Virus record (IMG/VR): IMGVR_UViG_3300021963_004854
Coordinates: 107,567-171,566 of that record
Strand: one strand, 5' to 3'
Length of the DNA: 64,000 nucleotides
From: a virus
Part shown: positions 1 to 64,000 of the stretch, piece after piece
Numbering within the stretch: position 1 is the first letter of the stretch
Layout of the letters: each line of letters begins with the position of its first letter
Notes under the pieces: generated by a model
Told to the model about the DNA's origin: nothing
What the model saw: the letters and a program-made list of their open reading frames with translations, nothing else
Database searches by the model: none
Position numbers and translations under genes: made by a program

Positions 1-2
1 AC

Positions 3-131
3 CATAAGGCTCTAGCTGAGGCACATGTTATCAATGCCCAGGCAGAATCAATTGAAGCCGATACAGAAATCAAATTGATGGCTGCTATCGATAAGTATAA
101 AGATTCAGACGAAGATCACGGACCATTCTAA
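3..131 (+). CDS. 3' end of an unidentified gene
   Basis: Open frame from the left window edge to a TAA at 129-131, 42 residues visible. They are Ala/Glu/Asp-rich and probably helical; no family is recognisable. The TAA overlaps the ATG of the endolysin gene (TAATG), so the two are probably translationally coupled. Confidence 0.6.
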   Translation, partial: HKALAEAHVINAQAESIEADTEIKLMAAIDKYKDSDEDHGPF

Positions 132-1306
132 TGACACAGCTAACAGAACATTTCACCCTAGAAGAACTAACAGTTTCTCCTACCGCTAAGAAGCTGGGCC
201 TTCCTAACACACCAACAGCCGAGCATATTGAAAATATGCGCTACTGTTGCGAGAAGATCCTTGAGCCTGTTCGTGCTAAGTTTGGTCCAGTTACAGTCAA
301 CTCTTCATATCGTGCGCCTCTTGTTAACAAGGCTGTTGGTGGTTCGAAGACCTCGCAACACGTTAACGGTCAAGCAATTGACTTTGAAGTTAAGGGTGTT
401 GACAACAAGAAGGTTGCTGACTGGGTTGCTGACAACCTAGAGTTTGACCAAGTTATTCTGGAGTTTTATTCTTCGGGTGATAAGAACTCCGGCTGGGTTC
501 ACGCTTCTATCAAGAAAGAAGGTGGCAACCGCAAGCAACGCTTAGTCGCTACAAAGTCTAAGGCTGGTGGTACAAAGTATACACCTGTTGCAGATTTTGA
601 TCCAAGCACAACTAAGGAAGCTGGTGCACCTGTAGTAGAAGCTGTAGCACAGGTTGCTAAAGCTGCCGCGCAGACAACATCACCCGCTGGTCTTGGACCA
701 ATGGCCGCACTTCAAGCTAAGTGTGGTCTGCCTGCAGACGGCAAGTGGGGTCCAGGCACATTCAAGGGTGCCAAGGATTACTACAAGCTGTCAACTGCAC
801 AGGCGGCTCACTTCTTCGGTCAATGCGCCCACGAGTCAGGCAACTTCAAGGTGTTCTCGGAAAATCTAAACTATTCGGCGGATGGTTTGACTAAGATTTT
901 CAAGAAGTATTTCCCAAGTCTGGCTGCGGCACAAGGCTACGCTCGTAAGCCAGAAAAGATTGCTAACAAAGTATACGCCAATCGTATGGGTAATGGCCCA
1001 GAAGCCTCGGGTGATGGTTGGAAGTTCCGCGGTCGTGGTCCAATCCAACTAACTGGCAAGGATAACTACACTGCATTCGCACAATCAATCAAGCGCCCAG
1101 ATATTCTAACAAATCCTGATATCGTAGCAACAGAACTTGCTTTCGAATCCGCTCTATGGTTCTTCAATAAGAATGGTCTATTCGCAATCGCTGATAAGGG
1201 TGTAACAGATGCAGTCATCGGGCAAATTACTCGCCGCGTAAACGGTGGTACGCATGGTCTTGATGACCGCATTAAGAAAACTAAGCAATACGCAAACTGG
1301 GGATAA
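131..1306 (+). CDS. Two-domain endolysin (M15 peptidase + GH19-like)
   Basis: Predicted peptidoglycan hydrolase of 391 residues. Residues 1-130 resemble Peptidase_M15: putative zinc ligands lie in SQHVNGQAIDFEV and WVHASI. An Ala-rich linker (about 145-190) leads to a GH19 chitinase/lysozyme-like domain (200-391) with the catalytic-type Glu in HESGNF and the signature FRGRGPIQLTG. One domain would cut stem peptides and the other the glycan. There is no signal peptide, so export would depend on a holin; holin-like genes lie far away at 58.7-59.3 kb. It could also be a virion-associated lysin, since tail-fibre-like genes follow. Confidence 0.93.
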   Translation: MTQLTEHFTLEELTVSPTAKKLGLPNTPTAEHIENMRYCCEKILEPVRAKFGPVTVNSSYRAPLVNKAVGGSKTSQHVNGQAIDFEVKGVDNKKVADWVADNLEFDQVILEFYSSGDKNSGWVHASIKKEGGNRKQRLVATKSKAGGTKYTPVADFDPSTTKEAGAPVVEAVAQVAKAAAQTTSPAGLGPMAALQAKCGLPADGKWGPGTFKGAKDYYKLSTAQAAHFFGQCAHESGNFKVFSENLNYSADGLTKIFKKYFPSLAAAQGYARKPEKIANKVYANRMGNGPEASGDGWKFRGRGPIQLTGKDNYTAFAQSIKRPDILTNPDIVATELAFESALWFFNKNGLFAIADKGVTDAVIGQITRRVNGGTHGLDDRIKKTKQYANWG

Positions 1307-1311
1307 TAAAT

Positions 1312-1488
1312 ATGCTCAATCAAATCAAAGATGCACTGAAAAAACTTTTTGGTTTTGTAGACGCTAACAAAGACGGCAAGATTGATCTCGCTGAGGTTAC
1401 TGCCGCAGTTGATACGGCAGAAGCAAAGGTTGAAGAAGTTAAGGCAGTGGTAAAGAAAACACGCGCTCGTAAGCCAAAAGCAAAGTAA
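1312..1488 (+). CDS. Small EF-hand protein
   Basis: 58 residues. Residues 18-29 form a textbook EF-hand loop (DANKDGKIDLAE: Asp, Asn, Asp, Gly, Ile and Glu at positions 1, 3, 5, 6, 8 and 12). It is flanked by an N-terminal amphipathic helix and an Ala/Glu helix ending in a Lys/Arg-rich tail (KKTRARKPKAK). A single motif would need to pair with another copy or a partner to bind calcium stably. It lies between endolysin and a fibre-like gene, so a calcium-dependent role in lysis or tail structure is possible but unproven. Confidence 0.8.
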   Translation: MLNQIKDALKKLFGFVDANKDGKIDLAEVTAAVDTAEAKVEEVKAVVKKTRARKPKAK

Positions 1489-1497
1489 GGGAATTAA

Positions 1498-2967
1498 ATG
1501 TCAAGCAACACTATCCATAGAGCCTTAGTTGAAAAGTTAGGCGGTCGTAATGTAAGTGAATATGTTGGTAATGCTGGTGATCTCTTCTGGGATCCAGATA
1601 CTGGTAACATGCGCATCTCCGACGGTGAAACTGTTGGCGGTCTTAGTGTTGCTGAATCATCGCCTTGGGCAGAAGATATCTTCGTTGGTCCATGGGTAAA
1701 CTTTGTTCGCCCACCAGATTCACCAGAAGTTGTAGATGAAATCATCCCAGAAGTCCTTGCTATCGCTAGAAACCCATCCGGCGAAGGTAATGGGTCGATC
1801 TACAATGCTCTTAGAGAAGGCGAAGACGGATCGGTAAGCACACCGTATTTCACTTCATGGAACACCGATGGTTGGGGCGACCTAACAAACATCAAGTCAC
1901 GTTACTACGAAGACCTGCAATCTGCATGGGATGGTAGTGGTCCAAAGACGGTTCACTTCGAATGGATCATGAAGGTTTCGGATTACGATGGACCTGAACG
2001 TTACTTCCTCGTTCGTTTCTTCAACTGGGATTCGGGTGGTGTTGATGGCGCTAACGGTGCATTCTCTTGGACTCGCCGTGAAATCAATGCTAATGCATTC
2101 TTCTCTCGCGTTGATACAAACGATGAAGAAGAAGCATATGTAACTGGTGATGTAATTGCACCACACCTTGTTCTTACTCGTGAAAACAATGGATTCCTGT
2201 TCAACTACGGTTATGATGCCGCAGAAGATGATTACTATGAAACAAACTACAACGAAGATCGTTCACCAAAGAATACTCTTTGGAACTGGGAAGGTTGGGA
2301 CAATCTCCAGAACCTGAAGTCGCGTCAATTCTCACTCTTCGGTGACCTTGTTTACGCTGAAAACTGGTACGGTAAGCAAATCGTTGGTCGCGAATTCATC
2401 ATGTGGGATACGGTTGCAGATGAATACTATGCAATCAAGTTTACTCGCTGGAACAATAACAGCAACTACAACTATCCTGGTTTCTCTTACATCCGTCGCA
2501 AGATTGATCAAGAAAAACTATCTCACGGTCTGACATTCGAAGACGGCACAACTCAAAGAACTGCCTACTCGACTAAGATTGGTGGCACAATTCCACAAGC
2601 ACCTGCCATCACTTCTAAGAACCTTGATATGACACGTTGGATCAACTCAGATGATATTGGTAAACTTATCATCGTAGATGGCGATACTCCAAACTCTGTC
2701 ACCATTCCCGACACATCAACTCTACAATGGCCAATTGGTGGTGTAGTTACCATTCTTAATATGTCTGGTAATACTCTCTACATCTACAAGGACAATGATG
2801 ATGAGAACGGAACCATCTATGGTAACGGAACAGGTGATAGTTCTACTGGATGGCAAGTTCCTGATACTGGCGGTTACAATCTGGTAACTCTCATGAAGAT
2901 CAAGCAGGGTATGGATAACTATTTCAACGACTACATCCTTACGGGTGTTGGCATTGAGGTAGACTAA
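1498..2967 (+). CDS. Putative tail-fibre/structural protein
   Basis: 489 residues, rich in Asn, Tyr, Trp and Gly. The N-terminus contains GDLFWDPDTGNMRISDGE, a turn pattern common in phage tail-fibre and baseplate-attached proteins (dTG.lRisDG). The middle holds two similar Trp/Tyr-rich blocks (about 95-200 and 250-345), suggesting an internal duplication. The C-terminal 120 residues look beta-rich with Thr/Asn/Gly repeats. No signal peptide. Adjacent to a LamG-like gene on the same strand, which supports a virion surface role. The exact family is not recognised. Confidence 0.7.
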   Translation: MSSNTIHRALVEKLGGRNVSEYVGNAGDLFWDPDTGNMRISDGETVGGLSVAESSPWAEDIFVGPWVNFVRPPDSPEVVDEIIPEVLAIARNPSGEGNGSIYNALREGEDGSVSTPYFTSWNTDGWGDLTNIKSRYYEDLQSAWDGSGPKTVHFEWIMKVSDYDGPERYFLVRFFNWDSGGVDGANGAFSWTRREINANAFFSRVDTNDEEEAYVTGDVIAPHLVLTRENNGFLFNYGYDAAEDDYYETNYNEDRSPKNTLWNWEGWDNLQNLKSRQFSLFGDLVYAENWYGKQIVGREFIMWDTVADEYYAIKFTRWNNNSNYNYPGFSYIRRKIDQEKLSHGLTFEDGTTQRTAYSTKIGGTIPQAPAITSKNLDMTRWINSDDIGKLIIVDGDTPNSVTIPDTSTLQWPIGGVVTILNMSGNTLYIYKDNDDENGTIYGNGTGDSSTGWQVPDTGGYNLVTLMKIKQGMDNYFNDYILTGVGIEVD

Positions 2968-2968
2968 T

Positions 2969-3685
2969 ATGAGTGTTGTTCAAATCCTTCAAGGAATCAT
3001 TGCTGCCGCTGCCTCTGGTAGCGGTGGCGGTGGTGGCGGAGGTGGCGGAGGTGCCACCTACCGCTCGTGGACCATTCAATGGTGGATGAAAAAATTAAGT
3101 CCACAATCTGTTGCCAGTCCTAGAGTATTTTCAGTTGGTGTAGACACCTCAGCATCAATTGGATATTCAAATGAATCTGGTGGCGACTATGTTTGGACAG
3201 GAGGAAGTGCTCCTCCTGGACTTGGACCTATTACAGTTGGTTCAATTGCTAACTCTTGGCATCATTTTTCTATCAATTCAGATGGTACCAATTTGTATTT
3301 CTTCAAGAACGGACAACTATTGAGTTCCGCTCCTAGAACGGGCAATGCAATTACAGATGCAACAACTCAATTCTGGTTGGGTGGTGATAATAACTTCCAC
3401 TGGAAGGGTCGTATTGCGGACTTTAACATTGTAAAAGGTAATTGTCTGTATACCAGTACCTATACTCCACCGACCAGAATAACAACTGCACCTTCTGGAA
3501 CAGTTTTCATGCAGGTTTGCGATCCAAGCGTTCAAACTGGTCCAGGAATGTCTGGTTCATCTAACTACAGCAGTGTAGCAGATGATCCATGGGGCGACGG
3601 AATCGATTCAGTAGAATTTACAGGACAAACTTTCTCATATATTCGCTGGGATGGTAATTTAATCTTTGCGCTAGACGTTGCATAA
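2969..3685 (+). CDS. LamG/concanavalin-like structural protein with poly-Gly linker
   Basis: 238 residues. After a short helix (MSVVQILQGIIAAAAS) comes a run of about ten glycines broken by one serine, then a beta-sandwich-like domain with LamG/ConA-like features (SWHHFSINSDGTNLYFFKNG and FWLGGDNNFHWKGRIADFNI, the latter a jelly-roll edge-strand pattern). Such domains in phages are carbohydrate-binding or fibre-tip modules. It starts one base after the previous stop and is probably co-transcribed with the fibre gene. Confidence 0.75.
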   Translation: MSVVQILQGIIAAAASGSGGGGGGGGGGATYRSWTIQWWMKKLSPQSVASPRVFSVGVDTSASIGYSNESGGDYVWTGGSAPPGLGPITVGSIANSWHHFSINSDGTNLYFFKNGQLLSSAPRTGNAITDATTQFWLGGDNNFHWKGRIADFNIVKGNCLYTSTYTPPTRITTAPSGTVFMQVCDPSVQTGPGMSGSSNYSSVADDPWGDGIDSVEFTGQTFSYIRWDGNLIFALDVA

Positions 3686-3688
3686 TAA

Positions 3689-4162
3689 ATGGAATCTCTG
3701 GAAACCAAAGTCGCGGTAATCGAACATGACCTGAAACAAATTCAGGTTGTGTTCGGTCGCCTTGACTTAGCAATCGAAAAGATTGGGGATGTTTCCAACT
3801 GTATCAATAAAATGTTAGCTGTGCATGATACTAAACTTGAAGCACAAGAAAATGTCAATGAAGATATCTATCAGAGTTTAGAAGTGCATAGAAATGAAAC
3901 TAAGGCCAGCAATGCCGAATTGCATTCCAGAATTACTACCATCACTAGAGAACTGGAATCTAAAATTCAAACCACAGAAGACAAACTTCTTGATGCCATC
4001 AAAGACTTGAAAAAGTCGGTTGAAAAAGAAGAAGAAAAAAACAAAGAACGTATTGACAAACTAGAAAAAGCCAAGTATCTATTTGTAGGTGGTGGTCTAG
4101 TTGTCGGTGCTATTCTAACTAAAATTCTACCCGCACTATCAAAATTTATACAAATAGGTTGA
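3689..4162 (+). CDS. Coiled-coil protein with C-terminal membrane anchor
   Basis: 157 residues. Residues 1-130 are almost entirely heptad-like and charged (ELESKIQTTEDKLLDAIKDL). They are followed by one hydrophobic segment (about 132-152, FVGGGLVVGAILTKILPAL). This resembles small phage XhlA/holin-associated proteins and some T4-like coiled-coil membrane proteins. A role in lysis or membrane tethering of the tail is possible. It is the last gene before the primase promoter. Confidence 0.65.
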   Translation: MESLETKVAVIEHDLKQIQVVFGRLDLAIEKIGDVSNCINKMLAVHDTKLEAQENVNEDIYQSLEVHRNETKASNAELHSRITTITRELESKIQTTEDKLLDAIKDLKKSVEKEEEKNKERIDKLEKAKYLFVGGGLVVGAILTKILPALSKFIQIG

Positions 4163-4187
4163 CTTTCACCCACTAGGGGTGTATAGT
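4159..4187 (+). promoter_or_regulatory. Consensus sigma70 promoter for a leaderless primase mRNA
   Basis: TTGACT (4159-4164), 17 nt spacer, TATAGT (4182-4187). The predicted transcript start, 7 nt past the -10, is the A of ATG 4194, so the message would have no 5' leader. A GAATC (GANTC) site sits at 4188-4192 between the -10 and the ATG. Confidence 0.75.
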
Positions 4188-4193
4188 GAATCT

Positions 4194-5234
4194 ATGAGTG
4201 CATATATTGATATTCAGTTTCTCCATGCCATTTCGTATCGCCTGGAGAACTTCAAGAAAAAATCTAGTGATCTTTGGAACTGCAGGTGTCCTATCTGTGG
4301 TGACTCCTCGCGTAATAAAAGAAAGTCGCGGGGTTATTTCTTCCTGGGAAAGAATGACCTAAACTATAAGTGCCATAACTGTGGCGTATCTATGGGCTTT
4401 GGTAACTTTCTAAAGCAGTTTGATGACAACCAATATAAACAATATGTCATTCAACGCTATGCAGATACGGCCAAAGTTGGACCTGCAAAGTCACATAAGA
4501 AAATCCAAGACGTTCTAGATTTTTCTGAGCCAGTCTTCAATAAGAAGCCTGACCCTAAACTGATCGATCAGATTATGGATCGACTAGACACACTGCCAGA
4601 TGACCATGAGGTAATTCAATATGTTACTGACCGCAAAATCCCTCGCGATGCTTTTAGTCGGCTGTATTTCATTCCTAATGTTAAAGATATCGTTCAACTT
4701 AATGCCAAATACAAAGACTCCATCATCACCTCCGAGCCGCGCCTCGCGATTCCTTTTTTTGATGGCTCTGGCAAACTCCTTGTTGTTAGCCTTCGCGGAA
4801 TCAGAGGCGAGTCGCTACGTTATATTAATGTTAAAGTAGATGAAGATGCGCCATCGATTTTCGGTCTGGATCAGGTCGATACTACAAAAGAAATACTTGT
4901 CGTCGAAGGGCCTCTTGACTCCCTTTTTCTTGATAATGCTATCGCTTGTGCTGGAACATCATTCGGAAAAATCGACCAACTCCCGATACCAAAAGAAAAG
5001 ATAACAATTATTTTCGATAATCAACCTAAAAACCGAGAAGTCGGTAAGTTGATGAATAAGTATATAGAGATGGGTTACAAGATGGTAATCTGGCCAGACA
5101 GTGTTCCTGGTAAAGATATTAATGAGATGATTGAAAATGGGTTGACTTCTGGTGAAATCCATAGTATTATAAATGATAATACTTTTCAAGGACTAGCAGC
5201 AAAGGCAAGATATGCCATGTGGAGAAAGATATGA
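4194..5234 (+). CDS. T4-type DNA primase
   Basis: 346 residues from ATG 4194, chosen because it lies exactly where transcription should start; GTG 4179 would lie upstream of the transcript. The N-terminus has a zinc-binding module (CPICGDSSRNKRKSRGYFF...KCHNCG), as in T4 gp61. A Toprim-like region follows with the conserved Glu in VVEGPLDSLFL and acidic residues in IIFDNQPKNREVGKLM. It would make RNA primers for lagging-strand synthesis with a helicase that is not in this window. Confidence 0.88.
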   Translation: MSAYIDIQFLHAISYRLENFKKKSSDLWNCRCPICGDSSRNKRKSRGYFFLGKNDLNYKCHNCGVSMGFGNFLKQFDDNQYKQYVIQRYADTAKVGPAKSHKKIQDVLDFSEPVFNKKPDPKLIDQIMDRLDTLPDDHEVIQYVTDRKIPRDAFSRLYFIPNVKDIVQLNAKYKDSIITSEPRLAIPFFDGSGKLLVVSLRGIRGESLRYINVKVDEDAPSIFGLDQVDTTKEILVVEGPLDSLFLDNAIACAGTSFGKIDQLPIPKEKITIIFDNQPKNREVGKLMNKYIEMGYKMVIWPDSVPGKDINEMIENGLTSGEIHSIINDNTFQGLAAKARYAMWRKI

Positions 5235-5497
5235 GCGAATTGGTCGCGAATGAATATGGTATTGAGTTTGACCATATTCGCATCACAAAGTTACGCATAC
5301 ATCGCACAGACGGTAAGTGGCTTGTAGAATATCGTAGAGAACCTCGTTGGTTTCTAGGTCTAGATCGCTGGTGGTGGTTCGATGACGGCACATACATTGA
5401 TTATGCCGATGCATCTGCTAGAGTAGACCATCTATTGGGTATTGGTTTCGTAAGTAAGACGCAGTTCCAGACAGTTAAGGAGTTTGAAGTTGAGTGA
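5231..5497 (+). CDS. Hypothetical protein
   Basis: 88 residues from ATG 5231, preceded by GGAGA at 5221; a GTG at 5219 is in frame but has no spacing for a ribosome site. It overlaps the primase stop (ATGA). Contains RWWWFDD and many aromatic and charged residues; no family recognised. Predicted soluble. Confidence 0.7.
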   Translation: MSELVANEYGIEFDHIRITKLRIHRTDGKWLVEYRREPRWFLGLDRWWWFDDGTYIDYADASARVDHLLGIGFVSKTQFQTVKEFEVE

Positions 5498-6194
5498 AGT
5501 AAATTTGATTGGCATTACTAAGCCTAGTGCCTACACAGAATGTAATACAGCTAATGAACTTGTGGCATGGGCAGCTAGAGTATCTAATCCTTCAAACCAA
5601 AATAACACAGCAACAGCACCTAAGTTAGTTCGATATCTAATTCAGAACCAACATTGGTCACCTTTGGAGATGGTTCATGTATCTATGGAAATTAAAACAA
5701 CTCGTGATATCGCTCGGCAAATTCTACGCCATCGCTCCTTTGCATTCCAGGAATACTCTCAACGTTACGCCGATCCAACTAAGGACCTCGGGTTCGTAAC
5801 CAGGGAAGCTCGTCTACAGGACGCCAAGAATCGTCAAAACTCAGTTGAACTAACGCCAGATGAAAATCGTCTAGCAGAAGAGTGGAATGTTATGCAGACG
5901 CAAGCCACTAACGCCGCAAAAATGGCATACAACTGGGCAATCGAACGTGGCATCGCCAAGGAACAGGCCCGTGCTGTTCTACCCGAGGGTAATACGGAGT
6001 CCGTGATGATTATGTCCGGGTCTCTTCGTAGCTGGGTTCACTATTGTCAGTTGCGCATGGATAAGGCGACACAGAAAGAACACCGTATTGTGGCAGAACA
6101 ATGCTGGGAGATTATCGGTCAACACTTCCCCGATGTAATCAAAGCACTTGATGACATGGCAGCATGGGCAGAGTTCGAAAGAAAACTACCTTGA
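5490..6194 (+). CDS. thyX: Flavin-dependent thymidylate synthase
   Basis: About 234 residues. Converts dUMP to dTMP using FAD and methylenetetrahydrofolate. The ThyX signature is visible as RHRSFAFQEYSQRY, a slightly divergent RHRxxSxxExSxRY; the C-terminal part (YCQLRMDKATQKEH) fits the family's substrate-binding helix. No ATG is available: TTG 5490 is placed about 7 nt after AAGGAG, while TTG 5484 is too close to it. The start overlaps the previous gene. Belongs with the downstream ribonucleotide reductase genes in dNTP supply. Confidence 0.92.
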   Translation: MSEVNLIGITKPSAYTECNTANELVAWAARVSNPSNQNNTATAPKLVRYLIQNQHWSPLEMVHVSMEIKTTRDIARQILRHRSFAFQEYSQRYADPTKDLGFVTREARLQDAKNRQNSVELTPDENRLAEEWNVMQTQATNAAKMAYNWAIERGIAKEQARAVLPEGNTESVMIMSGSLRSWVHYCQLRMDKATQKEHRIVAEQCWEIIGQHFPDVIKALDDMAAWAEFERKLP

Positions 6195-6256
6195 CCAAAA
6201 TCTGGAACACTTTTGATTCGCAGGTGGTCGCATTTTTTTCGCGCCAAAATTTTGGT
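6194..6256. repeat. Inverted repeat after thyX
   Basis: ACCAAAAT at 6194-6201 is matched by ATTTTGGT at 6249-6256, with CCAAAATTTTGG itself palindromic at 6244-6255 and a T-run (cattttttt) between the arms. It may be a weak terminator or processing site between thyX and the epimerase gene. It does not have the usual hairpin-then-U-tract layout. Confidence 0.35.
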
Positions 6257-6279
6257 TCGGAAAAGTCGGGTGGAGAATA

Positions 6280-6999
6280 ATGAGAATTCTTATTACTGGC
6301 CATGAGGGATTTATCGGTAGAAATGTCTCTCGCATACTATCAGATGAATTTGAAATAATTCCTTATGAAGGTGATATTAGAGACTTTAAGATTTCAGAAT
6401 ATTATTATGCAGTATTACATTTAGCCGCTCTAGCTGGTGTTAGAAAGAGTTGGTTGAATCCTGACGAATATTGGGATGTAAATGTTACTGGCTCAAATAA
6501 AGTTTTTGAAGAATGTAAACGTTTAAATCTTCGGTGTGTATATGCATCTTCTTCATCGATTTACGAATGGTGGAAAAATCCATATGCAGCTAGTAAAAAA
6601 GCGATGGAAGAACTTGCACCCAAGTATTCCGTTGGTATGAGATTTCATACAGTATATGGTCCAGACTCTCGACCAGACATGTTCTATGATATGATGCTTA
6701 ATGACAAGATAGAATATCTTACAACACATAAACGAGACTGGACACATGTTGAAGATGTTGCATCTGCTATAAGAATTATCTTGACAGACACTAGAATTTC
6801 TGGTAAGTTTGATATTGGCTCTGGTAATCCAGTTCCAGTTGTAGATGTTGCCAATGCATATGGCTACAGAGATGTTCCTATTAAAGAAGTTAGTGGAGAA
6901 AGAGAGGAAACTAATGCCGACATTTCACTACTAAAAAGTTATGGTTGGGAACCAAAGTTCAACATTCTAGAGGAAGCGAAAAATGCCAGAAACAGTTAA
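6280..6999 (+). CDS. NAD-dependent epimerase/dehydratase (extended SDR)
   Basis: 239 residues, shorter than the usual 300-340 of GalE-like enzymes. Rossmann motif GHEGFIG at residues 7-13, catalytic Ser/Tyr/Lys-type region (SSSSIYEW and NPYAASKK), and a family-typical GSGNPVPVVDVA near the C-terminus. It would act on a nucleotide sugar, possibly to feed the glycosyltransferases at 9.3 and 56-57 kb. AT-rich relative to neighbours, suggesting separate acquisition. Ribosome site GGTGGAG upstream of ATG 6280. Confidence 0.88.
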   Translation: MRILITGHEGFIGRNVSRILSDEFEIIPYEGDIRDFKISEYYYAVLHLAALAGVRKSWLNPDEYWDVNVTGSNKVFEECKRLNLRCVYASSSSIYEWWKNPYAASKKAMEELAPKYSVGMRFHTVYGPDSRPDMFYDMMLNDKIEYLTTHKRDWTHVEDVASAIRIILTDTRISGKFDIGSGNPVPVVDVANAYGYRDVPIKEVSGEREETNADISLLKSYGWEPKFNILEEAKNARNS

Positions 7000-7525
7000 G
7001 ATACAATATGATGCAGTTTCAGACGAACATTATATCGCTTGGGATGGACTAGAAGAAGAGACGGGTTGGAAGCCCGGCGACACAATAATTTGGGTAGACA
7101 ATGAAGATGGGAGTTATACGTTGACTAAGAAGAATAATAATTATCAGGATGATGTTGAACAGTTTATGGCCGCAGCCGACCAGTATATCGGCGCTACTCC
7201 TCATCTAAATGAAAATAATGAGGCTCAAGCCAAGCTATATATTGATCTAATTGATGAAGAATTTCGTGAACTTTGTGATGGATTTCTTCGTCGCCACATC
7301 GGAGATGTTGCTGACGGCGGCGCCGACCTGGTATGGGTCGTTAAGGGGTTGTTTACCACACTGGGCATTAACTTTGATGCTGTATGGGAAGAAGTCCGTG
7401 CGTCCAATATGAGTAAGGTTTCCGAGGGCGGAAAGATTAAGAAGCGGGCAGACGGTAAGATTCTCAAGCCAGATACTTACTTTAAGCCAAACATCGAAAA
7501 AGTTTTGAAGGATCAGGGTCTATAA
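6983..7525 (+). CDS. AbrB-like domain fused to MazG-fold NTP pyrophosphohydrolase
   Basis: 180 residues. Residues 1-50 resemble a SpoVT/AbrB swapped-hairpin domain (GLEEETGWKPGDTIIWVDNEDGSYTLTKK). Residues 55-180 look like an all-alpha phosphoribosyl-ATP pyrophosphatase/MazG domain, with the metal-binding EEFRE and the second-helix acidic motif DVADGGADLVWVVKG. It could hydrolyse dNTPs or bind DNA or protein through the first domain. It overlaps the epimerase gene and is immediately followed by nrdA, so house-cleaning of nucleotides is a reasonable inference. Confidence 0.75.
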   Translation: MPETVKIQYDAVSDEHYIAWDGLEEETGWKPGDTIIWVDNEDGSYTLTKKNNNYQDDVEQFMAAADQYIGATPHLNENNEAQAKLYIDLIDEEFRELCDGFLRRHIGDVADGGADLVWVVKGLFTTLGINFDAVWEEVRASNMSKVSEGGKIKKRADGKILKPDTYFKPNIEKVLKDQGL

Positions 7526-9325
7526 ATGGCAAAAGAAAACTATCTCGGAATTGAAATTGATTTATCACGCGACAACTTGTTTGACAAGTTGGGTATTCAG
7601 CGGCTGCAGGAATCATATATGCGAGATGATGAAACATCTCCGCAGCATAGATTTGCTTTTGTATCGAAGACTTTTGGTTCCAATCCAGAACATGCCCAGC
7701 GCCTTTACGAATATGCGTCAAAGCACTGGCTTTCGTATGCGACTCCCATTCTCTCGTTTGGCCGTTCCAAGCGCGGTATGCCTATTAGTTGCTTCCTTAA
7801 CTTCATTGACGATACTGCGGAGGGACTAGTTGACAATCTTTCAGAAACCAATTGGCTGTCTATGCTTGGGGGTGGCGTTGGTATTGGTTTTGGCATTCGC
7901 GCCGCAGATGATAAGTCTACTGGCGTTATGCCTCATCTTCGCACTTATGATGCTTCTAGTATGGCTTACCGTCAAGGTCGCACTCGCCGTGGCTCTTATG
8001 CTGCTTATCTGGATATTTCTCACCCTGATGTTGGGCTTTTTCTAGAAATGAGAAAGCCTACGGGTGACCCGAATATGCGGGCGCTCAACTTGCACCACGG
8101 AATCAACATTACCGACGATTTCATGCAAATCATCGAACGTTGTATGGCAGACGGTGATGCCGATGATAGCTGGAATCTAACTGACCCCAAATCAGGTGAA
8201 GTTCGCGATACTGTTTCTGCTAAGGAACTTTGGCAGAAGATTCTCGAATTGCGTATGATGACTGGTGAACCCTATCTACACTTCATTGATACGTCAAATC
8301 GGGCAATGCCAGATTTCCAGAAGGCGCTGGGTCTAAAGATTCATCAATCGAATCTTTGTTCGGAAATTATTCTTCCTACCGATAGAAAACGCACGGCTGT
8401 TTGTTGTCTATCTTCTGTCAATCTAGAATACTATGATGCATGGTCAAAGGATTCCATGTTCTTGAAGGACATGGCAGAAATGCTTGACAACGTTCTACAG
8501 TATTTTATTGATAACGCTCCTAAGCAAGTTTCCAGAGCAATCTACTCAGCCAAGCGAGAACGTTCAATTGGTATTGGCGCACTGGGCTTTCACGCTTATC
8601 TCCAGCGCAAGGGCATTGCATGGGAATCGGCTGTTGCTAAGGGTACCAATATGCGTATCTTTAAGCACATCAAGAACCGCCTAGATACTGCGAATCTGGA
8701 ACTTGGCGCAGAACGTGGTGAGGCACCCGATGCTGCTGGCACAGGTCGTCGGTTCTCTCATATGCAGGCGATTGCACCAAATGCATCTTCATCAATTATC
8801 ATGGGTAACACAAGTCCTTCGATTGAGCCATGGAGAGCAAATGCATATCGTCAAGATACTCTATCTGGTGCGTTTCTAAACAAGAACAAGTATCTTGATA
8901 AGATTATTATGGACGAAGCCGCTAATCACAAAGATGGTTGGTATGATGAAACATGGTCATCAATTATTGCAAATGATGGCTCTGTTCAACACCTTTCATG
9001 GATGGACGAAATCACAAAAGAAGTTTATAAGACTTCCATGGAAATCGATCAACGATGGGTGATTGAACATGCCGCAGATAGACAGAAGTTTATTGACCAG
9101 GCACAATCTCTCAACATTTTCTTCCGTCCTGATGCAAACATCAAGTATCTCCATGCTGTTCACTATCTTGCATGGAAACAGGGCTTGAAAACTCTATACT
9201 ACTGCCGCTCAGAAAAGATCGGCAAGGCAGATAAGGTTTCCAAGAAGATTGAACGAGAAGCGATTAAAGAAATTGACTTCAAAGCAATGATTGATGGTGA
9301 TACCTGTGTCGCATGTGAAGGTTAA
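7526..9325 (+). CDS. nrdA: Ribonucleotide reductase class I large subunit
   Basis: 599 residues, shorter than bacterial NrdA (about 750) because the N-terminal ATP-cone is absent, so overall activity control by ATP/dATP is probably lost. Active-site cysteines are visible in PISCFLNF and in NLCSEI (thiyl-radical Cys and following Glu), with the partner Cys in AVCCLSSVNL. The family motif PSIEPWRANAY is present, and the C-terminal CVACEG supplies the swinging-arm cysteines reduced by glutaredoxin (encoded at 10333). Works with NrdB at 10569. Confidence 0.96.
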   Translation: MAKENYLGIEIDLSRDNLFDKLGIQRLQESYMRDDETSPQHRFAFVSKTFGSNPEHAQRLYEYASKHWLSYATPILSFGRSKRGMPISCFLNFIDDTAEGLVDNLSETNWLSMLGGGVGIGFGIRAADDKSTGVMPHLRTYDASSMAYRQGRTRRGSYAAYLDISHPDVGLFLEMRKPTGDPNMRALNLHHGINITDDFMQIIERCMADGDADDSWNLTDPKSGEVRDTVSAKELWQKILELRMMTGEPYLHFIDTSNRAMPDFQKALGLKIHQSNLCSEIILPTDRKRTAVCCLSSVNLEYYDAWSKDSMFLKDMAEMLDNVLQYFIDNAPKQVSRAIYSAKRERSIGIGALGFHAYLQRKGIAWESAVAKGTNMRIFKHIKNRLDTANLELGAERGEAPDAAGTGRRFSHMQAIAPNASSSIIMGNTSPSIEPWRANAYRQDTLSGAFLNKNKYLDKIIMDEAANHKDGWYDETWSSIIANDGSVQHLSWMDEITKEVYKTSMEIDQRWVIEHAADRQKFIDQAQSLNIFFRPDANIKYLHAVHYLAWKQGLKTLYYCRSEKIGKADKVSKKIEREAIKEIDFKAMIDGDTCVACEG

Positions 9326-10325
9326 TAATAATATTTTTATTAGTATTGCTAGTTATCGTGATCCTCTTTTGAAGTTCACGATAACAGAAGCATACAAAAA
9401 TGCAAAAAATAAAGAAAATTTAATCTTCGGTGTTGTCGAACAGAACGACCTAGAAAATTCTTTAAACTTAGATGACTTTACTTTTAAAGAACAAATTAGA
9501 TATGTTAGAGTAAACGCCGAACAGAGTCGAGGATGCTGCTGGGCAAGAAATCTTGTTCAATCATTGTATCAAGATGAAAACTATTATTTTCAAATTGACT
9601 CACATACCGCGTTTGATAAAAAGTGGGATGAAACTTTAATTTTTGCATTAGAAGAATTGAAGCGATATCATTCTAAGCCTATCATTTCACAATATCCAGA
9701 TGCATTGGAATTTGAAGATGATAAGCCAATTAAGAAACGCCATAATCCTGAGATTGATAAGATTCCATTTCTTTCTCCCCCGCCAGAAAATGAACCAACG
9801 TGGGCTGGGGAGAATACTTGCCATATTATAGCAAGAGGAACTTTTCAGCATTCATTTCAGCCATATACTCATGGTTATATGATATCTGCTGGATGCCTAT
9901 TTACCTATGGTAACTTTGTGAATGAAGTTCCTTATGACCCACGATTGTTTTTCCAGGGCGAAGAAACAACATTAGCACTAAGAGCGTGGACAAGAGGCTG
10001 GAATATTTTTCATGCGAAAACAACACCAATATATCATTTCTACACAGATCATGAAAAAAGAACAAGAAAATTATTTTGGGACGAAGACCAGAATGAAGAC
10101 AGAAACTTTCAATGGGGAACAATTGATAGTAATTCTGTTATAAGAACTAATTCAGTTTTAACAGGATGTGACGTTGGACCATATGGAATTGGCGAAAAAA
10201 GAACTTTAGACCAATTTCAATCTTTTACTGGTATAGACTATCGAAATAAGATATATACTCCTAGAGAAAGTCTTCATCGTCACGATTATAAAAAGTCTCC
10301 AGAAGATTATATCAGAAAGCAATAG
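9294..10325 (+). CDS. GlcNAc-transferase-like glycosyltransferase
   Basis: About 340 residues. Resembles the GlcNAc (Skp1/hydroxyproline-type) glycosyltransferase family: ISIASYRDP near the N-terminus, QSRGCCWARNLVQSLY, the DxD-like QIDSHTAF, and a late FFQGEETTLALRAW. The start is uncertain: ATG 9294 overlaps the nrdA end; GTG 9315 is an alternative and neither has a clear ribosome site. It sits between nrdA and the glutaredoxin gene and is more AT-rich than either, so it looks inserted into the reductase operon. The target could be phage DNA, a virion protein or the host surface. Confidence 0.8.
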   Translation: MVIPVSHVKVNNNIFISIASYRDPLLKFTITEAYKNAKNKENLIFGVVEQNDLENSLNLDDFTFKEQIRYVRVNAEQSRGCCWARNLVQSLYQDENYYFQIDSHTAFDKKWDETLIFALEELKRYHSKPIISQYPDALEFEDDKPIKKRHNPEIDKIPFLSPPPENEPTWAGENTCHIIARGTFQHSFQPYTHGYMISAGCLFTYGNFVNEVPYDPRLFFQGEETTLALRAWTRGWNIFHAKTTPIYHFYTDHEKRTRKLFWDEDQNEDRNFQWGTIDSNSVIRTNSVLTGCDVGPYGIGEKRTLDQFQSFTGIDYRNKIYTPRESLHRHDYKKSPEDYIRKQ

Positions 10326-10332
10326 GAAAAGC

Positions 10333-10569
10333 ATGACACAATTTTTTGCACAAATAGTAACTAAGCCAGACTGTCCGTATTGCGTAAAGGCTAAAGAGTT
10401 CATGGTAGGCATGGACATTCAATATACTGAAATGGTAGTCGGAAAGGACTGCCTTTGGGAAGACGTTACGGCGCAACTTCCTAATGTAACAACTGTTCCA
10501 CAGATTTGGATCAATGGTGAGCATGTTGGTGGTTATGATGATCTAGTAAATTGGGCAGCGGAGGTATAA
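10333..10569 (+). CDS. Glutaredoxin
   Basis: 78 residues with the thioredoxin-fold CPYC active site (residues 13-16), the cis-Pro TVPQIWINGEHVGGYDDL and normal phage glutaredoxin length. It would reduce the NrdA C-terminal cysteines. Its stop overlaps the nrdB ATG (TAATG). Confidence 0.95.
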   Translation: MTQFFAQIVTKPDCPYCVKAKEFMVGMDIQYTEMVVGKDCLWEDVTAQLPNVTTVPQIWINGEHVGGYDDLVNWAAEV

Positions 10570-11543
10570 TGTCTAATCTTTTGAGCGAACGCTCGTATTT
10601 TAAACCGTTTAATTATCCATGGGCATATGATGCCTGGTTGAAGCATGAACAATCACATTGGCTTCATACCGAAGTCCCAATGATTGAAGATGTTAACGAT
10701 TGGAAGAAGCGCCTCACCGATGGTGAAAAGCACTTTCTCACAAATATTTTCCGCTTCTTTACACAAGGCGATATCGATGTTGCGGGTGGTTATGTAAAGA
10801 ATTATCTACCGTATTTCCCTCAGCCAGAAATCCGTATGATGCTGATGGGCTTTGCAGCAAGGGAGGCTCTCCATGTGGCAGCCTATTCACACCTTATTGA
10901 AACGCTTGGGATGCCAGAGTCAACGTATCAAGAATTCCTTGAATACGACTCAATGCGGGCCAAGCACGACTACTTTACAGATTTGTCGAATTCAAATGGA
11001 ACGCCTGAATCAGTCGCGACCAATATCGCCGCGTTTAGTGCATTCACTGAGGGTATGCAACTGTTCTCGTCCTTCATCATGCTCCTCAACTTCCCTCGTC
11101 ACGGAAAAATGAAGGGTATGGGACAGATTGTTACTTGGTCTATTGTTGATGAAACGCAACATGCCGAGTCGATGATTAAGTTGTTCCGTGCATATGTTGA
11201 AGAGAATAGAGATATCTGGAACGATGAATTGAAGTCCAGCATCTATACCATCGCAGAAAAGATGGTAGAACTTGAAGACAAGTTTATCGAACTTTCATTC
11301 TCTATGGGAGAAATGGAAGACCTTACTCAAGAAGATGTTAAGAAATATATTCGATATATTTGTGACCGCCGACTAATTAGCCTCGGCATGAAGGGCATTT
11401 TTAAAGTCAAGAAAAATCCACTGCCTTGGGTCGAAGAAATGATTAATGCCCCGACCCACACCAACTTCTTTGAAAATAGAGCTACTGACTATGCGAAGGG
11501 TGCCTTATCCGGCAGTTGGGAAAACGTTTGGGGAACTGCATAG
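10569..11543 (+). CDS. nrdB: Ribonucleotide reductase class I small subunit
   Basis: 324 residues. The start is ATG 10569, preceded by GGAGG. Di-iron ligands and the radical Tyr are visible as EALHVAAYSHLIE (Glu, His +3, Tyr +7, as in E. coli NrdB), with the second ligand set in DETQHAE. Houses the tyrosyl radical and pairs with NrdA at 7526. Confidence 0.96.
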   Translation: MSNLLSERSYFKPFNYPWAYDAWLKHEQSHWLHTEVPMIEDVNDWKKRLTDGEKHFLTNIFRFFTQGDIDVAGGYVKNYLPYFPQPEIRMMLMGFAAREALHVAAYSHLIETLGMPESTYQEFLEYDSMRAKHDYFTDLSNSNGTPESVATNIAAFSAFTEGMQLFSSFIMLLNFPRHGKMKGMGQIVTWSIVDETQHAESMIKLFRAYVEENRDIWNDELKSSIYTIAEKMVELEDKFIELSFSMGEMEDLTQEDVKKYIRYICDRRLISLGMKGIFKVKKNPLPWVEEMINAPTHTNFFENRATDYAKGALSGSWENVWGTA

Positions 11544-11698
11544 TGGAAGAACAAGAATGTTTTTCATGTGATGCCGTGTTTTTGGTAGAACATGAATTAG
11601 ATGAAGAATACTACAAAACTAAATTTTGTCCGTTTTGTGGTACTAAGATAGCCGAAGAAGAAGACCTTGACTGGGAAGACTGGGACGAAGACTCATAA
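11543..11698 (+). CDS. Small zinc-ribbon protein
   Basis: 51 residues from a GTG whose G is the last base of the nrdB stop. Two Cys pairs (CFSC and CPFCG, about 25 apart) form a zinc ribbon; the tail is extremely acidic (EEEDLDWEDWDEDS). Such mini-proteins occur in many T4-like phages, function unknown. Confidence 0.75.
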   Translation: MEEQECFSCDAVFLVEHELDEEYYKTKFCPFCGTKIAEEEDLDWEDWDEDS

Positions 11699-11722
11699 AT
11701 AGTTCACTTTGGAGTGAACTTG

Positions 11723-12076
11723 ATGGCTATTAAAAAGAAGAAGCCGTCGCCAAAGAAAGTGCATAGAGTCTATTGCACCTACTTTGACGACGGCAAATAC
11801 TATATTGGGTATTCATGTAAGACAGAAAAATTATTTGAAAAATATTTCGGTAGTTCTTCTTATGTGACTAATTATGAAGGCGAAATGCGTAAAGAAGTTG
11901 TTGCCGAATTTGACAGCAAATCTCACGCTAAAGCGGTCGAACACTTACTACAGTGGGAATATCGTTTAGATGATAGATGTATTAACGACATGTGGAATGT
12001 TCGACTACGACTATCGCACTTGAAAGAATTAAAGTTACCGGACTGGAGACCAGGATGTTTTTCGCCGCCCTCTTAA
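11723..12076 (+). CDS. GIY-YIG-like small protein
   Basis: 117 residues. The N-terminal half (VYCTYFDDGKYYIGYSCK) matches the GIY-YIG beta-strand pattern, followed by a helix with KAVEHLLQWEYR. It lacks a long DNA-binding tail, so it resembles phage Seg-type or SLX1-like remnants more than a complete homing enzyme. ATG 11723 is preceded by GGAG. Its 3' end overlaps the next gene. Confidence 0.6.
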   Translation: MAIKKKKPSPKKVHRVYCTYFDDGKYYIGYSCKTEKLFEKYFGSSSYVTNYEGEMRKEVVAEFDSKSHAKAVEHLLQWEYRLDDRCINDMWNVRLRLSHLKELKLPDWRPGCFSPPS

Positions 12077-13044
12077 TGCTAGTAGCCCTAGCTATTACAG
12101 GTGTAGCTGGCTACTTTTCGATTTTGGGATTGATGGCTATCTTTCCTGCATCACCTATTGCAGTAGCTGCCATGGGTATTGTATTAGAACTTGCTAAGTT
12201 GGTTACAGCCAGCTGGGTGTATCGTAATTGGAAAACAGCGAATCGATTGCTGAAAACCTATTTTACGATTGCAGTCATCGTTCTTTCGTTCATCACAAGT
12301 ATGGGCGTATTTGGTTATCTAAGTAAAGCCCACATCGAACACACCACTGTCGGTGGTTCGTCACAACTACAAATTGCCCAGCTAGAAAGCCAAAAGGCTA
12401 TAGCGGAAAGGAGACTAAAGAATGCACAAACATCTTTGGATACTCTGGACAGACTCACTACTGGCGAAAATATCCTTGATGCTAATTTCATTAGAAATCG
12501 ACAGAAGCGAGAACGTGCGGCCCTTAATAAGGAAATTGAGGGTGCGACTACAGACATTCAGACTATTGAGACTAATCTCATACCGCTCAAAACAGAAACC
12601 CTCAAACTCGAAGCGGAAGTAGGCCCTATCAAATATGTAGCGGAACTGTTCTACGGTAGTGGTGATAACGCCACTATCGATAAGGCTGTTCGCATGATGA
12701 TTATCATTCTTATCTTTGTTTTCGACCCATTGGCAATTCTTTTGATTATTGCGGCGAATATGACCTTTTTAGGGTTGACAAAGAGAGAAGAATCAGATAC
12801 AATAGACAATGTTCCCGTTGAAGTTTATGTGCCAGCACCGGCTCCAACAGAGACACTAAAAGAAGTTGTAAGAAAAGCAAAGAACAATCGTAAGAAGAAA
12901 CCGAAAGCACCCACACCAGAAGTTCCTGACTTCTTTAAGTTTGAGAAGCACGGGTCTACTCATGATGTTCCGATGCCCGACCCCCCTCGCAAAAATGCAA
13001 GGGGTCAAATCATAGTTGATGAAAAAAATATTAGGAGAATGTGA
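12055..13044 (+). CDS. Membrane protein with central coiled coil
   Basis: 329 residues from ATG 12055 (GGAG upstream). Three hydrophobic segments near the N-terminus (about 1-25, 33-55, 65-90), a long charged coiled coil (about 100-205), then another membrane segment (about 222-245, MMIIILIFVFDPLAILLII) and a Pro/Lys-rich cytoplasmic tail. This topology recurs in T4-like phages of marine and soil bacteria, without known function. Confidence 0.8.
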   Translation: MFFAALLMLVALAITGVAGYFSILGLMAIFPASPIAVAAMGIVLELAKLVTASWVYRNWKTANRLLKTYFTIAVIVLSFITSMGVFGYLSKAHIEHTTVGGSSQLQIAQLESQKAIAERRLKNAQTSLDTLDRLTTGENILDANFIRNRQKRERAALNKEIEGATTDIQTIETNLIPLKTETLKLEAEVGPIKYVAELFYGSGDNATIDKAVRMMIIILIFVFDPLAILLIIAANMTFLGLTKREESDTIDNVPVEVYVPAPAPTETLKEVVRKAKNNRKKKPKAPTPEVPDFFKFEKHGSTHDVPMPDPPRKNARGQIIVDEKNIRRM

Positions 13045-13325
13045 TGACTTTATTTTATGAGAAAAACGGCCCAGACCAAGACTGGCGCTCTAGTGTGCGT
13101 GATACTCTGACTAAGGGAGTGGCGCATGTTGAATTTGAAAAAAATGATGGTCAAATTCGGCATATGAAATGCACTCTTGATCCAACTGTTGTTCCGCCAT
13201 ACCAAGAACTTGGTAAGACTACGAAGATTCCTAGCGATGATGTTCAAGCCGTCTGGGATATTGAAAAGGCTGCATGGCGGTCATTTAGATTCGATAGAGT
13301 TCGAAATATTCGTTTTGAGGGTTGA
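13044..13325 (+). CDS. Sm-like/SH3-barrel protein (DUF2693-like)
   Basis: 93 residues; ATG 13044 follows AGGAG by 6 nt. The pattern VAHVEFEKNDGQIRHMKCTLDP resembles the phage DUF2693 (WYL_2) family with an Sm-like barrel, and WDIEKAAWRSFRFDRVRNI fits its C-terminus. Nucleic-acid binding is plausible. The stop lies inside the next promoter's TTGACA. Confidence 0.65.
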   Translation: MTLFYEKNGPDQDWRSSVRDTLTKGVAHVEFEKNDGQIRHMKCTLDPTVVPPYQELGKTTKIPSDDVQAVWDIEKAAWRSFRFDRVRNIRFEG

Positions 13326-13350
13326 CAAACGACTCGATATATCGTATAGT
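13322..13350 (+). promoter_or_regulatory. Sigma70-type promoter
   Basis: TTGACA (13322-13327), 17 nt spacer containing GACTC (a GANTC site), TATAGT (13345-13350). Drives the gene starting at 13375, which has GAAGGAG upstream of its ATG. Confidence 0.75.
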
Positions 13351-13374
13351 AAGATATATTGAGAAGGAGATATT

Positions 13375-14493
13375 ATGTATAAACTTAAGGTACCTATCGC
13401 CGAGTCGAAGTATGTTGGTGTTGAGCCTATCTGGGCTGATGGTTATGAACCAGAAGATTACCAGCGTGAATATGGCAACGCCCTCAATTGGTACAACTAC
13501 ATTGTAGACGCCAAAGACTGCCGTGCATTTCTAGTTGACTATTATAAGAGCGACAAAGAAAAGCTAAAGGCTCTGAGCCAGGTACCTGACAAGTTTATTC
13601 CTCGAACGTATGCAAATACCGCTCGTATTGCAATGCGTGGCTTTCCTGTAACTGAGGTTCATATGAATCGCATTTGGGAAAAGGTCGAGGAAGTTGTGAA
13701 TAAGCGTATCAAGTCCGACGAAGATGAACCTGACACCACTACACCTGTAGTCAAGGTCGTCAAGCCACCCAAACTAGCTTCCACATATATTCTTGCCCTC
13801 GTCAATGACGAAATCGAAAATCTTATCGAAGGTGAAGACCCGAAAACTATGGGTCAAATTCTAATGCCGTATAAGATGAGTGATAAGCAATATTCAGACT
13901 GCGCTGAAAAGTTGCAGCCTTTGCTGGCAGAATATGCAGAAGTTCTAGAACTTCGTCGGACTGACCGCAAGACACTTACCGAAGAACAAATTGAATTCAT
14001 GGACTCGTTCAAGTTCTCTGGTATCACAATCATTAAGAAGATTGTCCAGCTTATCGAAGGTTATGTCAACGACCTCAAGAAGTCTTACATTAGCAAGCAG
14101 GTTGCTAAGGTTCGTAAGAAGAAGCCTAAAGATAAGACAAAGCTGGTAAGAGGTATCAAATTCCTTGCCGAAGATGAAAAGTTCGGTAAGAGTATCGACC
14201 CAGTTAACCTTCTAAATTGTAGTGAAGTATGGACCTTCGATACTAAGACGCGGAAACTGTCTAAGTATTACAGTCCTGTTGGTGGTGGCATCACAGTGAA
14301 GGGTGCGGCACTCGTTGGCTATGAAGAAACAATGTCTAGTTGTAAATTGCTTCGAAAGCCCGAAGAACAGATTCCTGCATTTTCTGCTACTGCTAAAAAA
14401 GACTTGACAAAATGGTATTCTTCTGTTAAAAGTAAGAATGCGAATGTGCGACCGCGGCTTACCGCGACGACTCTGATTTTGAAAGTATTTTAA
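13375..14493 (+). CDS. Hypothetical protein, own promoter
   Basis: 372 residues, soluble, Lys-rich. No domain recognised. Residues 110-135 are a low-complexity linker (KSDEDEPDTTTPVVKVVKPP). The C-terminal half contains SEVWTFDTKTRKLSKYYSP and GGGITVKGAALVGYEE. Similar-looking proteins of this size occur beside RNase H in T4-like phages, so a DNA-metabolism role is possible. Confidence 0.75.
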   Translation: MYKLKVPIAESKYVGVEPIWADGYEPEDYQREYGNALNWYNYIVDAKDCRAFLVDYYKSDKEKLKALSQVPDKFIPRTYANTARIAMRGFPVTEVHMNRIWEKVEEVVNKRIKSDEDEPDTTTPVVKVVKPPKLASTYILALVNDEIENLIEGEDPKTMGQILMPYKMSDKQYSDCAEKLQPLLAEYAEVLELRRTDRKTLTEEQIEFMDSFKFSGITIIKKIVQLIEGYVNDLKKSYISKQVAKVRKKKPKDKTKLVRGIKFLAEDEKFGKSIDPVNLLNCSEVWTFDTKTRKLSKYYSPVGGGITVKGAALVGYEETMSSCKLLRKPEEQIPAFSATAKKDLTKWYSSVKSKNANVRPRLTATTLILKVF

Positions 14494-14816
14494 TGGCAGA
14501 TAATGACAATGTAACATATCTTAGAATGCAACCTAAGAACCCTGATAACGAATCATACTCTTATTTTCTAGAGGGTGCAGCGCAACATGCTGCATATCAG
14601 GATGCGGAAGCTATGGCTGCCGCGTGTATAAATGGCATCTTAGCGGTCATCAATAAGAAGGTCGGTGGGATTAAAAACGATAATATTCATCGGGACGCGG
14701 CCGTGGTTGCTGTTCTCATTCAAGGTATGTTTATGCGTCAAGTTGACGTTCATTGCCCAGAAATAAACCTTCTAGATGATATCAGTGAAATTTTGAGTGG
14801 GAAGGAACACAGCTAA
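14493..14816 (+). CDS. Hypothetical protein
   Basis: 107 residues. The start overlaps the preceding stop (TAATG) and the stop overlaps the RNase H start. Ala-rich helical middle (EGAAQHAAYQDAEAMAAACINGILAVI); no family recognised. Tight coupling to RNase H suggests a shared process. Confidence 0.7.
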   Translation: MADNDNVTYLRMQPKNPDNESYSYFLEGAAQHAAYQDAEAMAAACINGILAVINKKVGGIKNDNIHRDAAVVAVLIQGMFMRQVDVHCPEINLLDDISEILSGKEHS

Positions 14817-15697
14817 TGATAGTGGTAGACTTTAACCAAGTTGCAATTAGTAACATGATGGCTGAACTTGGTGGTCGTCGCGATGTGGAGGTCAATCTTC
14901 CTCTCATTCGTCATATGATTATCAATTCAATTCGTTCATATAAGCGTAAGTTCGGTGCAGAATTTGGCGATATCATCATTGCATGTGATAATCGAAACTA
15001 CTGGCGCCGCCAGTTCTTCCCTAACTACAAGGCTAATCGTAAGAAAAGCCGCGCAGACAGTGGCTTTGACTGGAATTCAATCTTCGAAGCCCTGCATCAG
15101 GTCCGTGCCGAGTTGCAAGAGCATTTTCCATATCCTGTGATTGATGTTGATGGCGCAGAAGCAGATGATGTAATCGCCGCGCTTGCAGAATATAGTCAGA
15201 CTTCGAATGTTGATGGCCTTATTCCTAGTGCAGAGCCTTTCCTCGTTCTCTCTGGCGACCATGACTTCAATCAGTTGCAGAAGTGGTCCAACGTAAAGCA
15301 GTATGCACCAGTGCAGAAGAAGTTTGTTAAGCTGACTGATAAGCCAGAAGTTGTTCTGATGGAACACATTATCACCGGCGATAAGGGCGATGGTGTTCCT
15401 AACATCCTGTCAGATGATGATACGTTTGTCACTGGTTCACGCCAGCGTCCCATGAAGAAGGATAAGGTTGCAGAGTGGAAGCACCAGAAGCCAGAAGACT
15501 TCATCACCAGTGATGAAATGTGGCGTAACTTCCAACGCAATCGTGAACTGGTTGACTTGTCGCGCATTCCCCAAGATATCAAGGATGCAGTTATTGATAG
15601 TTACGAGAAGCAAAAGGGTGGTGACCGCAGTGGTCTCCTGAATTACTTCATTGCGAATCGTATGAAGCAGATGATTGAGTTGATCGATGAATTTTAA
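14816..15697 (+). CDS. T4-type RNase H (5'-3' flap exonuclease)
   Basis: 293 residues, close to T4 Rnh (305). FEN-family acidic residues are visible: MIVVDFNQVA, IIACDNRNYWRR, DVDGAEADDVIA, LVLSGDHDFNQL and ITGDKGDGVPNIL. It removes RNA primers on the lagging strand; primase and ligase are also encoded in the window. Confidence 0.92.
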   Translation: MIVVDFNQVAISNMMAELGGRRDVEVNLPLIRHMIINSIRSYKRKFGAEFGDIIIACDNRNYWRRQFFPNYKANRKKSRADSGFDWNSIFEALHQVRAELQEHFPYPVIDVDGAEADDVIAALAEYSQTSNVDGLIPSAEPFLVLSGDHDFNQLQKWSNVKQYAPVQKKFVKLTDKPEVVLMEHIITGDKGDGVPNILSDDDTFVTGSRQRPMKKDKVAEWKHQKPEDFITSDEMWRNFQRNRELVDLSRIPQDIKDAVIDSYEKQKGGDRSGLLNYFIANRMKQMIELIDEF

Positions 15698-16127
15698 TAG
15701 TTCCACTGAAAGAGTAGGCATTACAGCCAGTTGCTTTGACCTGTTCCACGCGGGTCATGTTCTTATGCTACAGGAAGCTAAAGAACAGTGCGACCGATTG
15801 GTAGTAGCATTACAGACTGACCCAACGATTGACCGACCAGAGAAGAACAAGCCCGTTCAATCTCTGGTAGAACGGTATATTCAGTTGCAAGCATGTAAGT
15901 ATGTGGACGAAATCATTCCATACACGACAGAAGAAGACTTGCTAAATATACTACAATGTTATGACTGGGATGTTCGCATTATTGGCGAAGATTATTACAA
16001 TAAGCGATTTACTGGTGACGAACTAGGAATCGAAGTTTATTACAATAGTCGCAGGCATAGCTTTAGCACTACTGAATTGAGAAGGAGAATTGGCGATGGC
16101 AACAAGATTACCACCAAAGAAGTTTAA
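15687..16127 (+). CDS. Cytidylyltransferase-like nucleotidyltransferase
   Basis: 146 residues, overlapping the RNase H end. HxGH motif in FDLFHAGHVLMLQEA and a C-terminal FSTTELRRRI equivalent to the ISTT motif of glycerol-3-phosphate cytidylyltransferases (TagD type). It would transfer CMP or AMP to a small phosphorylated substrate. The substrate in the phage is unknown. Confidence 0.87.
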   Translation: MNFNSSTERVGITASCFDLFHAGHVLMLQEAKEQCDRLVVALQTDPTIDRPEKNKPVQSLVERYIQLQACKYVDEIIPYTTEEDLLNILQCYDWDVRIIGEDYYNKRFTGDELGIEVYYNSRRHSFSTTELRRRIGDGNKITTKEV

Positions 16128-16608
16128 ACAAATTGATCAGGCTCTAGATTGGGCGACCGAAGTCAAGGACATTGATGAACTACGGGAACGAGTTCGTGCA
16201 ATCTCCACTGGTAACTCCGTTCTTATGCGTTTCTTGGCATGGGGCGTAGGCTACGAACAGGGACCTCACAAACTACCAGAGGGTAGAACACCGACTAAGA
16301 ACGAAGAACTACCTGTTGATATGGGTGATACTAATATCACGCAAGAGTTCCGTAGACTTCTAACTCTACTACCGGGTGGCAGTGCAGACCGAGTTCCTCA
16401 GTGGCGCCGCGAAGAAATCTGGATGCAGATTTGTCAGGGTGTTCACCAGAACGAAGCTAAATTGCTGGATTCTGTAAAAGACCAGAAAATACTCGATTTG
16501 TATCCTTCTTTGGCAGATGTTCTTGAAACTTTTCTTGTTGGTTGGAAAAAGCCCGAGGTTAAGAAGAAGAAGGTGTCAAAAAAGCCCGCGAGTATCTCCG
16601 AGGAATAA
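16096..16608 (+). CDS. Conserved phage hypothetical protein (DUF6433-like)
   Basis: 172 residues, ATG 16096 with AGGAG 8 nt upstream. LMRFLAWGVGYEQGPHKLPEG and MQICQGVHQNEAKLLDSVK resemble a family found in T4-like phages; function unknown, family label tentative. Lys-rich tail. Its last codons (16591-16600) are complementary to the speD ribosome-binding site, see the leader entry. Confidence 0.75.
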   Translation: MATRLPPKKFKQIDQALDWATEVKDIDELRERVRAISTGNSVLMRFLAWGVGYEQGPHKLPEGRTPTKNEELPVDMGDTNITQEFRRLLTLLPGGSADRVPQWRREEIWMQICQGVHQNEAKLLDSVKDQKILDLYPSLADVLETFLVGWKKPEVKKKKVSKKPASISEE

Positions 16609-16724
16609 TTAAATTATTCGTAAGAGAACAGAAGATACCCATAAAATGGGGTGTTAAGCGACCTTGGGGTCTGTAATTAAAACACTAATAAATAACTGTT
16701 CTCGAACTTTCAAACGGAGATACT
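16591..16724 (+). promoter_or_regulatory. Nested RNA structure masking the speD ribosome-binding site
   Basis: Outer helix: 16591-16600 (AGTATCTCCG) is perfectly complementary to 16715-16724 (CGGAGATACT), which contains the speD Shine-Dalgarno GGAG. Inside: GAGAACAG 16624-16631 pairs with CTGTTCTC 16696-16703; CCCAT/ATGGG hairpin 16638-16650; GTGTT 16651-16655 pairs with AACAC 16681-16685; GACC/GGTC hairpin 16660-16671. All five helices are mutually compatible. The anti-SD strand lies in the last codons of the upstream gene, so ribosomes finishing that gene would open it. This could be a riboswitch or translational coupling; I recognise no known class. Confidence 0.6.
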
Positions 16725-16727
16725 TTG

Positions 16728-17132
16728 ATGGGCGCAATTCTGGAACATAAGCATCTAATCATTCGTGCAGAACTTAAAAATCCGCCTAAGTGCGCGGAAG
16801 CAATTCAAGACTGGATGAAAATCTTGGTCGATAAAATTGGAATGAAGATACTTATGGGCCCATATGCGATTTACTCGGATATGGTAGGCAATCAAGGGTT
16901 GACAGCGGTTACAATTATTGAAACCAGCCATATTGCTATGCATGTATGGGATGAAGTTGACCCTGCATTGATGCAGCTGGACGTTTACACTTGCTCTACT
17001 CTGAATATTGATGATGTATTTCTGGCACTTAGCGATTTTGCACCTGTTAATGTTCAATTCAAATATATTGATCGGGAACATGACTTGACATTGCTAGATA
17101 AAGGTGTTATAAGTGAGATACTTCCTCTTTAA
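16728..17132 (+). CDS. speD: S-adenosylmethionine decarboxylase proenzyme
   Basis: 134 residues, length of the bacterial/archaeal class Ib enzyme. Makes decarboxylated SAM for spermidine synthesis. ETSHIAMHVWDE contains the Ser that becomes the pyruvoyl group (the residue before it is Thr rather than the usual Glu) and the catalytic His; LDVYTCS holds the proton-donor Cys. Phage polyamine enzymes may help neutralise packaged DNA. The GGAG at 16716 is predicted to be sequestered in the leader structure. ATG 16728 chosen over TTG 16725. Confidence 0.88.
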   Translation: MGAILEHKHLIIRAELKNPPKCAEAIQDWMKILVDKIGMKILMGPYAIYSDMVGNQGLTAVTIIETSHIAMHVWDEVDPALMQLDVYTCSTLNIDDVFLALSDFAPVNVQFKYIDREHDLTLLDKGVISEILPL

Positions 17133-17619
17133 ACACAAGAACGAAATCTGGTTAGTCAAAAATCCTGAACAAGTTCCAAAGCCTAGAGAGTTATTGCTTC
17201 AAAACTCTAATATTGAATATATAAGAGATAAAGCAAATTCTTTAGGAAAAGGCTTGACATTTCGTGATAAAGTTAGTAGAAAGAAGATACCGGCTTTAAC
17301 GACAGAACATAAAGCAAAAATTGCTCTAGCGTTAAGTGGTAGCAACAACCCCAACTGGGGTGGCTTGAAAGAAGAAACCAAAGCCAAAATTCGTCGCAAG
17401 ATGCGAGGAACAAGGCGCAATGAAAACAATCCTATGTATGGCAGACGCCAATCATGGGAAACTCGCAATCTCATAGCGATGAAGGCGAGACATAGAAGAC
17501 GAAAGTGGTGTGTCGACCCAAGCGGTAAAACGCATTTGGTAGACCCACTTACTTTCATACTACCTTCTGGCTGGATGTGGGGAAGATTTTACGACCCATA
17601 TCGACCAGAAGATTTTTAA
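17113..17619 (+). CDS. NUMOD3-motif nuclease-associated protein
   Basis: 168 residues from GTG 17113 (AAAGG upstream), overlapping the speD end. The middle (SGSNNPNWGGLKEETKAKI and RGTRRNENNPMYGRRQS) carries two NUMOD3-type DNA-binding repeats typical of homing endonucleases. No GIY-YIG or HNH catalytic core is visible. The C-terminus WCVDPSGKTHLVDPLTFILP occurs in other phage NUMOD proteins. Probably a DNA-binding remnant of a mobile endonuclease. Confidence 0.7.
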   Translation: MRYFLFKHKNEIWLVKNPEQVPKPRELLLQNSNIEYIRDKANSLGKGLTFRDKVSRKKIPALTTEHKAKIALALSGSNNPNWGGLKEETKAKIRRKMRGTRRNENNPMYGRRQSWETRNLIAMKARHRRRKWCVDPSGKTHLVDPLTFILPSGWMWGRFYDPYRPEDF

Positions 17620-17627
17620 AAAAACTG

Positions 17628-17656
17628 TTGATAAATGTCAAAAACTGTTATATATA
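17628..17656 (+). promoter_or_regulatory. Promoter of the first tRNA unit
   Basis: TTGATA (17628-17633), 17 nt spacer, TATATA (17651-17656). The predicted start falls at the first base of a boxA (17663). Same architecture as the promoter at 22502. Confidence 0.7.
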
Positions 17657-17662
17657 GTATTC

Positions 17663-17674
17663 TGTTCTTTGACA
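17663..17674 (+). promoter_or_regulatory. boxA antitermination element
   Basis: TGTTCTTTGACA differs from the E. coli rRNA boxA TGCTCTTTAACA at two positions and matches the TTTGACATTG style I associate with alphaproteobacterial rRNA leaders. The following ttgttagaagttt is also shared with the copy at 22538. It would recruit NusB/S10 for processive transcription of untranslated RNA. Confidence 0.7.
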
Positions 17675-17692
17675 TTGTTAGAAGTTTTTATT

Positions 17693-17780
17693 GGAAGCGT
17701 GGGTGAGTGGTTGAAACCTACAGTCTTGAAAACTGTCGTACCGCAAGGTACCGTGGGTTCGAATCCCACCGCTTCCTCCA
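17693..17780 (+). tRNA. tRNA-Ser(UGA)
   Basis: Acceptor GGAAGCG/CGCTTCC, anticodon loop CTTGAAA, long class II variable arm (TACCGCAAGGTA), T-loop TTCGAAT, CCA encoded. Confidence 0.95.
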
Positions 17781-17784
17781 GTTT

Positions 17785-17860
17785 GGGGATGTAGTCCAAT
17801 GGCAGAGACAGAGGACTTAAAATCCTTCCAGTGTGGGTTCGAGTCCCACCATCCCTACCA
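17785..17860 (+). tRNA. tRNA-Leu(UAA), short variable loop
   Basis: Acceptor GGGGATG/CATCCCT, anticodon loop CTTAAAA, T-arm GTGGG/CCCAC, CCA encoded. At 76 nt it lacks the long variable arm expected of bacterial tRNA-Leu, so charging by host LeuRS is worth checking. Confidence 0.88.
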
Positions 17861-17861
17861 A

Positions 17862-17937
17862 TGCCCCTTGGTGTAATTGGCAACACGTCGGATTTTGATT
17901 CCGAAAAGTCCAGGTTCGAGCCCTGGAGGGGCATCCA
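17862..17937 (+). tRNA. tRNA-Gln(UUG)
   Basis: Acceptor TGCCCCT/AGGGGCA, anticodon stem TCGGA/TCCGA with loop TTTTGAT, T-loop TTCGAGC, CCA encoded. Confidence 0.93.
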
Positions 17938-17956
17938 TTCTTAGAAAGGTTATATA

Positions 17957-18193
17957 ATGAGTGATGTTGTAGCAGTAGACCAACTTCGTCTGTTTATTGA
18001 ACGTATTGAAAACATCGAAGTGGAAATTGATGCGAAGAAGACTGACCGCAAGGAAGTCTATTCAGAATTGAAGGGTGAAGGCTTTGATGCCAAGGCAGTT
18101 CGTGCTATTGTGCGCCTCCGTAAGAAGGAAGCACATATCCGTCAAGAAGAAGATATGATTCTTGATACATATCGAAATGCAATTGGCGTTTAA
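17957..18193 (+). CDS. GapR-like nucleoid-associated protein (DUF2312)
   Basis: 78 residues. The C-terminal two-thirds (KEVYSELKGEGFDAKAVR, then VRLRKKEAHIRQEED) is very close to Caulobacter GapR, an alphaproteobacterial protein that clamps overtwisted DNA ahead of polymerases and stimulates topoisomerases. The N-terminal helix is a coiled coil for dimerisation. Short for the family (about 89) because the N-terminal tail is missing. A phage copy may help replication or transcription of its own DNA or compete with host GapR. AAAGG upstream of ATG 17957. Confidence 0.88.
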   Translation: MSDVVAVDQLRLFIERIENIEVEIDAKKTDRKEVYSELKGEGFDAKAVRAIVRLRKKEAHIRQEEDMILDTYRNAIGV

Positions 18194-18784
18194 TTAAAAA
18201 GTTCCGGGGTCTATCAACCCAACTTCTTTAAATGCCCATGCTCTTTCGTTGCATTGCCAACAAGAGCCACAACGTTCTCCTGTAGTTTCAGTGCAACTAT
18301 GAGAGAGTTTAGATATATCTTCTAAAATTCCCGCCTGATGTGCTAACTTGACTGTTTCGCTTTTATCTATTTTTGCAAATGGAAAATGCCAGCCAGTATA
18401 GTTCGCATCAGGCGGAATTCTTACTGGCTCTGTTCCAGGTAGTGTTACGGGTGGATTTTGAGTGTCCGCACTTATCAATGTCTTAAATCCAAAACGAAAT
18501 AGTTGTTCGGCTGGATATGAGATATGTCTACTATGATGTAATCCCACCGGAATTGAAACGATTAGATGGTCTATCTCAATTTCATGTAGTTTTTCTGCCC
18601 ATTCGCAAATCGATTTACCAAAATCTACTGCGGCAGAGCCTCTATCTATCGTAATGCAACGTAGAGAGTTTAAGCCGCTTTTCTTTGCTTCAATGCAATA
18701 TAAATGAAGCATGAGGGCGCTATCGAAACCGCCGCTAATAAACAGTCCGAAATTACCCTCGGGAATAGTAATTGAATACGTCAT
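18194..18784 (-). CDS. QueC-like 7-cyano-7-deazaguanine synthase
   Basis: 196 residues from the ATG complementary to 18782-18784 (AAAGG upstream on the minus strand). PP-loop LFISGGFDSALMLHL near the N-terminus and the C-terminal zinc motif SCTETTGERCGSCWQC followed by NERAWAF, as in QueC. It would make preQ0, used in queuosine tRNA and, in some phages, as a guanine replacement in DNA. No queD, queE, folE or dpdA is in the window. The only minus-strand gene in this region, divergent from a methyltransferase. Confidence 0.88.
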   Translation of the reverse strand: MTYSITIPEGNFGLFISGGFDSALMLHLYCIEAKKSGLNSLRCITIDRGSAAVDFGKSICEWAEKLHEIEIDHLIVSIPVGLHHSRHISYPAEQLFRFGFKTLISADTQNPPVTLPGTEPVRIPPDANYTGWHFPFAKIDKSETVKLAHQAGILEDISKLSHSCTETTGERCGSCWQCNERAWAFKEVGLIDPGTF

Positions 18785-18833
18785 AGATGAACCTTTAATA
18801 TAATCACGATTATATTTAGTTTCGAATTTATGC

Positions 18834-18862
18834 TTGACATTTGGTAGTGAATTAGTTATATA
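18834..18862 (+). promoter_or_regulatory. Promoter of a leaderless methyltransferase mRNA
   Basis: TTGACA (18834-18839), 17 nt spacer, TATATA (18857-18862). The predicted start at about 18869 is the third of three consecutive ATGs, leaving no room for a ribosome-binding site. No GANTC in the spacer. Confidence 0.7.
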
Positions 18863-18868
18863 ATGATG

Positions 18869-19906
18869 ATGAAGAAAAAATATCAAATTACTCACATGGG
18901 CAAGACCCTCAACACCGACCACTGGTATGACTTACCAGAAGATAAATGTCTGGAGTTGAAGGCTGCGTATTATCAAAAGCCAGATTTTGATTTGGTTGAG
19001 AAAAATCTGCAGGCCGTGCGCAACGGCGGCACTGTTATCAGTACCATTACTAGCTATTATGTGAAAGACCTAATGGCTAAAGTCAAGTTGCAATCTCCTC
19101 GTTGGTCTATCGAACAAGTGTTTGAGTCCAACGATTTGATACGATACTTTTGGAGCCGAGTGCTTTCAAGCGATAAAGTATACCCAAAGACGGATTCAGA
19201 TATCAAGAACTTTGAGGCTGCCCTGCGACTTAGTGGCGGTGGTGTTGCGATGAAGCCGTCTAACTATCCTATTAAGTCAGTAGACGAGGTGTTATCCAAA
19301 TATAACATCAATGGTAAATACTATGATTTCTCGTGTGGTTGGGGCGTAAGATTGCTCTCGGCAATGAGAAATCGGGTTGAGTATTACGGCACTGACCCGA
19401 ATAATCTGTTGGTAGACCGACTTAGGCAGATGGCCACAGATTACAATACTGTAAATGGTACGAATGCATCGTATGACATTAGATGCCATGGTTCTGAAAC
19501 ATTCGTGCCAGAATGGGAAAACACTATCGGAGTAGCCTTTAGTAGCCCCCCGTATTTCAGTCTTGAAGACTATGGTGTTGGCAATCAGTCATATAAGCCT
19601 GGGACTTCCTATCAAGAGTGGCTAGATAACTATCTGCGACCCACGATAGAGAACATCAAGAAATATTTGATTGAAGACGGCAAGATGCTCGTTAACATCA
19701 AAGATTTCTTAGATTACAAGCTATGCGCTGATACTAGAGCCATTGCAGAAAGTCTAGGGTTTCATTATGTTGAAACACTCACGTTGAAGAACATAACGAG
19801 GCCAAGTGCCAAAGCAGATTTGAATACGGATGAAGGCATTATGGTGTTCTCGAAAAAGCCTGTGCAGCCTAACCCATTCAGCGAAACGCTATTCATTTTT
19901 GAATAA
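18869..19906 (+). CDS. DNA methyltransferase-like protein (SPPY motif)
   Basis: About 345 residues. SAM-binding motif I YDFSCGWGVRLLSA (residues about 150-165) precedes motif IV FSSPPYFSLEDYG (about 225), an order seen in N4-cytosine or N6-adenine methyltransferases; the SPPY variant is typical of N4-cytosine enzymes. The N-terminal 130 residues may be a target-recognition or scaffold domain. Start among ATG 18863/18866/18869; the last coincides with predicted +1. It could modify phage DNA against host restriction or alter host marks. Confidence 0.78.
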   Translation: MKKKYQITHMGKTLNTDHWYDLPEDKCLELKAAYYQKPDFDLVEKNLQAVRNGGTVISTITSYYVKDLMAKVKLQSPRWSIEQVFESNDLIRYFWSRVLSSDKVYPKTDSDIKNFEAALRLSGGGVAMKPSNYPIKSVDEVLSKYNINGKYYDFSCGWGVRLLSAMRNRVEYYGTDPNNLLVDRLRQMATDYNTVNGTNASYDIRCHGSETFVPEWENTIGVAFSSPPYFSLEDYGVGNQSYKPGTSYQEWLDNYLRPTIENIKKYLIEDGKMLVNIKDFLDYKLCADTRAIAESLGFHYVETLTLKNITRPSAKADLNTDEGIMVFSKKPVQPNPFSETLFIFE

Positions 19907-19918
19907 CAAAATTAGTGG

Positions 19919-19947
19919 TTGACATTTACCTGCGAATCAGCTATAAA
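19919..19947 (+). promoter_or_regulatory. GANTC-type promoter
   Basis: TTGACA (19919-19924), 17 nt spacer with CGAATC at 19933-19938, TATAAA (19942-19947). A second site GATTCG (19971-19976) sits 2 nt before ATG 19979. Confidence 0.78.
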
Positions 19948-19978
19948 GAAAGAGTAGTTGATGACGAGGTGATTCGAA

Positions 19979-20365
19979 ATGCTTACTCTTGCCGATATTA
20001 ATGCTGCCACCAATTCTAAAGATGGCAATATCTATTCCGACCTCTACAAGGATGTTTACGGCAGCCGTCCTCGGTATGCCCAGTTCGCATCCATCGAAGA
20101 GTTCGATGCGGATTTCGAACGCCTTGTGGCTCGTCTGGCCGAACAGATTGACGAAGATAAGATTCGTCAGGATGCAAATCTTGAAGCATTCAAGGTGCGC
20201 GTGGCAGAAACCATGCTTCTTTGTAACTGCGACAAGGTTCGCGCCGTAGAAATCATCGCCGATGCTGAAGGCGAACTTGAGAACCTTGAGTTCTACAGTT
20301 ACGAACGCCTTGAGTGGTACTTCGATATTAAATTCGGAGATATCAAGCAGTGGATGGCTGAATAA
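19979..20365 (+). CDS. Hypothetical acidic protein
   Basis: 128 residues, acidic, mostly helical. Contains SDLYKDVYGSRPR, a short motif I have seen in several phage and proteobacterial hypotheticals. No catalytic motif. Driven by its own GANTC promoter. Confidence 0.75.
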   Translation: MLTLADINAATNSKDGNIYSDLYKDVYGSRPRYAQFASIEEFDADFERLVARLAEQIDEDKIRQDANLEAFKVRVAETMLLCNCDKVRAVEIIADAEGELENLEFYSYERLEWYFDIKFGDIKQWMAE

Positions 20366-20371
20366 GTTTTT

Positions 20372-20446
20372 GCGCCTGTAGCTCAAAGGTAGAGCCAGCC
20401 CCTCATAAGGGCCAGGTTGCGGGTTCGAGTCCTGCCGGGCGCACCA
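20372..20446 (+). tRNA. tRNA with CAU anticodon (elongator Met or Ile2)
   Basis: Acceptor GCGCCTG/CGGGCGC, anticodon loop CTCATAA on a GCCC/GGGC stem, T-loop TTCGAGT, CCA encoded. CAU could be elongator Met, or Ile if C34 becomes lysidine. Confidence 0.92.
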
Positions 20447-20456
20447 AATATAATAC

Positions 20457-20484
20457 TTGACATTCTCTGTAAATCTGCTATTAT
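20457..20484 (+). promoter_or_regulatory. GANTC-family promoter (downstream site only)
   Basis: TTGACA (20457-20462), 16 nt spacer ending AAATCTGC (the GAATC position is mutated), TATTAT (20479-20484). GATTCG precedes ATG 20516 after GAGAAAGT. Confidence 0.75.
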
Positions 20485-20515
20485 GAGAATGTAGTAAGTG
20501 AGAAAGTGATTCGTT

Positions 20516-20716
20516 ATGGAAGTTTTTGCATTGTTAGGTGAATGGGATTACGAAGGTTCTGTGCTCCTTGGCGTGTATGCGTCTCAAGATGAAGCACGGA
20601 ATGCCCATGGTGTGTATACTCGTGATGGCGATCGGCTCATCGACCGCTACTATGTTGAGCGTCGGACGCTCGGTGCACCTGTAGATTCCGATGAGTATCG
20701 GTACTACATCGGTTAA
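20516..20716 (+). CDS. Small hypothetical protein
   Basis: 66 residues: MEVFALLGEWDYEGSVLLGV then YASQDEARNAHGVY. Looks like a short alpha/beta domain of the kind common among early phage genes; no family assigned. Own promoter and GATTCG before the ATG; flanked on both sides by tRNA genes. Confidence 0.7.
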   Translation: MEVFALLGEWDYEGSVLLGVYASQDEARNAHGVYTRDGDRLIDRYYVERRTLGAPVDSDEYRYYIG

Positions 20717-20726
20717 AGTTTAACAT

Positions 20727-20802
20727 GGACGATTAGCTCAGTCGGTAGAGCGCGGGACTCTTAATCCTTAGGTCGTAGGTTCGAATCCTACATCGTCTAC
20801 CA
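20727..20802 (+). tRNA. tRNA-Lys(CUU)
   Basis: Acceptor GGACGAT/ATCGTCT, anticodon loop CTCTTAA, T-loop TTCGAAT, CCA encoded. One mismatch at the base of the anticodon stem. Confidence 0.9.
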
Positions 20803-20808
20803 TTTCAC

Positions 20809-20884
20809 GGACACTTAGCTCAGTAGGTAGAGCAACGGGCTTTTAACCTGTAGGTCCTGGGTTCGAACCCCAGAGTGTCCACCA
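20809..20884 (+). tRNA. tRNA-Lys(UUU)
   Basis: Acceptor GGACACT/AGTGTCC, anticodon stem ACGGG/CCTGT with loop CTTTTAA, T-loop TTCGAAC, CCA encoded. Confidence 0.94.
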
Positions 20885-20889
20885 TATTT

Positions 20890-20965
20890 GCGAGTGTAGC
20901 TCAGTTGGTAGAGCAAACGACCGATAATCGTTAGGTCACAGGTTCGAACCCTGTCACTCGCACCA
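20890..20965 (+). tRNA. tRNA-Ile(GAU)
   Basis: Acceptor GCGAGTG/CACTCGC, anticodon loop CCGATAA, T-loop TTCGAAC, CCA encoded. Confidence 0.94.
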
Positions 20966-20966
20966 T

Positions 20967-21038
20967 ACCAGCAGAACAAGTGTTCGACCGACTCTCATAA
21001 GGTTGGTTCGGGTGGAGCGTTACCACCTGCTGGTACCA
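20967..21038 (+). tRNA. Non-canonical tRNA-like RNA with CAU loop
   Basis: A 9-bp outer stem (TACCAGCAG/CTGCTGGTA) ends in ACCA. Inside: a mini-hairpin GAAC-AAGT-GTTC in the D-arm position, an anticodon-like arm ACCGACT/GGTTGGT with loop CTCATAA, and a T-arm-like GGTGG/CCACC with loop AGCGTTA. The 72 nt make a cloverleaf, but neither the D-loop GG nor the T-loop TTC is present, so normal tertiary contacts are impossible. Perfect pairing argues against simple decay. Confidence 0.55.
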
Positions 21039-21039
21039 T

Positions 21040-21117
21040 GTCACGATGGCAGAGTGGTCCAATGCAACGGATTGCAAATCCGTAAAGCCGCCGGTTCGAA
21101 TCCGGCTCGTGACTCCA
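21040..21117 (+). tRNA. tRNA-Cys(GCA)
   Basis: Acceptor GTCACGA/TCGTGAC, anticodon stem ACGGA/TCCGT with loop TTGCAAA, T-loop TTCGAAT, CCA encoded. Confidence 0.94.
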
Positions 21118-21121
21118 CAAT

Positions 21122-21196
21122 GCGGGTGTAGCTCAGTGGTAGAGCATCTCGTTGCCAACGAGACGGTCGGCGGTTCGAATCCGCTCCCCCGCTCCA
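21122..21196 (+). tRNA. tRNA-Gly(GCC)
   Basis: Acceptor GCGGGTG/CCCCCGC with one T-C mismatch, anticodon loop TTGCCAA, T-loop TTCGAAT, CCA encoded. Confidence 0.92.
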
Positions 21197-21199
21197 AAT

Positions 21200-21274
21200 G
21201 GCCCGGTCGTCTAGTGGCTAGGACACCGCCCTTTCAAGGCGGAGAAGCGGGATCGAAACCCGTTCGGGCTACCA
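21200..21274 (+). tRNA. tRNA-Glu(UUC)
   Basis: Acceptor GGCCCGG/TCGGGCT, anticodon stem CCGCC/GGCGG with loop CTTTCAA, T-loop ATCGAAA, CCA encoded. Confidence 0.92.
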
Positions 21275-21290
21275 TTTAGAAAGTGTTGTT

Positions 21291-21467
21291 ATGGTTAAAA
21301 TGATTTTTGCATTTTTGTTTATTTTTGCCCTTGTATTCTTTGGAATTCAAATTGTTCGAGATATGACAAAAAGTGAAAAATTAGGCTTGACAAAGTTGTT
21401 CGCCTATAGTATAGTGTGTTCTGTAGCAGCGATGGCCGTTGCCACAGCAATTGTTTTGATTTTCTAA
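21291..21467 (+). CDS. Small membrane protein, two hydrophobic segments
   Basis: 58 residues. Hydrophobic segments at about 3-20 (MIFAFLFIFALVFFGIQIV) and 42-58. ATG 21291, stop 21465. The coding sequence contains the promoter of the next gene. Function unknown; it could be a partner of the adjacent SPFH lipoprotein, many of which have small membrane companions. Confidence 0.65.
   Translation: MVKMIFAFLFIFALVFFGIQIVRDMTKSEKLGLTKLFAYSIVCSVAAMAVATAIVLIF
21387..21415 (+). promoter_or_regulatory. Sigma70 promoter inside the small membrane gene
   Basis: TTGACA (21387-21392), 17 nt spacer, TATAGT (21410-21415). Positioned to express the SPFH lipoprotein gene at 21482, whose ATG follows AAGGA. Confidence 0.7.
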
Positions 21468-21481
21468 GGAATAAAGTTATT

Positions 21482-22279
21482 ATGAAAAGTGTTACCAAAG
21501 CTGTTCTTCTCGCTGGCCTTATGGCAACGACTGCCGCTTGTACCCGGATTGAAACAGGTGAAGTCGGCGTTCGTCGCTCGTTTGATAAGACCATCGAAAC
21601 TACCGAACTTCTGCCTGGTTCTGTAAACCAGACTATCTTCGGTGATGTTATGACCTTTCCCACAAAGGACGTTCAGGTCGATGTTACTGATTTGACGCCT
21701 CTGGCATCTGATAACTCGACTGTTGCTGACTTCGATATGGCAGTCATCTATTCGATTAATCCTGGTTCGGTTGCCGAACTCTACATCGAAAAGAACCGCG
21801 GTTTCCACGCTGATACCGAAGAAGGTGATACGCTGTTGATGTATAACTACATCCGCCAGCTTGGCCGTAATGCTGCATATAAGGTTGCTCGTCGTTACGA
21901 GTCCTTGAAGATGGCAGATAACCGCGCAGAGATGGAACAGATGATTCGCCAGGAAATCGTTAACAGTCTTGTTGCCGAAAAGCTAGATGGTGCAATTTCT
22001 GTTTCACAGGTTCTTGTTCGCCAGGTAAAGCCCGCTGCAAACATCGTAGCATCTGCTAACGCCCTTGTTCAAGCCCAGAATGCTGAAAAGCAGAAGCAGG
22101 TAGAAGTTCGCACCGCAAAGCTAGAAGCACAGCGAATTGCCGCTTTGAATGCCAACGCTGGTGCTACCAAGTATATGGAAGCAACCGCAATTGTTACGAT
22201 TGCAGAAGCAGTGAAAGACGGTAAGGTTAATACCATCGTCATTCCTTATGACTTCAAGGGTATTGTGAACGTTAAGTAA
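21482..22279 (+). CDS. SPFH/Band 7 (prohibitin-like) lipoprotein
   Basis: 265 residues. The signal peptide ends in the lipobox ATTAAC, so Cys would be lipidated. ETGEVGVRRSFDKTIETTEL and the following beta-rich region are SPFH-like; the C-terminal helix (QAQNAEKQKQVEVRTAKLE) forms the coiled coil typical of the family. SPFH proteins assemble into ring cages that organise membrane microdomains and restrain FtsH-type proteases. In a phage this could modulate lysis timing or host membrane proteolysis. Confidence 0.85.
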   Translation: MKSVTKAVLLAGLMATTAACTRIETGEVGVRRSFDKTIETTELLPGSVNQTIFGDVMTFPTKDVQVDVTDLTPLASDNSTVADFDMAVIYSINPGSVAELYIEKNRGFHADTEEGDTLLMYNYIRQLGRNAAYKVARRYESLKMADNRAEMEQMIRQEIVNSLVAEKLDGAISVSQVLVRQVKPAANIVASANALVQAQNAEKQKQVEVRTAKLEAQRIAALNANAGATKYMEATAIVTIAEAVKDGKVNTIVIPYDFKGIVNVK

Positions 22280-22287
22280 TACTGATT

Positions 22288-22374
22288 GGAAGGTGGGCAG
22301 GACGGTAATGCAACGCACTGCTAATGCGTCTACTAGAAATGGTAGAGTGGGTTCGACTCCCACACCTTCCGCCA
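22288..22374 (+). tRNA. tRNA-Ser(GCU)
   Basis: Acceptor GGAAGGT/ACCTTCC, anticodon stem ACGCA/TGCGT with loop CTGCTAA, long variable arm CTACTAGAAATGGTAG, CCA encoded. Confidence 0.94.
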
Positions 22375-22393
22375 GTTATAAGTAATAGAATAT

Positions 22394-22471
22394 GGTGGAT
22401 GTAGCTCAGTTGGTTAGAGTGTCGGCTTGTGATGCCGAATGTCGCGGGTTCGAGTCCCGTCATTCACCCCA
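22394..22471 (+). tRNA. tRNA-His(GUG)
   Basis: Eight-base-pair acceptor GGTGGATG/CATTCACC including the G-1:C73 pair that identifies tRNA-His, anticodon loop TTGTGAT, CCA encoded. Confidence 0.94.
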
Positions 22472-22501
22472 TTAAAAAAATAAAAAAATTGAAAATAATA
22501 C

Positions 22502-22530
22502 TTGACATTTTCGACAAAGTAGTATATATA
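22502..22530 (+). promoter_or_regulatory. Promoter of the tRNA/ncRNA operon
   Basis: TTGACA (22502-22507), 17 nt spacer, TATATA (22525-22530), preceded by an A-rich stretch (22473-22500) like an UP element. Transcription should start at about 22537, immediately before boxA. Confidence 0.8.
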
Positions 22531-22537
22531 TTAGTTC

Positions 22538-22549
22538 TGTTCTTTGACA
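22538..22549 (+). promoter_or_regulatory. boxA antitermination element
   Basis: TGTTCTTTGACA, identical to 17663-17674, again at the predicted transcript start and again followed by ttgttagaagttt. Fits a long untranslated operon that must resist Rho. Confidence 0.72.
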
Positions 22550-22575
22550 TTGTTAGAAGTTTCTAAGTTTGTGTC

Positions 22576-22595
22576 GGGAGGGTTTCGGCCCTCCC
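22576..22595 (+). other. Stable UUCG-capped hairpin in the operon leader
   Basis: GGGAGGGT (22576-22583), TTCG tetraloop, GCCCTCCC (22588-22595), 8 bp. No U-tract follows, so it is more likely a folding nucleus or antitermination/processing element than a terminator. Confidence 0.6.
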
Positions 22596-22599
22596 ACAT

Positions 22600-22760
22600 A
22601 ACTTATTTAATTACTCCTGCTGAGAGTAGCGCATATGGACGCATATGCTAGGCGGGCTGGGTGGGCCATCTACCAGTCCTGAAATAATCTCAGCAATGGC
22701 TTAGGAGAGGAAGCACCTCACTCCGAAATTCGCTCATGAGCAGGAGTAATTAAATGAGTT
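22600..22760 (+). ncRNA. Structured RNA A with a 22-bp closing stem
   Basis: 22600-22621 pairs with 22739-22760 over 22 bp with a single G-U. Inside lie hairpins GCATATG/CATATGC (22631-22648), GGGCTGG/CCAGTCC (22654-22679) and GGAG+AGG/CCT+CTCC (22704-22724). GCTGAGA (22620-22626) could also pair with TCTCAGC (22688-22694), an alternative to the stem tip. tRNA-Thr begins 2 nt after the stem. No open frame of note. Confidence 0.72.
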
Positions 22761-22762
22761 TT

Positions 22763-22838
<76 letters not shown>

Positions 22839-22840
22839 TT

Positions 22841-22927
22841 CTATAGCTAAACTACTCGCATGCCGTATGGTGCATGGAGTCTGTCGAGAATGTTTAGCGT
22901 AAGCACCAAGACGTGAGGTGCTTATAT
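22841..22927 (+). ncRNA. Structured RNA B between tRNA-Thr and tRNA-Asn
   Basis: GCTAAAC (22846-22852) pairs with GTTTAGC (22892-22898); within it CTCG/CGAG (22855/22885) and CATGC/GCATG (22859/22872) stack. A separate hairpin TAAGCACC/GGTGCTTA (22900-22924) ends 4 nt before tRNA-Asn. Confidence 0.6.
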
Positions 22928-23002
22928 TCCCTAATGGCGCAGCGGTAGCGCAGTTGACTGTTAATCAATTGGTCGGTGGTTCGAATCCATCTTAGGGAGC
23001 CA
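22928..23002 (+). tRNA. tRNA-Asn(GUU)
   Basis: Acceptor TCCCTAA/TTAGGGA, anticodon loop CTGTTAA, T-loop TTCGAAT, CCA encoded. Confidence 0.94.
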
Positions 23003-23008
23003 GTTTGA

Positions 23009-23083
23009 CGCAGGGTGGAGCAGAGGTAGCTCGTCTGGCTCATAACCAGAAGGTCGTCGGTTCAAGTCCGACTCCTGCAACCA
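23009..23083 (+). tRNA. Initiator-like tRNA-fMet(CAU)
   Basis: Acceptor CGCAGGG/TCCTGCA has the unpaired C1-A72 that marks bacterial initiators; D-stem GAGC/GCTC gives A11-U24, also initiator-like. Anticodon arm TCTGG/CCAGA with loop CTCATAA lacks the three G-C pairs of a full initiator. CCA encoded. Confidence 0.85.
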
Positions 23084-23084
23084 G

Positions 23085-23185
23085 TTTAGTATCTTTGATC
23101 TGGGACACGCATACTAAGTCGTGCATATAAACTAAGATGCCCTGCATTCAGGGCTACGTAGGGGAAGATCCTACAAGATACTAAA
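23085..23185 (+). ncRNA. Structured RNA C with an 11-bp closing stem
   Basis: TTTAGTATCTT (23085-23095) pairs perfectly with AAGATACTAAA (23175-23185). Inside are CACG/CGTG (23106/23120), GCCCTG-CATT-CAGGGC (23139-23154) and GTAGG/CCTAC (23158-23174), giving a four-way-junction-like layout. It begins 2 nt after tRNA-fMet. Confidence 0.68.
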
Positions 23186-23253
23186 ACACCGCCGCCCGTA
23201 TGGTGTATAACAATCCCGGGCCTAGTTTCTCGTAAATATTTTTCAAAAAAGTA
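23186..23253 (+). other. Spacer with two hairpins between RNA C and an internal promoter
   Basis: ACACC (23186-23190)/GGTGT (23202-23206), and GTAAATA (23232-23238)/TATTTAC (23252-23258) with T-run and A-run inside, the latter overlapping the -35 of the next promoter. The second could act as a terminator for upstream RNA. Confidence 0.4.
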
Positions 23254-23282
23254 TTTACAAACACCACACAGTGGTGTATAAG
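23254..23282 (+). promoter_or_regulatory. Promoter with palindromic spacer for the large RNA
   Basis: TTTACA (23254-23259), 17 nt spacer, TATAAG (23277-23282). The spacer carries CACCAC-ACA-GTGGTG (23262-23276), a possible operator. Transcription would begin at about 23289. Confidence 0.6.
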
Positions 23283-23288
23283 TAGAGA

Positions 23289-24238
23289 ATAAGAAATGGC
23301 GGTATAGCGTCATTAGGGTAACCTTCGGCAACGAAGGCCAAAGCAGGGACTCCTACGTACCTGCGCCGGTAACGGTCCATCTATACAAGCCCAGGTAAGG
23401 GTTGTCTCGGCCATGGCCGTAAGCAATCCCCGTCAGTAGAATGGCGGTAGGCAGTAAGTGAGTGATATAAGTCCGAAAGGATATGAACAGAGCCAGTCGG
23501 TGAGTTCTAATAGACTGTGGTGGTCTAGCTGTATCGAACCAAACTCGCGAATGCTGAAAAACTAATGGGTAATCGCTGAGTCTGATCTAGCAAGAAAAGG
23601 CAAAGCGGTAGCACAATAGTTGAACCGATGAGGGGAGACTAGAAGTGCGGTTGATTAGTCCGCAAGACGAAAGACATGAGGAGTGTTGTATTTTGTATCT
23701 AACAAGATACGAAGCAACTGGAGCAGCACTTCTTGGTAGGTTCGCAAATTGCTTAATGGTAAAGCAACTGACTCTTAATCAGTAGATTCTAGGTTCAAAT
23801 CCTAGTTTGTAACAAAAAGCGAAAGTCTGCTCCAGTGCTATGTGAAAGGTGCTTAATACCTAACACGGAAGTGAATTGGGTTCACGGATTCCCGCAAGGA
23901 TGAAGTGATTGATCCGAGTGAAGACGTAGCGGTTTAGCGACTGCGAACAGCTTGCAAGGCTGGCGGAAGAACGAAGGTCGAATAGCATAGCATGATAAGT
24001 GATAAGCCACACTTCAAAAAAGGCAGCACTGAGGAATACTAGATGACCAGCGATGGCTCTAGTGGATAACGAGTTAACACTTCTCGCAAGGAAGTCGGTA
24101 CGGCTCAAAGGTCCTCAACTAAAAGCAGTAATCTCATGCTTTACAAAGACTTATTAGATGAACACATCAAACCCACTGGGCGGCAGGTCGACTTAATGCT
24201 GCGATAGCGGTCCCTGGTGTGTTCTTCTAATAAGTTTT
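23289..24238 (+). ncRNA. Candidate large ornate RNA (about 950 nt) with embedded tRNA-like module
   Basis: Nearly 1 kb without a convincing gene on either strand but dense in helices and GNRA loops: CCTTCG-GCAA-CGAAGG (23322-23337), CCG-GTAA-CGG (23366-23375), GCAGG/CCTGC (23343/23360), TCC-GAAA-GGA (about 23472), GTATCT-AACA-AGATAC (23695-23710). ACTGGAGCAG (23717-23726)/CTGCTCCAGT (23827-23836) encloses a tRNA-like cloverleaf. GCTATG (23837)/CATAGC (23986) closes another domain. The 3' end is a long stem 24146-24166/24218-24238 touching tRNA-Ala. Size, tRNA neighbourhood and tRNA insert recall GOLLD and ROOL RNAs, but I cannot confirm membership. Confidence 0.6.
23742..23812 (+). tRNA. tRNA-Lys(CUU)-like module inside the large RNA
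   Basis: D-arm GCTT/AAGC, anticodon arm ACTGA/TCAGT with loop CTCTTAA, T-arm CTAGG/CCTAG with loop TTCAAAT are all perfect. The acceptor TCGCAAA/TTTGTAA has one mismatch and is followed by CAAA instead of CCA. It is enclosed by a 10-bp stem (23717-23726/23827-23836). May be a functional tRNA needing CCA addition, a pseudogene, or a structural module. Confidence 0.6.
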
Positions 24239-24314
24239 GGGGAATTAGCTCAGATGGTAGAGCGCCAGCTTTGCAAGCTGGATGTCAACGGTTCGATCCC
24301 GTTATTCTCCACCA
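24239..24314 (+). tRNA. tRNA-Ala(UGC)
   Basis: Acceptor GGGGAAT/ATTCTCC, anticodon stem CCAGC/GCTGG with loop TTTGCAA, T-loop TTCGATC, CCA encoded. Its first base follows directly on the terminal stem of the large RNA. Confidence 0.94.
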
Positions 24315-24458
24315 ATATAGACCACCTATGCTGAACCTCGTGGGGAACCACATAGAGAAAGTGGTAGTGTATGCTGTTGCAACAGTAATTGCTATCTAGG
24401 AAGATTGCAACGTCCGGAAGTAAGCAATCAAGGCACACTGCGGGTGGTCACTCTTTTT
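24315..24458 (+). ncRNA. Structured RNA D between tRNA-Ala and tRNA-Leu
   Basis: GACCACC (24320-24326) pairs with GGTGGTC (24443-24449). Inside: CTATG/CATAG (24326/24351) stacked under GTGG-GGAA-CCAC (24340-24351, a GNRA loop), AGTGT (24366-24370)/ACACT (24435-24439), CTGT-TGCA-ACAG (24374-24385), and GATTGC/GCAATC (24403/24424). No gene. A T-run (CTCTTTTT) follows the closing stem. Confidence 0.65.
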
Positions 24459-24541
24459 GCGCCTATGGTGGAATTGGTAGACACGCTGGTTTTAGGTACC
24501 AGTGCGAAAGCGTGGGGGTTCGAGTCCCTCTAGGCGTACCA
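24459..24541 (+). tRNA. tRNA-Leu(UAG)
   Basis: Acceptor GCGCCTA/TAGGCGT, anticodon stem CTGGT/ACCAG with loop TTTAGGT, normal long variable arm, CCA encoded. Confidence 0.93.
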
Positions 24542-24547
24542 TTATAT

Positions 24548-24623
24548 GCTCCTGTAGCTCAGTTGGTAGAGCATCGGTTTGAAGAACCGAGTGTCGGCGG
24601 TTCGAACCCGTCTGGGAGCACCA
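24548..24623 (+). tRNA. tRNA-Phe(GAA)
   Basis: Acceptor GCTCCTG/TGGGAGC, anticodon stem TCGGT/ACCGA with loop TTGAAGA, T-loop TTCGAAC, CCA encoded. Confidence 0.93.
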
Positions 24624-24628
24624 GCTAT

Positions 24629-24713
24629 GGGTCGGTAAAGCCAGTGGCTCTGGCAGTCGGACTGTAAATCCGATCCGTTTTCGGGGGAGGATCGATACCT
24701 CACTGGCCCACCA
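24629..24713 (+). tRNA. tRNA-Tyr(GUA)
   Basis: Acceptor GGGTCGG/CTGGCCC, anticodon stem TCGGA/TCCGA with loop CTGTAAA, class II variable arm, CCA encoded. Confidence 0.92.
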
Positions 24714-24714
24714 A

Positions 24715-24791
24715 GGTCTGGTAGCTCAGTTGGTTAGAGCGTCGGCCTGTCACGCCGAAGGTCGCGGGTTCAAGTCCCGTCCAGATCGCCA
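24715..24791 (+). tRNA. tRNA-Asp(GUC)
   Basis: Acceptor GGTCTGG/CCAGATC, anticodon stem TCGGC/GCCGA with loop CTGTCAC, T-loop TTCAAGT, CCA encoded. Confidence 0.94.
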
Positions 24792-24810
24792 TTACAATAA
24801 ATATATTCAT

Positions 24811-24883
24811 GCGACTGTTCTCCTGGGTGAGGACTCAGCCTTCCAAGCTGACGGAGAGGGTTCGAATCCCTTCGGTCGCTCCA
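24811..24883 (+). tRNA. tRNA-Gly(UCC)
   Basis: Acceptor GCGACTG/CGGTCGC, anticodon stem TCAGC/GCTGA with loop CTTCCAA, T-loop TTCGAAT, CCA encoded. Confidence 0.93.
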
Positions 24884-24885
24884 AT

Positions 24886-24966
24886 GCCCCCGTATACCCT
24901 CTGGCTACGAACCAGTGGAAAGGTTAACTGAATTACATGCAGGTTTGAGTCCTGTCGGGGGCTCCA
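24886..24966 (+). tRNA. D-arm-less tRNA-Arg(ACG)
   Basis: Acceptor GCCCCCG/CGGGGGC, discriminator T, CCA encoded; T-arm GCAGG/CCTGT with loop TTTGAGT; anticodon arm CTGG/CCAG with loop CTACGAA, the usual Arg(ACG) loop. Between acceptor and anticodon arm are only about 7-8 nt (TATACCCT), so there is no D-arm, while the variable region is about 22 nt. This is the only Arg tRNA in the array. Confidence 0.6.
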
Positions 24967-24988
24967 TTCTCAACGAAGGAAAAATAAT

Positions 24989-25168
24989 ATGAATATCAAA
25001 ACTTACATGGCTCTAGCAGTTGCCGCTCTTACTGCCGCTTGCGCTCCAGCTTCGGAAAAACCATCGGTTGCAGAAGCCGCTGGTCCAGCCGCAGAAGAAG
25101 CACTTGCTACAGCAAATGCAACAGAAGCAGTAGAGCCTGCTCTTGGTGAAAATGAAAAGCCAAAGTAA
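24989..25168 (+). CDS. Small lipoprotein
   Basis: 59 residues: signal peptide MNIKTYMALAVAALTAAC with lipobox LTAAC, then an Ala/Glu/Pro-rich tail (EKPSVAEAAGPAAEEALA). Resembles entericidin-like or spanin outer-subunit-like small lipoproteins, but no inner spanin partner is visible nearby. GAAGGA upstream of ATG 24989. Flanked by tRNA genes. Confidence 0.7.
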   Translation: MNIKTYMALAVAALTAACAPASEKPSVAEAAGPAAEEALATANATEAVEPALGENEKPK

Positions 25169-25178
25169 TTAAAAGTTT

Positions 25179-25255
<77 letters not shown>

Positions 25256-25261
25256 GTTTTT

Positions 25262-25336
25262 GTCGGTGTGTTGTAACGGTAACATGCAGGTCTCCAAAAC
25301 CTTGCGATCCGGGTTCGAATCCTGGCACCCTCGCCA
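25262..25336 (+). tRNA. tRNA-Trp(CCA)
   Basis: Anticodon loop CTCCAAA, T-loop TTCGAAT, CCA encoded. The acceptor GTCGGTG/CACCCTC has two mismatches (positions 2 and 3), so it may be weakened or decaying. Confidence 0.82.
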
Positions 25337-25354
25337 TTTTATGACAGGTGACTT

Positions 25355-25795
25355 ATGTATGATAAAGCAAGAGAAGCAATTCTAAACTCTAGTGAAACGT
25401 CATCTGTTTATATCGGTGCCGATTCTATTAGGTTCAAGCGTAAAGACGGTCATTGGTATGCTAAGTATTCTACCGTCATTATTCTTCATATGGATTCTAA
25501 GCACGGTGCTAGAATTTTTCATAAAAACATTGAAATGCGTGACTTTGGTAACTTACGCCAACGTCTAATAGCGGAAGTTGGATTTGCTATCGAAGCCGCA
25601 ACGGCAATACTTGACGTTTTGGGTGAAAGAAAGTTGGAAATTCATCTTGACATTAACCCAAATCCAAAGTATAAGAGTAATGTAGCCGTGAAAGAAGCAC
25701 TCGGCTACGTTAAAGGAACTCTTGGTATTGATGCTAAGATCAAGCCAGAGTCCTTCGCTGCAACACATGCGGCGGACCACGTTGTGCGGGGTTAG
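25355..25795 (+). CDS. YkuK-like RNase H-fold protein (DUF458)
   Basis: 146 residues. VYIGADSIRFK (acidic strand), FGNLRQRLIAEVGFAIEAA and LEIHLDINPNPKYKSNVAVKEA fit the DUF458/YkuK family, predicted RNase H-like with metal-binding Asp residues. Activity is not established for the family. Its last 10 bases overlap the 5' end of tRNA-Val, so RNase P processing would remove the stop codon region from the message. Confidence 0.75.
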   Translation: MYDKAREAILNSSETSSVYIGADSIRFKRKDGHWYAKYSTVIILHMDSKHGARIFHKNIEMRDFGNLRQRLIAEVGFAIEAATAILDVLGERKLEIHLDINPNPKYKSNVAVKEALGYVKGTLGIDAKIKPESFAATHAADHVVRG

Positions 25796-25861
25796 CTCAG
25801 TTGGTAGAGCGTCTGCTTTACACGCAGAATGTCGGCGGTTCGAGCCCGTCACTCCGTACCA
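25786..25861 (+). tRNA. tRNA-Val(UAC)
   Basis: Acceptor GCGGGGT/ACTCCGT, anticodon stem TCTGC/GCAGA with loop TTTACAC, T-loop TTCGAGC, CCA encoded. Overlaps the 3' end of the preceding gene. Confidence 0.92.
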
Positions 25862-25900
25862 TATATTATGATAGTATTAACAACAAAAGGTAAAACTTAT

Positions 25901-26419
25901 ATGAAAAACTTTATGATCGCAGCCGCTCTTGGCACTGCCGCTCTCGCAACTCCTGCATTTGCTGGTGACTTTTCTGGTCCACGACTAGAAGCCACTGCTG
26001 GTGCCGATGATGTTACACGGGGCGTTGATCCTACCGACGTAACTTATGGCGCAGGCCTTGGTTACGACCTACAGTTCGGTAAGATTGTAGTTGGTGCAGA
26101 AGCAACCGCATCAAACGTATTTGAACGTGCAGACCTCGGTGCTGCCGCTCGTCTTGGTTATGTTTTGAACGATAACGTTCTCGCTTACACTCGCGTTGGT
26201 TATGCTAATCTTGAGCGTCCTCAGACTTGCACACCCGGTGTTGGAACTCGTCCAGCAGTTTGCCGTAATACTGCAAACTTGGAAGGTCTAGCCCTTGGTG
26301 GTGGTCTTGAAGTGAACCTTCTTGGACCAGTTTATACTAAGGTAGAATACCGCTATACCGACTTTGAAGGTCGCGTTGGCAAGCATAATGGTCTTGTTGG
26401 TGTAGGAATTCGTTTCTAA
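25901..26419 (+). CDS. Outer-membrane beta-barrel protein (Omp25/opacity-like)
   Basis: 172 residues from ATG 25901. Signal peptide MKNFMIAAALGTAALATPAFA, then alternating beta strands (VTYGAGLGYDLQFGKIVVGA, DNVLAYTRVGYANL, VYTKVEYRYTDFEG) and a C-terminal GIRF ending in Phe, the BAM recognition signal. This is the 8-strand barrel type common in alphaproteobacteria. Two Cys in an exposed loop (TCTPGVGTRPAVC) may form a disulfide. A phage copy could mask or replace the host receptor to block superinfection. Confidence 0.85.
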   Translation: MKNFMIAAALGTAALATPAFAGDFSGPRLEATAGADDVTRGVDPTDVTYGAGLGYDLQFGKIVVGAEATASNVFERADLGAAARLGYVLNDNVLAYTRVGYANLERPQTCTPGVGTRPAVCRNTANLEGLALGGGLEVNLLGPVYTKVEYRYTDFEGRVGKHNGLVGVGIRF

Positions 26420-26489
26420 TCCAACCCTATTAAACTTCCTGGGTATGAAGTAAACTGCCCATTTTACATTTAACTTGGAAACTTCAAGC

Positions 26490-27032
26490 ATGTTCATAAC
26501 AGATGTTTTTTCGGAAGAAGAGCTAGAAAGAATTCACGCTGATCTAGACAGTGAGTTGGAAAAAGATGGCTGGCATAGTTGGTCGAGAGCCAAACTTAAT
26601 GTAGCACAAGCATCTAGCGTCGAAAAAACATCCGAATATCCCCATGAACAGGGCGACATTACATTTAAGTATATTAATGGCGATATGAAAAATCTTATTC
26701 GCCAGAAACTAATTGAAATCGACCCTAACATTAGGGGATATGATTTCACCGCTTTCTATCAGATTTGGGATGTTGGTGCTGCTACTGGAATGCATGATGA
26801 CAGTAGGTATATGTTCAATGCAACGTTCTATCTGAATAAAGATTGGCTGCCAGACGATGGTGGTCTGTATGTGTATCTAGATGATGAGTATAAAGTGTTT
26901 GTTCCTAAATACAACTCTTGTGCATTTATCAATAAATCAAAATTAGAACCACATCTGGTTACCCCGATAACAACTAATGCGAGAGAAAAGCGTTATACTA
27001 TTCACTGTAAAGGCATAATTATTGAAAGTTAG
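26490..27032 (+). CDS. 2OG-Fe(II) oxygenase (prolyl-hydroxylase-like)
   Basis: 180 residues from ATG 26490 (GGAA upstream). Double-stranded beta-helix features: MHDDSRYMFNATFYLNKDW supplies the HxD metal pair, DDGGLYVYLDD the turn, and EPHLVTPITTNAREKRYTIH the distal His and the Arg for 2-oxoglutarate. Target unknown. First of several oxygenases in this block. It converges with the next gene, overlapping by 14 bp. Confidence 0.82.
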   Translation: MFITDVFSEEELERIHADLDSELEKDGWHSWSRAKLNVAQASSVEKTSEYPHEQGDITFKYINGDMKNLIRQKLIEIDPNIRGYDFTAFYQIWDVGAATGMHDDSRYMFNATFYLNKDWLPDDGGLYVYLDDEYKVFVPKYNSCAFINKSKLEPHLVTPITTNAREKRYTIHCKGIIIES

Positions 27033-27759
27033 GTTTCCATAGAAACTTATCCGGATGACCGTGAAGGATTAAATCATCCGCATGAATAAATCTAATTGTC
27101 ATACAAAGTCTAGTATTTTGCTTTACCCTAGAAACTCCGTGATATGTTCCGGTGCCTTGGATAATTAATGCGTCATTTGCATTCGGTGAATATCTAAATT
27201 CGCCATCATACTTATCGTGCGCCCAGAAATCTCCACCATTACCACCATTGGCATAATATGTAAAGCTGTGGACCTGATTGATTTCGGTATCGATAACTTG
27301 ATCGTCGGCATCTAGATGTGCCTCAAGATTCTCACCTTCTGGTAAGATATTGATGATTCCTCTAAATGGAATCCAGTTTCTATCGCCATTGAAAGGTTCT
27401 GCTTTTCTAGCAGATTGAATCATCAATCGACATACTGGGTCTAAGTTTTTATTGAGATATTGTTCCGACCAGTCCGTGATAGTGTCGTTTGTCTGGTGAA
27501 AATATTCTGGAATTTGTGATAGTGACCACAGAATTTGATATGCGCGGTATGTAGAAAGTCCGCATAATTTTACATTTTCACCATGAAGAACAAAACTTCT
27601 TTGTTCGTCTAGATTTTGTTTCCATTTACCTTGTGTTCGATGATGAATATAGTTATTAATACTAATTCTAGTATCTTCATCTAGATAATCATTATAAACC
27701 CAGATTTTGGAGGGCAAATACATGCCCTCCATTTCTGTTTGTAGAACCAACTCGGTCAT
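27019..27759 (-). CDS. 2OG-Fe(II) oxygenase
   Basis: 246 residues. HLDADDQ gives the HxD pair, GGDFWAHDKYDGEFRYSP the core strands and YHGVSRVKQNTRLCMTIRF the distal His and Arg. Starts 2 bases after the subtilase stop on the same strand, so both are probably one transcript. Substrate unknown. Confidence 0.82.
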   Translation of the reverse strand: MTELVLQTEMEGMYLPSKIWVYNDYLDEDTRISINNYIHHRTQGKWKQNLDEQRSFVLHGENVKLCGLSTYRAYQILWSLSQIPEYFHQTNDTITDWSEQYLNKNLDPVCRLMIQSARKAEPFNGDRNWIPFRGIINILPEGENLEAHLDADDQVIDTEINQVHSFTYYANGGNGGDFWAHDKYDGEFRYSPNANDALIIQGTGTYHGVSRVKQNTRLCMTIRFIHADDLILHGHPDKFLWKPNFQ

Positions 27760-27761
27760 AA

Positions 27762-29468
27762 TTACTTAATCGCTGCACCTCTCCATGCCGCGAAATATGA
27801 CTGACTGTTGATATTTTCTAACGCCGACGCAATATCGGTATTATAATCATAGCTGGCATCGCGAGAAGGGTCTGTTGCAAAGAAGAACAGATTTGGAGAA
27901 ATTGCTTCACCGACTGTTGTGGTTTGCTTGACTTTGAACTTAACAATTTCTAGTGTCTGACCTTCAGGCAGTGCTTCCATTGGCTTAGATACTGTGAATG
28001 TTCCTGTTTCAGAATTTAGAGCGATATATTGCTCATACTTTGCCTGAATTTCTGCATTCTCCCAAACTAAAGCATATTCACCCGCTGCACCAAAGATATC
28101 TGTAGTAGAACCAAATGCCAGGTTGTTAATATCACCGTCAATCGTTTCTACCGCTTCACTGAATATGCCAATATAGAAGTCTAGATCGCCATAGGTTGTA
28201 ATTTCTCCGTTACCATCAATCAAGTGAACAATCTTATTTTGGGCGCTGGAGAATTTATTATTGTCTACGAGAAGAACACCCTTAGTTGTGTCTGCAACCA
28301 GAAGATCTAAAATAGTTTCTGGCGTTAGTGGCGACGGTGCTACCGATAAAAGAGCGGTTGTAGAACCAGTAACGAATCCAGCAGAAATAGAAGTACCATC
28401 TGACTTGACGTATTGACCAGAGATATCTGCCACTGTTACTTGCACACCTGGCGCGAACATGTCAATAACTTGACCGAAGTTCGTTGTAATACCTTGTGAA
28501 GTTGAGAAGTTATTGAAACCTGCTGCAATATCGTCGCTATCGGATGCGGCAACAGTAATAACATTTGCCATACCAGCAGGCGAATAGTTTGCAACATCAC
28601 CACCAAAGTTACCAGCAGCGGCAACAACAGTGATGCCCGAATTAATCAGACTTTGAATTTTTTGCTCCAGATAGAAACTCTTTGGTACTAACCAAGAGCA
28701 ATTTACTACCTTTGGAACTGCTGGTGTATTTTGATGGTGAACAAGAATAGCATCGATGGCTGCACCAAGATCTAGTAGAGTTGGCTTTTGTCCAGTATCA
28801 AATGTCTTGACGTTCATTAGTTTTGCATATTGCTGTAGACCTACGTTTTTACCTACGGCGGCGGATGCAATTGCAGTACCGTGACCTAGATTGTCTGCGA
28901 AGTTTGCAAAACTGTTTAACTTGAAAAAGTCTTCCGTTTCTAAATCGGCGTGATCAAATTCTTCATGGCTGAAATTGATACCCGAGTCGATTACAAAAAT
29001 TTCAGGCTTTGTTTTATAGTCTGAATTAATCTTTTCAAATGTTGTTGGGAATGGACGATAGCGTGAAGAAATTCTAATTCTTGCCCATTGCGCATCGGGT
29101 GCAGAAAGGTCAGTTGTTTCGCCAGTTAGCGCACTCATCAATTTTACTGGAGCATCTGCTGGGTCCATTTTGCCACCAACTAAGTCATAAAGCGCAAGAG
29201 GGTCAGAAGTCTTTACGATATATGTGTTATCGCCTAAATCGTCATCGACTGTTACCGTCTCTAATACTGCCGCGTCATCGGTGTTGATGATAACTGATAC
29301 TTCACCAGTACCGTCAAGAGCAATATCTTCCACGCTCGTATCAGCCTTGGCCACACTAAGAAGTGCTAATGGAATATAAATAGTTTCTGATTCAGAAACC
29401 GGTAAACCGCACTTTTCTGCAAAAACATTTCTGCTCTCAATAGTAGAGAAGGTTAATTGGTATTGCAT
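27762..29468 (-). CDS. Subtilisin-like serine protease (S8)
   Basis: 568 residues from ATG at 29468 (AGGAT upstream). Catalytic triad visible: Asp in FVIDSGINFSHEEF, His in NLGHGTAIASAAVG, Ser in DGTSISAGFVTG; the oxyanion Asn is in AAAGNFG. About 160 N-terminal residues precede the protease and may be a propeptide or virion-targeting domain. The C-terminal 170 residues look beta-rich and Asp/Glu-rich, perhaps cadherin-like. No signal peptide, so it acts in the cytoplasm or virion unless released by lysis. Confidence 0.9.
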   Translation of the reverse strand: MQYQLTFSTIESRNVFAEKCGLPVSESETIYIPLALLSVAKADTSVEDIALDGTGEVSVIINTDDAAVLETVTVDDDLGDNTYIVKTSDPLALYDLVGGKMDPADAPVKLMSALTGETTDLSAPDAQWARIRISSRYRPFPTTFEKINSDYKTKPEIFVIDSGINFSHEEFDHADLETEDFFKLNSFANFADNLGHGTAIASAAVGKNVGLQQYAKLMNVKTFDTGQKPTLLDLGAAIDAILVHHQNTPAVPKVVNCSWLVPKSFYLEQKIQSLINSGITVVAAAGNFGGDVANYSPAGMANVITVAASDSDDIAAGFNNFSTSQGITTNFGQVIDMFAPGVQVTVADISGQYVKSDGTSISAGFVTGSTTALLSVAPSPLTPETILDLLVADTTKGVLLVDNNKFSSAQNKIVHLIDGNGEITTYGDLDFYIGIFSEAVETIDGDINNLAFGSTTDIFGAAGEYALVWENAEIQAKYEQYIALNSETGTFTVSKPMEALPEGQTLEIVKFKVKQTTTVGEAISPNLFFFATDPSRDASYDYNTDIASALENINSQSYFAAWRGAAIK

Positions 29469-29527
29469 TGATATAATCCTATCTGAGATTAACAAGGTAA
29501 ATTCTGTTATATTTATAAAGGCACGCT

Positions 29528-30250
29528 ATGCTAGTTCATGTTATAAGCAATTTAGATTTGAAGTTCCACGAATTTACTCCAATAGAAGATGAAGTTATTC
29601 CTGATGGCACAGACTTAGTAATTTTTTGCGGCGGATTTTCAAATAGAATGAAACGTTCATTGCTATATTGTGAAACATTGATACAGAAATACCCCGATGT
29701 TAAATTTATAATGAACATGGCACCCATCGACCATTATATGGAAGTACCAGACATTTTATATAGCGCAATGCGAGTTCGCTATGAAAATAGTCCGCTAAGA
29801 AATTTACATTACTCCAAAGAGCCATTTCAAACTAACGATTACGACATTCTAACGTTGGTGGGTTGGCCAAAAGTAAATCAAGTTCCCGAAAAATTAGAAA
29901 AGGTTTTTGGCACTCCACGCCCGCGATATCTAAAAGATGGCGAATGCTGTAATACTCAATTTAGGTATTTTGTTTCGTTGGAAGAGATGAATGCATTTTA
30001 TCAGCAAGAACGACATATGTTAGAAGAATGGTTAGCAACCGATTCCGGTAAACAAAAAATATTAGTAACAGGCACCGCGCCCCTAAATGACCCGTATGCA
30101 GGCGAATACAAATTATATGAAGATTTGAATCTATCTGATATTATTTGGATTCATGGTGGGAATGAAATCTATGATAAGACTGAGAACGATACTAGATTAA
30201 TCTGCAATCCAGGCAGAGGATTGTCTAGAAGCAATACATTTATCGTATAG
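29528..30250 (+). CDS. Degenerate calcineurin-like phosphoesterase
   Basis: 240 residues. The order of motifs matches metallophosphoesterases but the metal ligands are changed: HVISNLDLKFH for the xxSDxH block, FCGGFSN for GDxxN, MAPIDHY for GNHD, and WIHGGNE for GHxH. It may bind without catalysis, or be a divergent enzyme. The 3' end overlaps the convergent PP-loop gene by 54 bp. An intact phosphoesterase is encoded at 41654. Confidence 0.6.
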   Translation: MLVHVISNLDLKFHEFTPIEDEVIPDGTDLVIFCGGFSNRMKRSLLYCETLIQKYPDVKFIMNMAPIDHYMEVPDILYSAMRVRYENSPLRNLHYSKEPFQTNDYDILTLVGWPKVNQVPEKLEKVFGTPRPRYLKDGECCNTQFRYFVSLEEMNAFYQQERHMLEEWLATDSGKQKILVTGTAPLNDPYAGEYKLYEDLNLSDIIWIHGGNEIYDKTENDTRLICNPGRGLSRSNTFIV

Positions 30251-31192
30251 CGCATTTAACGCTATTTTCTGTTCGTTAGTTGTTTCAAATCTATTGATGT
30301 TTGGCGTGGGATTTTTTAGACGTAGGGGAAATCTAAATCTCTTTTCAAATGCCCAACCATCACCGCCGGTGAGGTCTTTAATCTTCTCCTTCACTTGCTC
30401 AAACCCAGTAAATTTTGTCTCTTGTGGGATTATCTCGAACCCTGCAGCCCTATAACCAGAGAATTTAGTTTTATATCGGTCAGACACAATATTATCATAA
30501 TTGGTCACGTTTGCCAGCAAATTAATCGTTGTGGTATCTAATAGACTAGATTTTTCTAAGTGGCAACTAAACGCAATCGAAAACTTCCAATGATACGATA
30601 GAAAATCTCCCATGACGTAAAATCCGGATCTTTCGGAAAAACTCCGCCAATCGTTTTGTTCTTTAGTTGTGGGATAAAACCAGCCATCAAAGGTATTGAT
30701 TAAAGTATTGCCTCCACATACCGCAGAAGTATATCCCATTTCTTGTAGTTTCTCAAATAGTATAAAATGAGTTGCAAATTGTGGACTACTAACATCATAT
30801 TTATTGGCAAATTCAATTAAGTTTCTACTAAGAAATTGAATTACATCTACGTCAATAAACTTATAAGATACTTTTCTGGCATCACAAAATTCTACGGCAG
30901 TTTTAATGTCATGCCAATTCAGGTCATCAGGAAATCTCATTATGATAATATCAAAAGAAACTCCTGCTCGAATAAAGCAATCAACCATAACTTGACTATC
31001 TATTCCGCCGCTTAGACAGACTGCCGGATTTGTTCCTAAATTTGGCAATAGAGTATTTACCGCATCAATGGAATAATCCCAGATGATATTTGGTTCTATC
31101 GAATCTATTTGTTCAGGAGTAAGATTTAATTTCCATACCATAGCATCATCATTGACACTGGATGTTATCCAATCATCATAGAATTTTGGCAT
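30197..31192 (-). CDS. PP-loop ATPase, asparagine-synthetase-like
   Basis: 331 residues. PP-loop VCLSGGIDSQVMVDCFIRAG near residue 60, followed by IIIMRFPDDLNWHDI and a Rossmann-like ATP pyrophosphatase fold. No glutaminase domain. Such stand-alone enzymes adenylate a carboxyl and form an amide. Last gene of a three-gene overlapping operon with two oxygenase-like proteins (starts inside the preceding gene by 17 bp). Confidence 0.8.
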   Translation of the reverse strand: MPKFYDDWITSSVNDDAMVWKLNLTPEQIDSIEPNIIWDYSIDAVNTLLPNLGTNPAVCLSGGIDSQVMVDCFIRAGVSFDIIIMRFPDDLNWHDIKTAVEFCDARKVSYKFIDVDVIQFLSRNLIEFANKYDVSSPQFATHFILFEKLQEMGYTSAVCGGNTLINTFDGWFYPTTKEQNDWRSFSERSGFYVMGDFLSYHWKFSIAFSCHLEKSSLLDTTTINLLANVTNYDNIVSDRYKTKFSGYRAAGFEIIPQETKFTGFEQVKEKIKDLTGGDGWAFEKRFRFPLRLKNPTPNINRFETTNEQKIALNALYDKCIASRQSSAWIAD

Positions 31193-31805
31193 TGTTTGCT
31201 ACTTGCTGTATGCTATTATCGGTTGCCATGATGTTCATAACGAACATGATAGAATTGTCTACGAAGGAAAAGACAGAATGCTCCTTTGTTGTATTAACAA
31301 AGTATGCTCTACCAATTTCAAAGTTTAAAATTTTATCTTCCTGTATCCATTTAACTTGATGTTTACCGAAATTATGCAATGGAACAATTATTCTAAAGGT
31401 GTTACTGGGTAAAGATGTGCCATTATCACGATGCGGAGGGAAAAATCCGCCACGGTCTAACCGGAGAAAGTGGCATCGACCACAATCATTACCAAACAAA
31501 TTAAGAATTCTTTCCAGGTCGGGATAACGAGAAACAATGCTTGTTCTCTTATTGAAATCGGCTTCTGTAAACGTTGTGCCATTAATTCTATTATATTCTC
31601 GAAGCGAATCTAAATCTGGAATTCCGGAGAATCCACCATCCGCACTAGTAACAGAAAGTCCGTATCTGTTATATCCATCTTTACGCGGATTATATTGCAC
31701 CCAGCCTGGATGAGTTATCAATTTCTCTGGGTCTTCCAGATTCCATTGATAATCGAGTTCTATAACATCACCAAAATTTGAAACTAAGTCTGTGATACTA
31801 GCCAT
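31176..31805 (-). CDS. Asp/Asn beta-hydroxylase-like oxygenase
   Basis: 209 residues. CHFLRLDRGGFFPPHRDNG and FRIIVPLHNF followed by AYFVNTTKEHSVFSFVDNS resemble cupin-fold aspartyl/asparaginyl hydroxylases (HxD-type metal site, distal His). Overlaps genes on both sides in a minus-strand operon. Substrate unknown. Confidence 0.7.
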   Translation of the reverse strand: MASITDLVSNFGDVIELDYQWNLEDPEKLITHPGWVQYNPRKDGYNRYGLSVTSADGGFSGIPDLDSLREYNRINGTTFTEADFNKRTSIVSRYPDLERILNLFGNDCGRCHFLRLDRGGFFPPHRDNGTSLPSNTFRIIVPLHNFGKHQVKWIQEDKILNFEIGRAYFVNTTKEHSVFSFVDNSIMFVMNIMATDNSIQQVANNAKIL

Positions 31806-32409
31806 TGATTATCCTAAGATATTTGATGTTATCAATCTTTTCTTCCACTGATATTGCGGGTGTTGTCTTGAACCATATCACAATTGCATATCTTTCACCC
31901 GAAGTTATAGTAGATACTTTATGTAAATATCTCCAATTTGACGGAAAGGTTATCACTTGACCGCTCTTGGGTTTAATCGTCTTGTTGAAGAAGTTGAACG
32001 TCAATTCCCCACCATCATAATCATCATTTAAATATAATATGCAAGTTAAATCTTTGTGGTCTGGTCCTATCTTGATCATATCATCTTCCAGATATTGCCC
32101 GTCAATATGAGTTACATAATGTCCACCTGCTTCGTATTTAACAAACTCTACTACTGATAGTTCACATGGAAGTTTATATGTTTCTTCCAAATAGACCCTG
32201 CATTGGTCTATAACATATTCGACTCGTGTATTGAAGCTAGAATAGTCAATGAATTTGGTGTCACAGATTTTTGTATCGGTAACAGCCGAATTATTTTCTA
32301 TGTGAGTACCTTGTGTGGTAGGCGAGTGTTTGGCATTCTGATATAATACCTCCACTTGTAGTTTGGAGAATATATCCTGATTGATAATGATTTTATTTGA
32401 TTCAAACAT
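31798..32409 (-). CDS. 2OG-Fe(II) oxygenase (prolyl 4-hydroxylase type)
   Basis: 203 residues from ATG at 32409 (AGGA upstream); a GTG at 32412 is in frame. YVTHIDGQYL gives HxD, CILYLNDDYDGGELTF is the canonical core, and YLHKVSTITSGERYAIVIWF the distal His and Arg. First gene of the leftward operon. Confidence 0.87.
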   Translation of the reverse strand: MFESNKIIINQDIFSKLQVEVLYQNAKHSPTTQGTHIENNSAVTDTKICDTKFIDYSSFNTRVEYVIDQCRVYLEETYKLPCELSVVEFVKYEAGGHYVTHIDGQYLEDDMIKIGPDHKDLTCILYLNDDYDGGELTFNFFNKTIKPKSGQVITFPSNWRYLHKVSTITSGERYAIVIWFKTTPAISVEEKIDNIKYLRIING

Positions 32410-32450
32410 CACGCGATTCCTAATGCCATAGCGATATTATATATAACCAT

Positions 32451-32900
32451 ATGGTAATAGAAATTTCATTTGAACAAATCGTTCCGTTCTGGCAACGTCT
32501 TTGGCCATGGGGCAGCGAACAAACATTAGAGCCACATAGCTGCATGAGATATGGCGGTGGTTATTTTGGATTAGATTATATTCCGGATATTACATATTTT
32601 GCGCTGCTAGTGGATGATGAAATTGTCGGCGTAAATAGCGGACATACCACGCCAGATAATCTTTATCGAAGTCGCGGACTATGGATAGAACCCGAATATA
32701 GAGGCAAAGGTTTAGGTGTCCCGTTGCTAACTGCTAGTGTCACTAAAGCCAGACAACTAAATTGTGAGGGTATATGGAGTTTTCCTCGTGATACAAGTCG
32801 CAAAACATATGAAGCAGCCGGTTTCATCATAACAAGCGACTGGATAATTTCCGACCATAACATCAAAAATGCATATTGCTTCCAAAAAACTATTGATTAA
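32451..32900 (+). CDS. GNAT-family acetyltransferase
   Basis: 149 residues. Acetyl-CoA-binding motif YRGKGLGVPLLTAS (RGxGxG/A type) at about residue 83, core strand LWIEPEY before it, and KTYEAAGFIITSDW after. Divergent from the oxygenase operon, so possibly functionally linked to it. Substrate not predictable. Confidence 0.85.
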   Translation: MVIEISFEQIVPFWQRLWPWGSEQTLEPHSCMRYGGGYFGLDYIPDITYFALLVDDEIVGVNSGHTTPDNLYRSRGLWIEPEYRGKGLGVPLLTASVTKARQLNCEGIWSFPRDTSRKTYEAAGFIITSDWIISDHNIKNAYCFQKTID

Positions 32901-32954
32901 TGTTCGATAATAGCGTATATTAAATCAACAACTTAACAGTAACGAAAGAATACC

Positions 32955-33272
32955 ATGCCAGTATATGATCTAATGAACGTAGAAACAGGTGAAGAGTGGG
33001 AAGAAAAAATGTCTTACGAAGACATGAAGGAGCTTACCGCAGATGGCACGATACGAATGGTTTACAAGAAAGTAAACTTTGTTCACGCCACCGGTTCGGA
33101 TGGCGGCGGTAAGGTGCCAGACCATTTCAAGGAAGTTATGTCCAAGATTGCAGAAGCCAATCCTACTAGTCCCTTAGCACAGGAATATGGTAAGAAAGAC
33201 CACAAAACAATCAAGACCCGCGATGCTGTCGATAAAGCCCGGAAGAAAGCCGGTGGTTCTCTTATAGGGTAA
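32955..33272 (+). CDS. Hypothetical protein (FmdB-like start)
   Basis: 105 residues. MPVYDLMNVETGEEWEEKMSYE resembles the N-terminus of FmdB-type phage proteins without the zinc cysteines; the C-terminal half is Lys-rich and probably disordered. Function unknown. Confidence 0.7.
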   Translation: MPVYDLMNVETGEEWEEKMSYEDMKELTADGTIRMVYKKVNFVHATGSDGGGKVPDHFKEVMSKIAEANPTSPLAQEYGKKDHKTIKTRDAVDKARKKAGGSLIG

Positions 33273-33280
33273 AATACCGC

Positions 33281-33308
33281 TTGACATTTCTGACGAATCT
33301 GCTAGGAT
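33281..33308 (+). promoter_or_regulatory. GANTC-type promoter
   Basis: TTGACA (33281-33286), 16 nt spacer with CGAATC (33294-33299), TAGGAT (33303-33308). Second site GATTCG at 33334-33339 before ATG 33342. Confidence 0.78.
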
Positions 33309-33341
33309 GTAAGAGTAGTCAGAAAGAGAAAGTGATTCGTT

Positions 33342-33677
33342 ATGATTAAGGTTTACCAGTTCCAGCTTACCGATGCCGAAATCGACGCCATCAACCGTGG
33401 CGAAGAAAGCGAAAAGTTCACCGCGTATTTCGGTCGTTCGTTTGAACGCACCTTCAAGCCTGAGTCCTTCGAGTATTACACTCACGTTGCTAACGTTGAT
33501 GTTGATGGCTTTGAACAGGCCTTCAATGTGATGAACCGCTGGGAAGATGATGAGAACTTCAATCGGCTTGAACGCCTCGTTCCCTGTTCTTCCATGTCGG
33601 TTGGTGATATCGTTGCCGACCATGACGGCACCCTCTATCGTTGTGCCTCTTTCGGGTTTGCCAAACTTACCGCTTGA
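33342..33677 (+). CDS. Hypothetical early-type protein
   Basis: 111 residues: MIKVYQFQLTDAEIDAINRG then FTAYFGRSFERTFKPE and a C-terminal DIVADHDGTLYRCASFGF. Resembles small cytosolic proteins of phage early regions, no function assigned. The TGA stop is part of the TTGACA of the next promoter. Confidence 0.75.
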   Translation: MIKVYQFQLTDAEIDAINRGEESEKFTAYFGRSFERTFKPESFEYYTHVANVDVDGFEQAFNVMNRWEDDENFNRLERLVPCSSMSVGDIVADHDGTLYRCASFGFAKLTA

Positions 33678-33701
33678 CATTTGGCACGGTTGTGCTATTA
33701 T
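33674..33701 (+). promoter_or_regulatory. GANTC-family promoter (downstream site only)
   Basis: TTGACA (33674-33679), 16 nt spacer without GAATC, TATTAT (33696-33701). GATTCG precedes ATG 33735. Nearly identical to the promoter at 49757, including the spacer end and the aatgtaagttgaaaag leader. Confidence 0.78.
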
Positions 33702-33734
33702 AAAATGTAAGTTGAAAAGAGAAAGTGATTCGTT

Positions 33735-33881
33735 ATGAAGTATGCCCTGATGATTGCCGGTCTGATTGTGATGTGTGTTCCTGAGACGGCTGGTTTCCTT
33801 CGTTTCATCCTACAGGGTGGACTCGGTTTGATGATGTTCCTCGCTGGTTGGGCTTTGGCTATGGAAGAAGCAAAATGCTAG
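33735..33881 (+). CDS. Small membrane protein
   Basis: 48 residues with two hydrophobic stretches (ALMIAGLIVMCVP and LGLMMFLAGWALAM). Own promoter. Overlaps the next ATG. Function unknown. Confidence 0.65.
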   Translation: MKYALMIAGLIVMCVPETAGFLRFILQGGLGLMMFLAGWALAMEEAKC

Positions 33882-34081
33882 AGATTATAAAATGGTTAGG
33901 CACCGCGTGTGTCATCGTCGCTGCCACCTGTCGGGCGTTTGAGTTCCACACCGTAGACCTCGTTCTGTCCATTATCGGTGCCGCCGCATGGGGTTATGCT
34001 GCATATAAGATGCAGGATAAACCTCTCATGGTTGTGAATGGTTTCATTACCGCTATTCTTCTGTATGGAGTTATGAAATGA
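33875..34081 (+). CDS. Membrane protein, three hydrophobic segments
   Basis: 68 residues; hydrophobic at about 6-20, 27-45 and 52-67 (WLGTACVIVAATC, LVLSIIGAAAWGYAAY, VVNGFITAILLYGV). Overlaps both neighbours (ATGA type). Similar small proteins occur in alphaproteobacterial genomes. Confidence 0.65.
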   Translation: MLEIIKWLGTACVIVAATCRAFEFHTVDLVLSIIGAAAWGYAAYKMQDKPLMVVNGFITAILLYGVMK

Positions 34082-34290
34082 GTTATTGGCTTTTAGTATT
34101 CCTGTTCACGCCAGAAGGTGAGTTCTTGGCTAAGGACGTTTATGAGACTGCGAGCAAGGAGCAATGCGTTGCCTTTGCTGGTGATGTGGCAAAGACTTTG
34201 GTCAATAGCAAACTTCAAGCACAGTTCCATTGTGTGAGTGACGACCACTACATGGGTCGTAAGCAGGATGAAGGTGTAGACTATGACTAA
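34078..34290 (+). CDS. Small hypothetical protein
   Basis: 70 residues: MSYWLLVFLFTPEGEFLAKD, two Cys (EQCVAF, FHCVSD). The weakly hydrophobic N-terminus may be an internal strand rather than a signal. Coupled to its neighbours by overlapping stops and starts. Confidence 0.6.
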   Translation: MSYWLLVFLFTPEGEFLAKDVYETASKEQCVAFAGDVAKTLVNSKLQAQFHCVSDDHYMGRKQDEGVDYD

Positions 34291-34393
34291 TCATCCTCGC
34301 CAACGAGAAATGTGGAATGGATTGACCGGCTCTGGCTGTTTAGGTATTTTGATTTTGCTTGCTGTGATAACTTTGATTTGGAGTGTCGGTTGA
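34283..34393 (+). CDS. 36-residue membrane peptide
   Basis: Starts inside the previous gene and stops directly before the dCMP deaminase ATG. Polar N-terminus (TNHPRQREMW), then one membrane span (CLGILILLAVITLIWSV). Confidence 0.5.
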   Translation: MTNHPRQREMWNGLTGSGCLGILILLAVITLIWSVG

Positions 34394-34825
34394 ATGGGCA
34401 AGTGGTCACAAAGGTTTCTCGACCTAGCCGAGCATATCGGCACATGGTCTTATGACCCTCGTACCAAGCTGGGTGCAGTGATTGTTGATGACCGCAATCG
34501 TATCATTTCAATCGGCTACAATGGCTTTCCACGTGGCGTCAAGGATTTGGCTGCCCGCTACGAAGATAGGCCAACCAAGCACCTGTTCGTAGCCCACGCC
34601 GAGCGCAATGCACTAGACAACTCTCCCATGTCGGTTGAGGGTTGCACAATGTATGTACCACTTATGCCTTGTAATGAGTGTGCCAAGAGTATTATCCAGC
34701 GCGGTATCAAGAAGGTAATCTGTTATGAGCCAGACCGCGAAGATACTTTCAACTGGGAAATTACCGAGTTGATGTTCGCAGAAGCAGGCGTTATGTTGTA
34801 TAGAGCAAAGCGCGGTGAAGAATAG
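34394..34825 (+). CDS. dCMP deaminase
   Basis: 143 residues. Zinc site HAERNALDN (His and catalytic Glu) and PCNECAKSII. The phage-type insertion carries few extra ligands. Converts dCMP to dUMP for ThyX. ATG follows the preceding stop directly. Confidence 0.93.
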   Translation: MGKWSQRFLDLAEHIGTWSYDPRTKLGAVIVDDRNRIISIGYNGFPRGVKDLAARYEDRPTKHLFVAHAERNALDNSPMSVEGCTMYVPLMPCNECAKSIIQRGIKKVICYEPDREDTFNWEITELMFAEAGVMLYRAKRGEE

Positions 34826-34827
34826 TA

Positions 34828-34856
34828 TTGACAAATGCCGTAAAGTGTTGTATATT
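34828..34856 (+). promoter_or_regulatory. Sigma70-type promoter
   Basis: TTGACA (34828-34833), 17 nt spacer, TATATT (34851-34856), directly after the dCMP deaminase stop. Drives the genes starting at 34884. No GANTC. Confidence 0.72.
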
Positions 34857-34883
34857 GCAATGACTAACTCAGAAAGTTAAATT

Positions 34884-35048
34884 ATGGATATTCAGTTACA
34901 AATGGAACGTATTCAGAATGCCCGTCGAGCAATGGTTCGCGCCCAGAACCCTAAGTTCCGAGCATTTTGGAATGATGTTGCAAATAAGTTGTTTGCAGAA
35001 CTTGACGGTCAGCCTTGGCTTCGGACATATGATGGAAAGTTGAACTAA
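34884..35048 (+). CDS. Small hypothetical protein
   Basis: 54 residues, basic N-terminal helix (QLQMERIQNARRAMVRAQNP) then KFRAFWNDVANKLFAEL. Stop overlaps next ATG (TAATG). No family. Confidence 0.65.
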   Translation: MDIQLQMERIQNARRAMVRAQNPKFRAFWNDVANKLFAELDGQPWLRTYDGKLN

Positions 35049-35278
35049 TGATTCTACCTGCTGGTGTAAGTGCTTTTCGTAAACCCGTGCAATTGCCTGG
35101 TATGAATTATGGTGAGAGTCATTTTCTAAATGGCTTCACGTGGCCCTATGTCAATTCTAAGGGTAAGCAGTATAATACCACGCTGACATCCAGCGGCTGG
35201 GTTTGCGATTGTATGGGTTATAACTTCCACAACAAGTGTAAGCATATTGTTGCGGTTCACGAAAAGGTTACATCATGA
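35048..35278 (+). CDS. SWIM-type zinc finger protein
   Basis: 76 residues; the C-terminal CDCMGYNFHNKCKHIVAV fits the SWIM pattern CxCx(n)CxH. Predicted nucleic-acid or protein binding. Overlaps the next gene (ATGA). Confidence 0.75.
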   Translation: MILPAGVSAFRKPVQLPGMNYGESHFLNGFTWPYVNSKGKQYNTTLTSSGWVCDCMGYNFHNKCKHIVAVHEKVTS

Positions 35279-35682
35279 TTATTCAAAATGCCGTAAGTTG
35301 TAATGGTTGCGGAGATTTCATTGTCTCTAAGCACCGCCATGATTTTGTTACCTGCACATGTGGTGCAATCTCGGTGGACGGCGGCCAAGCCTACCTGCGC
35401 CGTATTGGTAGTTTGGCGCCGGGAACATACGTCGATCTTTCGTGGGAACTTCCTGATGGATTGTATCAAGCCTGTGCGCAAGCGGTGCTTGATGCAGAAG
35501 CCTCTGGTCGAAACCACATTGGTGTGGCAAATGCCGTGATGCGAACCTTGCGTGAAGCCGACCGAATTGTTGCTGACCATGAACCGCGTATCATGGCCGA
35601 GAACAAGGATCTTGATGAGATTATGGTAGTAGAAGCCGATGGAACAGTAAATCGTTATAGAAAGGTAATTATAGATGCTTGA
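35275..35682 (+). CDS. Zinc-ribbon hypothetical protein
   Basis: 135 residues. CNGCGDFIVSKHRHDFVTC and CTCGAISVDGGQAYLRR form an N-terminal zinc-ribbon module found in many small phage and bacterial proteins (DUF7695-like, tentative). Helical C-terminus. Function unknown. Confidence 0.7.
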   Translation: MIIQNAVSCNGCGDFIVSKHRHDFVTCTCGAISVDGGQAYLRRIGSLAPGTYVDLSWELPDGLYQACAQAVLDAEASGRNHIGVANAVMRTLREADRIVADHEPRIMAENKDLDEIMVVEADGTVNRYRKVIIDA

Positions 35683-36094
35683 ATGTTTGATTATGGGTGA
35701 TAGTATCGCCGTTGGAACTAAGATGTTTGCACCCACAGAATGCGTTTCGTATTCTAAGGGTGGCTGGAATACATGGCAATGGAATAAGAAGTGGGGTGAG
35801 ACTCCACTTGAAGCCAAGCGAGTTGTTATCAGCCTCGGTACCAATGACCACAAAGGCGTCAACACCTTCAAAGAATTGATGAAGATTCGATATCGTATCC
35901 GGTCAGTTCAGGTAGTATGGATCATGCCACCTTGCAATAAGAAGTTCTGTAAGCCTGGCGTGAACAAGAATGTGACAGATATTGCCACGCGCTACGGCGA
36001 TAAGATTATCGCAACACCACATGTTCAACCGGATGGCATTCATCCCTCGTGGCGTGGTTACAAGTCTCTAGTGCAGCAAGCAGGATTGAAATAA
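35675..36094 (+). CDS. SGNH/GDSL-type hydrolase
   Basis: 139 residues. Nucleophile block MGDSIAVGTK, oxyanion GTNDH and catalytic DGIHPSWRGY are visible. Small cytosolic-type esterase; could deacetylate a sugar or act on cell-wall material. A second SGNH-like protein lies at 39172. Confidence 0.82.
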   Translation: MLECLIMGDSIAVGTKMFAPTECVSYSKGGWNTWQWNKKWGETPLEAKRVVISLGTNDHKGVNTFKELMKIRYRIRSVQVVWIMPPCNKKFCKPGVNKNVTDIATRYGDKIIATPHVQPDGIHPSWRGYKSLVQQAGLK

Positions 36095-36261
36095 TGAAAG
36101 ATGTAAAGCAAAAAGCAATAGGAGCTCTGCCATATGTGGCAGTATTTGGTGTCGCCGCGCTGGCAGTATATGGCATCACTAAAATTGTAAAGTCGGTAAA
36201 AGATATTGACTTTCCTCTAGATTTTGGCTATGATAGTCATCTAGACAAGTTCACTAAGTAA
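36094..36261 (+). CDS. Small single-span membrane protein
   Basis: 55 residues; ATG overlaps the previous stop. One span (IGALPYVAVFGVAALAVYGI) and a charged C-terminus. Confidence 0.65.
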   Translation: MKDVKQKAIGALPYVAVFGVAALAVYGITKIVKSVKDIDFPLDFGYDSHLDKFTK

Positions 36262-36272
36262 GAAAGCGTATC

Positions 36273-37421
36273 GTGACATATTATCTTCGTAATGCAAACA
36301 CCTTTCGAGTAACAGATGAAAACTCGATTGATATCACCACTTCTCTTCCCGCTGACAACTATCTTGTCAAGGCAGACCAGTTCGGCAATCTGTTCCTAGA
36401 AACAGTTGACCGCTTCGAACCTCTGACCAAGTATTACGGTGATACTCTCCGTAATGCTGACCGTATCATGCGAACCTTCAATGACCGCAGCGCATCCACT
36501 GGTGTGTTGCTGACGGGCGAGAAGGGTTCAGGTAAGACGCTGCTGGCAAAGCACCTGTCTATCATGGGTTATGAAGCTGGTATGCCTACCATCTTGATTA
36601 ATTCGTCATGGACTGGCGACTCGTTTAATAAGTTAATTCAAGATATCCAGCAACCATCGATTGTCATGTTTGACGAATTCGAAAAGGTCTATGACCGCGA
36701 AGGACAGGAAAAGATGCTGACCCTGCTTGATGGTGTGTATGCCAGCAAGACTTTGTTCGTGTTGACCTGCAATGACAAATGGCGTATCGACTCGCATATG
36801 CGCAATCGTCCTGGTCGTATCTTCTATTCACTTGACTTCAAGGGTCTGTCGGAAGAATTCATCCGCGACTATTGCAATGATGTTCTGAATAATAAGTCTC
36901 ATATCGACCAGATTACCAAGATTGCCACACTGTTTGGTGAATTCAACTTCGATATGCTCAAGGCACTAGTCGAGGACATGAACCGCTATGACGAATCGCC
37001 GCAGGAAGCAATGCGTCTCCTGAACGCCAAGCCTGAATATGACAATGCTGAACCCGATTACACGGTTCAACTTATCATCAATGGTGAAGTTGTTCCTGAG
37101 AAGTATCTTGGCACTACGGAACTTGATTTCAATCCGCTGACTGTGACCGAACGTTTCCATATTCATTATGGCACCGAATATGCAGACGAAGACGATGATG
37201 ATTTGGAAGACGATCTGGTTGTGACAGATTCGACACGTTTCCGCCCGGTGACCGCCCGAACGCGCCAAGATAATCGCTCCAAGTATGCAGTCTTCACGCC
37301 CGCTGACCTGGCACATGTCAATGCCAAGACTGGTTCGTTCGTCTTCACCAACGCTGCTGGCGAATCTGTCCAGCTGACTAAGAAGGTAGCTAAGAGCAAC
37401 TTCTACTGGGGCGCCCTGTAA
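36273..37421 (+). CDS. AAA+ ATPase
   Basis: 382 residues from GTG 36273. Walker A LTGEKGSGKTLLAKHLS (about residue 80), Walker B IVMFDEFEKV, sensor VLTCND and arginine-finger-like MRNRPGRIFYSLDF. The C-terminal third has an acidic stretch (DEDDDDLEDD) and a basic beta domain. The core resembles BCS1/FtsH-type modules often seen in T4-like phages. Role unknown; possibly protein remodelling. Confidence 0.85.
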   Translation: MTYYLRNANTFRVTDENSIDITTSLPADNYLVKADQFGNLFLETVDRFEPLTKYYGDTLRNADRIMRTFNDRSASTGVLLTGEKGSGKTLLAKHLSIMGYEAGMPTILINSSWTGDSFNKLIQDIQQPSIVMFDEFEKVYDREGQEKMLTLLDGVYASKTLFVLTCNDKWRIDSHMRNRPGRIFYSLDFKGLSEEFIRDYCNDVLNNKSHIDQITKIATLFGEFNFDMLKALVEDMNRYDESPQEAMRLLNAKPEYDNAEPDYTVQLIINGEVVPEKYLGTTELDFNPLTVTERFHIHYGTEYADEDDDDLEDDLVVTDSTRFRPVTARTRQDNRSKYAVFTPADLAHVNAKTGSFVFTNAAGESVQLTKKVAKSNFYWGAL

Positions 37422-37955
37422 ATGCTATCTGTCGCCGACGATTTTCTGTCCGCGATGGAACTAGAATATCACAGAATGATTCTGTTATCTAAAGTGGATG
37501 TACCTACGCTCAATAAATTTGGGATGTGGGTGCATTCACATGAGATTGAAAGTGGCCAGCTGAATGATATTCATTATAAGCTAGGCGTGATTTGGAAAAT
37601 CACCGCAGAAAAAACCCAGAATTATTTCAAAGATGTTCTGGGTGTAGATGTGGTACCATATAGTTTTCGGTATCAATGCACCAACTCAGACTATACCATT
37701 CATCCACACAAAGATGGTTCTGTCCGTGATAAATCTATTGACAATTGCTATAGTTCTATTGTATATCTAAATGATGAGTGGGACGAAAGTCTTGGTGGTA
37801 ACTTCGAAGTTCGCAACCAGTCTGTACCATCATTACCCAATAGAATGGTAATTTATTCAAGGGATGAAGAACATTGGGTATCTAAATCATTACAAGATTG
37901 GAAGATACCGAGAATGATGTTATTGATTAGTTGGAGTAAGAAAGATGAAAGTTAA
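37422..37955 (+). CDS. 2OG-Fe(II) oxygenase-like protein
   Basis: 177 residues. IHPHKDGSVRDK (HxD-type), SSIVYLNDEWDESLGGNFEV (core) and RDEEHWVSKSLQDWKIPRMMLLISW (distal His, Arg). Fifth oxygenase-like gene in the window. Starts immediately after the AAA+ stop. Confidence 0.78.
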   Translation: MLSVADDFLSAMELEYHRMILLSKVDVPTLNKFGMWVHSHEIESGQLNDIHYKLGVIWKITAEKTQNYFKDVLGVDVVPYSFRYQCTNSDYTIHPHKDGSVRDKSIDNCYSSIVYLNDEWDESLGGNFEVRNQSVPSLPNRMVIYSRDEEHWVSKSLQDWKIPRMMLLISWSKKDES

Positions 37956-38499
37956 TATTGGAACATATAGAACCTACTTCGGTCCATACCAACTAGCAGA
38001 AAAGATTCTATTCTGGAAGGACAAGGATGGCGATGCTGTCTTTCATCTGGGAGAGAAAATTAGTGAAACTTTCGTCGGCAAGTTTCTCTTCTGGATTGAC
38101 AGTAAGAAGAAGCGCACAGAAAAAGTTCATATCGACAAGTATGATACTTGGAGTATGGACAACACTCTTGCTCTGATTATTCTCCCCATGCTAAAGCAAC
38201 TCAAGGCGACCAAGCATGGTTCACCTGCCGTGGCAGATGAGGATGTTCCAGAAGAACTTCGCTTTGCTGCTTCGGAAGACCCCGGTCATGAGTTTGAAAC
38301 TGACAGTAACTGGCACAAGCGTTGGGACTGGGTCATGGATGAAATGATCTGGGCATTTGAACAGATTGCGGATGATAACAGCGATGCTGTTTATTTTCAA
38401 GATGGCACCCTTAATGTAGAAGCATGGAAAGCATATAATAAGCGTATTGACAACGGCACCAGACTGTTTGGTGTTTACTTTAGAGGACTGTGGGACTAA
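37945..38499 (+). CDS. Conserved T4-like phage hypothetical
   Basis: 184 residues. The stretch YDTWSMDNTLALIILPMLKQ and the HKRWDWVMDEMIWAFEQI region are a pattern I recognise from many T4-like phages, always unannotated. Trp/Asp-rich, soluble. Confidence 0.8.
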   Translation: MKVNIGTYRTYFGPYQLAEKILFWKDKDGDAVFHLGEKISETFVGKFLFWIDSKKKRTEKVHIDKYDTWSMDNTLALIILPMLKQLKATKHGSPAVADEDVPEELRFAASEDPGHEFETDSNWHKRWDWVMDEMIWAFEQIADDNSDAVYFQDGTLNVEAWKAYNKRIDNGTRLFGVYFRGLWD

Positions 38500-38732
38500 T
38501 GACTAAGTTTACTGTTGAAATTGATTACGATATGTCGGATAAGATTACGTTTGATAATCTCAAGGATTGTCGCCAGCGTTTTCTAAATGACCTGGGGCAG
38601 AACAATTCCGTTTTTGTATGGGATAGCCCAGAAGAAGATGATGCTGAAATCCAGCGGCATATTGATGCGCTTGATATTATTCTCAAGTGGTATGGTACAC
38701 CCGAACAATTGAAGGAGATTTACGGTGAGTGA
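38499..38732 (+). CDS. Small hypothetical protein
   Basis: 77 residues from ATG 38499, overlapping the previous stop. MTKFTVEIDYDMSDKITFDNL suggests an alpha/beta fold; acidic (PEEDDAEIQRH). Confidence 0.65.
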   Translation: MTKFTVEIDYDMSDKITFDNLKDCRQRFLNDLGQNNSVFVWDSPEEDDAEIQRHIDALDIILKWYGTPEQLKEIYGE

Positions 38733-38910
38733 GCCAAAGACTACCAAGGGCGGTGTATTTGCACCTACCGATATTCCCGTTATCAAGCGGGCATTGCACT
38801 CTTATCTACTCGACCTTATGCGAGTAGAGGGATATAGTGAACGCAACCCTCATCCAGATGTGACGGTTATCTCAAACCTACTACACCGATTGGGCCGCAT
38901 CGATGGCTAA
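38725..38910 (+). CDS. Small hypothetical protein
   Basis: 61 residues, GTG start with GGAG about 8 nt upstream, overlapping the previous gene. Contains APTDIPVIKRALHSYLLDLM, probably helical. Confidence 0.65.
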   Translation: MSEPKTTKGGVFAPTDIPVIKRALHSYLLDLMRVEGYSERNPHPDVTVISNLLHRLGRIDG

Positions 38911-39175
38911 GTATCTCGTTGAAACTATTTCCATGTTTCGTATCCGGTATGTCATTGAGGCAGAGAACGCGGAACATGCAAAGGATGAAGTCACCATGAA
39001 TGATGATGGTGAACTCCGAGAGTTTTCTCAGATGCATGTTGATGAGAATATCACCTCTGTCCGAGAGATTGATCGTGAAGAATACCTTCGCTTGTTCAAT
39101 GAAGACAACGACTATCTCCAAGGCTGGGATGATGATCACAAACTGTCCTTTGTAAACGTTATAAATTATACATGA
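38903..39175 (+). CDS. Small hypothetical protein
   Basis: 90 residues. MAKYLVETISMFRIRYVIEA followed by ENAEHAKDEVTMNDDGELREF is the beta-alpha pattern of small phage proteins that take YVIEAENAEHA-type sequences; function unknown. Acidic. Confidence 0.7.
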   Translation: MAKYLVETISMFRIRYVIEAENAEHAKDEVTMNDDGELREFSQMHVDENITSVREIDREEYLRLFNEDNDYLQGWDDDHKLSFVNVINYT

Positions 39176-39909
39176 TGAAAAAAACTCTATATGTAAACGG
39201 TTGTAGTTTTGCCTATGGCATAGGCATTGAACGGTATGCACCGGGTAATATGAAAGAAGTATACTCCAAGTGTGAGGCCCTTCGCTTCTCCAAGCGGTTG
39301 GCTGATGCCTGGGATATGGAAGAAATGAATGTAGCCACACCTGGCTCGTCAAACTCTCGCATTGCCCGCCGGTCATTTATTGATATTCTACAGCACAAAC
39401 CAGATAGAGTAATCATTGTCTGGTCTGATCCTTCGCGGTTCGAGTTTACAGACTATCGGGATGATCCATATCCATTCAACACAGATGCGCTTCAACTTCG
39501 CGGGTCATCTGTAGACTTCGATGACATTCCTAAATCCACAAAGAAGGCTCTAGCCACATACTATGAACAGTTGTCTTCATATCATTCTGACTTATTGAAG
39601 ACCCTACATCATGTGGCCACAATCAAGAACCTTTGTGATTCTTTGAATATTCCATGTATTCAATTGTGGTTCCGCGATGCATGTATTGACAACGCATTGA
39701 AGCGCGGCCTTCAGACTCGCCGTATTGCCACTCGCAAGACCATGGATGAGTATATCGACTATCTAGAACCTGATCCAAATATCTTCCTGTTTGACAAGAG
39801 TAAGACATTTGAGTCCATGGGCAAAAACCTATTGTGTCCATGGGACGATCATCCAAGTGAAGAGGCTCACGTTCATGTTGCTGAATGGTTCAAGGAATAC
39901 TTTAAATAA
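39172..39909 (+). CDS. SGNH-hydrolase-like protein
   Basis: 245 residues. Block I YVNGCSFAYGIG (nucleophile Ser), GSSNSRIARRSF and C-terminal WDDHPSEEAHVHVAEWF (Asp/His) fit a phage SGNH-like family. Substrate unknown. Confidence 0.72.
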   Translation: MMKKTLYVNGCSFAYGIGIERYAPGNMKEVYSKCEALRFSKRLADAWDMEEMNVATPGSSNSRIARRSFIDILQHKPDRVIIVWSDPSRFEFTDYRDDPYPFNTDALQLRGSSVDFDDIPKSTKKALATYYEQLSSYHSDLLKTLHHVATIKNLCDSLNIPCIQLWFRDACIDNALKRGLQTRRIATRKTMDEYIDYLEPDPNIFLFDKSKTFESMGKNLLCPWDDHPSEEAHVHVAEWFKEYFK

Positions 39910-39911
39910 AT

Positions 39912-40211
39912 ATGAATATGATTGATAATTCATATGATCCTACTCGCAGACTTACTGGTAGAGAACGCAAAGAAAAGCGCGTTTCCCTAATGGAAGATGT
40001 TGATGAATACATCCAAGAGATTGTGATGTATTGCGATGATGAAGAAGATTTGATTGCCCTTGGCTCTCTTCTCCAGGTAATTTCCAAAAACATTCTTACT
40101 ACGGTTATGGACAAAGGCGACTGGCGCCACGTTATTAACAAGTTTGCAAAAGACGTAGAGCAACAACAAGACGTAAGGTCCACCATGGAGTCCATACGCA
40201 AATACATGTGA
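39912..40211 (+). CDS. Hypothetical acidic protein
   Basis: 99 residues, helical; EDVDEYIQEIVMYCDDEEDL and DVEQQQDVRSTMESIRKYM. No family recognised. The gene begins 3 bases after the preceding stop. Confidence 0.7.
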   Translation: MNMIDNSYDPTRRLTGRERKEKRVSLMEDVDEYIQEIVMYCDDEEDLIALGSLLQVISKNILTTVMDKGDWRHVINKFAKDVEQQQDVRSTMESIRKYM

Positions 40212-40218
40212 GGTGACG

Positions 40219-40413
40219 ATGGATAAGCAAAGCATAATTAATCATATCAAAGCACTTGAACAGAAACACCGCGAACAAGATGAATCCCTTGAAATCCTTA
40301 TGCAACGGCCGAAGCCACAGGAGTGGCTGATGAATACAATCAAGCGCCGCAAACTAAAGATCAAAACTGAAATTGAACATTTGAAACAACTACATAATAT
40401 TGGAGATTTGTAA
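40219..40413 (+). CDS. DUF465 (YdcH-like) protein
   Basis: 64 residues from ATG 40219. ALEQKHREQDESLEILMQRP and KRRKLKIKTEIEHLK match the two-helix DUF465 family, frequent in alphaproteobacteria. Function unknown. Confidence 0.72.
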   Translation: MDKQSIINHIKALEQKHREQDESLEILMQRPKPQEWLMNTIKRRKLKIKTEIEHLKQLHNIGDL

Positions 40414-40601
40414 TGATTATTAATACACAAATTTTATTTAATGATATGACCAGCGACATGGAAACAGAAGCAGGTGAAAGCACCATAAATTGCAACATCT
40501 ATGTTGATGCACAGGGTGCTATGCCATCTGAAAAGGAAAAGGTAAAGGCCATTCTGGACCAGGCATACAAGGATATTAGGTCGGCGCTCTATGCGGTGTA
40601 A
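40413..40601 (+). CDS. Small hypothetical protein
   Basis: 62 residues, ATG overlapping the previous TAA. No recognised family; QGAMPSEKEKVKAILDQAY is probably a helix. Confidence 0.6.
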   Translation: MIINTQILFNDMTSDMETEAGESTINCNIYVDAQGAMPSEKEKVKAILDQAYKDIRSALYAV

Positions 40602-40770
40602 AATCGACAACGACAAGTGGGAAAATGTTGGTAAGATTTATTTCGTCCATGAAGCCAAGACTAGGGAAAAATCCACTGCGGTGCAGCTTACCCTAGAGGA
40701 CGATGATGGTAACATTATCACTACCACGGTCGCCAACCATCAAATCGAATGGCTTGAAGAAAGTTCTTGA
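40591..40770 (+). CDS. Small hypothetical protein
   Basis: 59 residues: MRCKIDNDKWENVGKIYFVH, beta-rich. Overlaps the previous gene, and its TGA stop lies within the TTGACA of the next promoter. Confidence 0.6.
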   Translation: MRCKIDNDKWENVGKIYFVHEAKTREKSTAVQLTLEDDDGNIITTTVANHQIEWLEESS

Positions 40771-40794
40771 CATTTTCTACGAATCTGCTATTGT
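40767..40794 (+). promoter_or_regulatory. GANTC-type promoter
   Basis: TTGACA (40767-40772), 16 nt spacer with CGAATC (40780-40785), TATTGT (40789-40794). The second site before ATG 40824 is CGAATC in direct orientation. Confidence 0.78.
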
Positions 40795-40823
40795 AGGATA
40801 GTAGATAGTAGAGAGAACGAATC

Positions 40824-41294
40824 ATGCAAGTTACCATTACCGGAATGATTGGCAAGCGCAAAGAGAAAGCCAAGCTGATTGAGGCTGCTGAATTTTTTGC
40901 CGCCCAGTTGATGGACCCACGAATGGTTCGCAACCTGACCCTCGATATCGAAGTTTACAAAAACCTTGACGTTGAAGGTGAGTGTGTTGATGAAGACGGC
41001 ACTCGCAACCCTCGGTGGTTCACCATCGGTCTCAAGAGCCAAAAAATCGACGCCATGATAAAGACCCTTGCCCACGAAATGGTGCATGTCAAGCAACATG
41101 CCAAAAACGAACTCCAGACCGGTCACGCGGTCGCCGCTCGTGGCGGGTTCAAAATCTACAGCAAGTGGATGGGTGAAATCTGGAAGCCCAAGGGCAAAGA
41201 AGACCACTACTTTGATAGCCCTTGGGAGATTGAAGCCTATGGTCGTGAAGTAGGTCTTTATCACAAGTGGTGTGCAGCACAGGAGGCAGCATGA
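40824..41294 (+). CDS. SprT-like zinc metalloprotease
   Basis: 156 residues. HExxH motif in LAHEMVHVKQHAK (about residue 82), with an upstream SprT-like IGLKSQKIDAMIKTLAHE context. SprT/Spartan proteins cut DNA-crosslinked proteins; the phage role is unknown. Own promoter. Confidence 0.82.
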   Translation: MQVTITGMIGKRKEKAKLIEAAEFFAAQLMDPRMVRNLTLDIEVYKNLDVEGECVDEDGTRNPRWFTIGLKSQKIDAMIKTLAHEMVHVKQHAKNELQTGHAVAARGGFKIYSKWMGEIWKPKGKEDHYFDSPWEIEAYGREVGLYHKWCAAQEAA

Positions 41295-41458
41295 TGGCAA
41301 CTGAGTATTGGGTAGTCCGTATCAATTATAATCAAATTGACCGTGATCATGTTCTTGTAGATGCTGCAACAGCAAAAGAAGCAGAGATGCGTCTCCGCGA
41401 TAATGGATGTAATGCTCCTTATATTAAGGCGATGTATAAAGCAAAGGTTTCGAAGTAA
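41294..41458 (+). CDS. Small hypothetical protein
   Basis: 54 residues from ATG 41294 (AGGAGG upstream; ATG 41291 also possible). MATEYWVVRINYNQIDRDHV and ATAKEAEMRLRDNG; alpha/beta, no family. Confidence 0.65.
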   Translation: MATEYWVVRINYNQIDRDHVLVDAATAKEAEMRLRDNGCNAPYIKAMYKAKVSK

Positions 41459-41664
41459 TGTATAATTTTTGGAATATTTTTGTGAATGAGATTAACAAAC
41501 ATTTCAAGAGTTTACTTGAGTGGTTGTTCTACATCGTGGTGTTTAGCATCATTAGTAACCTTGCATACGATGGCGATAAGACAGCCTTTGCTACGATGCT
41601 TGCCAGTTATGCAATGCTCTTATCAATTATTAATCAACGTAAAGTAAACTCAAATGCCAGCTAG
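41458..41664 (+). CDS. Small membrane protein
   Basis: 68 residues, ATG overlapping the previous TAA. Two membrane spans (LLEWLFYIVVFSIISNLA and AFATMLASYAMLLSIIN). Confidence 0.65.
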   Translation: MYNFWNIFVNEINKHFKSLLEWLFYIVVFSIISNLAYDGDKTAFATMLASYAMLLSIINQRKVNSNAS

Positions 41665-42217
41665 ATTTCTAATCAGTGATACCCATTTTGGTCACACCAA
41701 CACATGGGAAAAGTTTACCCTCGCAGATGGTAGTCCTCTCCGTCCGTTCACCTCCACCGAGGAGATGGACGAGGCGATGGTAGACAACTGGAACAAGACA
41801 GTTCGTCCACAAGATACAGTATATCATCTCGGGGACGTAGTAATCGCCCGACGCCATCTGGAAACAGTGAAGCGTCTGAATGGGCGGAAAATCCTTATCC
41901 GTGGAAACCATGACATTTACAAGGATAAGGACTATTATGGGGCAGGATTCGAGCAGATTCATGGCGTTCGCGTGTTTGTGGATCAGTTCATCCTGTCTCA
42001 TATTCCCCTGCACCCAGACTGTGTAGGTGAGCGGTTCAAGCGTAACGTCCACGGTCACCTGCATGGTAATCGGATTATGCAGAAGTATGATACTGGCATG
42101 GGATCTACGTGGCATGCAGATTATGACATGCGACCAGATCCTCGCTATCTGTGTGTATGTGTGGAGCAGATTAACTACACACCTGTTTCCTTCGATGATG
42201 TATTGAAAATGACTTGA
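41654..42217 (+). CDS. Calcineurin-like metallophosphoesterase
   Basis: 187 residues with all motifs intact: LISDTHFGH, YHLGDVV, IRGNHD, SHIPLH and NVHGHLHG. Probably a phosphodiesterase or nucleotidase. Overlaps the previous gene by 11 bp. Confidence 0.9.
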   Translation: MPARFLISDTHFGHTNTWEKFTLADGSPLRPFTSTEEMDEAMVDNWNKTVRPQDTVYHLGDVVIARRHLETVKRLNGRKILIRGNHDIYKDKDYYGAGFEQIHGVRVFVDQFILSHIPLHPDCVGERFKRNVHGHLHGNRIMQKYDTGMGSTWHADYDMRPDPRYLCVCVEQINYTPVSFDDVLKMT

Positions 42218-42241
42218 CATGGCAGTAAAATCTGCTATAGT
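42214..42241 (+). promoter_or_regulatory. Sigma70-type promoter
   Basis: TTGACA (42214-42219) overlapping the previous TGA, 16 nt spacer ending AAATCTGC (diverged GAATC position), TATAGT (42236-42241). Drives the HAD gene at 42269. Confidence 0.72.
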
Positions 42242-42268
42242 CAATAAGTAATTTAGAGAAAGATAAAA

Positions 42269-42865
42269 ATGAAATTGATTCTTACGGACTGTGACGGTGT
42301 TCTAATGGACTGGAATGCCACATTTACTGAGTGGATGGCACTCAAGGGCTTCAAAGAAGTCCGCACGGATGTGTACCATATCAACGAACGCTATGGCATT
42401 GACAGGAAGCAGAGTAAGGCCCTGGTGCGCGAGTTCAATGAGAGCGCAGCCATCGGCTTCTTGAAGCCCTTCCGTGATGCCCGTTACTATGTTCGGCGTA
42501 TGTATGAACAGCATGGCTATCGGTTCCGTGTCATTACCAGCCTCAGCTTGGACCCATGGGCGGTCAAGGCCCGTGAAGCAAACCTCAAGCAATACTTCGG
42601 TGACGCCATCGAGAGTGTCATTTGCCTTGACTGTGGTGCCGACAAAGACGATGCTCTTGCACCATACAAGGACAGCGGCATGTTCTGGATTGAAGATAAG
42701 CCAGAGAACGTCGAAGCTGGTATGAAGGTGGGTCTCCGTGGTATTCTGATTGACCACGAACACAACACAGACTGGCTGCCAGCCAGCATGGTAAACGTTG
42801 GTGGTAAGCTGGCATATCGGGCCGAAACATGGGCAGACATTTGCGATATCGTAAAAGATCGGTAA
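42269..42865 (+). CDS. HAD-superfamily phosphatase
   Basis: 198 residues. Motif I LTDCDGVLMDW, motif II Ser in RVITSLSLD, motif IV FWIEDKPENVEAG. Resembles phage 5'-nucleotidase/phosphatase members. Substrate may be a dNMP or sugar phosphate. Confidence 0.85.
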   Translation: MKLILTDCDGVLMDWNATFTEWMALKGFKEVRTDVYHINERYGIDRKQSKALVREFNESAAIGFLKPFRDARYYVRRMYEQHGYRFRVITSLSLDPWAVKAREANLKQYFGDAIESVICLDCGADKDDALAPYKDSGMFWIEDKPENVEAGMKVGLRGILIDHEHNTDWLPASMVNVGGKLAYRAETWADICDIVKDR

Positions 42866-42895
42866 CATATAAATAGACGCAATAAGGAGTCTATT

Positions 42896-43573
42896 ATGCT
42901 ATCATTTGCCGATTTTATCAACCTCGTAGAAGAAGTCCTAGATGAGGGTATCCACGACCCTGCTAGACGCAAAGCTATCTTCCTAGCAGGTGGTCCTGGT
43001 TCCGGCAAGTCTTATGTATCTAAGAAGACCACACATGGTCTTGGCTTCAAGCATGTCAACTCGGATGACCTATTCGAGAAGGGCATGAAGAAGCATGGCA
43101 TGGAAGCCAATCCAGAAAATATCTACTCCAAGAAGGGTCAAGACATTCGTGCCCATGCCAAGGAACTAACCAAGAAGCGTGAACACCATTACGTCAAGGG
43201 TCGCCTTGGTCTAGTTATTGACGGTACTGGTAAAGACCCAGAGAAGATTAGAAAGCACTCCGAGCATCTCCGTAAGATGGGTTACGATACCCACATGGTA
43301 TTCGTAAACACCTCGCTTGAAACAGCCAAGAAGCGCAATGCCGCTCGTGCCCGCAGTCTACCAGACCATGAAGTCGAACGTATGCACAAGCAAGTGCAGG
43401 GCAACATTGGCCACTTCCAGAAGCATTTCGGTGCAGAACATATGCACATTGTAGACAATGACCACGCAGACGAACATGGTCTGACACAGGTCCATAAGCA
43501 CATCCGCAAGATAGCATCATCTGCCGTTCGCAACCCGATCGGCAAAAGGGAAGACGCCGCGCACCAAAAATAG
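42896..43573 (+). CDS. P-loop kinase (zeta-toxin/polynucleotide-kinase-like)
   Basis: 225 residues. Walker A AIFLAGGPGSGKSYVSKK, then HVNSDDLFEKGM and VIDGTGKDPEKI (Walker B-like), lid-type Arg residues in KKRNAARARSLPDHEV. N-terminal LSFADFINLVEEVLDEG is a short phage-specific helix. Could phosphorylate a nucleic-acid end, a sugar or a nucleotide. Confidence 0.82.
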   Translation: MLSFADFINLVEEVLDEGIHDPARRKAIFLAGGPGSGKSYVSKKTTHGLGFKHVNSDDLFEKGMKKHGMEANPENIYSKKGQDIRAHAKELTKKREHHYVKGRLGLVIDGTGKDPEKIRKHSEHLRKMGYDTHMVFVNTSLETAKKRNAARARSLPDHEVERMHKQVQGNIGHFQKHFGAEHMHIVDNDHADEHGLTQVHKHIRKIASSAVRNPIGKREDAAHQK

Positions 43574-43576
43574 TGC

Positions 43577-43604
43577 TTGACTTTCCTCACGAATCTGCTA
43601 CATT
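43577..43604 (+). promoter_or_regulatory. GANTC-type promoter
   Basis: TTGACT (43577-43582), 16 nt spacer with CGAATC, TACATT (43599-43604). GATTCG two bases before ATG 43639. Confidence 0.77.
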
Positions 43605-43638
43605 TAATAAGTAGTCAGTGAGAAGAAAGTGATTCGAA

Positions 43639-43848
43639 ATGATAGTTGCCCAGCCTGCCCTTGACCTCGTTGTGATCCACGAAGACCTGCCTGTTCGGGT
43701 TTGGTACAACAACCCTGCCCCTCAGAAAGCAGTCTGGCTCATCAAGCCCAACGGTTTGATGCGGCTCTACGCCAACGAAGCCGTGATGGCGATGCCAGTG
43801 GCTGATGCTGCCATGGCAGCGAAAGCCTTTGCGCCGGTCGTGAAATGA
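43639..43848 (+). CDS. Small hypothetical protein
   Basis: 69 residues: VVIHEDLPVRVWYNNPAPQ and an Ala/Met-rich C-terminus (MAMPVADAAMAAKAFAP). Own promoter; no family. Confidence 0.65.
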   Translation: MIVAQPALDLVVIHEDLPVRVWYNNPAPQKAVWLIKPNGLMRLYANEAVMAMPVADAAMAAKAFAPVVK

Positions 43849-43852
43849 CCGC

Positions 43853-43881
43853 TTGACATTTGATTGCGAATCGAGTATATT
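43853..43881 (+). promoter_or_regulatory. GANTC-type promoter
   Basis: TTGACA (43853-43858), 17 nt spacer with GCGAATCG, TATATT (43876-43881). GATTCG before ATG 43916. Confidence 0.78.
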
Positions 43882-43915
43882 ATAAAAGTAGTCAGTGAGA
43901 AAGGAATGATTCGTT

Positions 43916-44272
43916 ATGGCTTATATGTCTCAGAGTGAGAAGGCTCGTCTTGCCCCTAAAGTCAAGGCAATCCTCAAGAAGTATAACATGAAGGGTTCGC
44001 TTGCGGTTCGCAATTACAGCACCCTTGTTCTCAACCTCAAGTCAGGTCCTCTGAACCTCGCCGACAATGACCGTGGTTATAACCAGGTCAATATGTATTG
44101 GTTGGCTGATAGCTACCAAGGTAAGGAACTGGCTTTCCTCCAAGAAATCAAAGCTGCCATGAATGATGGCAATTATGACAACAGCAACGCCCAAATCGAT
44201 TACTTCTCGGTGGGTTGGTACGTTAACGTCAACGCTGGTCAGTGGAACAAGCCATACCAGAAGGTTGCTTAA
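43916..44272 (+). CDS. Hypothetical protein
   Basis: 118 residues. SEKARLAPKVKAILKKYNMK and QIDYFSVGWYVNVNAGQW; the sequence resembles phage anti-restriction or regulatory small proteins with an alpha/beta fold, but I cannot name the family. Own promoter. Confidence 0.72.
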   Translation: MAYMSQSEKARLAPKVKAILKKYNMKGSLAVRNYSTLVLNLKSGPLNLADNDRGYNQVNMYWLADSYQGKELAFLQEIKAAMNDGNYDNSNAQIDYFSVGWYVNVNAGQWNKPYQKVA

Positions 44273-44277
44273 ATCTA

Positions 44278-44306
44278 TTGACATTTTTGTGATTAAATGG
44301 TAATAT
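44278..44306 (+). promoter_or_regulatory. Promoter with inverted repeat at the -10
   Basis: TTGACA (44278-44283), 17 nt spacer, TAATAT (44301-44306). GGTAATATATACC (44299-44311) is an imperfect palindrome over the -10. No GANTC. ATG 44335 follows GGAG. Confidence 0.72.
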
Positions 44307-44334
44307 ATACCATACTTTATAATGGAGTTTTATT

Positions 44335-45804
44335 ATGATTTCCAGTGAACTTTTTGAAATTGATGCCGCTTGTGTCCGTCGAGAAGAAATGACGGTCGAG
44401 CGCCTATATTACATGATGACCACCGCGCTGTCTAGGCTCAATCCTAATCCCGTTGGTCAACGGGCACCAACTAATGATGGCTTCCAGAATAGCAAGAACG
44501 AAGGGATCATCGAATCGATCCTCTCTGGATATGGTGTCGATACCATCTATCTCCGCGATATCACTGTGTATGAGCCAGAACATCCCATCCGCAAGTTGTA
44601 TAACAACGATGGTTATTTGACAATCGATGGCGGTCACCGCTGCCGTGCCATTCGTTGGTTCATCGAAAACAAGTTTTATATTACCATCGATGACAACAAG
44701 TTTTTCTTCCGCGATTTGCCACGCGATATTCTTGAGAAGTTTATGCAGGCGACGGTAGCCGTGAAGTATATCGTTTGCACCTCTGGACAGGCTCACAAGT
44801 GGTTCCTGATGATTAACAAGATGACCAAGACCAATGAGATTGAGTCCATCATGGCTGATGATGAGTCAGATGTTACGCGGTTCATCCGCACCATGACCTG
44901 GTATGTCAAGGAATATGGCAACCGCGAACAGATTCATCCGATCTTCCGTGTCTATATTTCCGAGAAGAGTGACTATACCACCGACCTCTGGAACAAAGCC
45001 AATCTTGGCGGTTCGTTCTACTATCACGCATTCATCACCCTTGCCAAGGCAATTGGCAACGGAAATGTGAATGCAGGCGAGACCGCATGGAAGAGGATTA
45101 TTGCAGATGATTATGCTGGAAAGCCTCTAACCAAGAACGCAATCGAAATCTGGAACAAGTTCTTTGATGACCTGTTAAAGTTCCAAAAGATTGTTGGCTA
45201 TAAGAAGGGATTGGACGATGATAGCTTCGGCTTCTTCTCTTGCTTCTGGTTCCACTTGTTAAACAAGTATGGCAAGAACTTCCGTCTAGACATGGACACT
45301 CTTGCCCCTATCCTGGCACGCGCCAAGACTCTCTTGACAATCAAGAATGGCACCCAGCACAATGACTATGACGATACTATCGTCACGGGTGTTGATGGCG
45401 AGAATGAATATTTGAAGACCCTGATGCGGTCATATGTCAAGGCATTCTCATACGGAAGTAAGCAAGACTTTGCTGGTGAGTATATCCTCAATGAAGTCGA
45501 ACGCCAATCGGATGATGACACTGGCATCATTGTGATGGACAATCGCCGCAGTCTGTCTCTCCGCGACAAGGAAGCACTATTTGCAGCGCAGATGGGAAAG
45601 TGCTGGCTCGACTATAACGGGCATCCGTGTAAGAGTTCCGATAAGAAGTTGACGATTGACGATTGCGTCCTCGCCCACGATACGCCATATGCATATGGCG
45701 GTAAGGCAAGCGATGGGGTGATTATGTGTAATTCGTGCCACTCCAAGCAGGGTATGCTTACTCTTGATGAATATGTGGCACACCTCAATTCAGAAACCGC
45801 TTGA
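44335..45804 (+). CDS. DUF262-HNH protein (GmrSD-like)
   Basis: 489 residues. The N-terminal half carries a ParB/DUF262-like motif, LTIDGGHRCRAIRWFI (about residue 98), equivalent to the DGQQR nucleotide-handling motif of GmrS-type proteins. The C-terminus (about 415-489) is an HNH-like domain: KCWLDYNGHPC, CVLAHDTPYAYGG, and MCNSCHSKQG. This pairing resembles GmrSD type IV restriction enzymes and other DUF262-HNH defence proteins. In a phage it could attack competitor phages or host DNA. Own promoter. Confidence 0.78.
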   Translation: MISSELFEIDAACVRREEMTVERLYYMMTTALSRLNPNPVGQRAPTNDGFQNSKNEGIIESILSGYGVDTIYLRDITVYEPEHPIRKLYNNDGYLTIDGGHRCRAIRWFIENKFYITIDDNKFFFRDLPRDILEKFMQATVAVKYIVCTSGQAHKWFLMINKMTKTNEIESIMADDESDVTRFIRTMTWYVKEYGNREQIHPIFRVYISEKSDYTTDLWNKANLGGSFYYHAFITLAKAIGNGNVNAGETAWKRIIADDYAGKPLTKNAIEIWNKFFDDLLKFQKIVGYKKGLDDDSFGFFSCFWFHLLNKYGKNFRLDMDTLAPILARAKTLLTIKNGTQHNDYDDTIVTGVDGENEYLKTLMRSYVKAFSYGSKQDFAGEYILNEVERQSDDDTGIIVMDNRRSLSLRDKEALFAAQMGKCWLDYNGHPCKSSDKKLTIDDCVLAHDTPYAYGGKASDGVIMCNSCHSKQGMLTLDEYVAHLNSETA

Positions 45805-45829
45805 CATTTACCAGCGAATCATCTATAAG
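45801..45829 (+). promoter_or_regulatory. GANTC-type promoter (spacer site only)
   Basis: TTGACA (45801-45806) containing the previous gene's TGA, 17 nt spacer with CGAATC, TATAAG (45824-45829). Near ATG 45853 the second site is degenerate (GATTGT). Confidence 0.77.
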
Positions 45830-45852
45830 TAATTATAGAAAGTGAGATTGTT

Positions 45853-46131
45853 ATGTATACGATTGAAGAAACCATTCAGCATATTGATAACCCCAATAAT
45901 TGGTGCAGCATGGCCGATATCTGGGAAGTTGAAGACCGCACCGCTATCGTGTGGGCAGAAGAAGTTGAGAATAAATCGACCACTGCCCCGTGGCGTACCT
46001 CGTATGTTGTCCGATATTGGGAAAAAGGTGAGTGGAAAGATACCCGGTCGTTCTATACGGAGACCGCGGCACTTGATTTTGCCCGCGATTTTGTCAACAG
46101 CCCACATCGGTTCCCATATCCTACCGACTAA
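45853..46131 (+). CDS. Hypothetical protein
   Basis: 92 residues: MYTIEETIQHIDNPNNWCSM, SYVVRYWEKGEWKDTRSFYT. Alpha/beta, Trp-rich, no family. Own promoter. Confidence 0.7.
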   Translation: MYTIEETIQHIDNPNNWCSMADIWEVEDRTAIVWAEEVENKSTTAPWRTSYVVRYWEKGEWKDTRSFYTETAALDFARDFVNSPHRFPYPTD

Positions 46132-46140
46132 AAGAATCAC

Positions 46141-46168
46141 TTGACATTCCTAGCGAATCTGCTATTAT
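46141..46168 (+). promoter_or_regulatory. GANTC-type promoter (spacer site only)
   Basis: TTGACA (46141-46146), 16 nt spacer with CGAATC, TATTAT (46163-46168). GGAGATTGTT precedes ATG 46198. Confidence 0.78.
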
Positions 46169-46197
46169 GAGAATATAGAGTGAAAAAGGAGATTGTT

Positions 46198-46449
46198 ATG
46201 CGAGTCGAACCTGTTGGTATGAATATTCAAGGCGTTGTGCGTGAGATTTGTAACTTCCTGGCTTATGTCGGTGACTTTTACGCCGATGGCGGTCTGTATG
46301 ATATGGGTGCGACCTCGCGCCAGATCATTGACGCCTTCGACATTTACGCCAACCGCGTTGGCTATGAGAACCTTGCACTGGATTCGGTCGACCGTGAGGG
46401 CGTCCGTGATGTAATGATTGAACAATTTGGATTGGTATTTCCCGAATGA
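46198..46449 (+). CDS. Small hypothetical protein
   Basis: 83 residues from ATG 46198 (GGAG upstream). Helical, with VVREICNFLAYVGDFYADGG. Overlaps the DNA ligase start (ATGA). Confidence 0.68.
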   Translation: MRVEPVGMNIQGVVREICNFLAYVGDFYADGGLYDMGATSRQIIDAFDIYANRVGYENLALDSVDREGVRDVMIEQFGLVFPE

Positions 46450-47747
46450 GATATAAATGGATTAATCAGCTAAACGAGTCCGATAGCCGCCTGCACAAGG
46501 AAGATGTTCTTGCGCGGGCATTGGCTGCAGGTGACCATGTGTTCCTGAACGGCATTCGTAACTGCTACAACCCATACATTACCTTTGGCGTGAAGCAGAT
46601 TCCATCGACGGAGGGCATCACAGGTGCACCGAACCCGTATGAGGACTTTGATGAACTGCTTGCCAAGCTGGCCGCTCGACAGTTGACTGGCCACGCAGCC
46701 AGGGATGCCATCCTTGGTATGTCCCTCAAGTTTGATAGTGATGAGTGGAATCTGTTCCTTGCTCCTATCTTGCGCCGTGATATGCGGGCAGGCTTTAGTG
46801 ATAGAACTATCAATAAGGTATGCAAGGGTACCGAATATGTAATTCCCACCTTTGGTTGCCAGCTGGCTGCTAACAGCGAGGGTCGACCAGAGATGGTAGG
46901 TACCAAGTGGCTTGAGCCTAAGCTGGATGGTGCCCGTGTGTTGCTAGTTGTTTCGGATGACAATACGGCCACTTGCTACAGCCGCAACGGCAAGGTGTTC
47001 GATAACTTCCCACATGTGGAACAACAGGTCCTAAGTAATGTGTATGCTATACGCACCTACCTTCGTATCAAGGGCGGCTTCGTGCTTGACGGCGAGATTA
47101 TGGGCAAGTCCTTCCAAGACCTGATGCGTCAAGCACAGCGCAAGGAGAACGTCCAGACGCAGGACACCGTGTTCAATGTGTTTGACATTCTGCCTCTTGA
47201 GGACTTCAAGCGTGGCTTCTGGAATGCCCAGTTGCGCAAGCGCCTTGCTATCCTATCCGATATGCAGCCTGTATTTGATGCGATGCCCAACGTTACGCGG
47301 GTCGATAGCCAGATTGTGGTAGACCTCAGCACCGAAGAAGGCCGCACCAAGCTCCACGAGTATGCTACCGAGATGGTAACCGCTGGCTTTGAAGGTATCA
47401 TGATTAAAGACATGGAAGCACCGTATGAGTGTAAGCGCAACACCTTCTGGATGAAGTGGAAGCCTGTTATCACCGTCGATCTCCCCGTCATTGGCCTAGA
47501 AGAAGGCACTGGTCGTAACAAGGGTCGTCTAGGCGCTCTGGTGTGTCGTGGTGTTGACCATAGCAAGGAGATTAGTGTCAACGTGGGTAGTGGCTTTAGT
47601 GACACCGAGCGTGACCTATTCTGGAAGCAACAGGAATTAATCGTTGGTCGCACAGCCGAAATCTTGTGCGATGTTATAACTCAGAACCAAGACGGTACCT
47701 ATTCACTGAGGTTTCCACGGTTCGTTCGATGGAGGGATGACAAGTGA
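46446..47747 (+). CDS. ATP-dependent DNA ligase (T4-type)
   Basis: 433 residues. Adenylation Lys in LEPKLDGARVLLV (about residue 160), motif III VLDGEIMG, motif IV FEGIMIKD, motif V FWMKWKP, C-terminal OB-fold. N-terminal domain of the T4 gp30 type, slightly short. Joins Okazaki fragments after RNase H. Confidence 0.93.
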   Translation: MRYKWINQLNESDSRLHKEDVLARALAAGDHVFLNGIRNCYNPYITFGVKQIPSTEGITGAPNPYEDFDELLAKLAARQLTGHAARDAILGMSLKFDSDEWNLFLAPILRRDMRAGFSDRTINKVCKGTEYVIPTFGCQLAANSEGRPEMVGTKWLEPKLDGARVLLVVSDDNTATCYSRNGKVFDNFPHVEQQVLSNVYAIRTYLRIKGGFVLDGEIMGKSFQDLMRQAQRKENVQTQDTVFNVFDILPLEDFKRGFWNAQLRKRLAILSDMQPVFDAMPNVTRVDSQIVVDLSTEEGRTKLHEYATEMVTAGFEGIMIKDMEAPYECKRNTFWMKWKPVITVDLPVIGLEEGTGRNKGRLGALVCRGVDHSKEISVNVGSGFSDTERDLFWKQQELIVGRTAEILCDVITQNQDGTYSLRFPRFVRWRDDK

Positions 47748-48184
47748 CTTATCTAGCAACCGCATACCGTTGGGGATGGACCAACGCCCATAGTTATATT
47801 GTCTATTGCGGGAATGACTATGACCGTGCATTGGAACTCGCAGAGGAAGAAAACAATGACCGCGCGGGTAAGTATGGTGTAGATGTTCGCCAGTATGATG
47901 AGGAAGGCGACTGGCAGATGCTACTAGCATATTTCAAGTCCAGTTATGGCGAGGACATGCCTCATCACAACTATCGTCTTGACTATTTCAACACCCTCGG
48001 ACATATGATGGACGAATATGTGAATGGTACATTCTATGAAGTCCAAGAGGGTGGATCGGTGCTACAGAGAACTTCTATTGAACCTGATCCTCGCATAGTT
48101 GCACGGGCTAGGAGCCGCAAAGAATTCTATGACGCCTTACAGGAAGGTCTAATCACAAGAGGAGAAGACAATGGCAATCATTGA
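47744..48184 (+). CDS. Hypothetical protein
   Basis: 146 residues, GTG start overlapping the ligase stop. AYRWGWTNAHSYIVYCGNDY; acidic, Tyr-rich. No family. Confidence 0.7.
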   Translation: MTYLATAYRWGWTNAHSYIVYCGNDYDRALELAEEENNDRAGKYGVDVRQYDEEGDWQMLLAYFKSSYGEDMPHHNYRLDYFNTLGHMMDEYVNGTFYEVQEGGSVLQRTSIEPDPRIVARARSRKEFYDALQEGLITRGEDNGNH

Positions 48185-48539
48185 CAATAACAATAGCAAT
48201 TTCAGACCAATTGACTGGGATAGCATTTCAATTCCAGCCAATACTAGCCACACCATTACGGGCACCACTGGTACCTTCACAGCCGGTCTACCCGGCGCTC
48301 TTATTGATTACACCATGGAACATGATAGGGATTGGCTGGATGCATCTGGTACACCAAAAGATCAGATGGAAGCCATATTCAAGAAGGAAATGGCAGTCAA
48401 GCTGGCTGAAAAGATGATTGCGGATGGCCATGTTCTATTCACCAAGCAAGACATAATGCATAATAATACCGTTCGCTATAAGGCCTACACCTGGGTGGGC
48501 AACAAAGACTTTATTGAACAGCGGCGTAAATACGGATAG
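48171..48539 (+). CDS. Hypothetical protein
   Basis: 122 residues. Asn/Thr-rich N-terminus, then KKEMAVKLAEKMIADGHVLF and a positively charged end. Resembles small phage proteins with unknown role. Overlaps the previous gene by 14 bp. Confidence 0.7.
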   Translation: MAIIDNNNSNFRPIDWDSISIPANTSHTITGTTGTFTAGLPGALIDYTMEHDRDWLDASGTPKDQMEAIFKKEMAVKLAEKMIADGHVLFTKQDIMHNNTVRYKAYTWVGNKDFIEQRRKYG

Positions 48540-48547
48540 GGAACACC

Positions 48548-49138
48548 ATGTCAAGCAATGAAACCTTTACTATTGATGAGCGACTAGAAATCACGCAGGC
48601 CAAGGACCTAATCCGCAAGAACCTCCGTGACCTGTTCGAAGGTCTGCCTATCAGTTATTATGAGCATTTCAAGACCGCCATTCTTACTGGTGGTGCTATT
48701 GGTTCTGTTCTCCGCAAAGAGACACCGAATGACTGGGACATGTATCTGGAGCAATCAAGCGCCGACAATTTCATGAAAAAAGTGCTGGCTAATACGGACA
48801 ATATTCAGGCCAGCATCCTAGAACTGCCCCACAAGTATACTGGCACTAAGGTAAATGGTAAGTATGTAACTGCATATGCTACCACCTTCGTGAACAAGCT
48901 CCAGGTAATCACCGGGTTCAATAAGACCCACCGCTTGGAGTTTGATTTTGTCCACTGTATGCCATACTTTGATATGAAGACCCAGAAGCTCCACATCTCC
49001 AAGCAACAGTATAGTGCATGTAAGGAGAAGAAGCTAATTAAGAATCCGCGTGTGGTAAAGCCAGCGGGTGAAATGCATACCTCCATTAAGAGGATAGAGA
49101 AGCTCCTGGATAGGGGATGGACATTAATGCCGACATGA
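48548..49138 (+). CDS. Nucleotidyltransferase-fold protein
   Basis: 196 residues. ILTGGAIGSVLRKETPNDWD matches the GG...DxD motif of the pol-beta-like nucleotidyltransferase fold; the third acidic position is in LEFDFVHCMPYFD. Common in T4-like phages. Could add nucleotides to RNA or protein. Confidence 0.8.
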   Translation: MSSNETFTIDERLEITQAKDLIRKNLRDLFEGLPISYYEHFKTAILTGGAIGSVLRKETPNDWDMYLEQSSADNFMKKVLANTDNIQASILELPHKYTGTKVNGKYVTAYATTFVNKLQVITGFNKTHRLEFDFVHCMPYFDMKTQKLHISKQQYSACKEKKLIKNPRVVKPAGEMHTSIKRIEKLLDRGWTLMPT

Positions 49139-49151
49139 CCAAACGAATCGC

Positions 49152-49179
49152 TTGACATTTCCGACGAATCTGCTATTGT
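49152..49179 (+). promoter_or_regulatory. GANTC-type promoter
   Basis: TTGACA (49152-49157), 16 nt spacer with CGAATC, TATTGT (49174-49179). GATTCG two bases before ATG 49213. An additional CGAATC lies just upstream at 49144. Confidence 0.78.
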
Positions 49180-49212
49180 TAGTAAGTAGTCAGTGAGAGA
49201 AAGTGATTCGAA

Positions 49213-49314
49213 ATGTTTGCTCTTGTTTTTGCCCTTGTCTTGATTCCAGTCTTCCAGATCATTCGGGAAGACCTTGTTGCTGGTTATGAACTCGTTCCTG
49301 CTGAGGTGATGTAA
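49213..49314 (+). CDS. 33-residue membrane peptide
   Basis: MFALVFALVLIPVFQIIRED and a short acidic tail. One membrane span. It is the first gene of its own promoter, which supports it being real. Confidence 0.55.
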   Translation: MFALVFALVLIPVFQIIREDLVAGYELVPAEVM

Positions 49315-49315
49315 G

Positions 49316-49453
49316 ATGATTAAGGTTCAGTATCGCTACTATAACTATTCCCTAAAGACCAAGTTTTTTGAGGAATACGAAGATGCCCGCAAGTTTTGGA
49401 ACTACATGCGTGTCCAATCCGGCATCCGCTATGCTGAGTTGATTACCGCTTGA
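49316..49453 (+). CDS. 45-residue hypothetical protein
   Basis: MIKVQYRYYNYSLKTKFFEE, Tyr-rich, beta then helix (EDARKFWNYMRV). The TGA stop is embedded in the next TTGACA. Confidence 0.55.
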   Translation: MIKVQYRYYNYSLKTKFFEEYEDARKFWNYMRVQSGIRYAELITA

Positions 49454-49478
49454 CATTTGGTCGCGAATCGACTATAGT
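49450..49478 (+). promoter_or_regulatory. GANTC-type promoter
   Basis: TTGACA (49450-49455), 17 nt spacer with GCGAATCG, TATAGT (49473-49478). GATTCG before ATG 49513. Confidence 0.78.
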
Positions 49479-49512
49479 TATTAAGTAGTCAGTGAGAAGA
49501 AAGTGATTCGTT

Positions 49513-49749
49513 ATGATTGATATCCTCGAGAACGTTGAGAAGTTTGACCGTGTTGTTGCCGAGCATGTCCTGTGGATGTTTGATGACGCCGAAGAGATTG
49601 GAAGCAGCGATATCAACGCCTGCGTCAACAACATTCTGATGGAATATTACCCCAAAGCGAGTGACGCTCCTGTTCACCAGTTTTCGATTGCCAAGATTGC
49701 AGTCCGTCAAGCCCTGATGAACATGGAAGATATTCGCCAGCTCTACTAA
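49513..49749 (+). CDS. Small hypothetical protein
   Basis: 78 residues, helical and acidic (ENVEKFDRVVAEHVLWMFDD). No family. Own promoter. Confidence 0.68.
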   Translation: MIDILENVEKFDRVVAEHVLWMFDDAEEIGSSDINACVNNILMEYYPKASDAPVHQFSIAKIAVRQALMNMEDIRQLY

Positions 49750-49756
49750 TTACCGC

Positions 49757-49784
49757 TTGACATTTTGTGTGGTTATGCTATTAT
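49757..49784 (+). promoter_or_regulatory. GANTC-family promoter (downstream site only)
   Basis: TTGACA (49757-49762), 16 nt spacer with GGTTATGC, TATTAT (49779-49784). GATTCG before ATG 49818. Close copy of the promoter at 33674. Confidence 0.77.
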
Positions 49785-49817
49785 AAAATGTAAGTTGAAA
49801 AGAGAAAGTGATTCGTT

Positions 49818-49988
49818 ATGAAATACCAGTTTGAAGCAAATAGCAAGAAAATCGTGGTCGAGGCAGATAAGATGCTGTCCGCCATGGCCGAAGCCAACAA
49901 GCAGTTCCGCAGTCTCCCACAGGGTGCCTGGATGGCTGTTGGTTCGTTGAATAGCTACCGCTGGGTACCTGGTAATTTTGTCGATTAA
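49818..49988 (+). CDS. Small hypothetical protein
   Basis: 56 residues: MKYQFEANSKKIVVEADKML then AEANKQFRSLPQGAWMAVG. A small beta-alpha-beta fold. Own promoter. Confidence 0.6.
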   Translation: MKYQFEANSKKIVVEADKMLSAMAEANKQFRSLPQGAWMAVGSLNSYRWVPGNFVD

Positions 49989-49999
49989 GGAGTTTTGTT

Positions 50000-50182
50000 A
50001 TGAACGGTTTTGAACAGAATATCGCAGCGATTACAGGTCGCGCATCACCGGTCGAAGTAAATGAAATCGTCCAACAAATGTATGCATATGGTCTCCGCTT
50101 TAGCGAACTGTCTGCGGCTTCTTTTAAGACATGGGCCAAGCGTTGTGAACGTGAATTGGTCGATGCTAAAATTCTCAACTAA
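50000..50182 (+). CDS. Small hypothetical protein
   Basis: 60 residues, helical. Preceded by AAGGAGTTTTGTT, a translation signal repeated before the next genes. Confidence 0.6.
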   Translation: MNGFEQNIAAITGRASPVEVNEIVQQMYAYGLRFSELSAASFKTWAKRCERELVDAKILN

Positions 50183-50193
50183 GGAGTTTTGTT

Positions 50194-50397
50194 ATGATTG
50201 ATGTTACTGAAATGACCGATGCCGAGTTGCTCTCGGCACTGATAGAAAATGCAAATGTTCCCGATGAGGCTCGGTTGTCCTATAAAGCAGGATACTACGA
50301 AGGTGCCCTCCTCTCCCTAATGGCACGTTTTCCCGAGGTGCGGAAAGAGATTAGTGAGCGCGCCCGTATGGCCAACTGGAATAAACAAGGAGTTTGA
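50194..50397 (+). CDS. Small hypothetical protein
   Basis: 67 residues: MIDVTEMTDAELLSALIENA and an Arg-rich helix. Same AAGGAGTTTTGTT before the ATG. Confidence 0.6.
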   Translation: MIDVTEMTDAELLSALIENANVPDEARLSYKAGYYEGALLSLMARFPEVRKEISERARMANWNKQGV

Positions 50398-50399
50398 TT

Positions 50400-50615
50400 A
50401 TGTTATATTGGATTGTTTCTTTTTCTATTTTGGCATATGCAGTATATAAGGCAGCCCAAAAAGATTTTACATACGGTCGCGGTGATACGACTATCGATCC
50501 GAATAAACTGATGCCTTATATCCTCGCCACAATGTTGGCTTTCTTTGCGTGGCCGATTGTTATACCTATGGTTGGCATCTACAAATTAGGTGAACGTTTT
50601 AAGAAGGAAGTTTGA
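50400..50615 (+). CDS. Membrane protein, two spans
   Basis: 71 residues from ATG 50400. Hydrophobic at about 1-18 and 42-62 (YILATMLAFFAWPIVIPMVG). Paired with a similar gene directly downstream. Confidence 0.65.
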   Translation: MLYWIVSFSILAYAVYKAAQKDFTYGRGDTTIDPNKLMPYILATMLAFFAWPIVIPMVGIYKLGERFKKEV

Positions 50616-50617
50616 TT

Positions 50618-50854
50618 ATGCTTGGATTGTATGTCATTGTTGCAATTGTTCTTGGTTTGTTTTGTGCGTATCGCGTGGGACAGGTGGATGACTACACTCG
50701 CCGAGAGGTTGGTCCGTTATTTTTCATTATTGTTCCCTGTTGGCCATTGGTACTTGTCCTTGCTATCGTAGCAGGTCCATTCGTTGGTGTCTATTACCTC
50801 GGACATAGGAAGCGCGAAGCAGCCCGTAAGGCGGCAAAGGATAAACGTCCATGA
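50618..50854 (+). CDS. Membrane protein, two spans (similar to previous)
   Basis: 78 residues from ATG 50618. Same layout as the preceding protein (N-terminal span, charged loop, FFIIVPCWPLVLVLAIVAGP span, basic tail YYLGHRKREAARKAAKDKRP), suggesting tandem duplication. Confidence 0.65.
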   Translation: MLGLYVIVAIVLGLFCAYRVGQVDDYTRREVGPLFFIIVPCWPLVLVLAIVAGPFVGVYYLGHRKREAARKAAKDKRP

Positions 50855-51102
50855 ATGCCAACATGCTAAGAAGTCCACGGGTAAAGACGGTTACCCAGCC
50901 TGCTATCCAACCGCCATCGATGAATGTCCCTCTTCCCGAGAAGATGGAAATCCGTGTTGTGGAATACACCAAAGGCGATAAGATTGTCAAGGTGGAACTC
51001 CAGTATCGTATGTGGAACTTTGATGAGTATGGCATGATTGTCGATAAAACAGACTGGGAACCAGTGGAACGTATAAAGATTGATTTAGATGGAGATGTAT
51101 AA
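50851..51102 (+). CDS. Hypothetical protein
   Basis: 83 residues, overlapping both neighbours. Pro-rich N-terminus, then beta-rich (KIVKVELQYRMWNFDEYGMI). No family. Confidence 0.65.
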   Translation: MNANMLRSPRVKTVTQPAIQPPSMNVPLPEKMEIRVVEYTKGDKIVKVELQYRMWNFDEYGMIVDKTDWEPVERIKIDLDGDV

Positions 51103-51542
51103 TGCCTAATTGGTGTTTAAATACTGTTACTGTGGAGCATGCCGACCCCGCAATGATGGACAAGTTTGAGGCGGCTGTCCGTGAGGGTAATCTGTTTCAG
51201 ACGTTCGTCCCTTTAACGGAATGGAAATATGATGATGCCGTTGAATCTTGGGGTACCAAGTGGGATATCTCCAACGGTGAGGTAATCGACCGCTATATGC
51301 CCGAGGTGCTTTGCGTCTCCTTTGAGACCGCGTGGTCGCCACCCATCGCATTCTATGATGACCTTATGCAACTGGGATTCACCGTCAACGCCCATTATTT
51401 TGAGTCGTCCTTCGTCGGCCAATATATAAACGGCGAAGAAGAATCTTATGACGTTGACCCGGATGACCTGTCCAATATTCCCGAAGATATGAACGAAATG
51501 TGGGGTATAACGGAGATGTATGAGGACTGGAATGAGGACTAA
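51102..51542 (+). CDS. Api92/DUF1281 ferredoxin-like-fold protein
   Basis: 146 residues. MPNWCLNTVTVEHADPAMMD is the hallmark start of the DUF1281/Api92 family; FQTFVPLTEW and AWSPPIAFYDDLMQLG continue the match. Widespread in phages and plasmids, function unknown. Confidence 0.82.
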   Translation: MPNWCLNTVTVEHADPAMMDKFEAAVREGNLFQTFVPLTEWKYDDAVESWGTKWDISNGEVIDRYMPEVLCVSFETAWSPPIAFYDDLMQLGFTVNAHYFESSFVGQYINGEEESYDVDPDDLSNIPEDMNEMWGITEMYEDWNED

Positions 51543-52056
51543 AAAGCCTCGAAATCCATTTGATGCTCTTTTAGAGATGTGCAAGAAAAATGGAGTATAC
51601 CAACTGGGTGATGGCTCATGGGCAATAAATTCGTCTACTAATCGTAGGCGAATGGAAAAAACAGGGTCATCGGTTGGTGGGGCAGCGGGCCTGAATTCCA
51701 AAGAATGGATTCCCGCCAAGGTATTGATTACCGCACAGGACCTAGAACGCCAGTGGGAAAAACAAGGAAGAGTCTGCTATTGGCTTAAAATTCCAATTGA
51801 TTTGGGATTATTGTATAAGAGTCATCCCAACTGGTATCCAAAGCATCCTGGTGCACCATCTGTTGACCGCATAGACGATAGTAAGGACTATACACCAGAT
51901 AATATTCTTATTACATGTAGGTTCGCCAATTTCGGTAGAAACGTATATCCCTACGATAAAACCACCGAATTCATCGACTATGTAAAAAATTATATGATGG
52001 GGCTGATTGAATATCCCGAGGAAAACGTTTTTAATTTATGTGAGAAACATGCATGA
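51520..52056 (+). CDS. HNH-like homing endonuclease
   Basis: 178 residues (ATG 51520, GGAG upstream; ATG 51532 also possible). CYWLKIPIDLGLLYKSHPNW and PSVDRIDDSKDYTPDNILI plus CRFANFGRN match phage HNH-type nucleases of the PSvDRID family. Overlaps the previous gene by 23 bp. Confidence 0.75.
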   Translation: MRTGMRTKKPRNPFDALLEMCKKNGVYQLGDGSWAINSSTNRRRMEKTGSSVGGAAGLNSKEWIPAKVLITAQDLERQWEKQGRVCYWLKIPIDLGLLYKSHPNWYPKHPGAPSVDRIDDSKDYTPDNILITCRFANFGRNVYPYDKTTEFIDYVKNYMMGLIEYPEENVFNLCEKHA

Positions 52057-52229
52057 GAACTAAAGAACAAGAGGCATTGGACAATATCCAGTGGCGCGAA
52101 GAGAAGTGCTGGGACATGGCTGAGGTATTCCTACAGAACCGTGACGCCCATGGTGTGATGGATATGGGTGCCGAATTACAGGCACTACAACGAGCCGCTG
52201 CCGAAATTCGGAAGATACAGGCTCAATGA
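52053..52229 (+). CDS. Small helical protein
   Basis: 58 residues, ATGA overlaps at both ends; QEALDNIQWREEKCWDMAEV, Ala/Glu-rich. Confidence 0.55.
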   Translation: MRTKEQEALDNIQWREEKCWDMAEVFLQNRDAHGVMDMGAELQALQRAAAEIRKIQAQ

Positions 52230-52408
52230 GTAGAGAGTCCATGGTATCAATCCTATTGGGTGAGGTATATCAAGCGACAAGCCACACCAACCCAATACCA
52301 ATGAACCCGCGCCGAATAAAGAGGCTATTACGCCTAGATGGTGATTGCGGTGAGACATTGAACAGGTGCGCGGCCGCATGGATGAATAGAAGATATAATG
52401 ATGAATAA
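52226..52408 (+). CDS. Small basic protein
   Basis: 60 residues; MSRESMVSILLGEVYQATSH and an Arg-rich end (MNPRRIKRLLRL). Coupled to its neighbours. Confidence 0.5.
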   Translation: MSRESMVSILLGEVYQATSHTNPIPMNPRRIKRLLRLDGDCGETLNRCAAAWMNRRYNDE

Positions 52409-52550
52409 CTATCTGGTAGAGAGTGAACTAGGATATACCAACTACACCAATGGTAAGTATGTCACCGAAGACAATGCTACACATATAGCAGTGAGTCGGG
52501 ACGACCAATGGATGGTAGAGGTATACGAAAGAGAAGAGTTACCGCTATGA
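52398..52550 (+). CDS. 50-residue hypothetical protein
   Basis: Starts inside the previous gene and ends overlapping the next ATG. Tyr/Asn-rich beta protein. Confidence 0.5.
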   Translation: MMNNYLVESELGYTNYTNGKYVTEDNATHIAVSRDDQWMVEVYEREELPL

Positions 52551-52729
52551 GCCACGAAGATATGCTCTCGGCCATAAAGAAAGAATATCTTGGTAAGCTG
52601 AATGGTGCATTGATAGACCAGTATAGAAATGCCGTCAAGCACGACACAATAAACGTGGCCGAGTGGATTGATGAGTTTACTAAGAAAAACACAGCACTAG
52701 ATGACCTATTCAGTGGAACACCAGAATGA
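52547..52729 (+). CDS. Small helical protein
   Basis: 60 residues from ATG 52547. The last residues TALDDLFSGTPE resemble the C-terminus of the next protein (IALDELFKGTEE), suggesting related docking tails. Confidence 0.6.
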   Translation: MSHEDMLSAIKKEYLGKLNGALIDQYRNAVKHDTINVAEWIDEFTKKNTALDDLFSGTPE

Positions 52730-52887
52730 ACTATGCTGGTGACGTAAGGATCAACCAAACCACTAAAATGCTTGAGATATACGATGGCACCAAATGGTTT
52801 CAGTCTAAGCCCGGGTTGAGAGATACACCCATTCCAACTGAAAAAGAAATAGCATTAGATGAACTATTCAAAGGAACAGAAGAATGA
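52726..52887 (+). CDS. 53-residue protein with shared C-terminal tail
   Basis: VRINQTTKMLEIYDGTKWFQ resembles a short tail-fibre-like beta element; ends in ALDELFKGTEE, similar to its upstream neighbour. ATGA-coupled. Confidence 0.58.
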   Translation: MNYAGDVRINQTTKMLEIYDGTKWFQSKPGLRDTPIPTEKEIALDELFKGTEE

Positions 52888-53018
52888 CAGAGAAAGAATG
52901 GTTAAAACTACCACTGCCAAACGAATCCCCTCTTATTCCATATAAGAGATATAGAGGTAGTAAAGTAACATGGTCCAGTGGCAAAACAGCCTACTATTGG
53001 GTGGAGTATCAATTTTGA
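52884..53018 (+). CDS. 44-residue protein
   Basis: MTEKEWLKLPLPNESPLIPY then a Tyr/Trp-rich end. Coupled by ATGA to the upstream gene. Confidence 0.5.
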   Translation: MTEKEWLKLPLPNESPLIPYKRYRGSKVTWSSGKTAYYWVEYQF

Positions 53019-53110
53019 TTAAATTTATTAAAGAAAATATCGAAGAATATGGACCAGTAGAATGGAGCATAGTAGTAACAATCCTAGTAGTATTGGTTAT
53101 TCTCGCATGA
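53015..53110 (+). CDS. 31-residue membrane peptide
   Basis: TTG start with GGAG 9 nt upstream; one span (WSIVVTILVVLVILA). Overlaps both neighbours by 4 bp. Confidence 0.45.
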   Translation: MIKFIKENIEEYGPVEWSIVVTILVVLVILA

Positions 53111-53256
53111 TAATGACAGCAATAGGTATAATCCTACTAGCATTGAATGCATATTATGTATGGAGAGATTTGAAGACCAATAGTATTAGTAGAGGAACGC
53201 TATTGAATGCAGCAGCGGTAGGGTGTGTAGGTACCACATTGCTCTGGGTTCAGTAA
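53107..53256 (+). CDS. 49-residue membrane protein
   Basis: Two hydrophobic segments (AIGIILLALNAYYV, NAAAVGCVGTTLLWV). Last gene of the chain of tiny overlapping genes. Confidence 0.5.
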   Translation: MIMTAIGIILLALNAYYVWRDLKTNSISRGTLLNAAAVGCVGTTLLWVQ

Positions 53257-53391
53257 CCTTCACTGGATAAGTTAGTAAATCCCACTAACTATTAGTATAA
53301 TTTACGCATTCCACTGTCCATGAACTAGACCACGGATAATAAGACTATTTGAGAACCCATAGGCTGAGATAATTGCTCTTCCAATTTTCTC
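53257..53391. other. Intergenic region, no gene seen
   Basis: About 135 bp between the tiny-gene chain and the next promoter. Contains short direct and inverted repeats of GTTAGTAAATCCCACTAAC (TTAGT/ACTAA). I see no convincing frame or terminator. Confidence 0.4.
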
Positions 53392-53420
53392 TTGACAAAG
53401 GACCTTCGGTAGTTTATATT
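53392..53420 (+). promoter_or_regulatory. Sigma70 promoter with downstream GANTC
   Basis: TTGACA (53392-53397), 17 nt spacer, TATATT (53415-53420). GCGAATC lies at 53430-53436, about 10 nt after the -10. Drives the gene at 53461. Confidence 0.72.
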
Positions 53421-53460
53421 AGTCATATAGCGAATCACTTCTAACCTATGAGGTACCACG

Positions 53461-53625
53461 ATGCGAGACTATACCATTACTAGAGTAAAGCCCGGCACCT
53501 ACCTGCTGGACCTATACGTTAACGGTTCCTGGGTTACCTCTAAGCAGGGTAACAAGTATGAGGTGGAGCAGTATGCCACTCGGTTCATCAATAAGCGTAT
53601 GCCACAGCGTTTCATTATGACCTAG
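53461..53625 (+). CDS. Small basic protein with its own promoter and terminator
   Basis: 54 residues: MRDYTITRVKPGTYLLDLYV then NKYEVEQYATRFINKRMPQR. Beta then basic helix; possible DNA-binding. It forms a self-contained unit with promoter 53392 and terminator 53658. Confidence 0.68.
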   Translation: MRDYTITRVKPGTYLLDLYVNGSWVTSKQGNKYEVEQYATRFINKRMPQRFIMT

Positions 53626-53657
53626 TTTTCCTTTCCTTTCGCTAGGTCATCATACTG

Positions 53658-53691
53658 GGTCCTCGGGTCAAACGACTCGGGGACCTTTTTT
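53658..53691 (+). terminator. Rho-independent terminator
   Basis: Twelve-base-pair stem GGTCCTCGGGTC/GACTCGGGGACC with loop AAAC, followed by TTTTTT. The clearest terminator in the window. Confidence 0.93.
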
Positions 53692-53713
53692 GATTCGAAT
53701 CACCGTAAAAGTC

Positions 53714-53742
53714 TTGACGAATCACTTGGCCTGTGGTATAAA
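53714..53742 (+). promoter_or_regulatory. Promoter-like element with GANTC next to the -35
   Basis: TTGACG (53714-53719), 17 nt spacer beginning AATCACTTGGC, TATAAA (53737-53742). The GAATC overlaps the -35 end. AATCACTTGGC recurs at 53778. Upstream of, and possibly tandem with, the 53805 promoter; could also start a short RNA (GGAG-TGTAG-CTCC hairpin follows). Confidence 0.5.
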
Positions 53743-53804
53743 GGAGTGTAGCTCCTAAAGAATAACTCCATTGAATCAATCACTTGGCTAGATGAAATTA
53801 GTGG

Positions 53805-53832
53805 TTGACATTCCCTACGAATCTGCTATTGT
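53805..53832 (+). promoter_or_regulatory. GANTC-type promoter
   Basis: TTGACA (53805-53810), 16 nt spacer with CGAATC, TATTGT (53827-53832). A second CGAATC in direct orientation precedes ATG 53865, as at 40767. Confidence 0.78.
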
Positions 53833-53864
53833 AAGAGAGTAGACAGAAGAGAGAACGAATCATC

Positions 53865-54197
53865 ATGCAGAACCAGATTGAAAAGCTAATCGAAGATATC
53901 AACGCCGACTACTACGAATGGCAGTGTGCCGGTGGTAAGCCACGTACCGAGATTAACGCTCGTATGTATGACGAGTTTGTCCAAGGTCTCCGTGTTGAAG
54001 AAGGCCGTAAGTATATCAAGATCATCAAGCAGAACAGCGTCTGGGGTTTCATCCAGAAGGAAGACGATGCTAAGGGGTTCCGTAAGGGTGATATCCTCAT
54101 GGCGGCTAGCTTCAACGCACCTGCTCGTAACCGCGCTCGTGGTAACATCCTAGATGGTGGCTATAAGATCCAGTGGACTGGCCCACGTTACCTCTAA
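53865..54197 (+). CDS. Hypothetical protein
   Basis: 110 residues. KYIKIIKQNSVWGFIQKEDD and KGFRKGDILMAASFNAPARN suggest a small beta-barrel; NARGNI-type basic end. Family not recognised. Own promoter. Confidence 0.72.
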   Translation: MQNQIEKLIEDINADYYEWQCAGGKPRTEINARMYDEFVQGLRVEEGRKYIKIIKQNSVWGFIQKEDDAKGFRKGDILMAASFNAPARNRARGNILDGGYKIQWTGPRYL

Positions 54198-54218
54198 GAA
54201 AGAAAAAGGAAATATATT

Positions 54219-54443
54219 ATGGATATGATTGGCTTTGATCAGTATTACCAGCACGAACCCAGCCGGGTATCGATGTTGGATACTGGAACACCAGAGAGCG
54301 CCCGAGAAGTTCCTTGTGACGGCTGTTCGTTCATGGATGAGTGTGCCGCTAAGGGTCTAGAGTGCGTGGCATTCCGTCAGTGGGCAGCCGATGGTGATTT
54401 TATGGACCAAGATATGGGTCGGCTTCGGAGGGCATTGAAGTGA
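54219..54443 (+). CDS. Cys-rich small protein
   Basis: 74 residues with CDGCSFMDECAAKGLECVAF, four Cys that could bind zinc or an Fe-S cluster, followed by RQWAADGD. Found in this arrangement in other phages; function unknown. Confidence 0.68.
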   Translation: MDMIGFDQYYQHEPSRVSMLDTGTPESAREVPCDGCSFMDECAAKGLECVAFRQWAADGDFMDQDMGRLRRALK

Positions 54444-54661
54444 TTTAGGTTGCAATAACATAGGTTGCAGACTTAGAGCCGGGTAAGCCATAGTGAAAAT
54501 CTGGTGGCTACCCGGTACCACCTGGGGGTTTAGCACAGACTTGCTTTTTATTCGTATACCTGGTGCCTCCAAAAAAGTCTACTCCCCTTGGCAAAATTTT
54601 TCCGGCCAGAAAATTTGAACCTAAATAAGTCGTGGTGATGGTAATAAAGGAGAATGATATT
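54444..54661 (+). other. Structured untranslated region
   Basis: No gene in about 218 bp. CCGGGT-A-AGCCA (54479-54490) pairs with TGGCT-ACCCGG (54505-54515), 11 bp with one bulge. GGTACCA (54514-54520) pairs with TGGTGCC (54561-54567), competing for two bases with the first. GGTTGCA is directly repeated at about 54448 and 54463. It could be a leader RNA for 54662 or a small RNA. Confidence 0.45.
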
Positions 54662-54826
54662 ATGAATATACTAGAGCAAGACGCACCGTATTTTGATGAA
54701 CTCGTGGACGGCCCTGTAGGGATGCTACAGAATGCCCTCTATGAAATGGACATGGACGAAGAAGCCAACATGATTGAGCAAATTCTGTGGAAGCTAGTTG
54801 ATGCTACTATACTAAAGAATGCCTAA
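54662..54826 (+). CDS. Small acidic protein
   Basis: 54 residues from ATG 54662 (GGAG upstream), acidic helical (EMDMDEEANMIEQILWKLVD). Stop overlaps the next ATG. Confidence 0.62.
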   Translation: MNILEQDAPYFDELVDGPVGMLQNALYEMDMDEEANMIEQILWKLVDATILKNA

Positions 54827-55353
54827 TGTTTATTCACGACAATGGTAAAGTATGCGTGTTAAGTGCCACTAGATGTGGGCATACTTCTATGTTTGAATAC
54901 TTCGGTATTAAGCCGTATACGAAGGGGCATAAAGACTGGCTTCATTGGATGAATACAAAATCGAGAAGAATTCTTGTTCTTCGTAATCCGTATGAGAGAT
55001 GGATATCTGCTAGACGATTTGATGATACGGATGAACTTAGAACTCGGTATAATACAAAATATACTAAAGAAGAGTGGCTAGAGATACACAGTAATATATT
55101 TCTATCATACATCGACCGATCGCTACAGTTTGAAGTAATCAAGTTTGAACGGCTGTCGGAGTATATTCCAAAGTCTTCTACTACTATCTCTACAGATACT
55201 AATACGTCACATCACTATGAAGTGGAAATTACACCTGAGTTGAAGCGTGAGTATTTACAGTATAGATATTTCAATAAACACTGTAAAGAAATTGACCCGA
55301 CCGAGTGGAAACTCTTGACATATGAGAGTGATAGTGGTATATTAGAGGAATAG
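54826..55353 (+). CDS. Sulfotransferase-like protein
   Basis: 175 residues. The N-terminal P-loop-like SATRCGHTSMFEYFG corresponds to the 5'-phosphosulfate loop of sulfotransferases, and VLRNPYERWISARR to the 3'-phosphate-binding motif. Would use PAPS. Neighbouring glycosyltransferases suggest a sugar acceptor. AT-rich. Confidence 0.72.
   Translation: MFIHDNGKVCVLSATRCGHTSMFEYFGIKPYTKGHKDWLHWMNTKSRRILVLRNPYERWISARRFDDTDELRTRYNTKYTKEEWLEIHSNIFLSYIDRSLQFEVIKFERLSEYIPKSSTTISTDTNTSHHYEVEITPELKREYLQYRYFNKHCKEIDPTEWKLLTYESDSGILEE
55315..55343 (+). promoter_or_regulatory. Sigma70-type promoter inside the sulfotransferase gene end
   Basis: TTGACA (55315-55320), 17 nt spacer, TATATT (55338-55343). 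Correctly placed for the TTG-start gene at 55372, which has AGGAG upstream. Confidence 0.65.
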
Positions 55354-55371
55354 TGATTAGGAGAATGTATC

Positions 55372-55974
55372 TTGGTTAAAGAGAGTGCAGAATACGAGAA
55401 TTACCTAGACCAGAATGCGCGAATGCAAGATGAGTATCGCATGTCCCTAGAGCATCTGGTGGGGGTAATTGATACGCCGCTTGCTGATAATTCTGGTAAG
55501 AAGAAGGTCGACCCGGACTTGTGGAAGGCTATCTATGTCCACTTCCGCAGCGTTGAGGATATCGTAGACTTCTCGAAACGTATCGGGTATATTGTCGGCA
55601 GCAATGTGAAGGACTTCTGGTTCCCCTTGGCGGATCCCCGGGCTGCGTTGTTTGACGATGGCCAAGTGCCATTGGAGAGTGTGGAGGAGACTCTGTGCGC
55701 TGCGCGAAAGGATAAGAACTTAGCTTCGCTTGAAGTAGAGGTAAATGAGACCGAAGACGTGGCTTGGAAAGAGCATTGGGTGGGGATGCCAGAGTTTGAG
55801 TATCTAGAAGATAATGGTCCCTATCGTTCGGTGATTGTGAAGTTCCGTCGAATTGAGGACTATGAAGAGTTTTCTAAACGTATTGACCAGGTGCTGACGG
55901 ATAAGTCGAAAGCAATCTGGCACCCGAAGCTAGAACGAACACCGAACTATCTGTTGCGGTGGATTGAAGAGTGA
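55372..55974 (+). CDS. Duplicated-domain phage protein near glycosyltransferases
   Basis: 200 residues, TTG start with AGGAG. Two related blocks: YVHFRSVEDIVDFSKRIGYI...FWFPLAD (about 56-85) and IVKFRRIEDYEEFSKRIDQV...IWHPKLE (about 152-190). The block occurs in phage ParB/hypermodification-associated proteins. Function unknown. Confidence 0.7.
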   Translation: MVKESAEYENYLDQNARMQDEYRMSLEHLVGVIDTPLADNSGKKKVDPDLWKAIYVHFRSVEDIVDFSKRIGYIVGSNVKDFWFPLADPRAALFDDGQVPLESVEETLCAARKDKNLASLEVEVNETEDVAWKEHWVGMPEFEYLEDNGPYRSVIVKFRRIEDYEEFSKRIDQVLTDKSKAIWHPKLERTPNYLLRWIEE

Positions 55975-56822
55975 TTGAACGTATCTTCATCCCCACAGTT
56001 AATCGTGCGGATAATCAGATTACATATGACAACTTGCCTGATGCGTTGAAACAGCGTGTCACTATGGTTGTTCAAGCGTGGGAACGTGACAAGTATCAAT
56101 ATCCATGCGACTATCTTGTATTGCCAGAAGAGATTAATCTGGATGACTATTACTGTCTGCCTAAGACACGGAAGATAATCTACGAAGCTGGTCAGAACAT
56201 GAAGTATGCCGTGCTTGACGATGACCTGACATTCGGACGGCGTAATGCAAAGTATTGGACAGATGCGTCCAACATGGAAATGTCGAAGCGCAAAGCTACA
56301 GAAGCAGATGTGCTGGAGATGTTCGACCTATATAGTAAGTGGCTTGACGAACCGACTGTAACAGTTTGTGGTTGTGGTCATGCCGAGAACCCACCACAGG
56401 GCAATGAGTATTCTAATAATGCTTCTTTGTCAAGTGCATTTTGGATTAATGGTAATGATTTCAAAGACTTACTACCCGAACTTGAATTAACTCGCACGAA
56501 AGTAGCAGAAGATACTGTTTTTCTTTTGAGTTTGTTGAGCCGTGGGTATGGCAATCGTGTAAGCCAAGAGTTTATCTTTTTCAACAATAGCGTTCACACC
56601 AAAAATATGAAGTCTACAATTTGGGATGAGCAAACGTTTGAAGCAACACACCGTGATCATAAGATTGTAGAGTCCATGTTCCCTGGAATTTTTACAGTCC
56701 TATATAATCATCACAGTGGAGAACGAGTTAAGGGTGGTTTCAGAGACTACGGCAAGACTCGCACTGACTGGAGTAAAGCGTTTGGCTCACATCAAAGAGG
56801 TAGTTTGGAGGATTTGTTTTAA
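55971..56822 (+). CDS. GT-A-like glycosyltransferase, TAGT-associated
   Basis: 283 residues. RIFIPTVNRADNQITYDNLP, then MKYAVLDDDLTFGRR (DDD metal-binding motif) and AEDTVFLLSLLSRGYGNRVS. The layout resembles the following TAGT protein, so both are probably related transferases. ATGA overlap with its neighbours. Confidence 0.72.
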   Translation: MIERIFIPTVNRADNQITYDNLPDALKQRVTMVVQAWERDKYQYPCDYLVLPEEINLDDYYCLPKTRKIIYEAGQNMKYAVLDDDLTFGRRNAKYWTDASNMEMSKRKATEADVLEMFDLYSKWLDEPTVTVCGCGHAENPPQGNEYSNNASLSSAFWINGNDFKDLLPELELTRTKVAEDTVFLLSLLSRGYGNRVSQEFIFFNNSVHTKNMKSTIWDEQTFEATHRDHKIVESMFPGIFTVLYNHHSGERVKGGFRDYGKTRTDWSKAFGSHQRGSLEDLF

Positions 56823-57760
56823 TGTCTAACCCTAAGTATCCCGTTTATATCGTTTCTAAGGGTCGTGCCGATACGATGATTACCTCGCGGTCGCTTTGTC
56901 GTATGCGAGTGCCTCATTACATCATCATCGAACCCCAAGATTTGCAGCCGTATAAAGATGCGCTGACTAATTTCGGACTTTCTGGTGTCACGTTGCTGGT
57001 TGCACCGTTCTCCAATCACGGAGATGGTCCTGGTCGTGCTAGAAACTGGGCATGGGACCATTCTATCAGTCTCGGTGCAGAAGCGCACTGGGTCCTAGAC
57101 GATAACATTTCAGATTTCTATCGTCTCCATCGCAATGAACGTATTCGCGTGGAGTCTGGAGTGTTCTTCAAAGTCATGGAAGACTTCTTTGACCGCTATG
57201 AGAACGTTTATATTGCTGGTCCACAGTATCGTTTCTTCATTGCACCCAATCAAAAGTATCCTCCGTATGTCGCAAACACTCGAATCTACTCGACATTGCT
57301 GATTCGTAACGATTGTAAGCATCGCTGGCGTGGTCGTTACAATGAAGATACTGATATTTGCTTGCGTGTATTGAAGGATGGTGACTGCACCGTGCAGTTC
57401 AATGCTTTCTTACAGGGTAAAGTTGCTACACAGACCATCAAGGGCGGTAACACAGCCGAGTTTTATCACAAAGAATTCTTGGAAGAGGGTGAAGAAGTCG
57501 AAGGCAAGCGTTACCACGAGAAGGGTACCATTAATAAGTCACAGATGTTGGCTGATATGCACCCAGATGTTGCGCGAGTTGTCTGGCGTTATGGTCGTTG
57601 GCATCATTATGTTGACTACACACCGTTCAAGAAGAACAAATTGAAGCTAAAAGACGGTGTTACGTTGCCCGAGGGCGTCAACAATTACGGAATGAAGCTG
57701 ATTACACTGCCCGATGACGTAAAATACTCAATGAATATGGAAATTGACGACTATATTTAA
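56822..57760 (+). CDS. TET-associated glycosyltransferase (TAGT family)
   Basis: 312 residues. YPVYIVSKGRADTMITSRSL, FSNHGDGPGRARNWAWDHSI, HWVLDDNISDFYRLHRN (DD metal motif) and YNEDTDICLRVLKDG match the TAGT family that glycosylates hydroxymethylated pyrimidines in phage DNA. No TET/JBP oxygenase is recognised in the window, so the base substrate is uncertain. Start coupled to the preceding gene. Confidence 0.85.
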   Translation: MSNPKYPVYIVSKGRADTMITSRSLCRMRVPHYIIIEPQDLQPYKDALTNFGLSGVTLLVAPFSNHGDGPGRARNWAWDHSISLGAEAHWVLDDNISDFYRLHRNERIRVESGVFFKVMEDFFDRYENVYIAGPQYRFFIAPNQKYPPYVANTRIYSTLLIRNDCKHRWRGRYNEDTDICLRVLKDGDCTVQFNAFLQGKVATQTIKGGNTAEFYHKEFLEEGEEVEGKRYHEKGTINKSQMLADMHPDVARVVWRYGRWHHYVDYTPFKKNKLKLKDGVTLPEGVNNYGMKLITLPDDVKYSMNMEIDDYI

Positions 57761-58671
57761 GGCCAAGGGTCGCCGGATAGCTTCATTGATGATGCTACCT
57801 TCTCAGATTCGTATTTAAAACGAATTTTCATGATGTGAGAACCGTTTACAGCGACACCAATCGACTCATTTCCCTCTTTTGTCAGTGTAATTGACGTTGC
57901 TTTGATCAATTTTGACAGTTTTGTGTTATTTAATGGGTCAGTTGTGTCCGCTGTATACGGAGGTTTGCTACCTTTACCAGTTACTTTGATATATGGGGGG
58001 TAAAGTTCCTCTGCATCCATCCAATCACTGATAATGTAGTCTCTTAGAGCCTTTGTTTGCATAGTTGTTAGCTTTGCAAGTAAAGCATCTCTCAATTTTG
58101 ACATTATTTCCGAGCCTTTTTGCTCTGTTATTCTTTTAATAGCAGGTCTTTGTCTGATATAAGACTTTCTTACTGCTTTTTGCTCTGGGAGCTTGAGTTC
58201 TTTAACGATCTCATCTTCCAGTTTTTTATTAAGTGCTACCAATCCAAGTCCAAGTGACGTATCTACTGTTCCTATACCTGGATTTTTGAAACCAATGTCT
58301 CCGCTACCCTTTGTAGCTTTAGCTGATAGACCCAGAAAGCCGTTCGCGGGACCGAACGTGAATTGAACTAGAATGTCAGTTGGATTTTTCTTTTGATTTA
58401 CTTCAACGCCTACTGCGGAAGACATTGATCCTGGTCTTGCTGTCCAATAGACATTCTTTACAACACCAGAATAACTTTTAGTCTTGGCCCAACGAAGAAA
58501 CTCTTCTGCCATAGCTTCCGCTTTACCTTTGGCATCTTCCACCGCTTCTGGTGTAGATTGTTTTACTCGTTGATCAAATTGAACTTTAGCTAGACTATCG
58601 AACCAACCTTTATTGAGGACATAGCCAGTCCAAATTTCATTTATGTCTGCTAAAATTGTGTTTGCTGACAT
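57757..58671 (-). CDS. Conserved phage hypothetical
   Basis: 304 residues on the minus strand, convergent with the TAGT gene. VEDAKGKAEAMAEEFLRWAK, WTARPGSMSSAVGVEV and a basic C-terminus. Long Lys-rich helix (about 165-215). I do not recognise the family; such proteins occur beside structural genes in T4-like phages. Confidence 0.72.
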   Translation of the reverse strand: MSANTILADINEIWTGYVLNKGWFDSLAKVQFDQRVKQSTPEAVEDAKGKAEAMAEEFLRWAKTKSYSGVVKNVYWTARPGSMSSAVGVEVNQKKNPTDILVQFTFGPANGFLGLSAKATKGSGDIGFKNPGIGTVDTSLGLGLVALNKKLEDEIVKELKLPEQKAVRKSYIRQRPAIKRITEQKGSEIMSKLRDALLAKLTTMQTKALRDYIISDWMDAEELYPPYIKVTGKGSKPPYTADTTDPLNNTKLSKLIKATSITLTKEGNESIGVAVNGSHIMKIRFKYESEKVASSMKLSGDPWP

Positions 58672-58711
58672 TTAAAGTCGTCCTTTTTTGCTTTTATTTA
58701 TAAATAAGAGT

Positions 58712-58999
58712 ATGACTTACGATGTTATATTTAAATTAATAGGAGACGTTGGTTTTCCAATCGCGGGTGCATTACTCGCGGGCGTCTTCGTATACTTTGT
58801 TATCAACTACATTCTTGAGAGCGTTGTTAAGGCGATTAAGGGGATGCAGGGTATTATCATGGGGTTAGACAACCGAGTGAAAACAATGAACCATGATATT
58901 ATTCGCGTTGATGCTGTTGTTAGTTCCGCTTTAGGTCTCAAACCAGACCTAGATAGAATCGCACGAGCAGACGGGAAGAATGACGCACGGAGGGATTAA
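58712..58999 (+). CDS. Holin-like membrane protein
   Basis: 95 residues from ATG 58712. One or two hydrophobic segments (VGFPIAGALLAGVFVYFVIN), then a charged coiled coil. Resembles small phage holin-like/YvlB-type proteins. Followed by a similar gene, so probably a pair. Confidence 0.68.
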   Translation: MTYDVIFKLIGDVGFPIAGALLAGVFVYFVINYILESVVKAIKGMQGIIMGLDNRVKTMNHDIIRVDAVVSSALGLKPDLDRIARADGKNDARRD

Positions 59000-59265
59000 T
59001 GGATCCTTCTGTAATTGCAGAACTAGTAAAACAGTATGGGTTTCCTATTGTCGCCGCTGTGGGCATGGGTTACTTTGTTTGGTTCATCTATAAATTTGTT
59101 ACTGATAAATTGATGCCGTTAATTGGTGAGACGAATGTAATTCTTATCGCGCTGATTGACCGCATTCGTATGCTTGATAACGATTTAATTAGATTAAACC
59201 AGAAGGTGAGTGTAGTATTACAAATCAAAGAGGATCATAGCAATGACATTAAACCTAAAGATTGA
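58999..59265 (+). CDS. Holin-like membrane protein (paralogue)
   Basis: 88 residues. YGFPIVAAVGMGYFVWFIYK matches the YGFPIxAA pattern of its neighbour and of many phage proteins annotated as holins. C-terminal coiled coil (NVILIALIDRIRMLDNDLIR). Confidence 0.7.
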   Translation: MDPSVIAELVKQYGFPIVAAVGMGYFVWFIYKFVTDKLMPLIGETNVILIALIDRIRMLDNDLIRLNQKVSVVLQIKEDHSNDIKPKD

Positions 59266-59380
59266 GATCCTCAAAGTATTTACATTTGACTTAAATTTTT
59301 CTTCTGACAACAAAAACAAAAAGGAAGAGAAAGATGCTAAAACGAGCGACGATGCTCCTGGCACTACTAAGTCTAAGTAG
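59243..59380 (+). CDS. 45-residue Lys-rich protein
   Basis: Overlaps both neighbours (ATG 59243, GAGGA upstream). Beta start (MTLNLKIEILKVFTFDLNF), then Lys/Asp-rich tail. Low certainty. Confidence 0.4.
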   Translation: MTLNLKIEILKVFTFDLNFSSDNKNKKEEKDAKTSDDAPGTTKSK

Positions 59381-59783
59381 TCCTGCATTTGCGGACCCGA
59401 TTGTTCAACAGTTTAAATCACCTTCCTTTACTGGTTATGGGTGGTCTTCACATGTGCAGTCAATTGATTCCCAAGAAAGATCGAGAGAACAAGCAATAAA
59501 AGATGCAGAGGCTGCGAAGGCCGCACTAGCAAGAGCAGAGGCAGCAAATACGCCACTCGCTAAGTTTATGGCATTGTTTACCTCTCAGGTTTATGCCCAG
59601 CTTGCCACACAACTTTCCAACAATCTGTTCGCAGAGGGTGGAAATGCCAGTGCAGGAACTTTCAATCTTGACGGCAACTCAGTGAGCTATGTCAAAACTG
59701 GCACAGAAGTTAAACTAACAGTAGTCGATAAGAATGGTAACACTACGGTTGTTGTCGTTCCTATTGCCACTTTCGCATTCTAA
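59334..59783 (+). CDS. csgF: Curli assembly protein CsgF-like
   Basis: 149 residues. Signal peptide MLKRATMLLALLSLSSPAFA, then FKSPSFTGYGWSSHVQSIDS, the CsgF pattern (pore-inserting N-terminus). CsgF caps the CsgG channel and anchors the curli nucleator. Alanine-rich helix in the middle. First gene of the phage curli operon. Confidence 0.85.
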   Translation: MLKRATMLLALLSLSSPAFADPIVQQFKSPSFTGYGWSSHVQSIDSQERSREQAIKDAEAAKAALARAEAANTPLAKFMALFTSQVYAQLATQLSNNLFAEGGNASAGTFNLDGNSVSYVKTGTEVKLTVVDKNGNTTVVVVPIATFAF

Positions 59784-59792
59784 GGAGACGTT

Positions 59793-60617
59793 ATGAAAAG
59801 ATTAATTCTCCTTCCTCTCTTACTTGCAACTTCTGGTTGTGTTGGTGCGCTTCATCCTGCTGCCAATCAATCTTATCTACTACGAGAAGATGCAGAAGTC
59901 AAGCGTTTTGCTAATCCAAAATTATTTAAAAATTTACCTGAATTAGATGGACAACCTATACCCATCGCATTATATTCATTCACTGATAGAACTGGTCAAC
60001 GTAAACCATCTTCAACTCTTGCAAGTTTCTCCACTGCGGTAACTCAGGGTGCAGATGCATATCTGATTAAGACTTTACAAGATACTGGTAACGGTAAGTG
60101 GTTCATTCCTGTTGAGCGTGTCGGCATTGACTCGCTAATTAAAGAACGTCAACTTGTTCGCCAGATGCGTGAACAGATTTCGGGTGAAGGTGCTGAACCT
60201 CTGCCACCACTAAAGGTTGCCGGTATCATTCTTGAGGGTGGTATCATTGATTATAACTCTAACATTAAAACTGGTGGTACTGGTGCTAGATTCCTTGGCA
60301 TCGGTCCATATCAACAATACACTCAAGACCAAGTTACAATAAGCATTCGTCTGGTTTCTGTCCAAACTGGCGAAGTTCTCAATTCAGTTACAGTAGAAAA
60401 GACTGTTCTTTCTACATCTGAGGGTGTTACTGCTTTTAAATTCTTCGACATGGCAACTAAAGCGTTTGAATTTGATGGACAACAAACAAGTAATGAAGCA
60501 GGTAGTTATGCGATCCGTTCAGCCATAGAAACGGCCGTTGTTGAGTTGATCAAGGATGGTGAGAAGAAAAATCTATGGAGATTCAAACAAAAGGAAACGA
60601 CCAATGAAACTGAGTAA
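59793..60617 (+). CDS. csgG: Curli secretion channel CsgG-like lipoprotein
   Basis: 274 residues. Lipobox in LLLATSGCVG, CsgG motifs IALYSFTDRTGQRKPSST (N-terminal ring), SIDSLIKERQLVRQM, VAGIILEGGIIDYNSN and transmembrane hairpin region. Forms a nonameric outer-membrane pore. Its length matches E. coli CsgG (277). A stem-loop-free 9-nt gap follows csgF. Confidence 0.92.
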   Translation: MKRLILLPLLLATSGCVGALHPAANQSYLLREDAEVKRFANPKLFKNLPELDGQPIPIALYSFTDRTGQRKPSSTLASFSTAVTQGADAYLIKTLQDTGNGKWFIPVERVGIDSLIKERQLVRQMREQISGEGAEPLPPLKVAGIILEGGIIDYNSNIKTGGTGARFLGIGPYQQYTQDQVTISIRLVSVQTGEVLNSVTVEKTVLSTSEGVTAFKFFDMATKAFEFDGQQTSNEAGSYAIRSAIETAVVELIKDGEKKNLWRFKQKETTNETE

Positions 60618-61377
60618 GTTTTTATTAGTTGGTGCGGCTCTTTGTTATGGAACATCTGCGACCGCGCAAACTGTGCTACCAACAGCACCGACACCACCAT
60701 CAATCGTAACAACTTCGCCAAATGAAACAGATGCGAATGCTGTTGCAACAACAAATAAGGTATACATAGATCAAGAAGGTGGAAACGTAGATGTTAACAT
60801 TGTTCAAACTGGCACTGCTAACGTCATCGGTTCTGCTATTGATCCTATTTACCTACGTGGTGATAACCAAAGCGTCATCGCGGTTCAAACAGGAAATGGA
60901 AACCAGCTTTACATGGGTATCGTATCCGATACGGGAGCCTTAGGTATTGCTGATGTGACAATCCGTCAAATCGGCGATCTGAATACGGCGGATATTCGTT
61001 GTGGAACATTGCAAACGGATTCGTCATGTAATCAACTTGATATGAATGCTAGATTTACTGGCAACAATAACTCGTTTGTTTTCCATGGTTCGGGTGCTAA
61101 TATCCGTAACTCAATGGATTTCAGTGGTAACAATAACACAATCAACATGGATGCACTATCACCAAATGCGTCACAAACTATTCTGGTGACAGGTAACTAT
61201 AATGACTTTGATGTTACGCAAACTGGTACTGGCGGAACATTCGGTCACTCGCTTTATGTTAATCTGACAGGTTCACTAAACACTGTAACGACTCAACAGT
61301 ATGGTGTTTCTGAAACTGTGATCAATATTAACAGCGTGGGATCAAATGGTGTCTTCAATATCAAGACTGGTCACTAA
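60604..61377 (+). CDS. Curlin-repeat (CsgA/B-like) protein
   Basis: 257 residues from ATG 60604, overlapping csgG by 14 bp. Signal peptide (KFLLVGAALCYGTSATAQ), then repeats of the type xxGxxNxxxxxQ/T (IVQTGTANVIG, AVQTGNGNQLY, RFTGNNNSFVF, DFSGNNNTINM, LVTGNYNDFDV, NLTGSLNTVTT), which form amyloid strand-loop-strand units. Substrate for CsgG, probably a fibre or nucleator. Confidence 0.82.
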   Translation: MKLSKFLLVGAALCYGTSATAQTVLPTAPTPPSIVTTSPNETDANAVATTNKVYIDQEGGNVDVNIVQTGTANVIGSAIDPIYLRGDNQSVIAVQTGNGNQLYMGIVSDTGALGIADVTIRQIGDLNTADIRCGTLQTDSSCNQLDMNARFTGNNNSFVFHGSGANIRNSMDFSGNNNTINMDALSPNASQTILVTGNYNDFDVTQTGTGGTFGHSLYVNLTGSLNTVTTQQYGVSETVININSVGSNGVFNIKTGH

Positions 61378-62491
61378 ACTCTTACTGATATTTCTGTTAT
61401 CGACCCCTGCCTTTGCGGGTATTGGGTCGATAACAGATTTCAGAGGCGGTGGTGCTATTAAGCGTGGCGCTAAGACTACTCCTGCATCTAAGGGTGCGGG
61501 CGTTGAAAAGATGGACACGGTTTCCACGAATAGTCAAGGTAGATTTAGGATTACATTCAATGACTCGACTACAGTTAATATTACAGAAAACTCTCGCCTT
61601 CTTGTGGATGACTTTGTGTATGATGGGGGAGGGAAGACGAAGGGCAAACTTGGACTTCGGGTCGCGCTTGGCACCGTCAGATATACCTCAGGTAAAATCG
61701 CCCACGGTAACGGAAAAGGCGTAAACATTCGCACACCAACTGCTACTATCGCAGTTCGTGGCACAGACTTTGTTATGTCGGTTGATGAAGCAGGTCGTTC
61801 TACGGTCGTGCTTGTTCCCGAATGTTATAACGAATTAGACATTACCAAACAGACGGCTGAATGTCCTAATGGTATGATTGATGTTATTACAGCATCGGGC
61901 GTGGTTACGCTAAGTCAACCATTCCAAGCAACTGTTGTTGAAAATAACTTCGCGCCACCTGCACCACCAGTAATCATTAATCCTTTGATTAAGACACTAG
62001 ATAACAATGTTCAAATTGTTCCGTTGGAAACAGATGATGGTCAAAGTCTCTTACAACTTGCCAGAGATAGCTTAAAGAAATTTACCAATCCTGCAAAAGC
62101 TGCCTCGGACGATAACAAAGACCCAGATGCTGGTACAAACGATAACGTAGAACAAGTTACGGTTGCTATGCTTCGACCAGCAACCCCGCAAGAACTTCTA
62201 GATGTTTATGCTGAATTCAATGAGGGCAGTAAACCAGCGGAAACAATTTATACTAATGTATCACCAACATTCAAGAAGAACGTTCAGGTTGGTTGGGTAT
62301 ATACTCGATTATCAGATGACAAACAACAAGCAATTACTATCTGGTTAGAAAAAGGAACAGAAGCACAAGTTGTATCTGTTCAAAATGGATTAGTTGATGT
62401 TTACAACTTTATGGACGATAAGTGGACAACATCGGGAACTGGTAGACCACAGGGCAATATCACAGTGATGCAAGAAACAGGTGCAAGATGA
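61346..62491 (+). CDS. FecR-domain secreted protein
   Basis: 381 residues, overlapping the previous gene by 32 bp. Signal peptide (LLLIFLLSTPAFA), FecR domain with SQGRFRITFNDSTTVNITEN and GKGVNIRTPTATIAVRGTDF. The C-terminal half is Pro/Thr-rich (PAPPVIINPL). FecR-domain proteins are often linked to adhesin or secreted-fibre operons. Confidence 0.85.
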   Translation: MVSSISRLVTKLLLIFLLSTPAFAGIGSITDFRGGGAIKRGAKTTPASKGAGVEKMDTVSTNSQGRFRITFNDSTTVNITENSRLLVDDFVYDGGGKTKGKLGLRVALGTVRYTSGKIAHGNGKGVNIRTPTATIAVRGTDFVMSVDEAGRSTVVLVPECYNELDITKQTAECPNGMIDVITASGVVTLSQPFQATVVENNFAPPAPPVIINPLIKTLDNNVQIVPLETDDGQSLLQLARDSLKKFTNPAKAASDDNKDPDAGTNDNVEQVTVAMLRPATPQELLDVYAEFNEGSKPAETIYTNVSPTFKKNVQVGWVYTRLSDDKQQAITIWLEKGTEAQVVSVQNGLVDVYNFMDDKWTTSGTGRPQGNITVMQETGAR

Positions 62492-63942
62492 AAAAACTAA
62501 TCGCTCTATTTCTATTATTCTTTGCAATGCCAACATTTGCACAAGTTACAAATTATGGTTTTGAGAATGGTAACTATGCTGGTTGGACTGTTAGCAATGG
62601 TTCTACTGCACTAAAAACAAACTGGAGTTCCGATGGTTCTGGTGTTCAAGTAACAACTGGTATGACTAATTATTGTCCTGGCGGTGGCAAGTGCTGGACT
62701 ATCACACCTTATGGTTCATACATGGTTTCTTTACAAGCTGGTGGAAGTTCTCCGCAATTCAATGCTGCGATGACTACACTTGGGTTACAAAGTTCTACTA
62801 TCACGACAATTAGAAATACGATTTATTCTAATGGTAACATGTATCCAACAAATGCCACTTCTATTAGTAGAACAGTCTTTCTACAAGCAGGCGTTACATA
62901 CACATATGCTTGGCAATATGTTTCAACTGATTATGTTCCATACAATGATGGTTCGATGATTACTGTTACTGGTGGTCCTGGAACTGCGACTATCAATGGA
63001 CAGACGCAAGACTATGCCCTTCTCGGATTCACAAACCAGGGTACTGGTAATTATTCGGTAGGGTCTTATGGTGCTACAGGGTGGCAAGTTGCGGTGTTTA
63101 CTGTTCCCACTGATGGCAATTATCTTCTAGGATTTGCTTCGTTCAATCTTGGTGATACTGCACTGTCCCCAATTTTATTCATTGACCAGATGCAAGGAAC
63201 AACTTCATTGAATGGAACAACGTTTACTCCTGTTGCGCCAAATGCTGGTTCTTCTGCACCACCACCGCCTGCACCCGAACCACCCGCTCCAACATATCCT
63301 CTCGCTTCTATCAGCGCGAACCAATCATTGAAGATTAATCAAACTAATGCGATTACGCAAAACTCTATCTACATCAATGTAACTGGCTCTAGCAATTCTG
63401 TTTACATCGAACAGTTCTCTAAGCAGAACCAAATTCGTGGCGTAAATGGCGCACAAGCAATGACGATTAATGGTAACAGCAACAGTGTCACTATTAATCA
63501 GGGAACAGCGACAACACCAATTGGTAAGAACTTAGCAGAAGTTTCCGTTACTGGCAATAACAACATAGTGTCATTGACGCAACAGCAAGGCAGCAAATAT
63601 GCCGAGATAATTACCAATGGTCTTGGTAATCAAATCTCAGCGCAACAAAAAGATGCTGGAGGAAAATCGTTGTTTATCAATGCTTTAGGAAACTCTAATA
63701 ATATCAGTGCTTTACAACAGGGAACTGGTAATCACTTCTTAGAAATCAATGCGCCGTTTGGTGGAGTTACTGCATCGGTGACTCAATTGGGTTCTTCCAT
63801 GAAGCAATTTCAACTTTTACTAAATAGTCCTGGAATTGGTGTAACTGTCACGCAAAATAACTTGACTGCCGCTGACTCTGCGAAAATGGAAATAACATGC
63901 ACGACTGGACCATGTAATGGATACTCTTATACAAAAAACTAA
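62488..63942 (+). CDS. Secreted protein with curlin-like repeats
   Basis: 484 residues. Signal peptide MKKLIALFLLFFAMPTFAQ, an N-terminal beta-sandwich (TNYGFENGNYAGWTVSNGS, a carbohydrate-binding-like start), a Pro linker (SAPPPPAPEPPAPTYP), then at least five curlin-like repeats (NVTGSSNSVYI, TINGNSNSVTI, SVTGNNNIVSL, NALGNSNNISAL, GTGNHFLEI). Probably a second curli substrate or anchor with an adhesive head. Confidence 0.82.
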   Translation: MKKLIALFLLFFAMPTFAQVTNYGFENGNYAGWTVSNGSTALKTNWSSDGSGVQVTTGMTNYCPGGGKCWTITPYGSYMVSLQAGGSSPQFNAAMTTLGLQSSTITTIRNTIYSNGNMYPTNATSISRTVFLQAGVTYTYAWQYVSTDYVPYNDGSMITVTGGPGTATINGQTQDYALLGFTNQGTGNYSVGSYGATGWQVAVFTVPTDGNYLLGFASFNLGDTALSPILFIDQMQGTTSLNGTTFTPVAPNAGSSAPPPPAPEPPAPTYPLASISANQSLKINQTNAITQNSIYINVTGSSNSVYIEQFSKQNQIRGVNGAQAMTINGNSNSVTINQGTATTPIGKNLAEVSVTGNNNIVSLTQQQGSKYAEIITNGLGNQISAQQKDAGGKSLFINALGNSNNISALQQGTGNHFLEINAPFGGVTASVTQLGSSMKQFQLLLNSPGIGVTVTQNNLTAADSAKMEITCTTGPCNGYSYTKN

Positions 63943-64000
63943 AAAAGTTCTACTCTCGCCTTGGTTGGCACTGATTACTTTTGCGGTATTGTTAACAGTA
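63917..64000 (+). CDS. 5' end of a membrane protein (cut by window)
   Basis: Starts inside the preceding gene (ATG 63917, 26 bp overlap). Visible 28 residues: basic start MDTLIQKTKKVLLSPW, then a membrane span (LALITFAVLLTV). The proximity of FecR recalls FecR-CHASE2 cyclase pairs, but this cannot be decided from so few residues. Confidence 0.6.
   Translation, partial: MDTLIQKTKKVLLSPWLALITFAVLLTV

What the first reader, a model, noticed from the sequence alone, without database searches (positions are those of the whole stretch)
16591..16724. Candidate riboswitch or translational switch in front of speD
The speD ribosome site is in a perfect 10-bp helix with the last codons of the upstream gene, enclosing four more compatible helices (8-bp P1 and three inner stems). 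This arrangement can hide or expose the SD. speD makes decarboxylated SAM, so SAM, spermidine or upstream translation are candidate signals. I know no speD-linked riboswitch in phages.
Basis: seen in the sequence. Interest (0 to 1): 0.8.

Follow-up and report, generated by a model that had tools for sequence, protein, structure and literature searches.

The report
Frameshift signal overlapping speD start
What looked like a riboswitch in front of a phage polyamine gene is mostly the hidden second half of the preceding gene, reached when ribosomes slip back one letter, and the RNA helix that probably promotes the slip also covers the start site of the polyamine gene.

Summary
The helices are real: fold z = -4.7, and the 10-bp helix pairs 16591-16600 with the speD ribosome site 16715-16724. 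The riboswitch reading is not supported. The "leader" codes for protein. Six nt before the helix lies A AAA AAG (16578-16584) in exact register for -1 frameshifting, and the -1 frame runs through the supposed leader to a stop at 16674-16676, extending the upstream DUF6433 protein by 30 residues ending ...KWGVKRPWGL. All 53 distinct relative genes keep A AAA AAR in phase. The tail evolves as protein in the -1 frame only (pN/pS 0.35; other frames 1.35-1.65; 0/2000 shuffles as low). Distant DUF6433 proteins carry a WG.R tail in the normal frame, without a slippery site. A T4-type late promoter (AATAAATA, 16687-16694; 33 of 34 distinct relatives) lies inside the structure, and the genome encodes gp55 and gp33. 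Late mRNAs would therefore lack the 5' arm and free the speD site, as for T4 gene e and I-TevI. There is no covariation, because the arms hardly vary. Best reading: a -1 frameshift signal whose long-range stimulatory helix doubles as a timing lock on speD. No step has been shown by experiment.

The parts
16096..16608 (+). DUF6433 gene, 0-frame product 170 aa; predicted fold like the DNA-binding domain of T4 DNA ligase, with a disordered Lys-rich C-terminus
   Evidence: PF20025 E 1.5e-14; AlphaFold pLDDT 85, residues 156-170 disordered; VIA Z 11 to ligase DNA-binding domains
16578..16584 (+). slippery heptamer A AAA AAG (codons TCA AAA AAG in the 0 frame)
   Evidence: Read directly. A AAA AAR in phase in all 53 distinct relative genes, although the preceding residue is S, P, A or L and other Lys codons are 72% AAG. 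Only X XXY YYZ site with a -1 extension found in the window's ORFs of 100 aa or more
16584..16676 (+). -1 frame extension AREYLRGIIKLFVREQKIPIKWGVKRPWGL*, including the stop codon at 16674-16676
   Evidence: Open frame with no ATG/GTG/TTG start; pN/pS 0.35 in this frame only; conserved WG[VI]K tail in relatives
16590..16600 (+). 5' arm of the long helix, beginning 5-6 nt after the heptamer: proposed frameshift stimulator
   Evidence: the usual spacing for stimulators is 5-8 nt (PMC4066793)
16715..16725 (+). 3' arm of the long helix; contains the speD Shine-Dalgarno GGAG (16716-16719)
   Evidence: predicted accessibility
16624..16703 (+). inner 8-bp helix 16624-16631 / 16696-16703; only partly conserved
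   Evidence: 80% of cells paired, no change on both sides
16687..16694 (+). T4-type late-promoter-like AATAAATA; predicted start about 16700, downstream of the 5' arms
   Evidence: NATAAATA at -38 to -42 in 33 of 34 distinct speD upstream regions; gp55 and gp33 homologues in the genome; TATAAATA-N-ATG 16 forward against 1 in the reversed-pattern control
16728..17132 (+). speD, S-adenosylmethionine decarboxylase family, ATG at 16728
   Evidence: PF02675 E 1.4e-12; Pelagibacter phage SpeD up to 55% identical

Best explanation
The segment is a -1 programmed ribosomal frameshift signal at the end of the DUF6433 gene, overlapped by the start region of speD. Ribosomes reaching TC A AAA AAG either continue in frame and stop at 16606-16608 (170 aa), or slip to AAA AAA and read 30 more codons, adding the tail ...KWGVKRPWGL (193 aa). 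The helix 16590-16600/16715-16725 starts 5-6 nt past the heptamer, where a stimulator is expected. Its distal arm is the speD Shine-Dalgarno, so on transcripts reading through from DUF6433 the same helix keeps speD closed except while ribosomes open the 5' arm. Late in infection, gp55-dependent transcription from AATAAATA at 16687-16694 would start near 16700, omit both 5' arms, and yield a short speD mRNA with an open site. Supported by sequence evidence: the helix, the in-phase heptamer, protein-level selection on the -1 frame, and the conserved promoter motif. Inferred: that slipping occurs and how often, that the helix stimulates it, the late start site, and the timing of speD.
For: Heptamer A AAA AAR in phase in 53 of 53 distinct genes, with 0-frame codons that vary around it. 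The -1 tail has pN/pS 0.35-0.38 against 1.35 and 1.65 in the other frames, 0 of 2000 column shuffles as low. All 38 distinct -1 products have the WG.K tail, or WAKKRPWGI in L009. The window has no start codon in the -1 frame ahead of the tail. Distant DUF6433 proteins end in frame in WG[GDN]RS or close variants, with no A AAA AAR heptamer. The stem position after the heptamer is paired at 0.98-1.00 in most of the window's clade; L009 has a local hairpin instead, and clade B has CCGCUCU/AGAGCGG 6 nt after the heptamer. A_AAA_AAG is among the three most efficient E. coli motifs and stimulators usually start 5-8 nt downstream (PMC4066793). Late-promoter motif in 33 of 34 distinct speD upstream regions; gp55 E 4e-20 and gp33 E 6e-14. 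SD accessibility 0.0002 read-through against 0.36 late; mean over 33 relatives 0.22 against 0.56.
Against: No frameshift product has been observed. The helix shows no covariation, and its 5' arm codes in two frames, which alone could keep it unchanged. Clades C and D share the heptamer and tail but show no significant stem after it, so a stem is not essential to the system. Clade C tails give pN/pS 0.83, not significant. Clade B pairing is only suggestive (3-10 of 100 shuffles as high) and clade B speD is not locked in read-through mRNA. The late motif in this clade is AATAAATA, not the T4 consensus TATAAATA, and AATAAATA/TATAAATA is not enriched within the window. The phage carries tRNA-Lys(CUU) genes, expected to reduce slipping on AAG. 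A loop of about 115 nt is long for a stimulator.
Confidence: 0.72

Rival explanations
1. T4-type temporal lock only: the helix exists to keep speD silent on early or middle read-through mRNA until the internal late promoter fires. The -1 frame is expressed, but the helix has no role in it.
For: The T4 genes e, soc, 49 and I-TevI work this way (PMC3014915 and PMC2988022). Some clade D relatives use a different local 9-bp hairpin (GUUCUUUCC/GGAAGGAAC) with TATAAATA placed so that late starts fall inside the 5' arm. Clades C and D have the heptamer but no clear stem after it.
Against: Does not explain why the arm starts exactly 5-6 nt after the heptamer, nor the replacement stem in L009 after the 5' arm was lost.
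Confidence: 0.3
2. Frameshift stimulator only: the pairing with the speD SD is incidental, and speD is expressed from late mRNA regardless.
For: Replacement stems at a similar spacing in L009 and clade B, where speD is not the partner.
Against: The RBS sequence itself differs in clade B, where the DUF6433 arm is not upstream of speD. SD closure is extreme against shuffled upstream sequence (0 of 300).
Confidence: 0.25
3. The tail is reached by transcriptional slippage on the A6-A7 run rather than by ribosomal slipping.
For: Slippage on A runs is known in bacteria (PMC5009743, cites runs of 9).
Against: The run is only A6 plus G in 34 of 53 genes. Strict heptamer phase (A AAA AAR) and a downstream stem fit ribosomal slipping better.
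Confidence: 0.07
4. SAM, dcSAM or spermidine riboswitch.
For: Position before speD; stable branched fold.
Against: No Rfam match at E 10. The region is protein-coding in the -1 frame. Inner helices are 65-80% paired without covariation. Clades B and D keep speD but not this structure.
Confidence: 0.03

Closest known systems
-1 programmed frameshifting at A AAA AAG (E. coli dnaX; IS3-family elements such as IS911)
   Same: Same heptamer in phase; structure 5-6 nt downstream; IS911 also uses a branched stimulator (PMC5009743).
   Different: New gene family (DUF6433). The stimulator candidate is a long-range helix whose far arm is the RBS of the next gene. No conserved internal SD at the dnaX/IS911 spacing was identified by eye.
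T4 late-promoter/sequestered-RBS switch (genes e, soc, 49, I-TevI, segB; Aeh1 mobE)
   Same: SD in a helix on long transcripts; internal late promoter whose mRNA lacks the 5' arm (PMC3014915, PMC2988022).
   Different: The target is a metabolic gene (speD); the 5' arm lies about 115 nt upstream, inside a coding region; the leader is decoded in the -1 frame.
Lambda G/GT-type tail assembly chaperone frameshift
   Same: Phage gene with a C-terminal extension by -1 slip.
   Different: Not next to a tape-measure gene; the fold is like a ligase DNA-binding domain; the extension is 30 aa.

Membership tests
-1 programmed ribosomal frameshift | X XXY YYZ heptamer in phase, conserved beyond codon usage | tested here: met
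   53 of 53 distinct genes A AAA AAR; other Lys codons 506 AAG against 201 AAA
-1 programmed ribosomal frameshift | -1 frame under protein-level selection | tested here: met
   pN/pS 0.35, 0 of 2000 shuffles as low in the window's clade; not significant in clade C
-1 programmed ribosomal frameshift | stimulatory structure 5-8 nt downstream | tested here: inconclusive
   Present in the window's clade and L009, suggestive in clade B, not evident in clades C and D
-1 programmed ribosomal frameshift | both products made in vivo | not testable with these tools
   Needs a reporter or mass spectrometry
T4-type late-promoter / hidden-RBS switch | SD paired on long transcripts, freed on transcripts from the internal late promoter | tested here: met
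   Predicted accessibility 0.0002 against 0.36; prediction only
T4-type late-promoter / hidden-RBS switch | late promoter motif and phage late transcription factors | tested here: met
   33 of 34 distinct upstream regions; gp55 and gp33; the motif is AATAAATA in this clade
T4-type late-promoter / hidden-RBS switch | mapped late start and stage-dependent translation | not testable with these tools
   Needs 5'-end mapping during infection
SAM-type riboswitch | match to a known aptamer | tested here: not met
   No Rfam hit at E 10
SAM-type riboswitch | conserved, covarying non-coding aptamer | tested here: not met
   Coding region; no covariation
Lambda G/GT-type tail assembly chaperone | adjacent to the tape-measure gene | tested here: not met
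   Neighbours are T4 RNase H-like exonuclease, cytidylyltransferase, speD and a NUMOD3 protein

The most novel reading that the evidence does not exclude
One long-range RNA helix serves two genes at once: its 5' arm sets the frameshift rate on DUF6433, its 3' arm is the speD ribosome site, and an internal late promoter releases speD. DUF6433 tail production and SpeD synthesis are thereby coupled on early mRNA and uncoupled late, perhaps tuned by the phage's own tRNA-Lys(CUU).
Probability: 0.35. Interest if true: 0.78.

Novelty: new variant of a known kind. Interest (0 to 1): 0.6.

Why it matters
It predicts an unrecognised second product for an uncharacterised family found in hundreds of marine T4-like phages: related phages carry a WG tail in frame, while this lineage reaches it by slipping, so a natural comparison of regulated against constitutive tail exists. 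If the helix does double duty, it is a compact case in which a recoding stimulator and a translation lock on the next gene are the same RNA. It also warns that stable "leaders" in compact phage genomes can be hidden coding sequence.

Tried and rejected
Metabolite riboswitch: Rfam at gathering score and at E 10 gave nothing. Separately started small ORF: no ATG/GTG/TTG in the -1 frame before the tail in the window. Covariation support: none, because the outer helix barely varies and the inner helices fail. Tail homologues in sequenced phages by tblastn: one hit at E 10, meaningless. Solved-structure sequence search for DUF6433: nothing. The sliding-clamp Pfam search rang nowhere, including its controls, so it is uninformative. 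Clade B is too similar for a selection test. Literature: no paper holds DUF6433; no paper on frameshifting in cyanophages matched this gene. Terminator scan: no intrinsic terminator on the + strand between DUF6433 and speD.

Full report
Setting. The window is part of a 171,566-base IMG/VR virus record. The phage is T4-like in its late transcription: a gp55 homologue (E 4e-20), a gp33 homologue (E 6e-14), and TATAAATA upstream of ATG in 16 forward places against 1 for the reversed pattern. The finding lies between a DUF6433 gene (16096-16608; PF20025, E 1.5e-14) and speD (ATG 16728; PF02675, E 1.4e-12).

Observation. The 10-bp helix 16591-16600/16715-16724 and the inner stems are present. The 146-nt fold has z -4.74 with 0 of 200 shuffles as stable. 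A match of 10 bp or more to the 16-nt RBS arises in 3 of 2000 upstream shuffles. So the structure is beyond chance.

It is not a leader. Reading relatives shows that the "intergenic" part is an open reading frame in the -1 frame of DUF6433. The heptamer A AAA AAG at 16578-16584 lies in 0-frame phase TC[A AAA AAG]. After a -1 slip the frame reads KK-AREYLRGIIKLFVREQKIPIKWGVKRPWGL and stops at 16674-16676. In a scan of the window's ORFs of 100 aa or more, this was the only X XXY YYZ site (second triplet AAA or TTT) with a -1 extension more than 30 nt past the normal stop.

Evidence for the frameshift. (a) All 53 distinct relative genes have AAA as the first slip codon and AAA or AAG as the second, and the codon before always ends in A (TCA, CCA, GCA, CTA), although 72% of other Lys codons are AAG and 43% of other four-fold S/A/P/T codons end in A. 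(b) In the window's clade the tail beyond the 0-frame stop has pN/pS 0.35-0.38 in the -1 frame and 1.65 and 1.35 in the others; 0 of 2000 column shuffles are as low. (c) All 38 distinct -1 products keep a WG[VIK]K tail, or WAKKRPWGI in L009. (d) The window's -1 frame has no ATG, GTG or TTG ahead of the tail; its previous stop is 15 nt before the heptamer. (e) Distant DUF6433 proteins from cyanophages and IMG/VR end in frame in WG[GDN]RS or close variants (WGLRG, WGLHRGT, WGSRGPE), without an A AAA AAR heptamer; L263 is an exception that lacks the motif. That the two tails are homologous is an inference; they share position and motif only. Clade C tails do not show significant selection (0.83) and clade B is too uniform to test.

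Stimulator. The helix begins 5-6 nt after the heptamer; stimulators usually start 5-8 nt downstream and A_AAA_AAG is among the three most efficient motifs in E. coli (PMC4066793). In the window's clade the positions +6 to +12 are paired with probability 0.98-1.00 in most members, with 0 of 100 shuffles as high; L005 and L092 are weaker (12 and 4 of 100). In L009, which lost the 5' arm, a local hairpin takes its place. In clade B, where another gene separates DUF6433 from speD, CCGCUCU/AGAGCGG starts 6 nt after the heptamer, though with modest significance (3-10 of 100). Clades C and D show no significant stem. The role as stimulator is therefore likely for this clade, not proven.

Conservation of helices. 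Over 13 sequences the outer helix is 95% paired, the inner ones 78, 80 and 65%, with no excess of paired changes over shuffles. The outer arms hardly vary: the 5' arm codes in two frames and the 3' arm is the RBS.

speD control. NATAAATA stands at -38 to -42 from the speD ATG in 33 of 34 distinct upstream regions, whatever gene lies upstream. Taking the T4 spacing (my assumption), late mRNA would start near 16700 and lack both 5' arms. Predicted SD accessibility is 0.0002 on read-through RNA and 0.36 on late RNA; with shuffled upstream sequence it averages 0.35 and never falls as low in 300 trials. Across 33 relatives the means are 0.22 and 0.56; clade B is an exception without a lock, and L039, L050 and L079 use a different 9-bp hairpin. 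This is the arrangement described for T4 e, soc, 49 and I-TevI (PMC3014915; PMC2988022). Masking a ribosome at the slip site or the 0-frame stop frees the SD in silico, whereas a ribosome in the tail or at the -1 stop does not, so translation of DUF6433 should open the lock only briefly.

DUF6433. The predicted structure (pLDDT 85, residues 156-170 disordered) resembles the DNA-binding domain of phage and other ATP-dependent DNA ligases: VIA Z 10.9-11.2 for the T4 and Pmar ligases, and the first 36 rows are all ligases, with unrelated rows at Z about 2; the Foldseek E-values themselves are weak (0.35). Helical folds can score high by chance, so this is a lead. The slip site lies in the disordered tail.

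Clade labels used here: A = window-like loci with DUF6433 directly before speD (for example L002, L004, L005, L017, L031); B = L007, L010, L021, L024 and similar, with another gene in between; C = L047, L063, L065, L069, L075, L128; D = L038/L056, L039, L058, L061, L078, L122 and similar, in which the -1 frame runs into speD.

Verdict. The helix is real, but the riboswitch reading fails. The best account is a -1 frameshift signal overlapping a T4-type late-released speD start. Novelty lies in the gene family and in one helix apparently serving both.

Noticed in passing
16096-16608: DUF6433, a family of unknown function, has a predicted fold like the DNA-binding domain of T4 DNA ligase, here free-standing (VIA Z 11); a full ligase (PF01068) lies elsewhere, about window 46893-47462.
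   Followed up: partly
20727-20802, 20809-20884, 23742-23813: Two tRNA-Lys(CUU) genes and one tRNA-Lys(UUU); the CUU species would be expected to reduce slipping on A AAA AAG (PMC4066793).
   Followed up: no
23678-24140: GOLLD RNA (187 bits) with a tRNA-Lys(CUU) inside it, within a cluster of 24 tRNA genes.
   Followed up: no
L039, L050, L079 upstream of speD: A 9-bp hairpin GUUCUUUCC/GGAAGGAAC covers the speD SD, with TATAAATA placed so that late starts fall inside its 5' arm; a second, unrelated lock on the same gene.
   Followed up: partly
17113-17619: NUMOD3 / homing-endonuclease-like gene overlapping the end of speD.
   Followed up: no
L038, L039, L058 and similar (clade D), start of speD: In several relatives the -1 frame of DUF6433 runs across the late promoter and into the first codons of speD (tails ending WGKFLSINI and similar).
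   Followed up: partly
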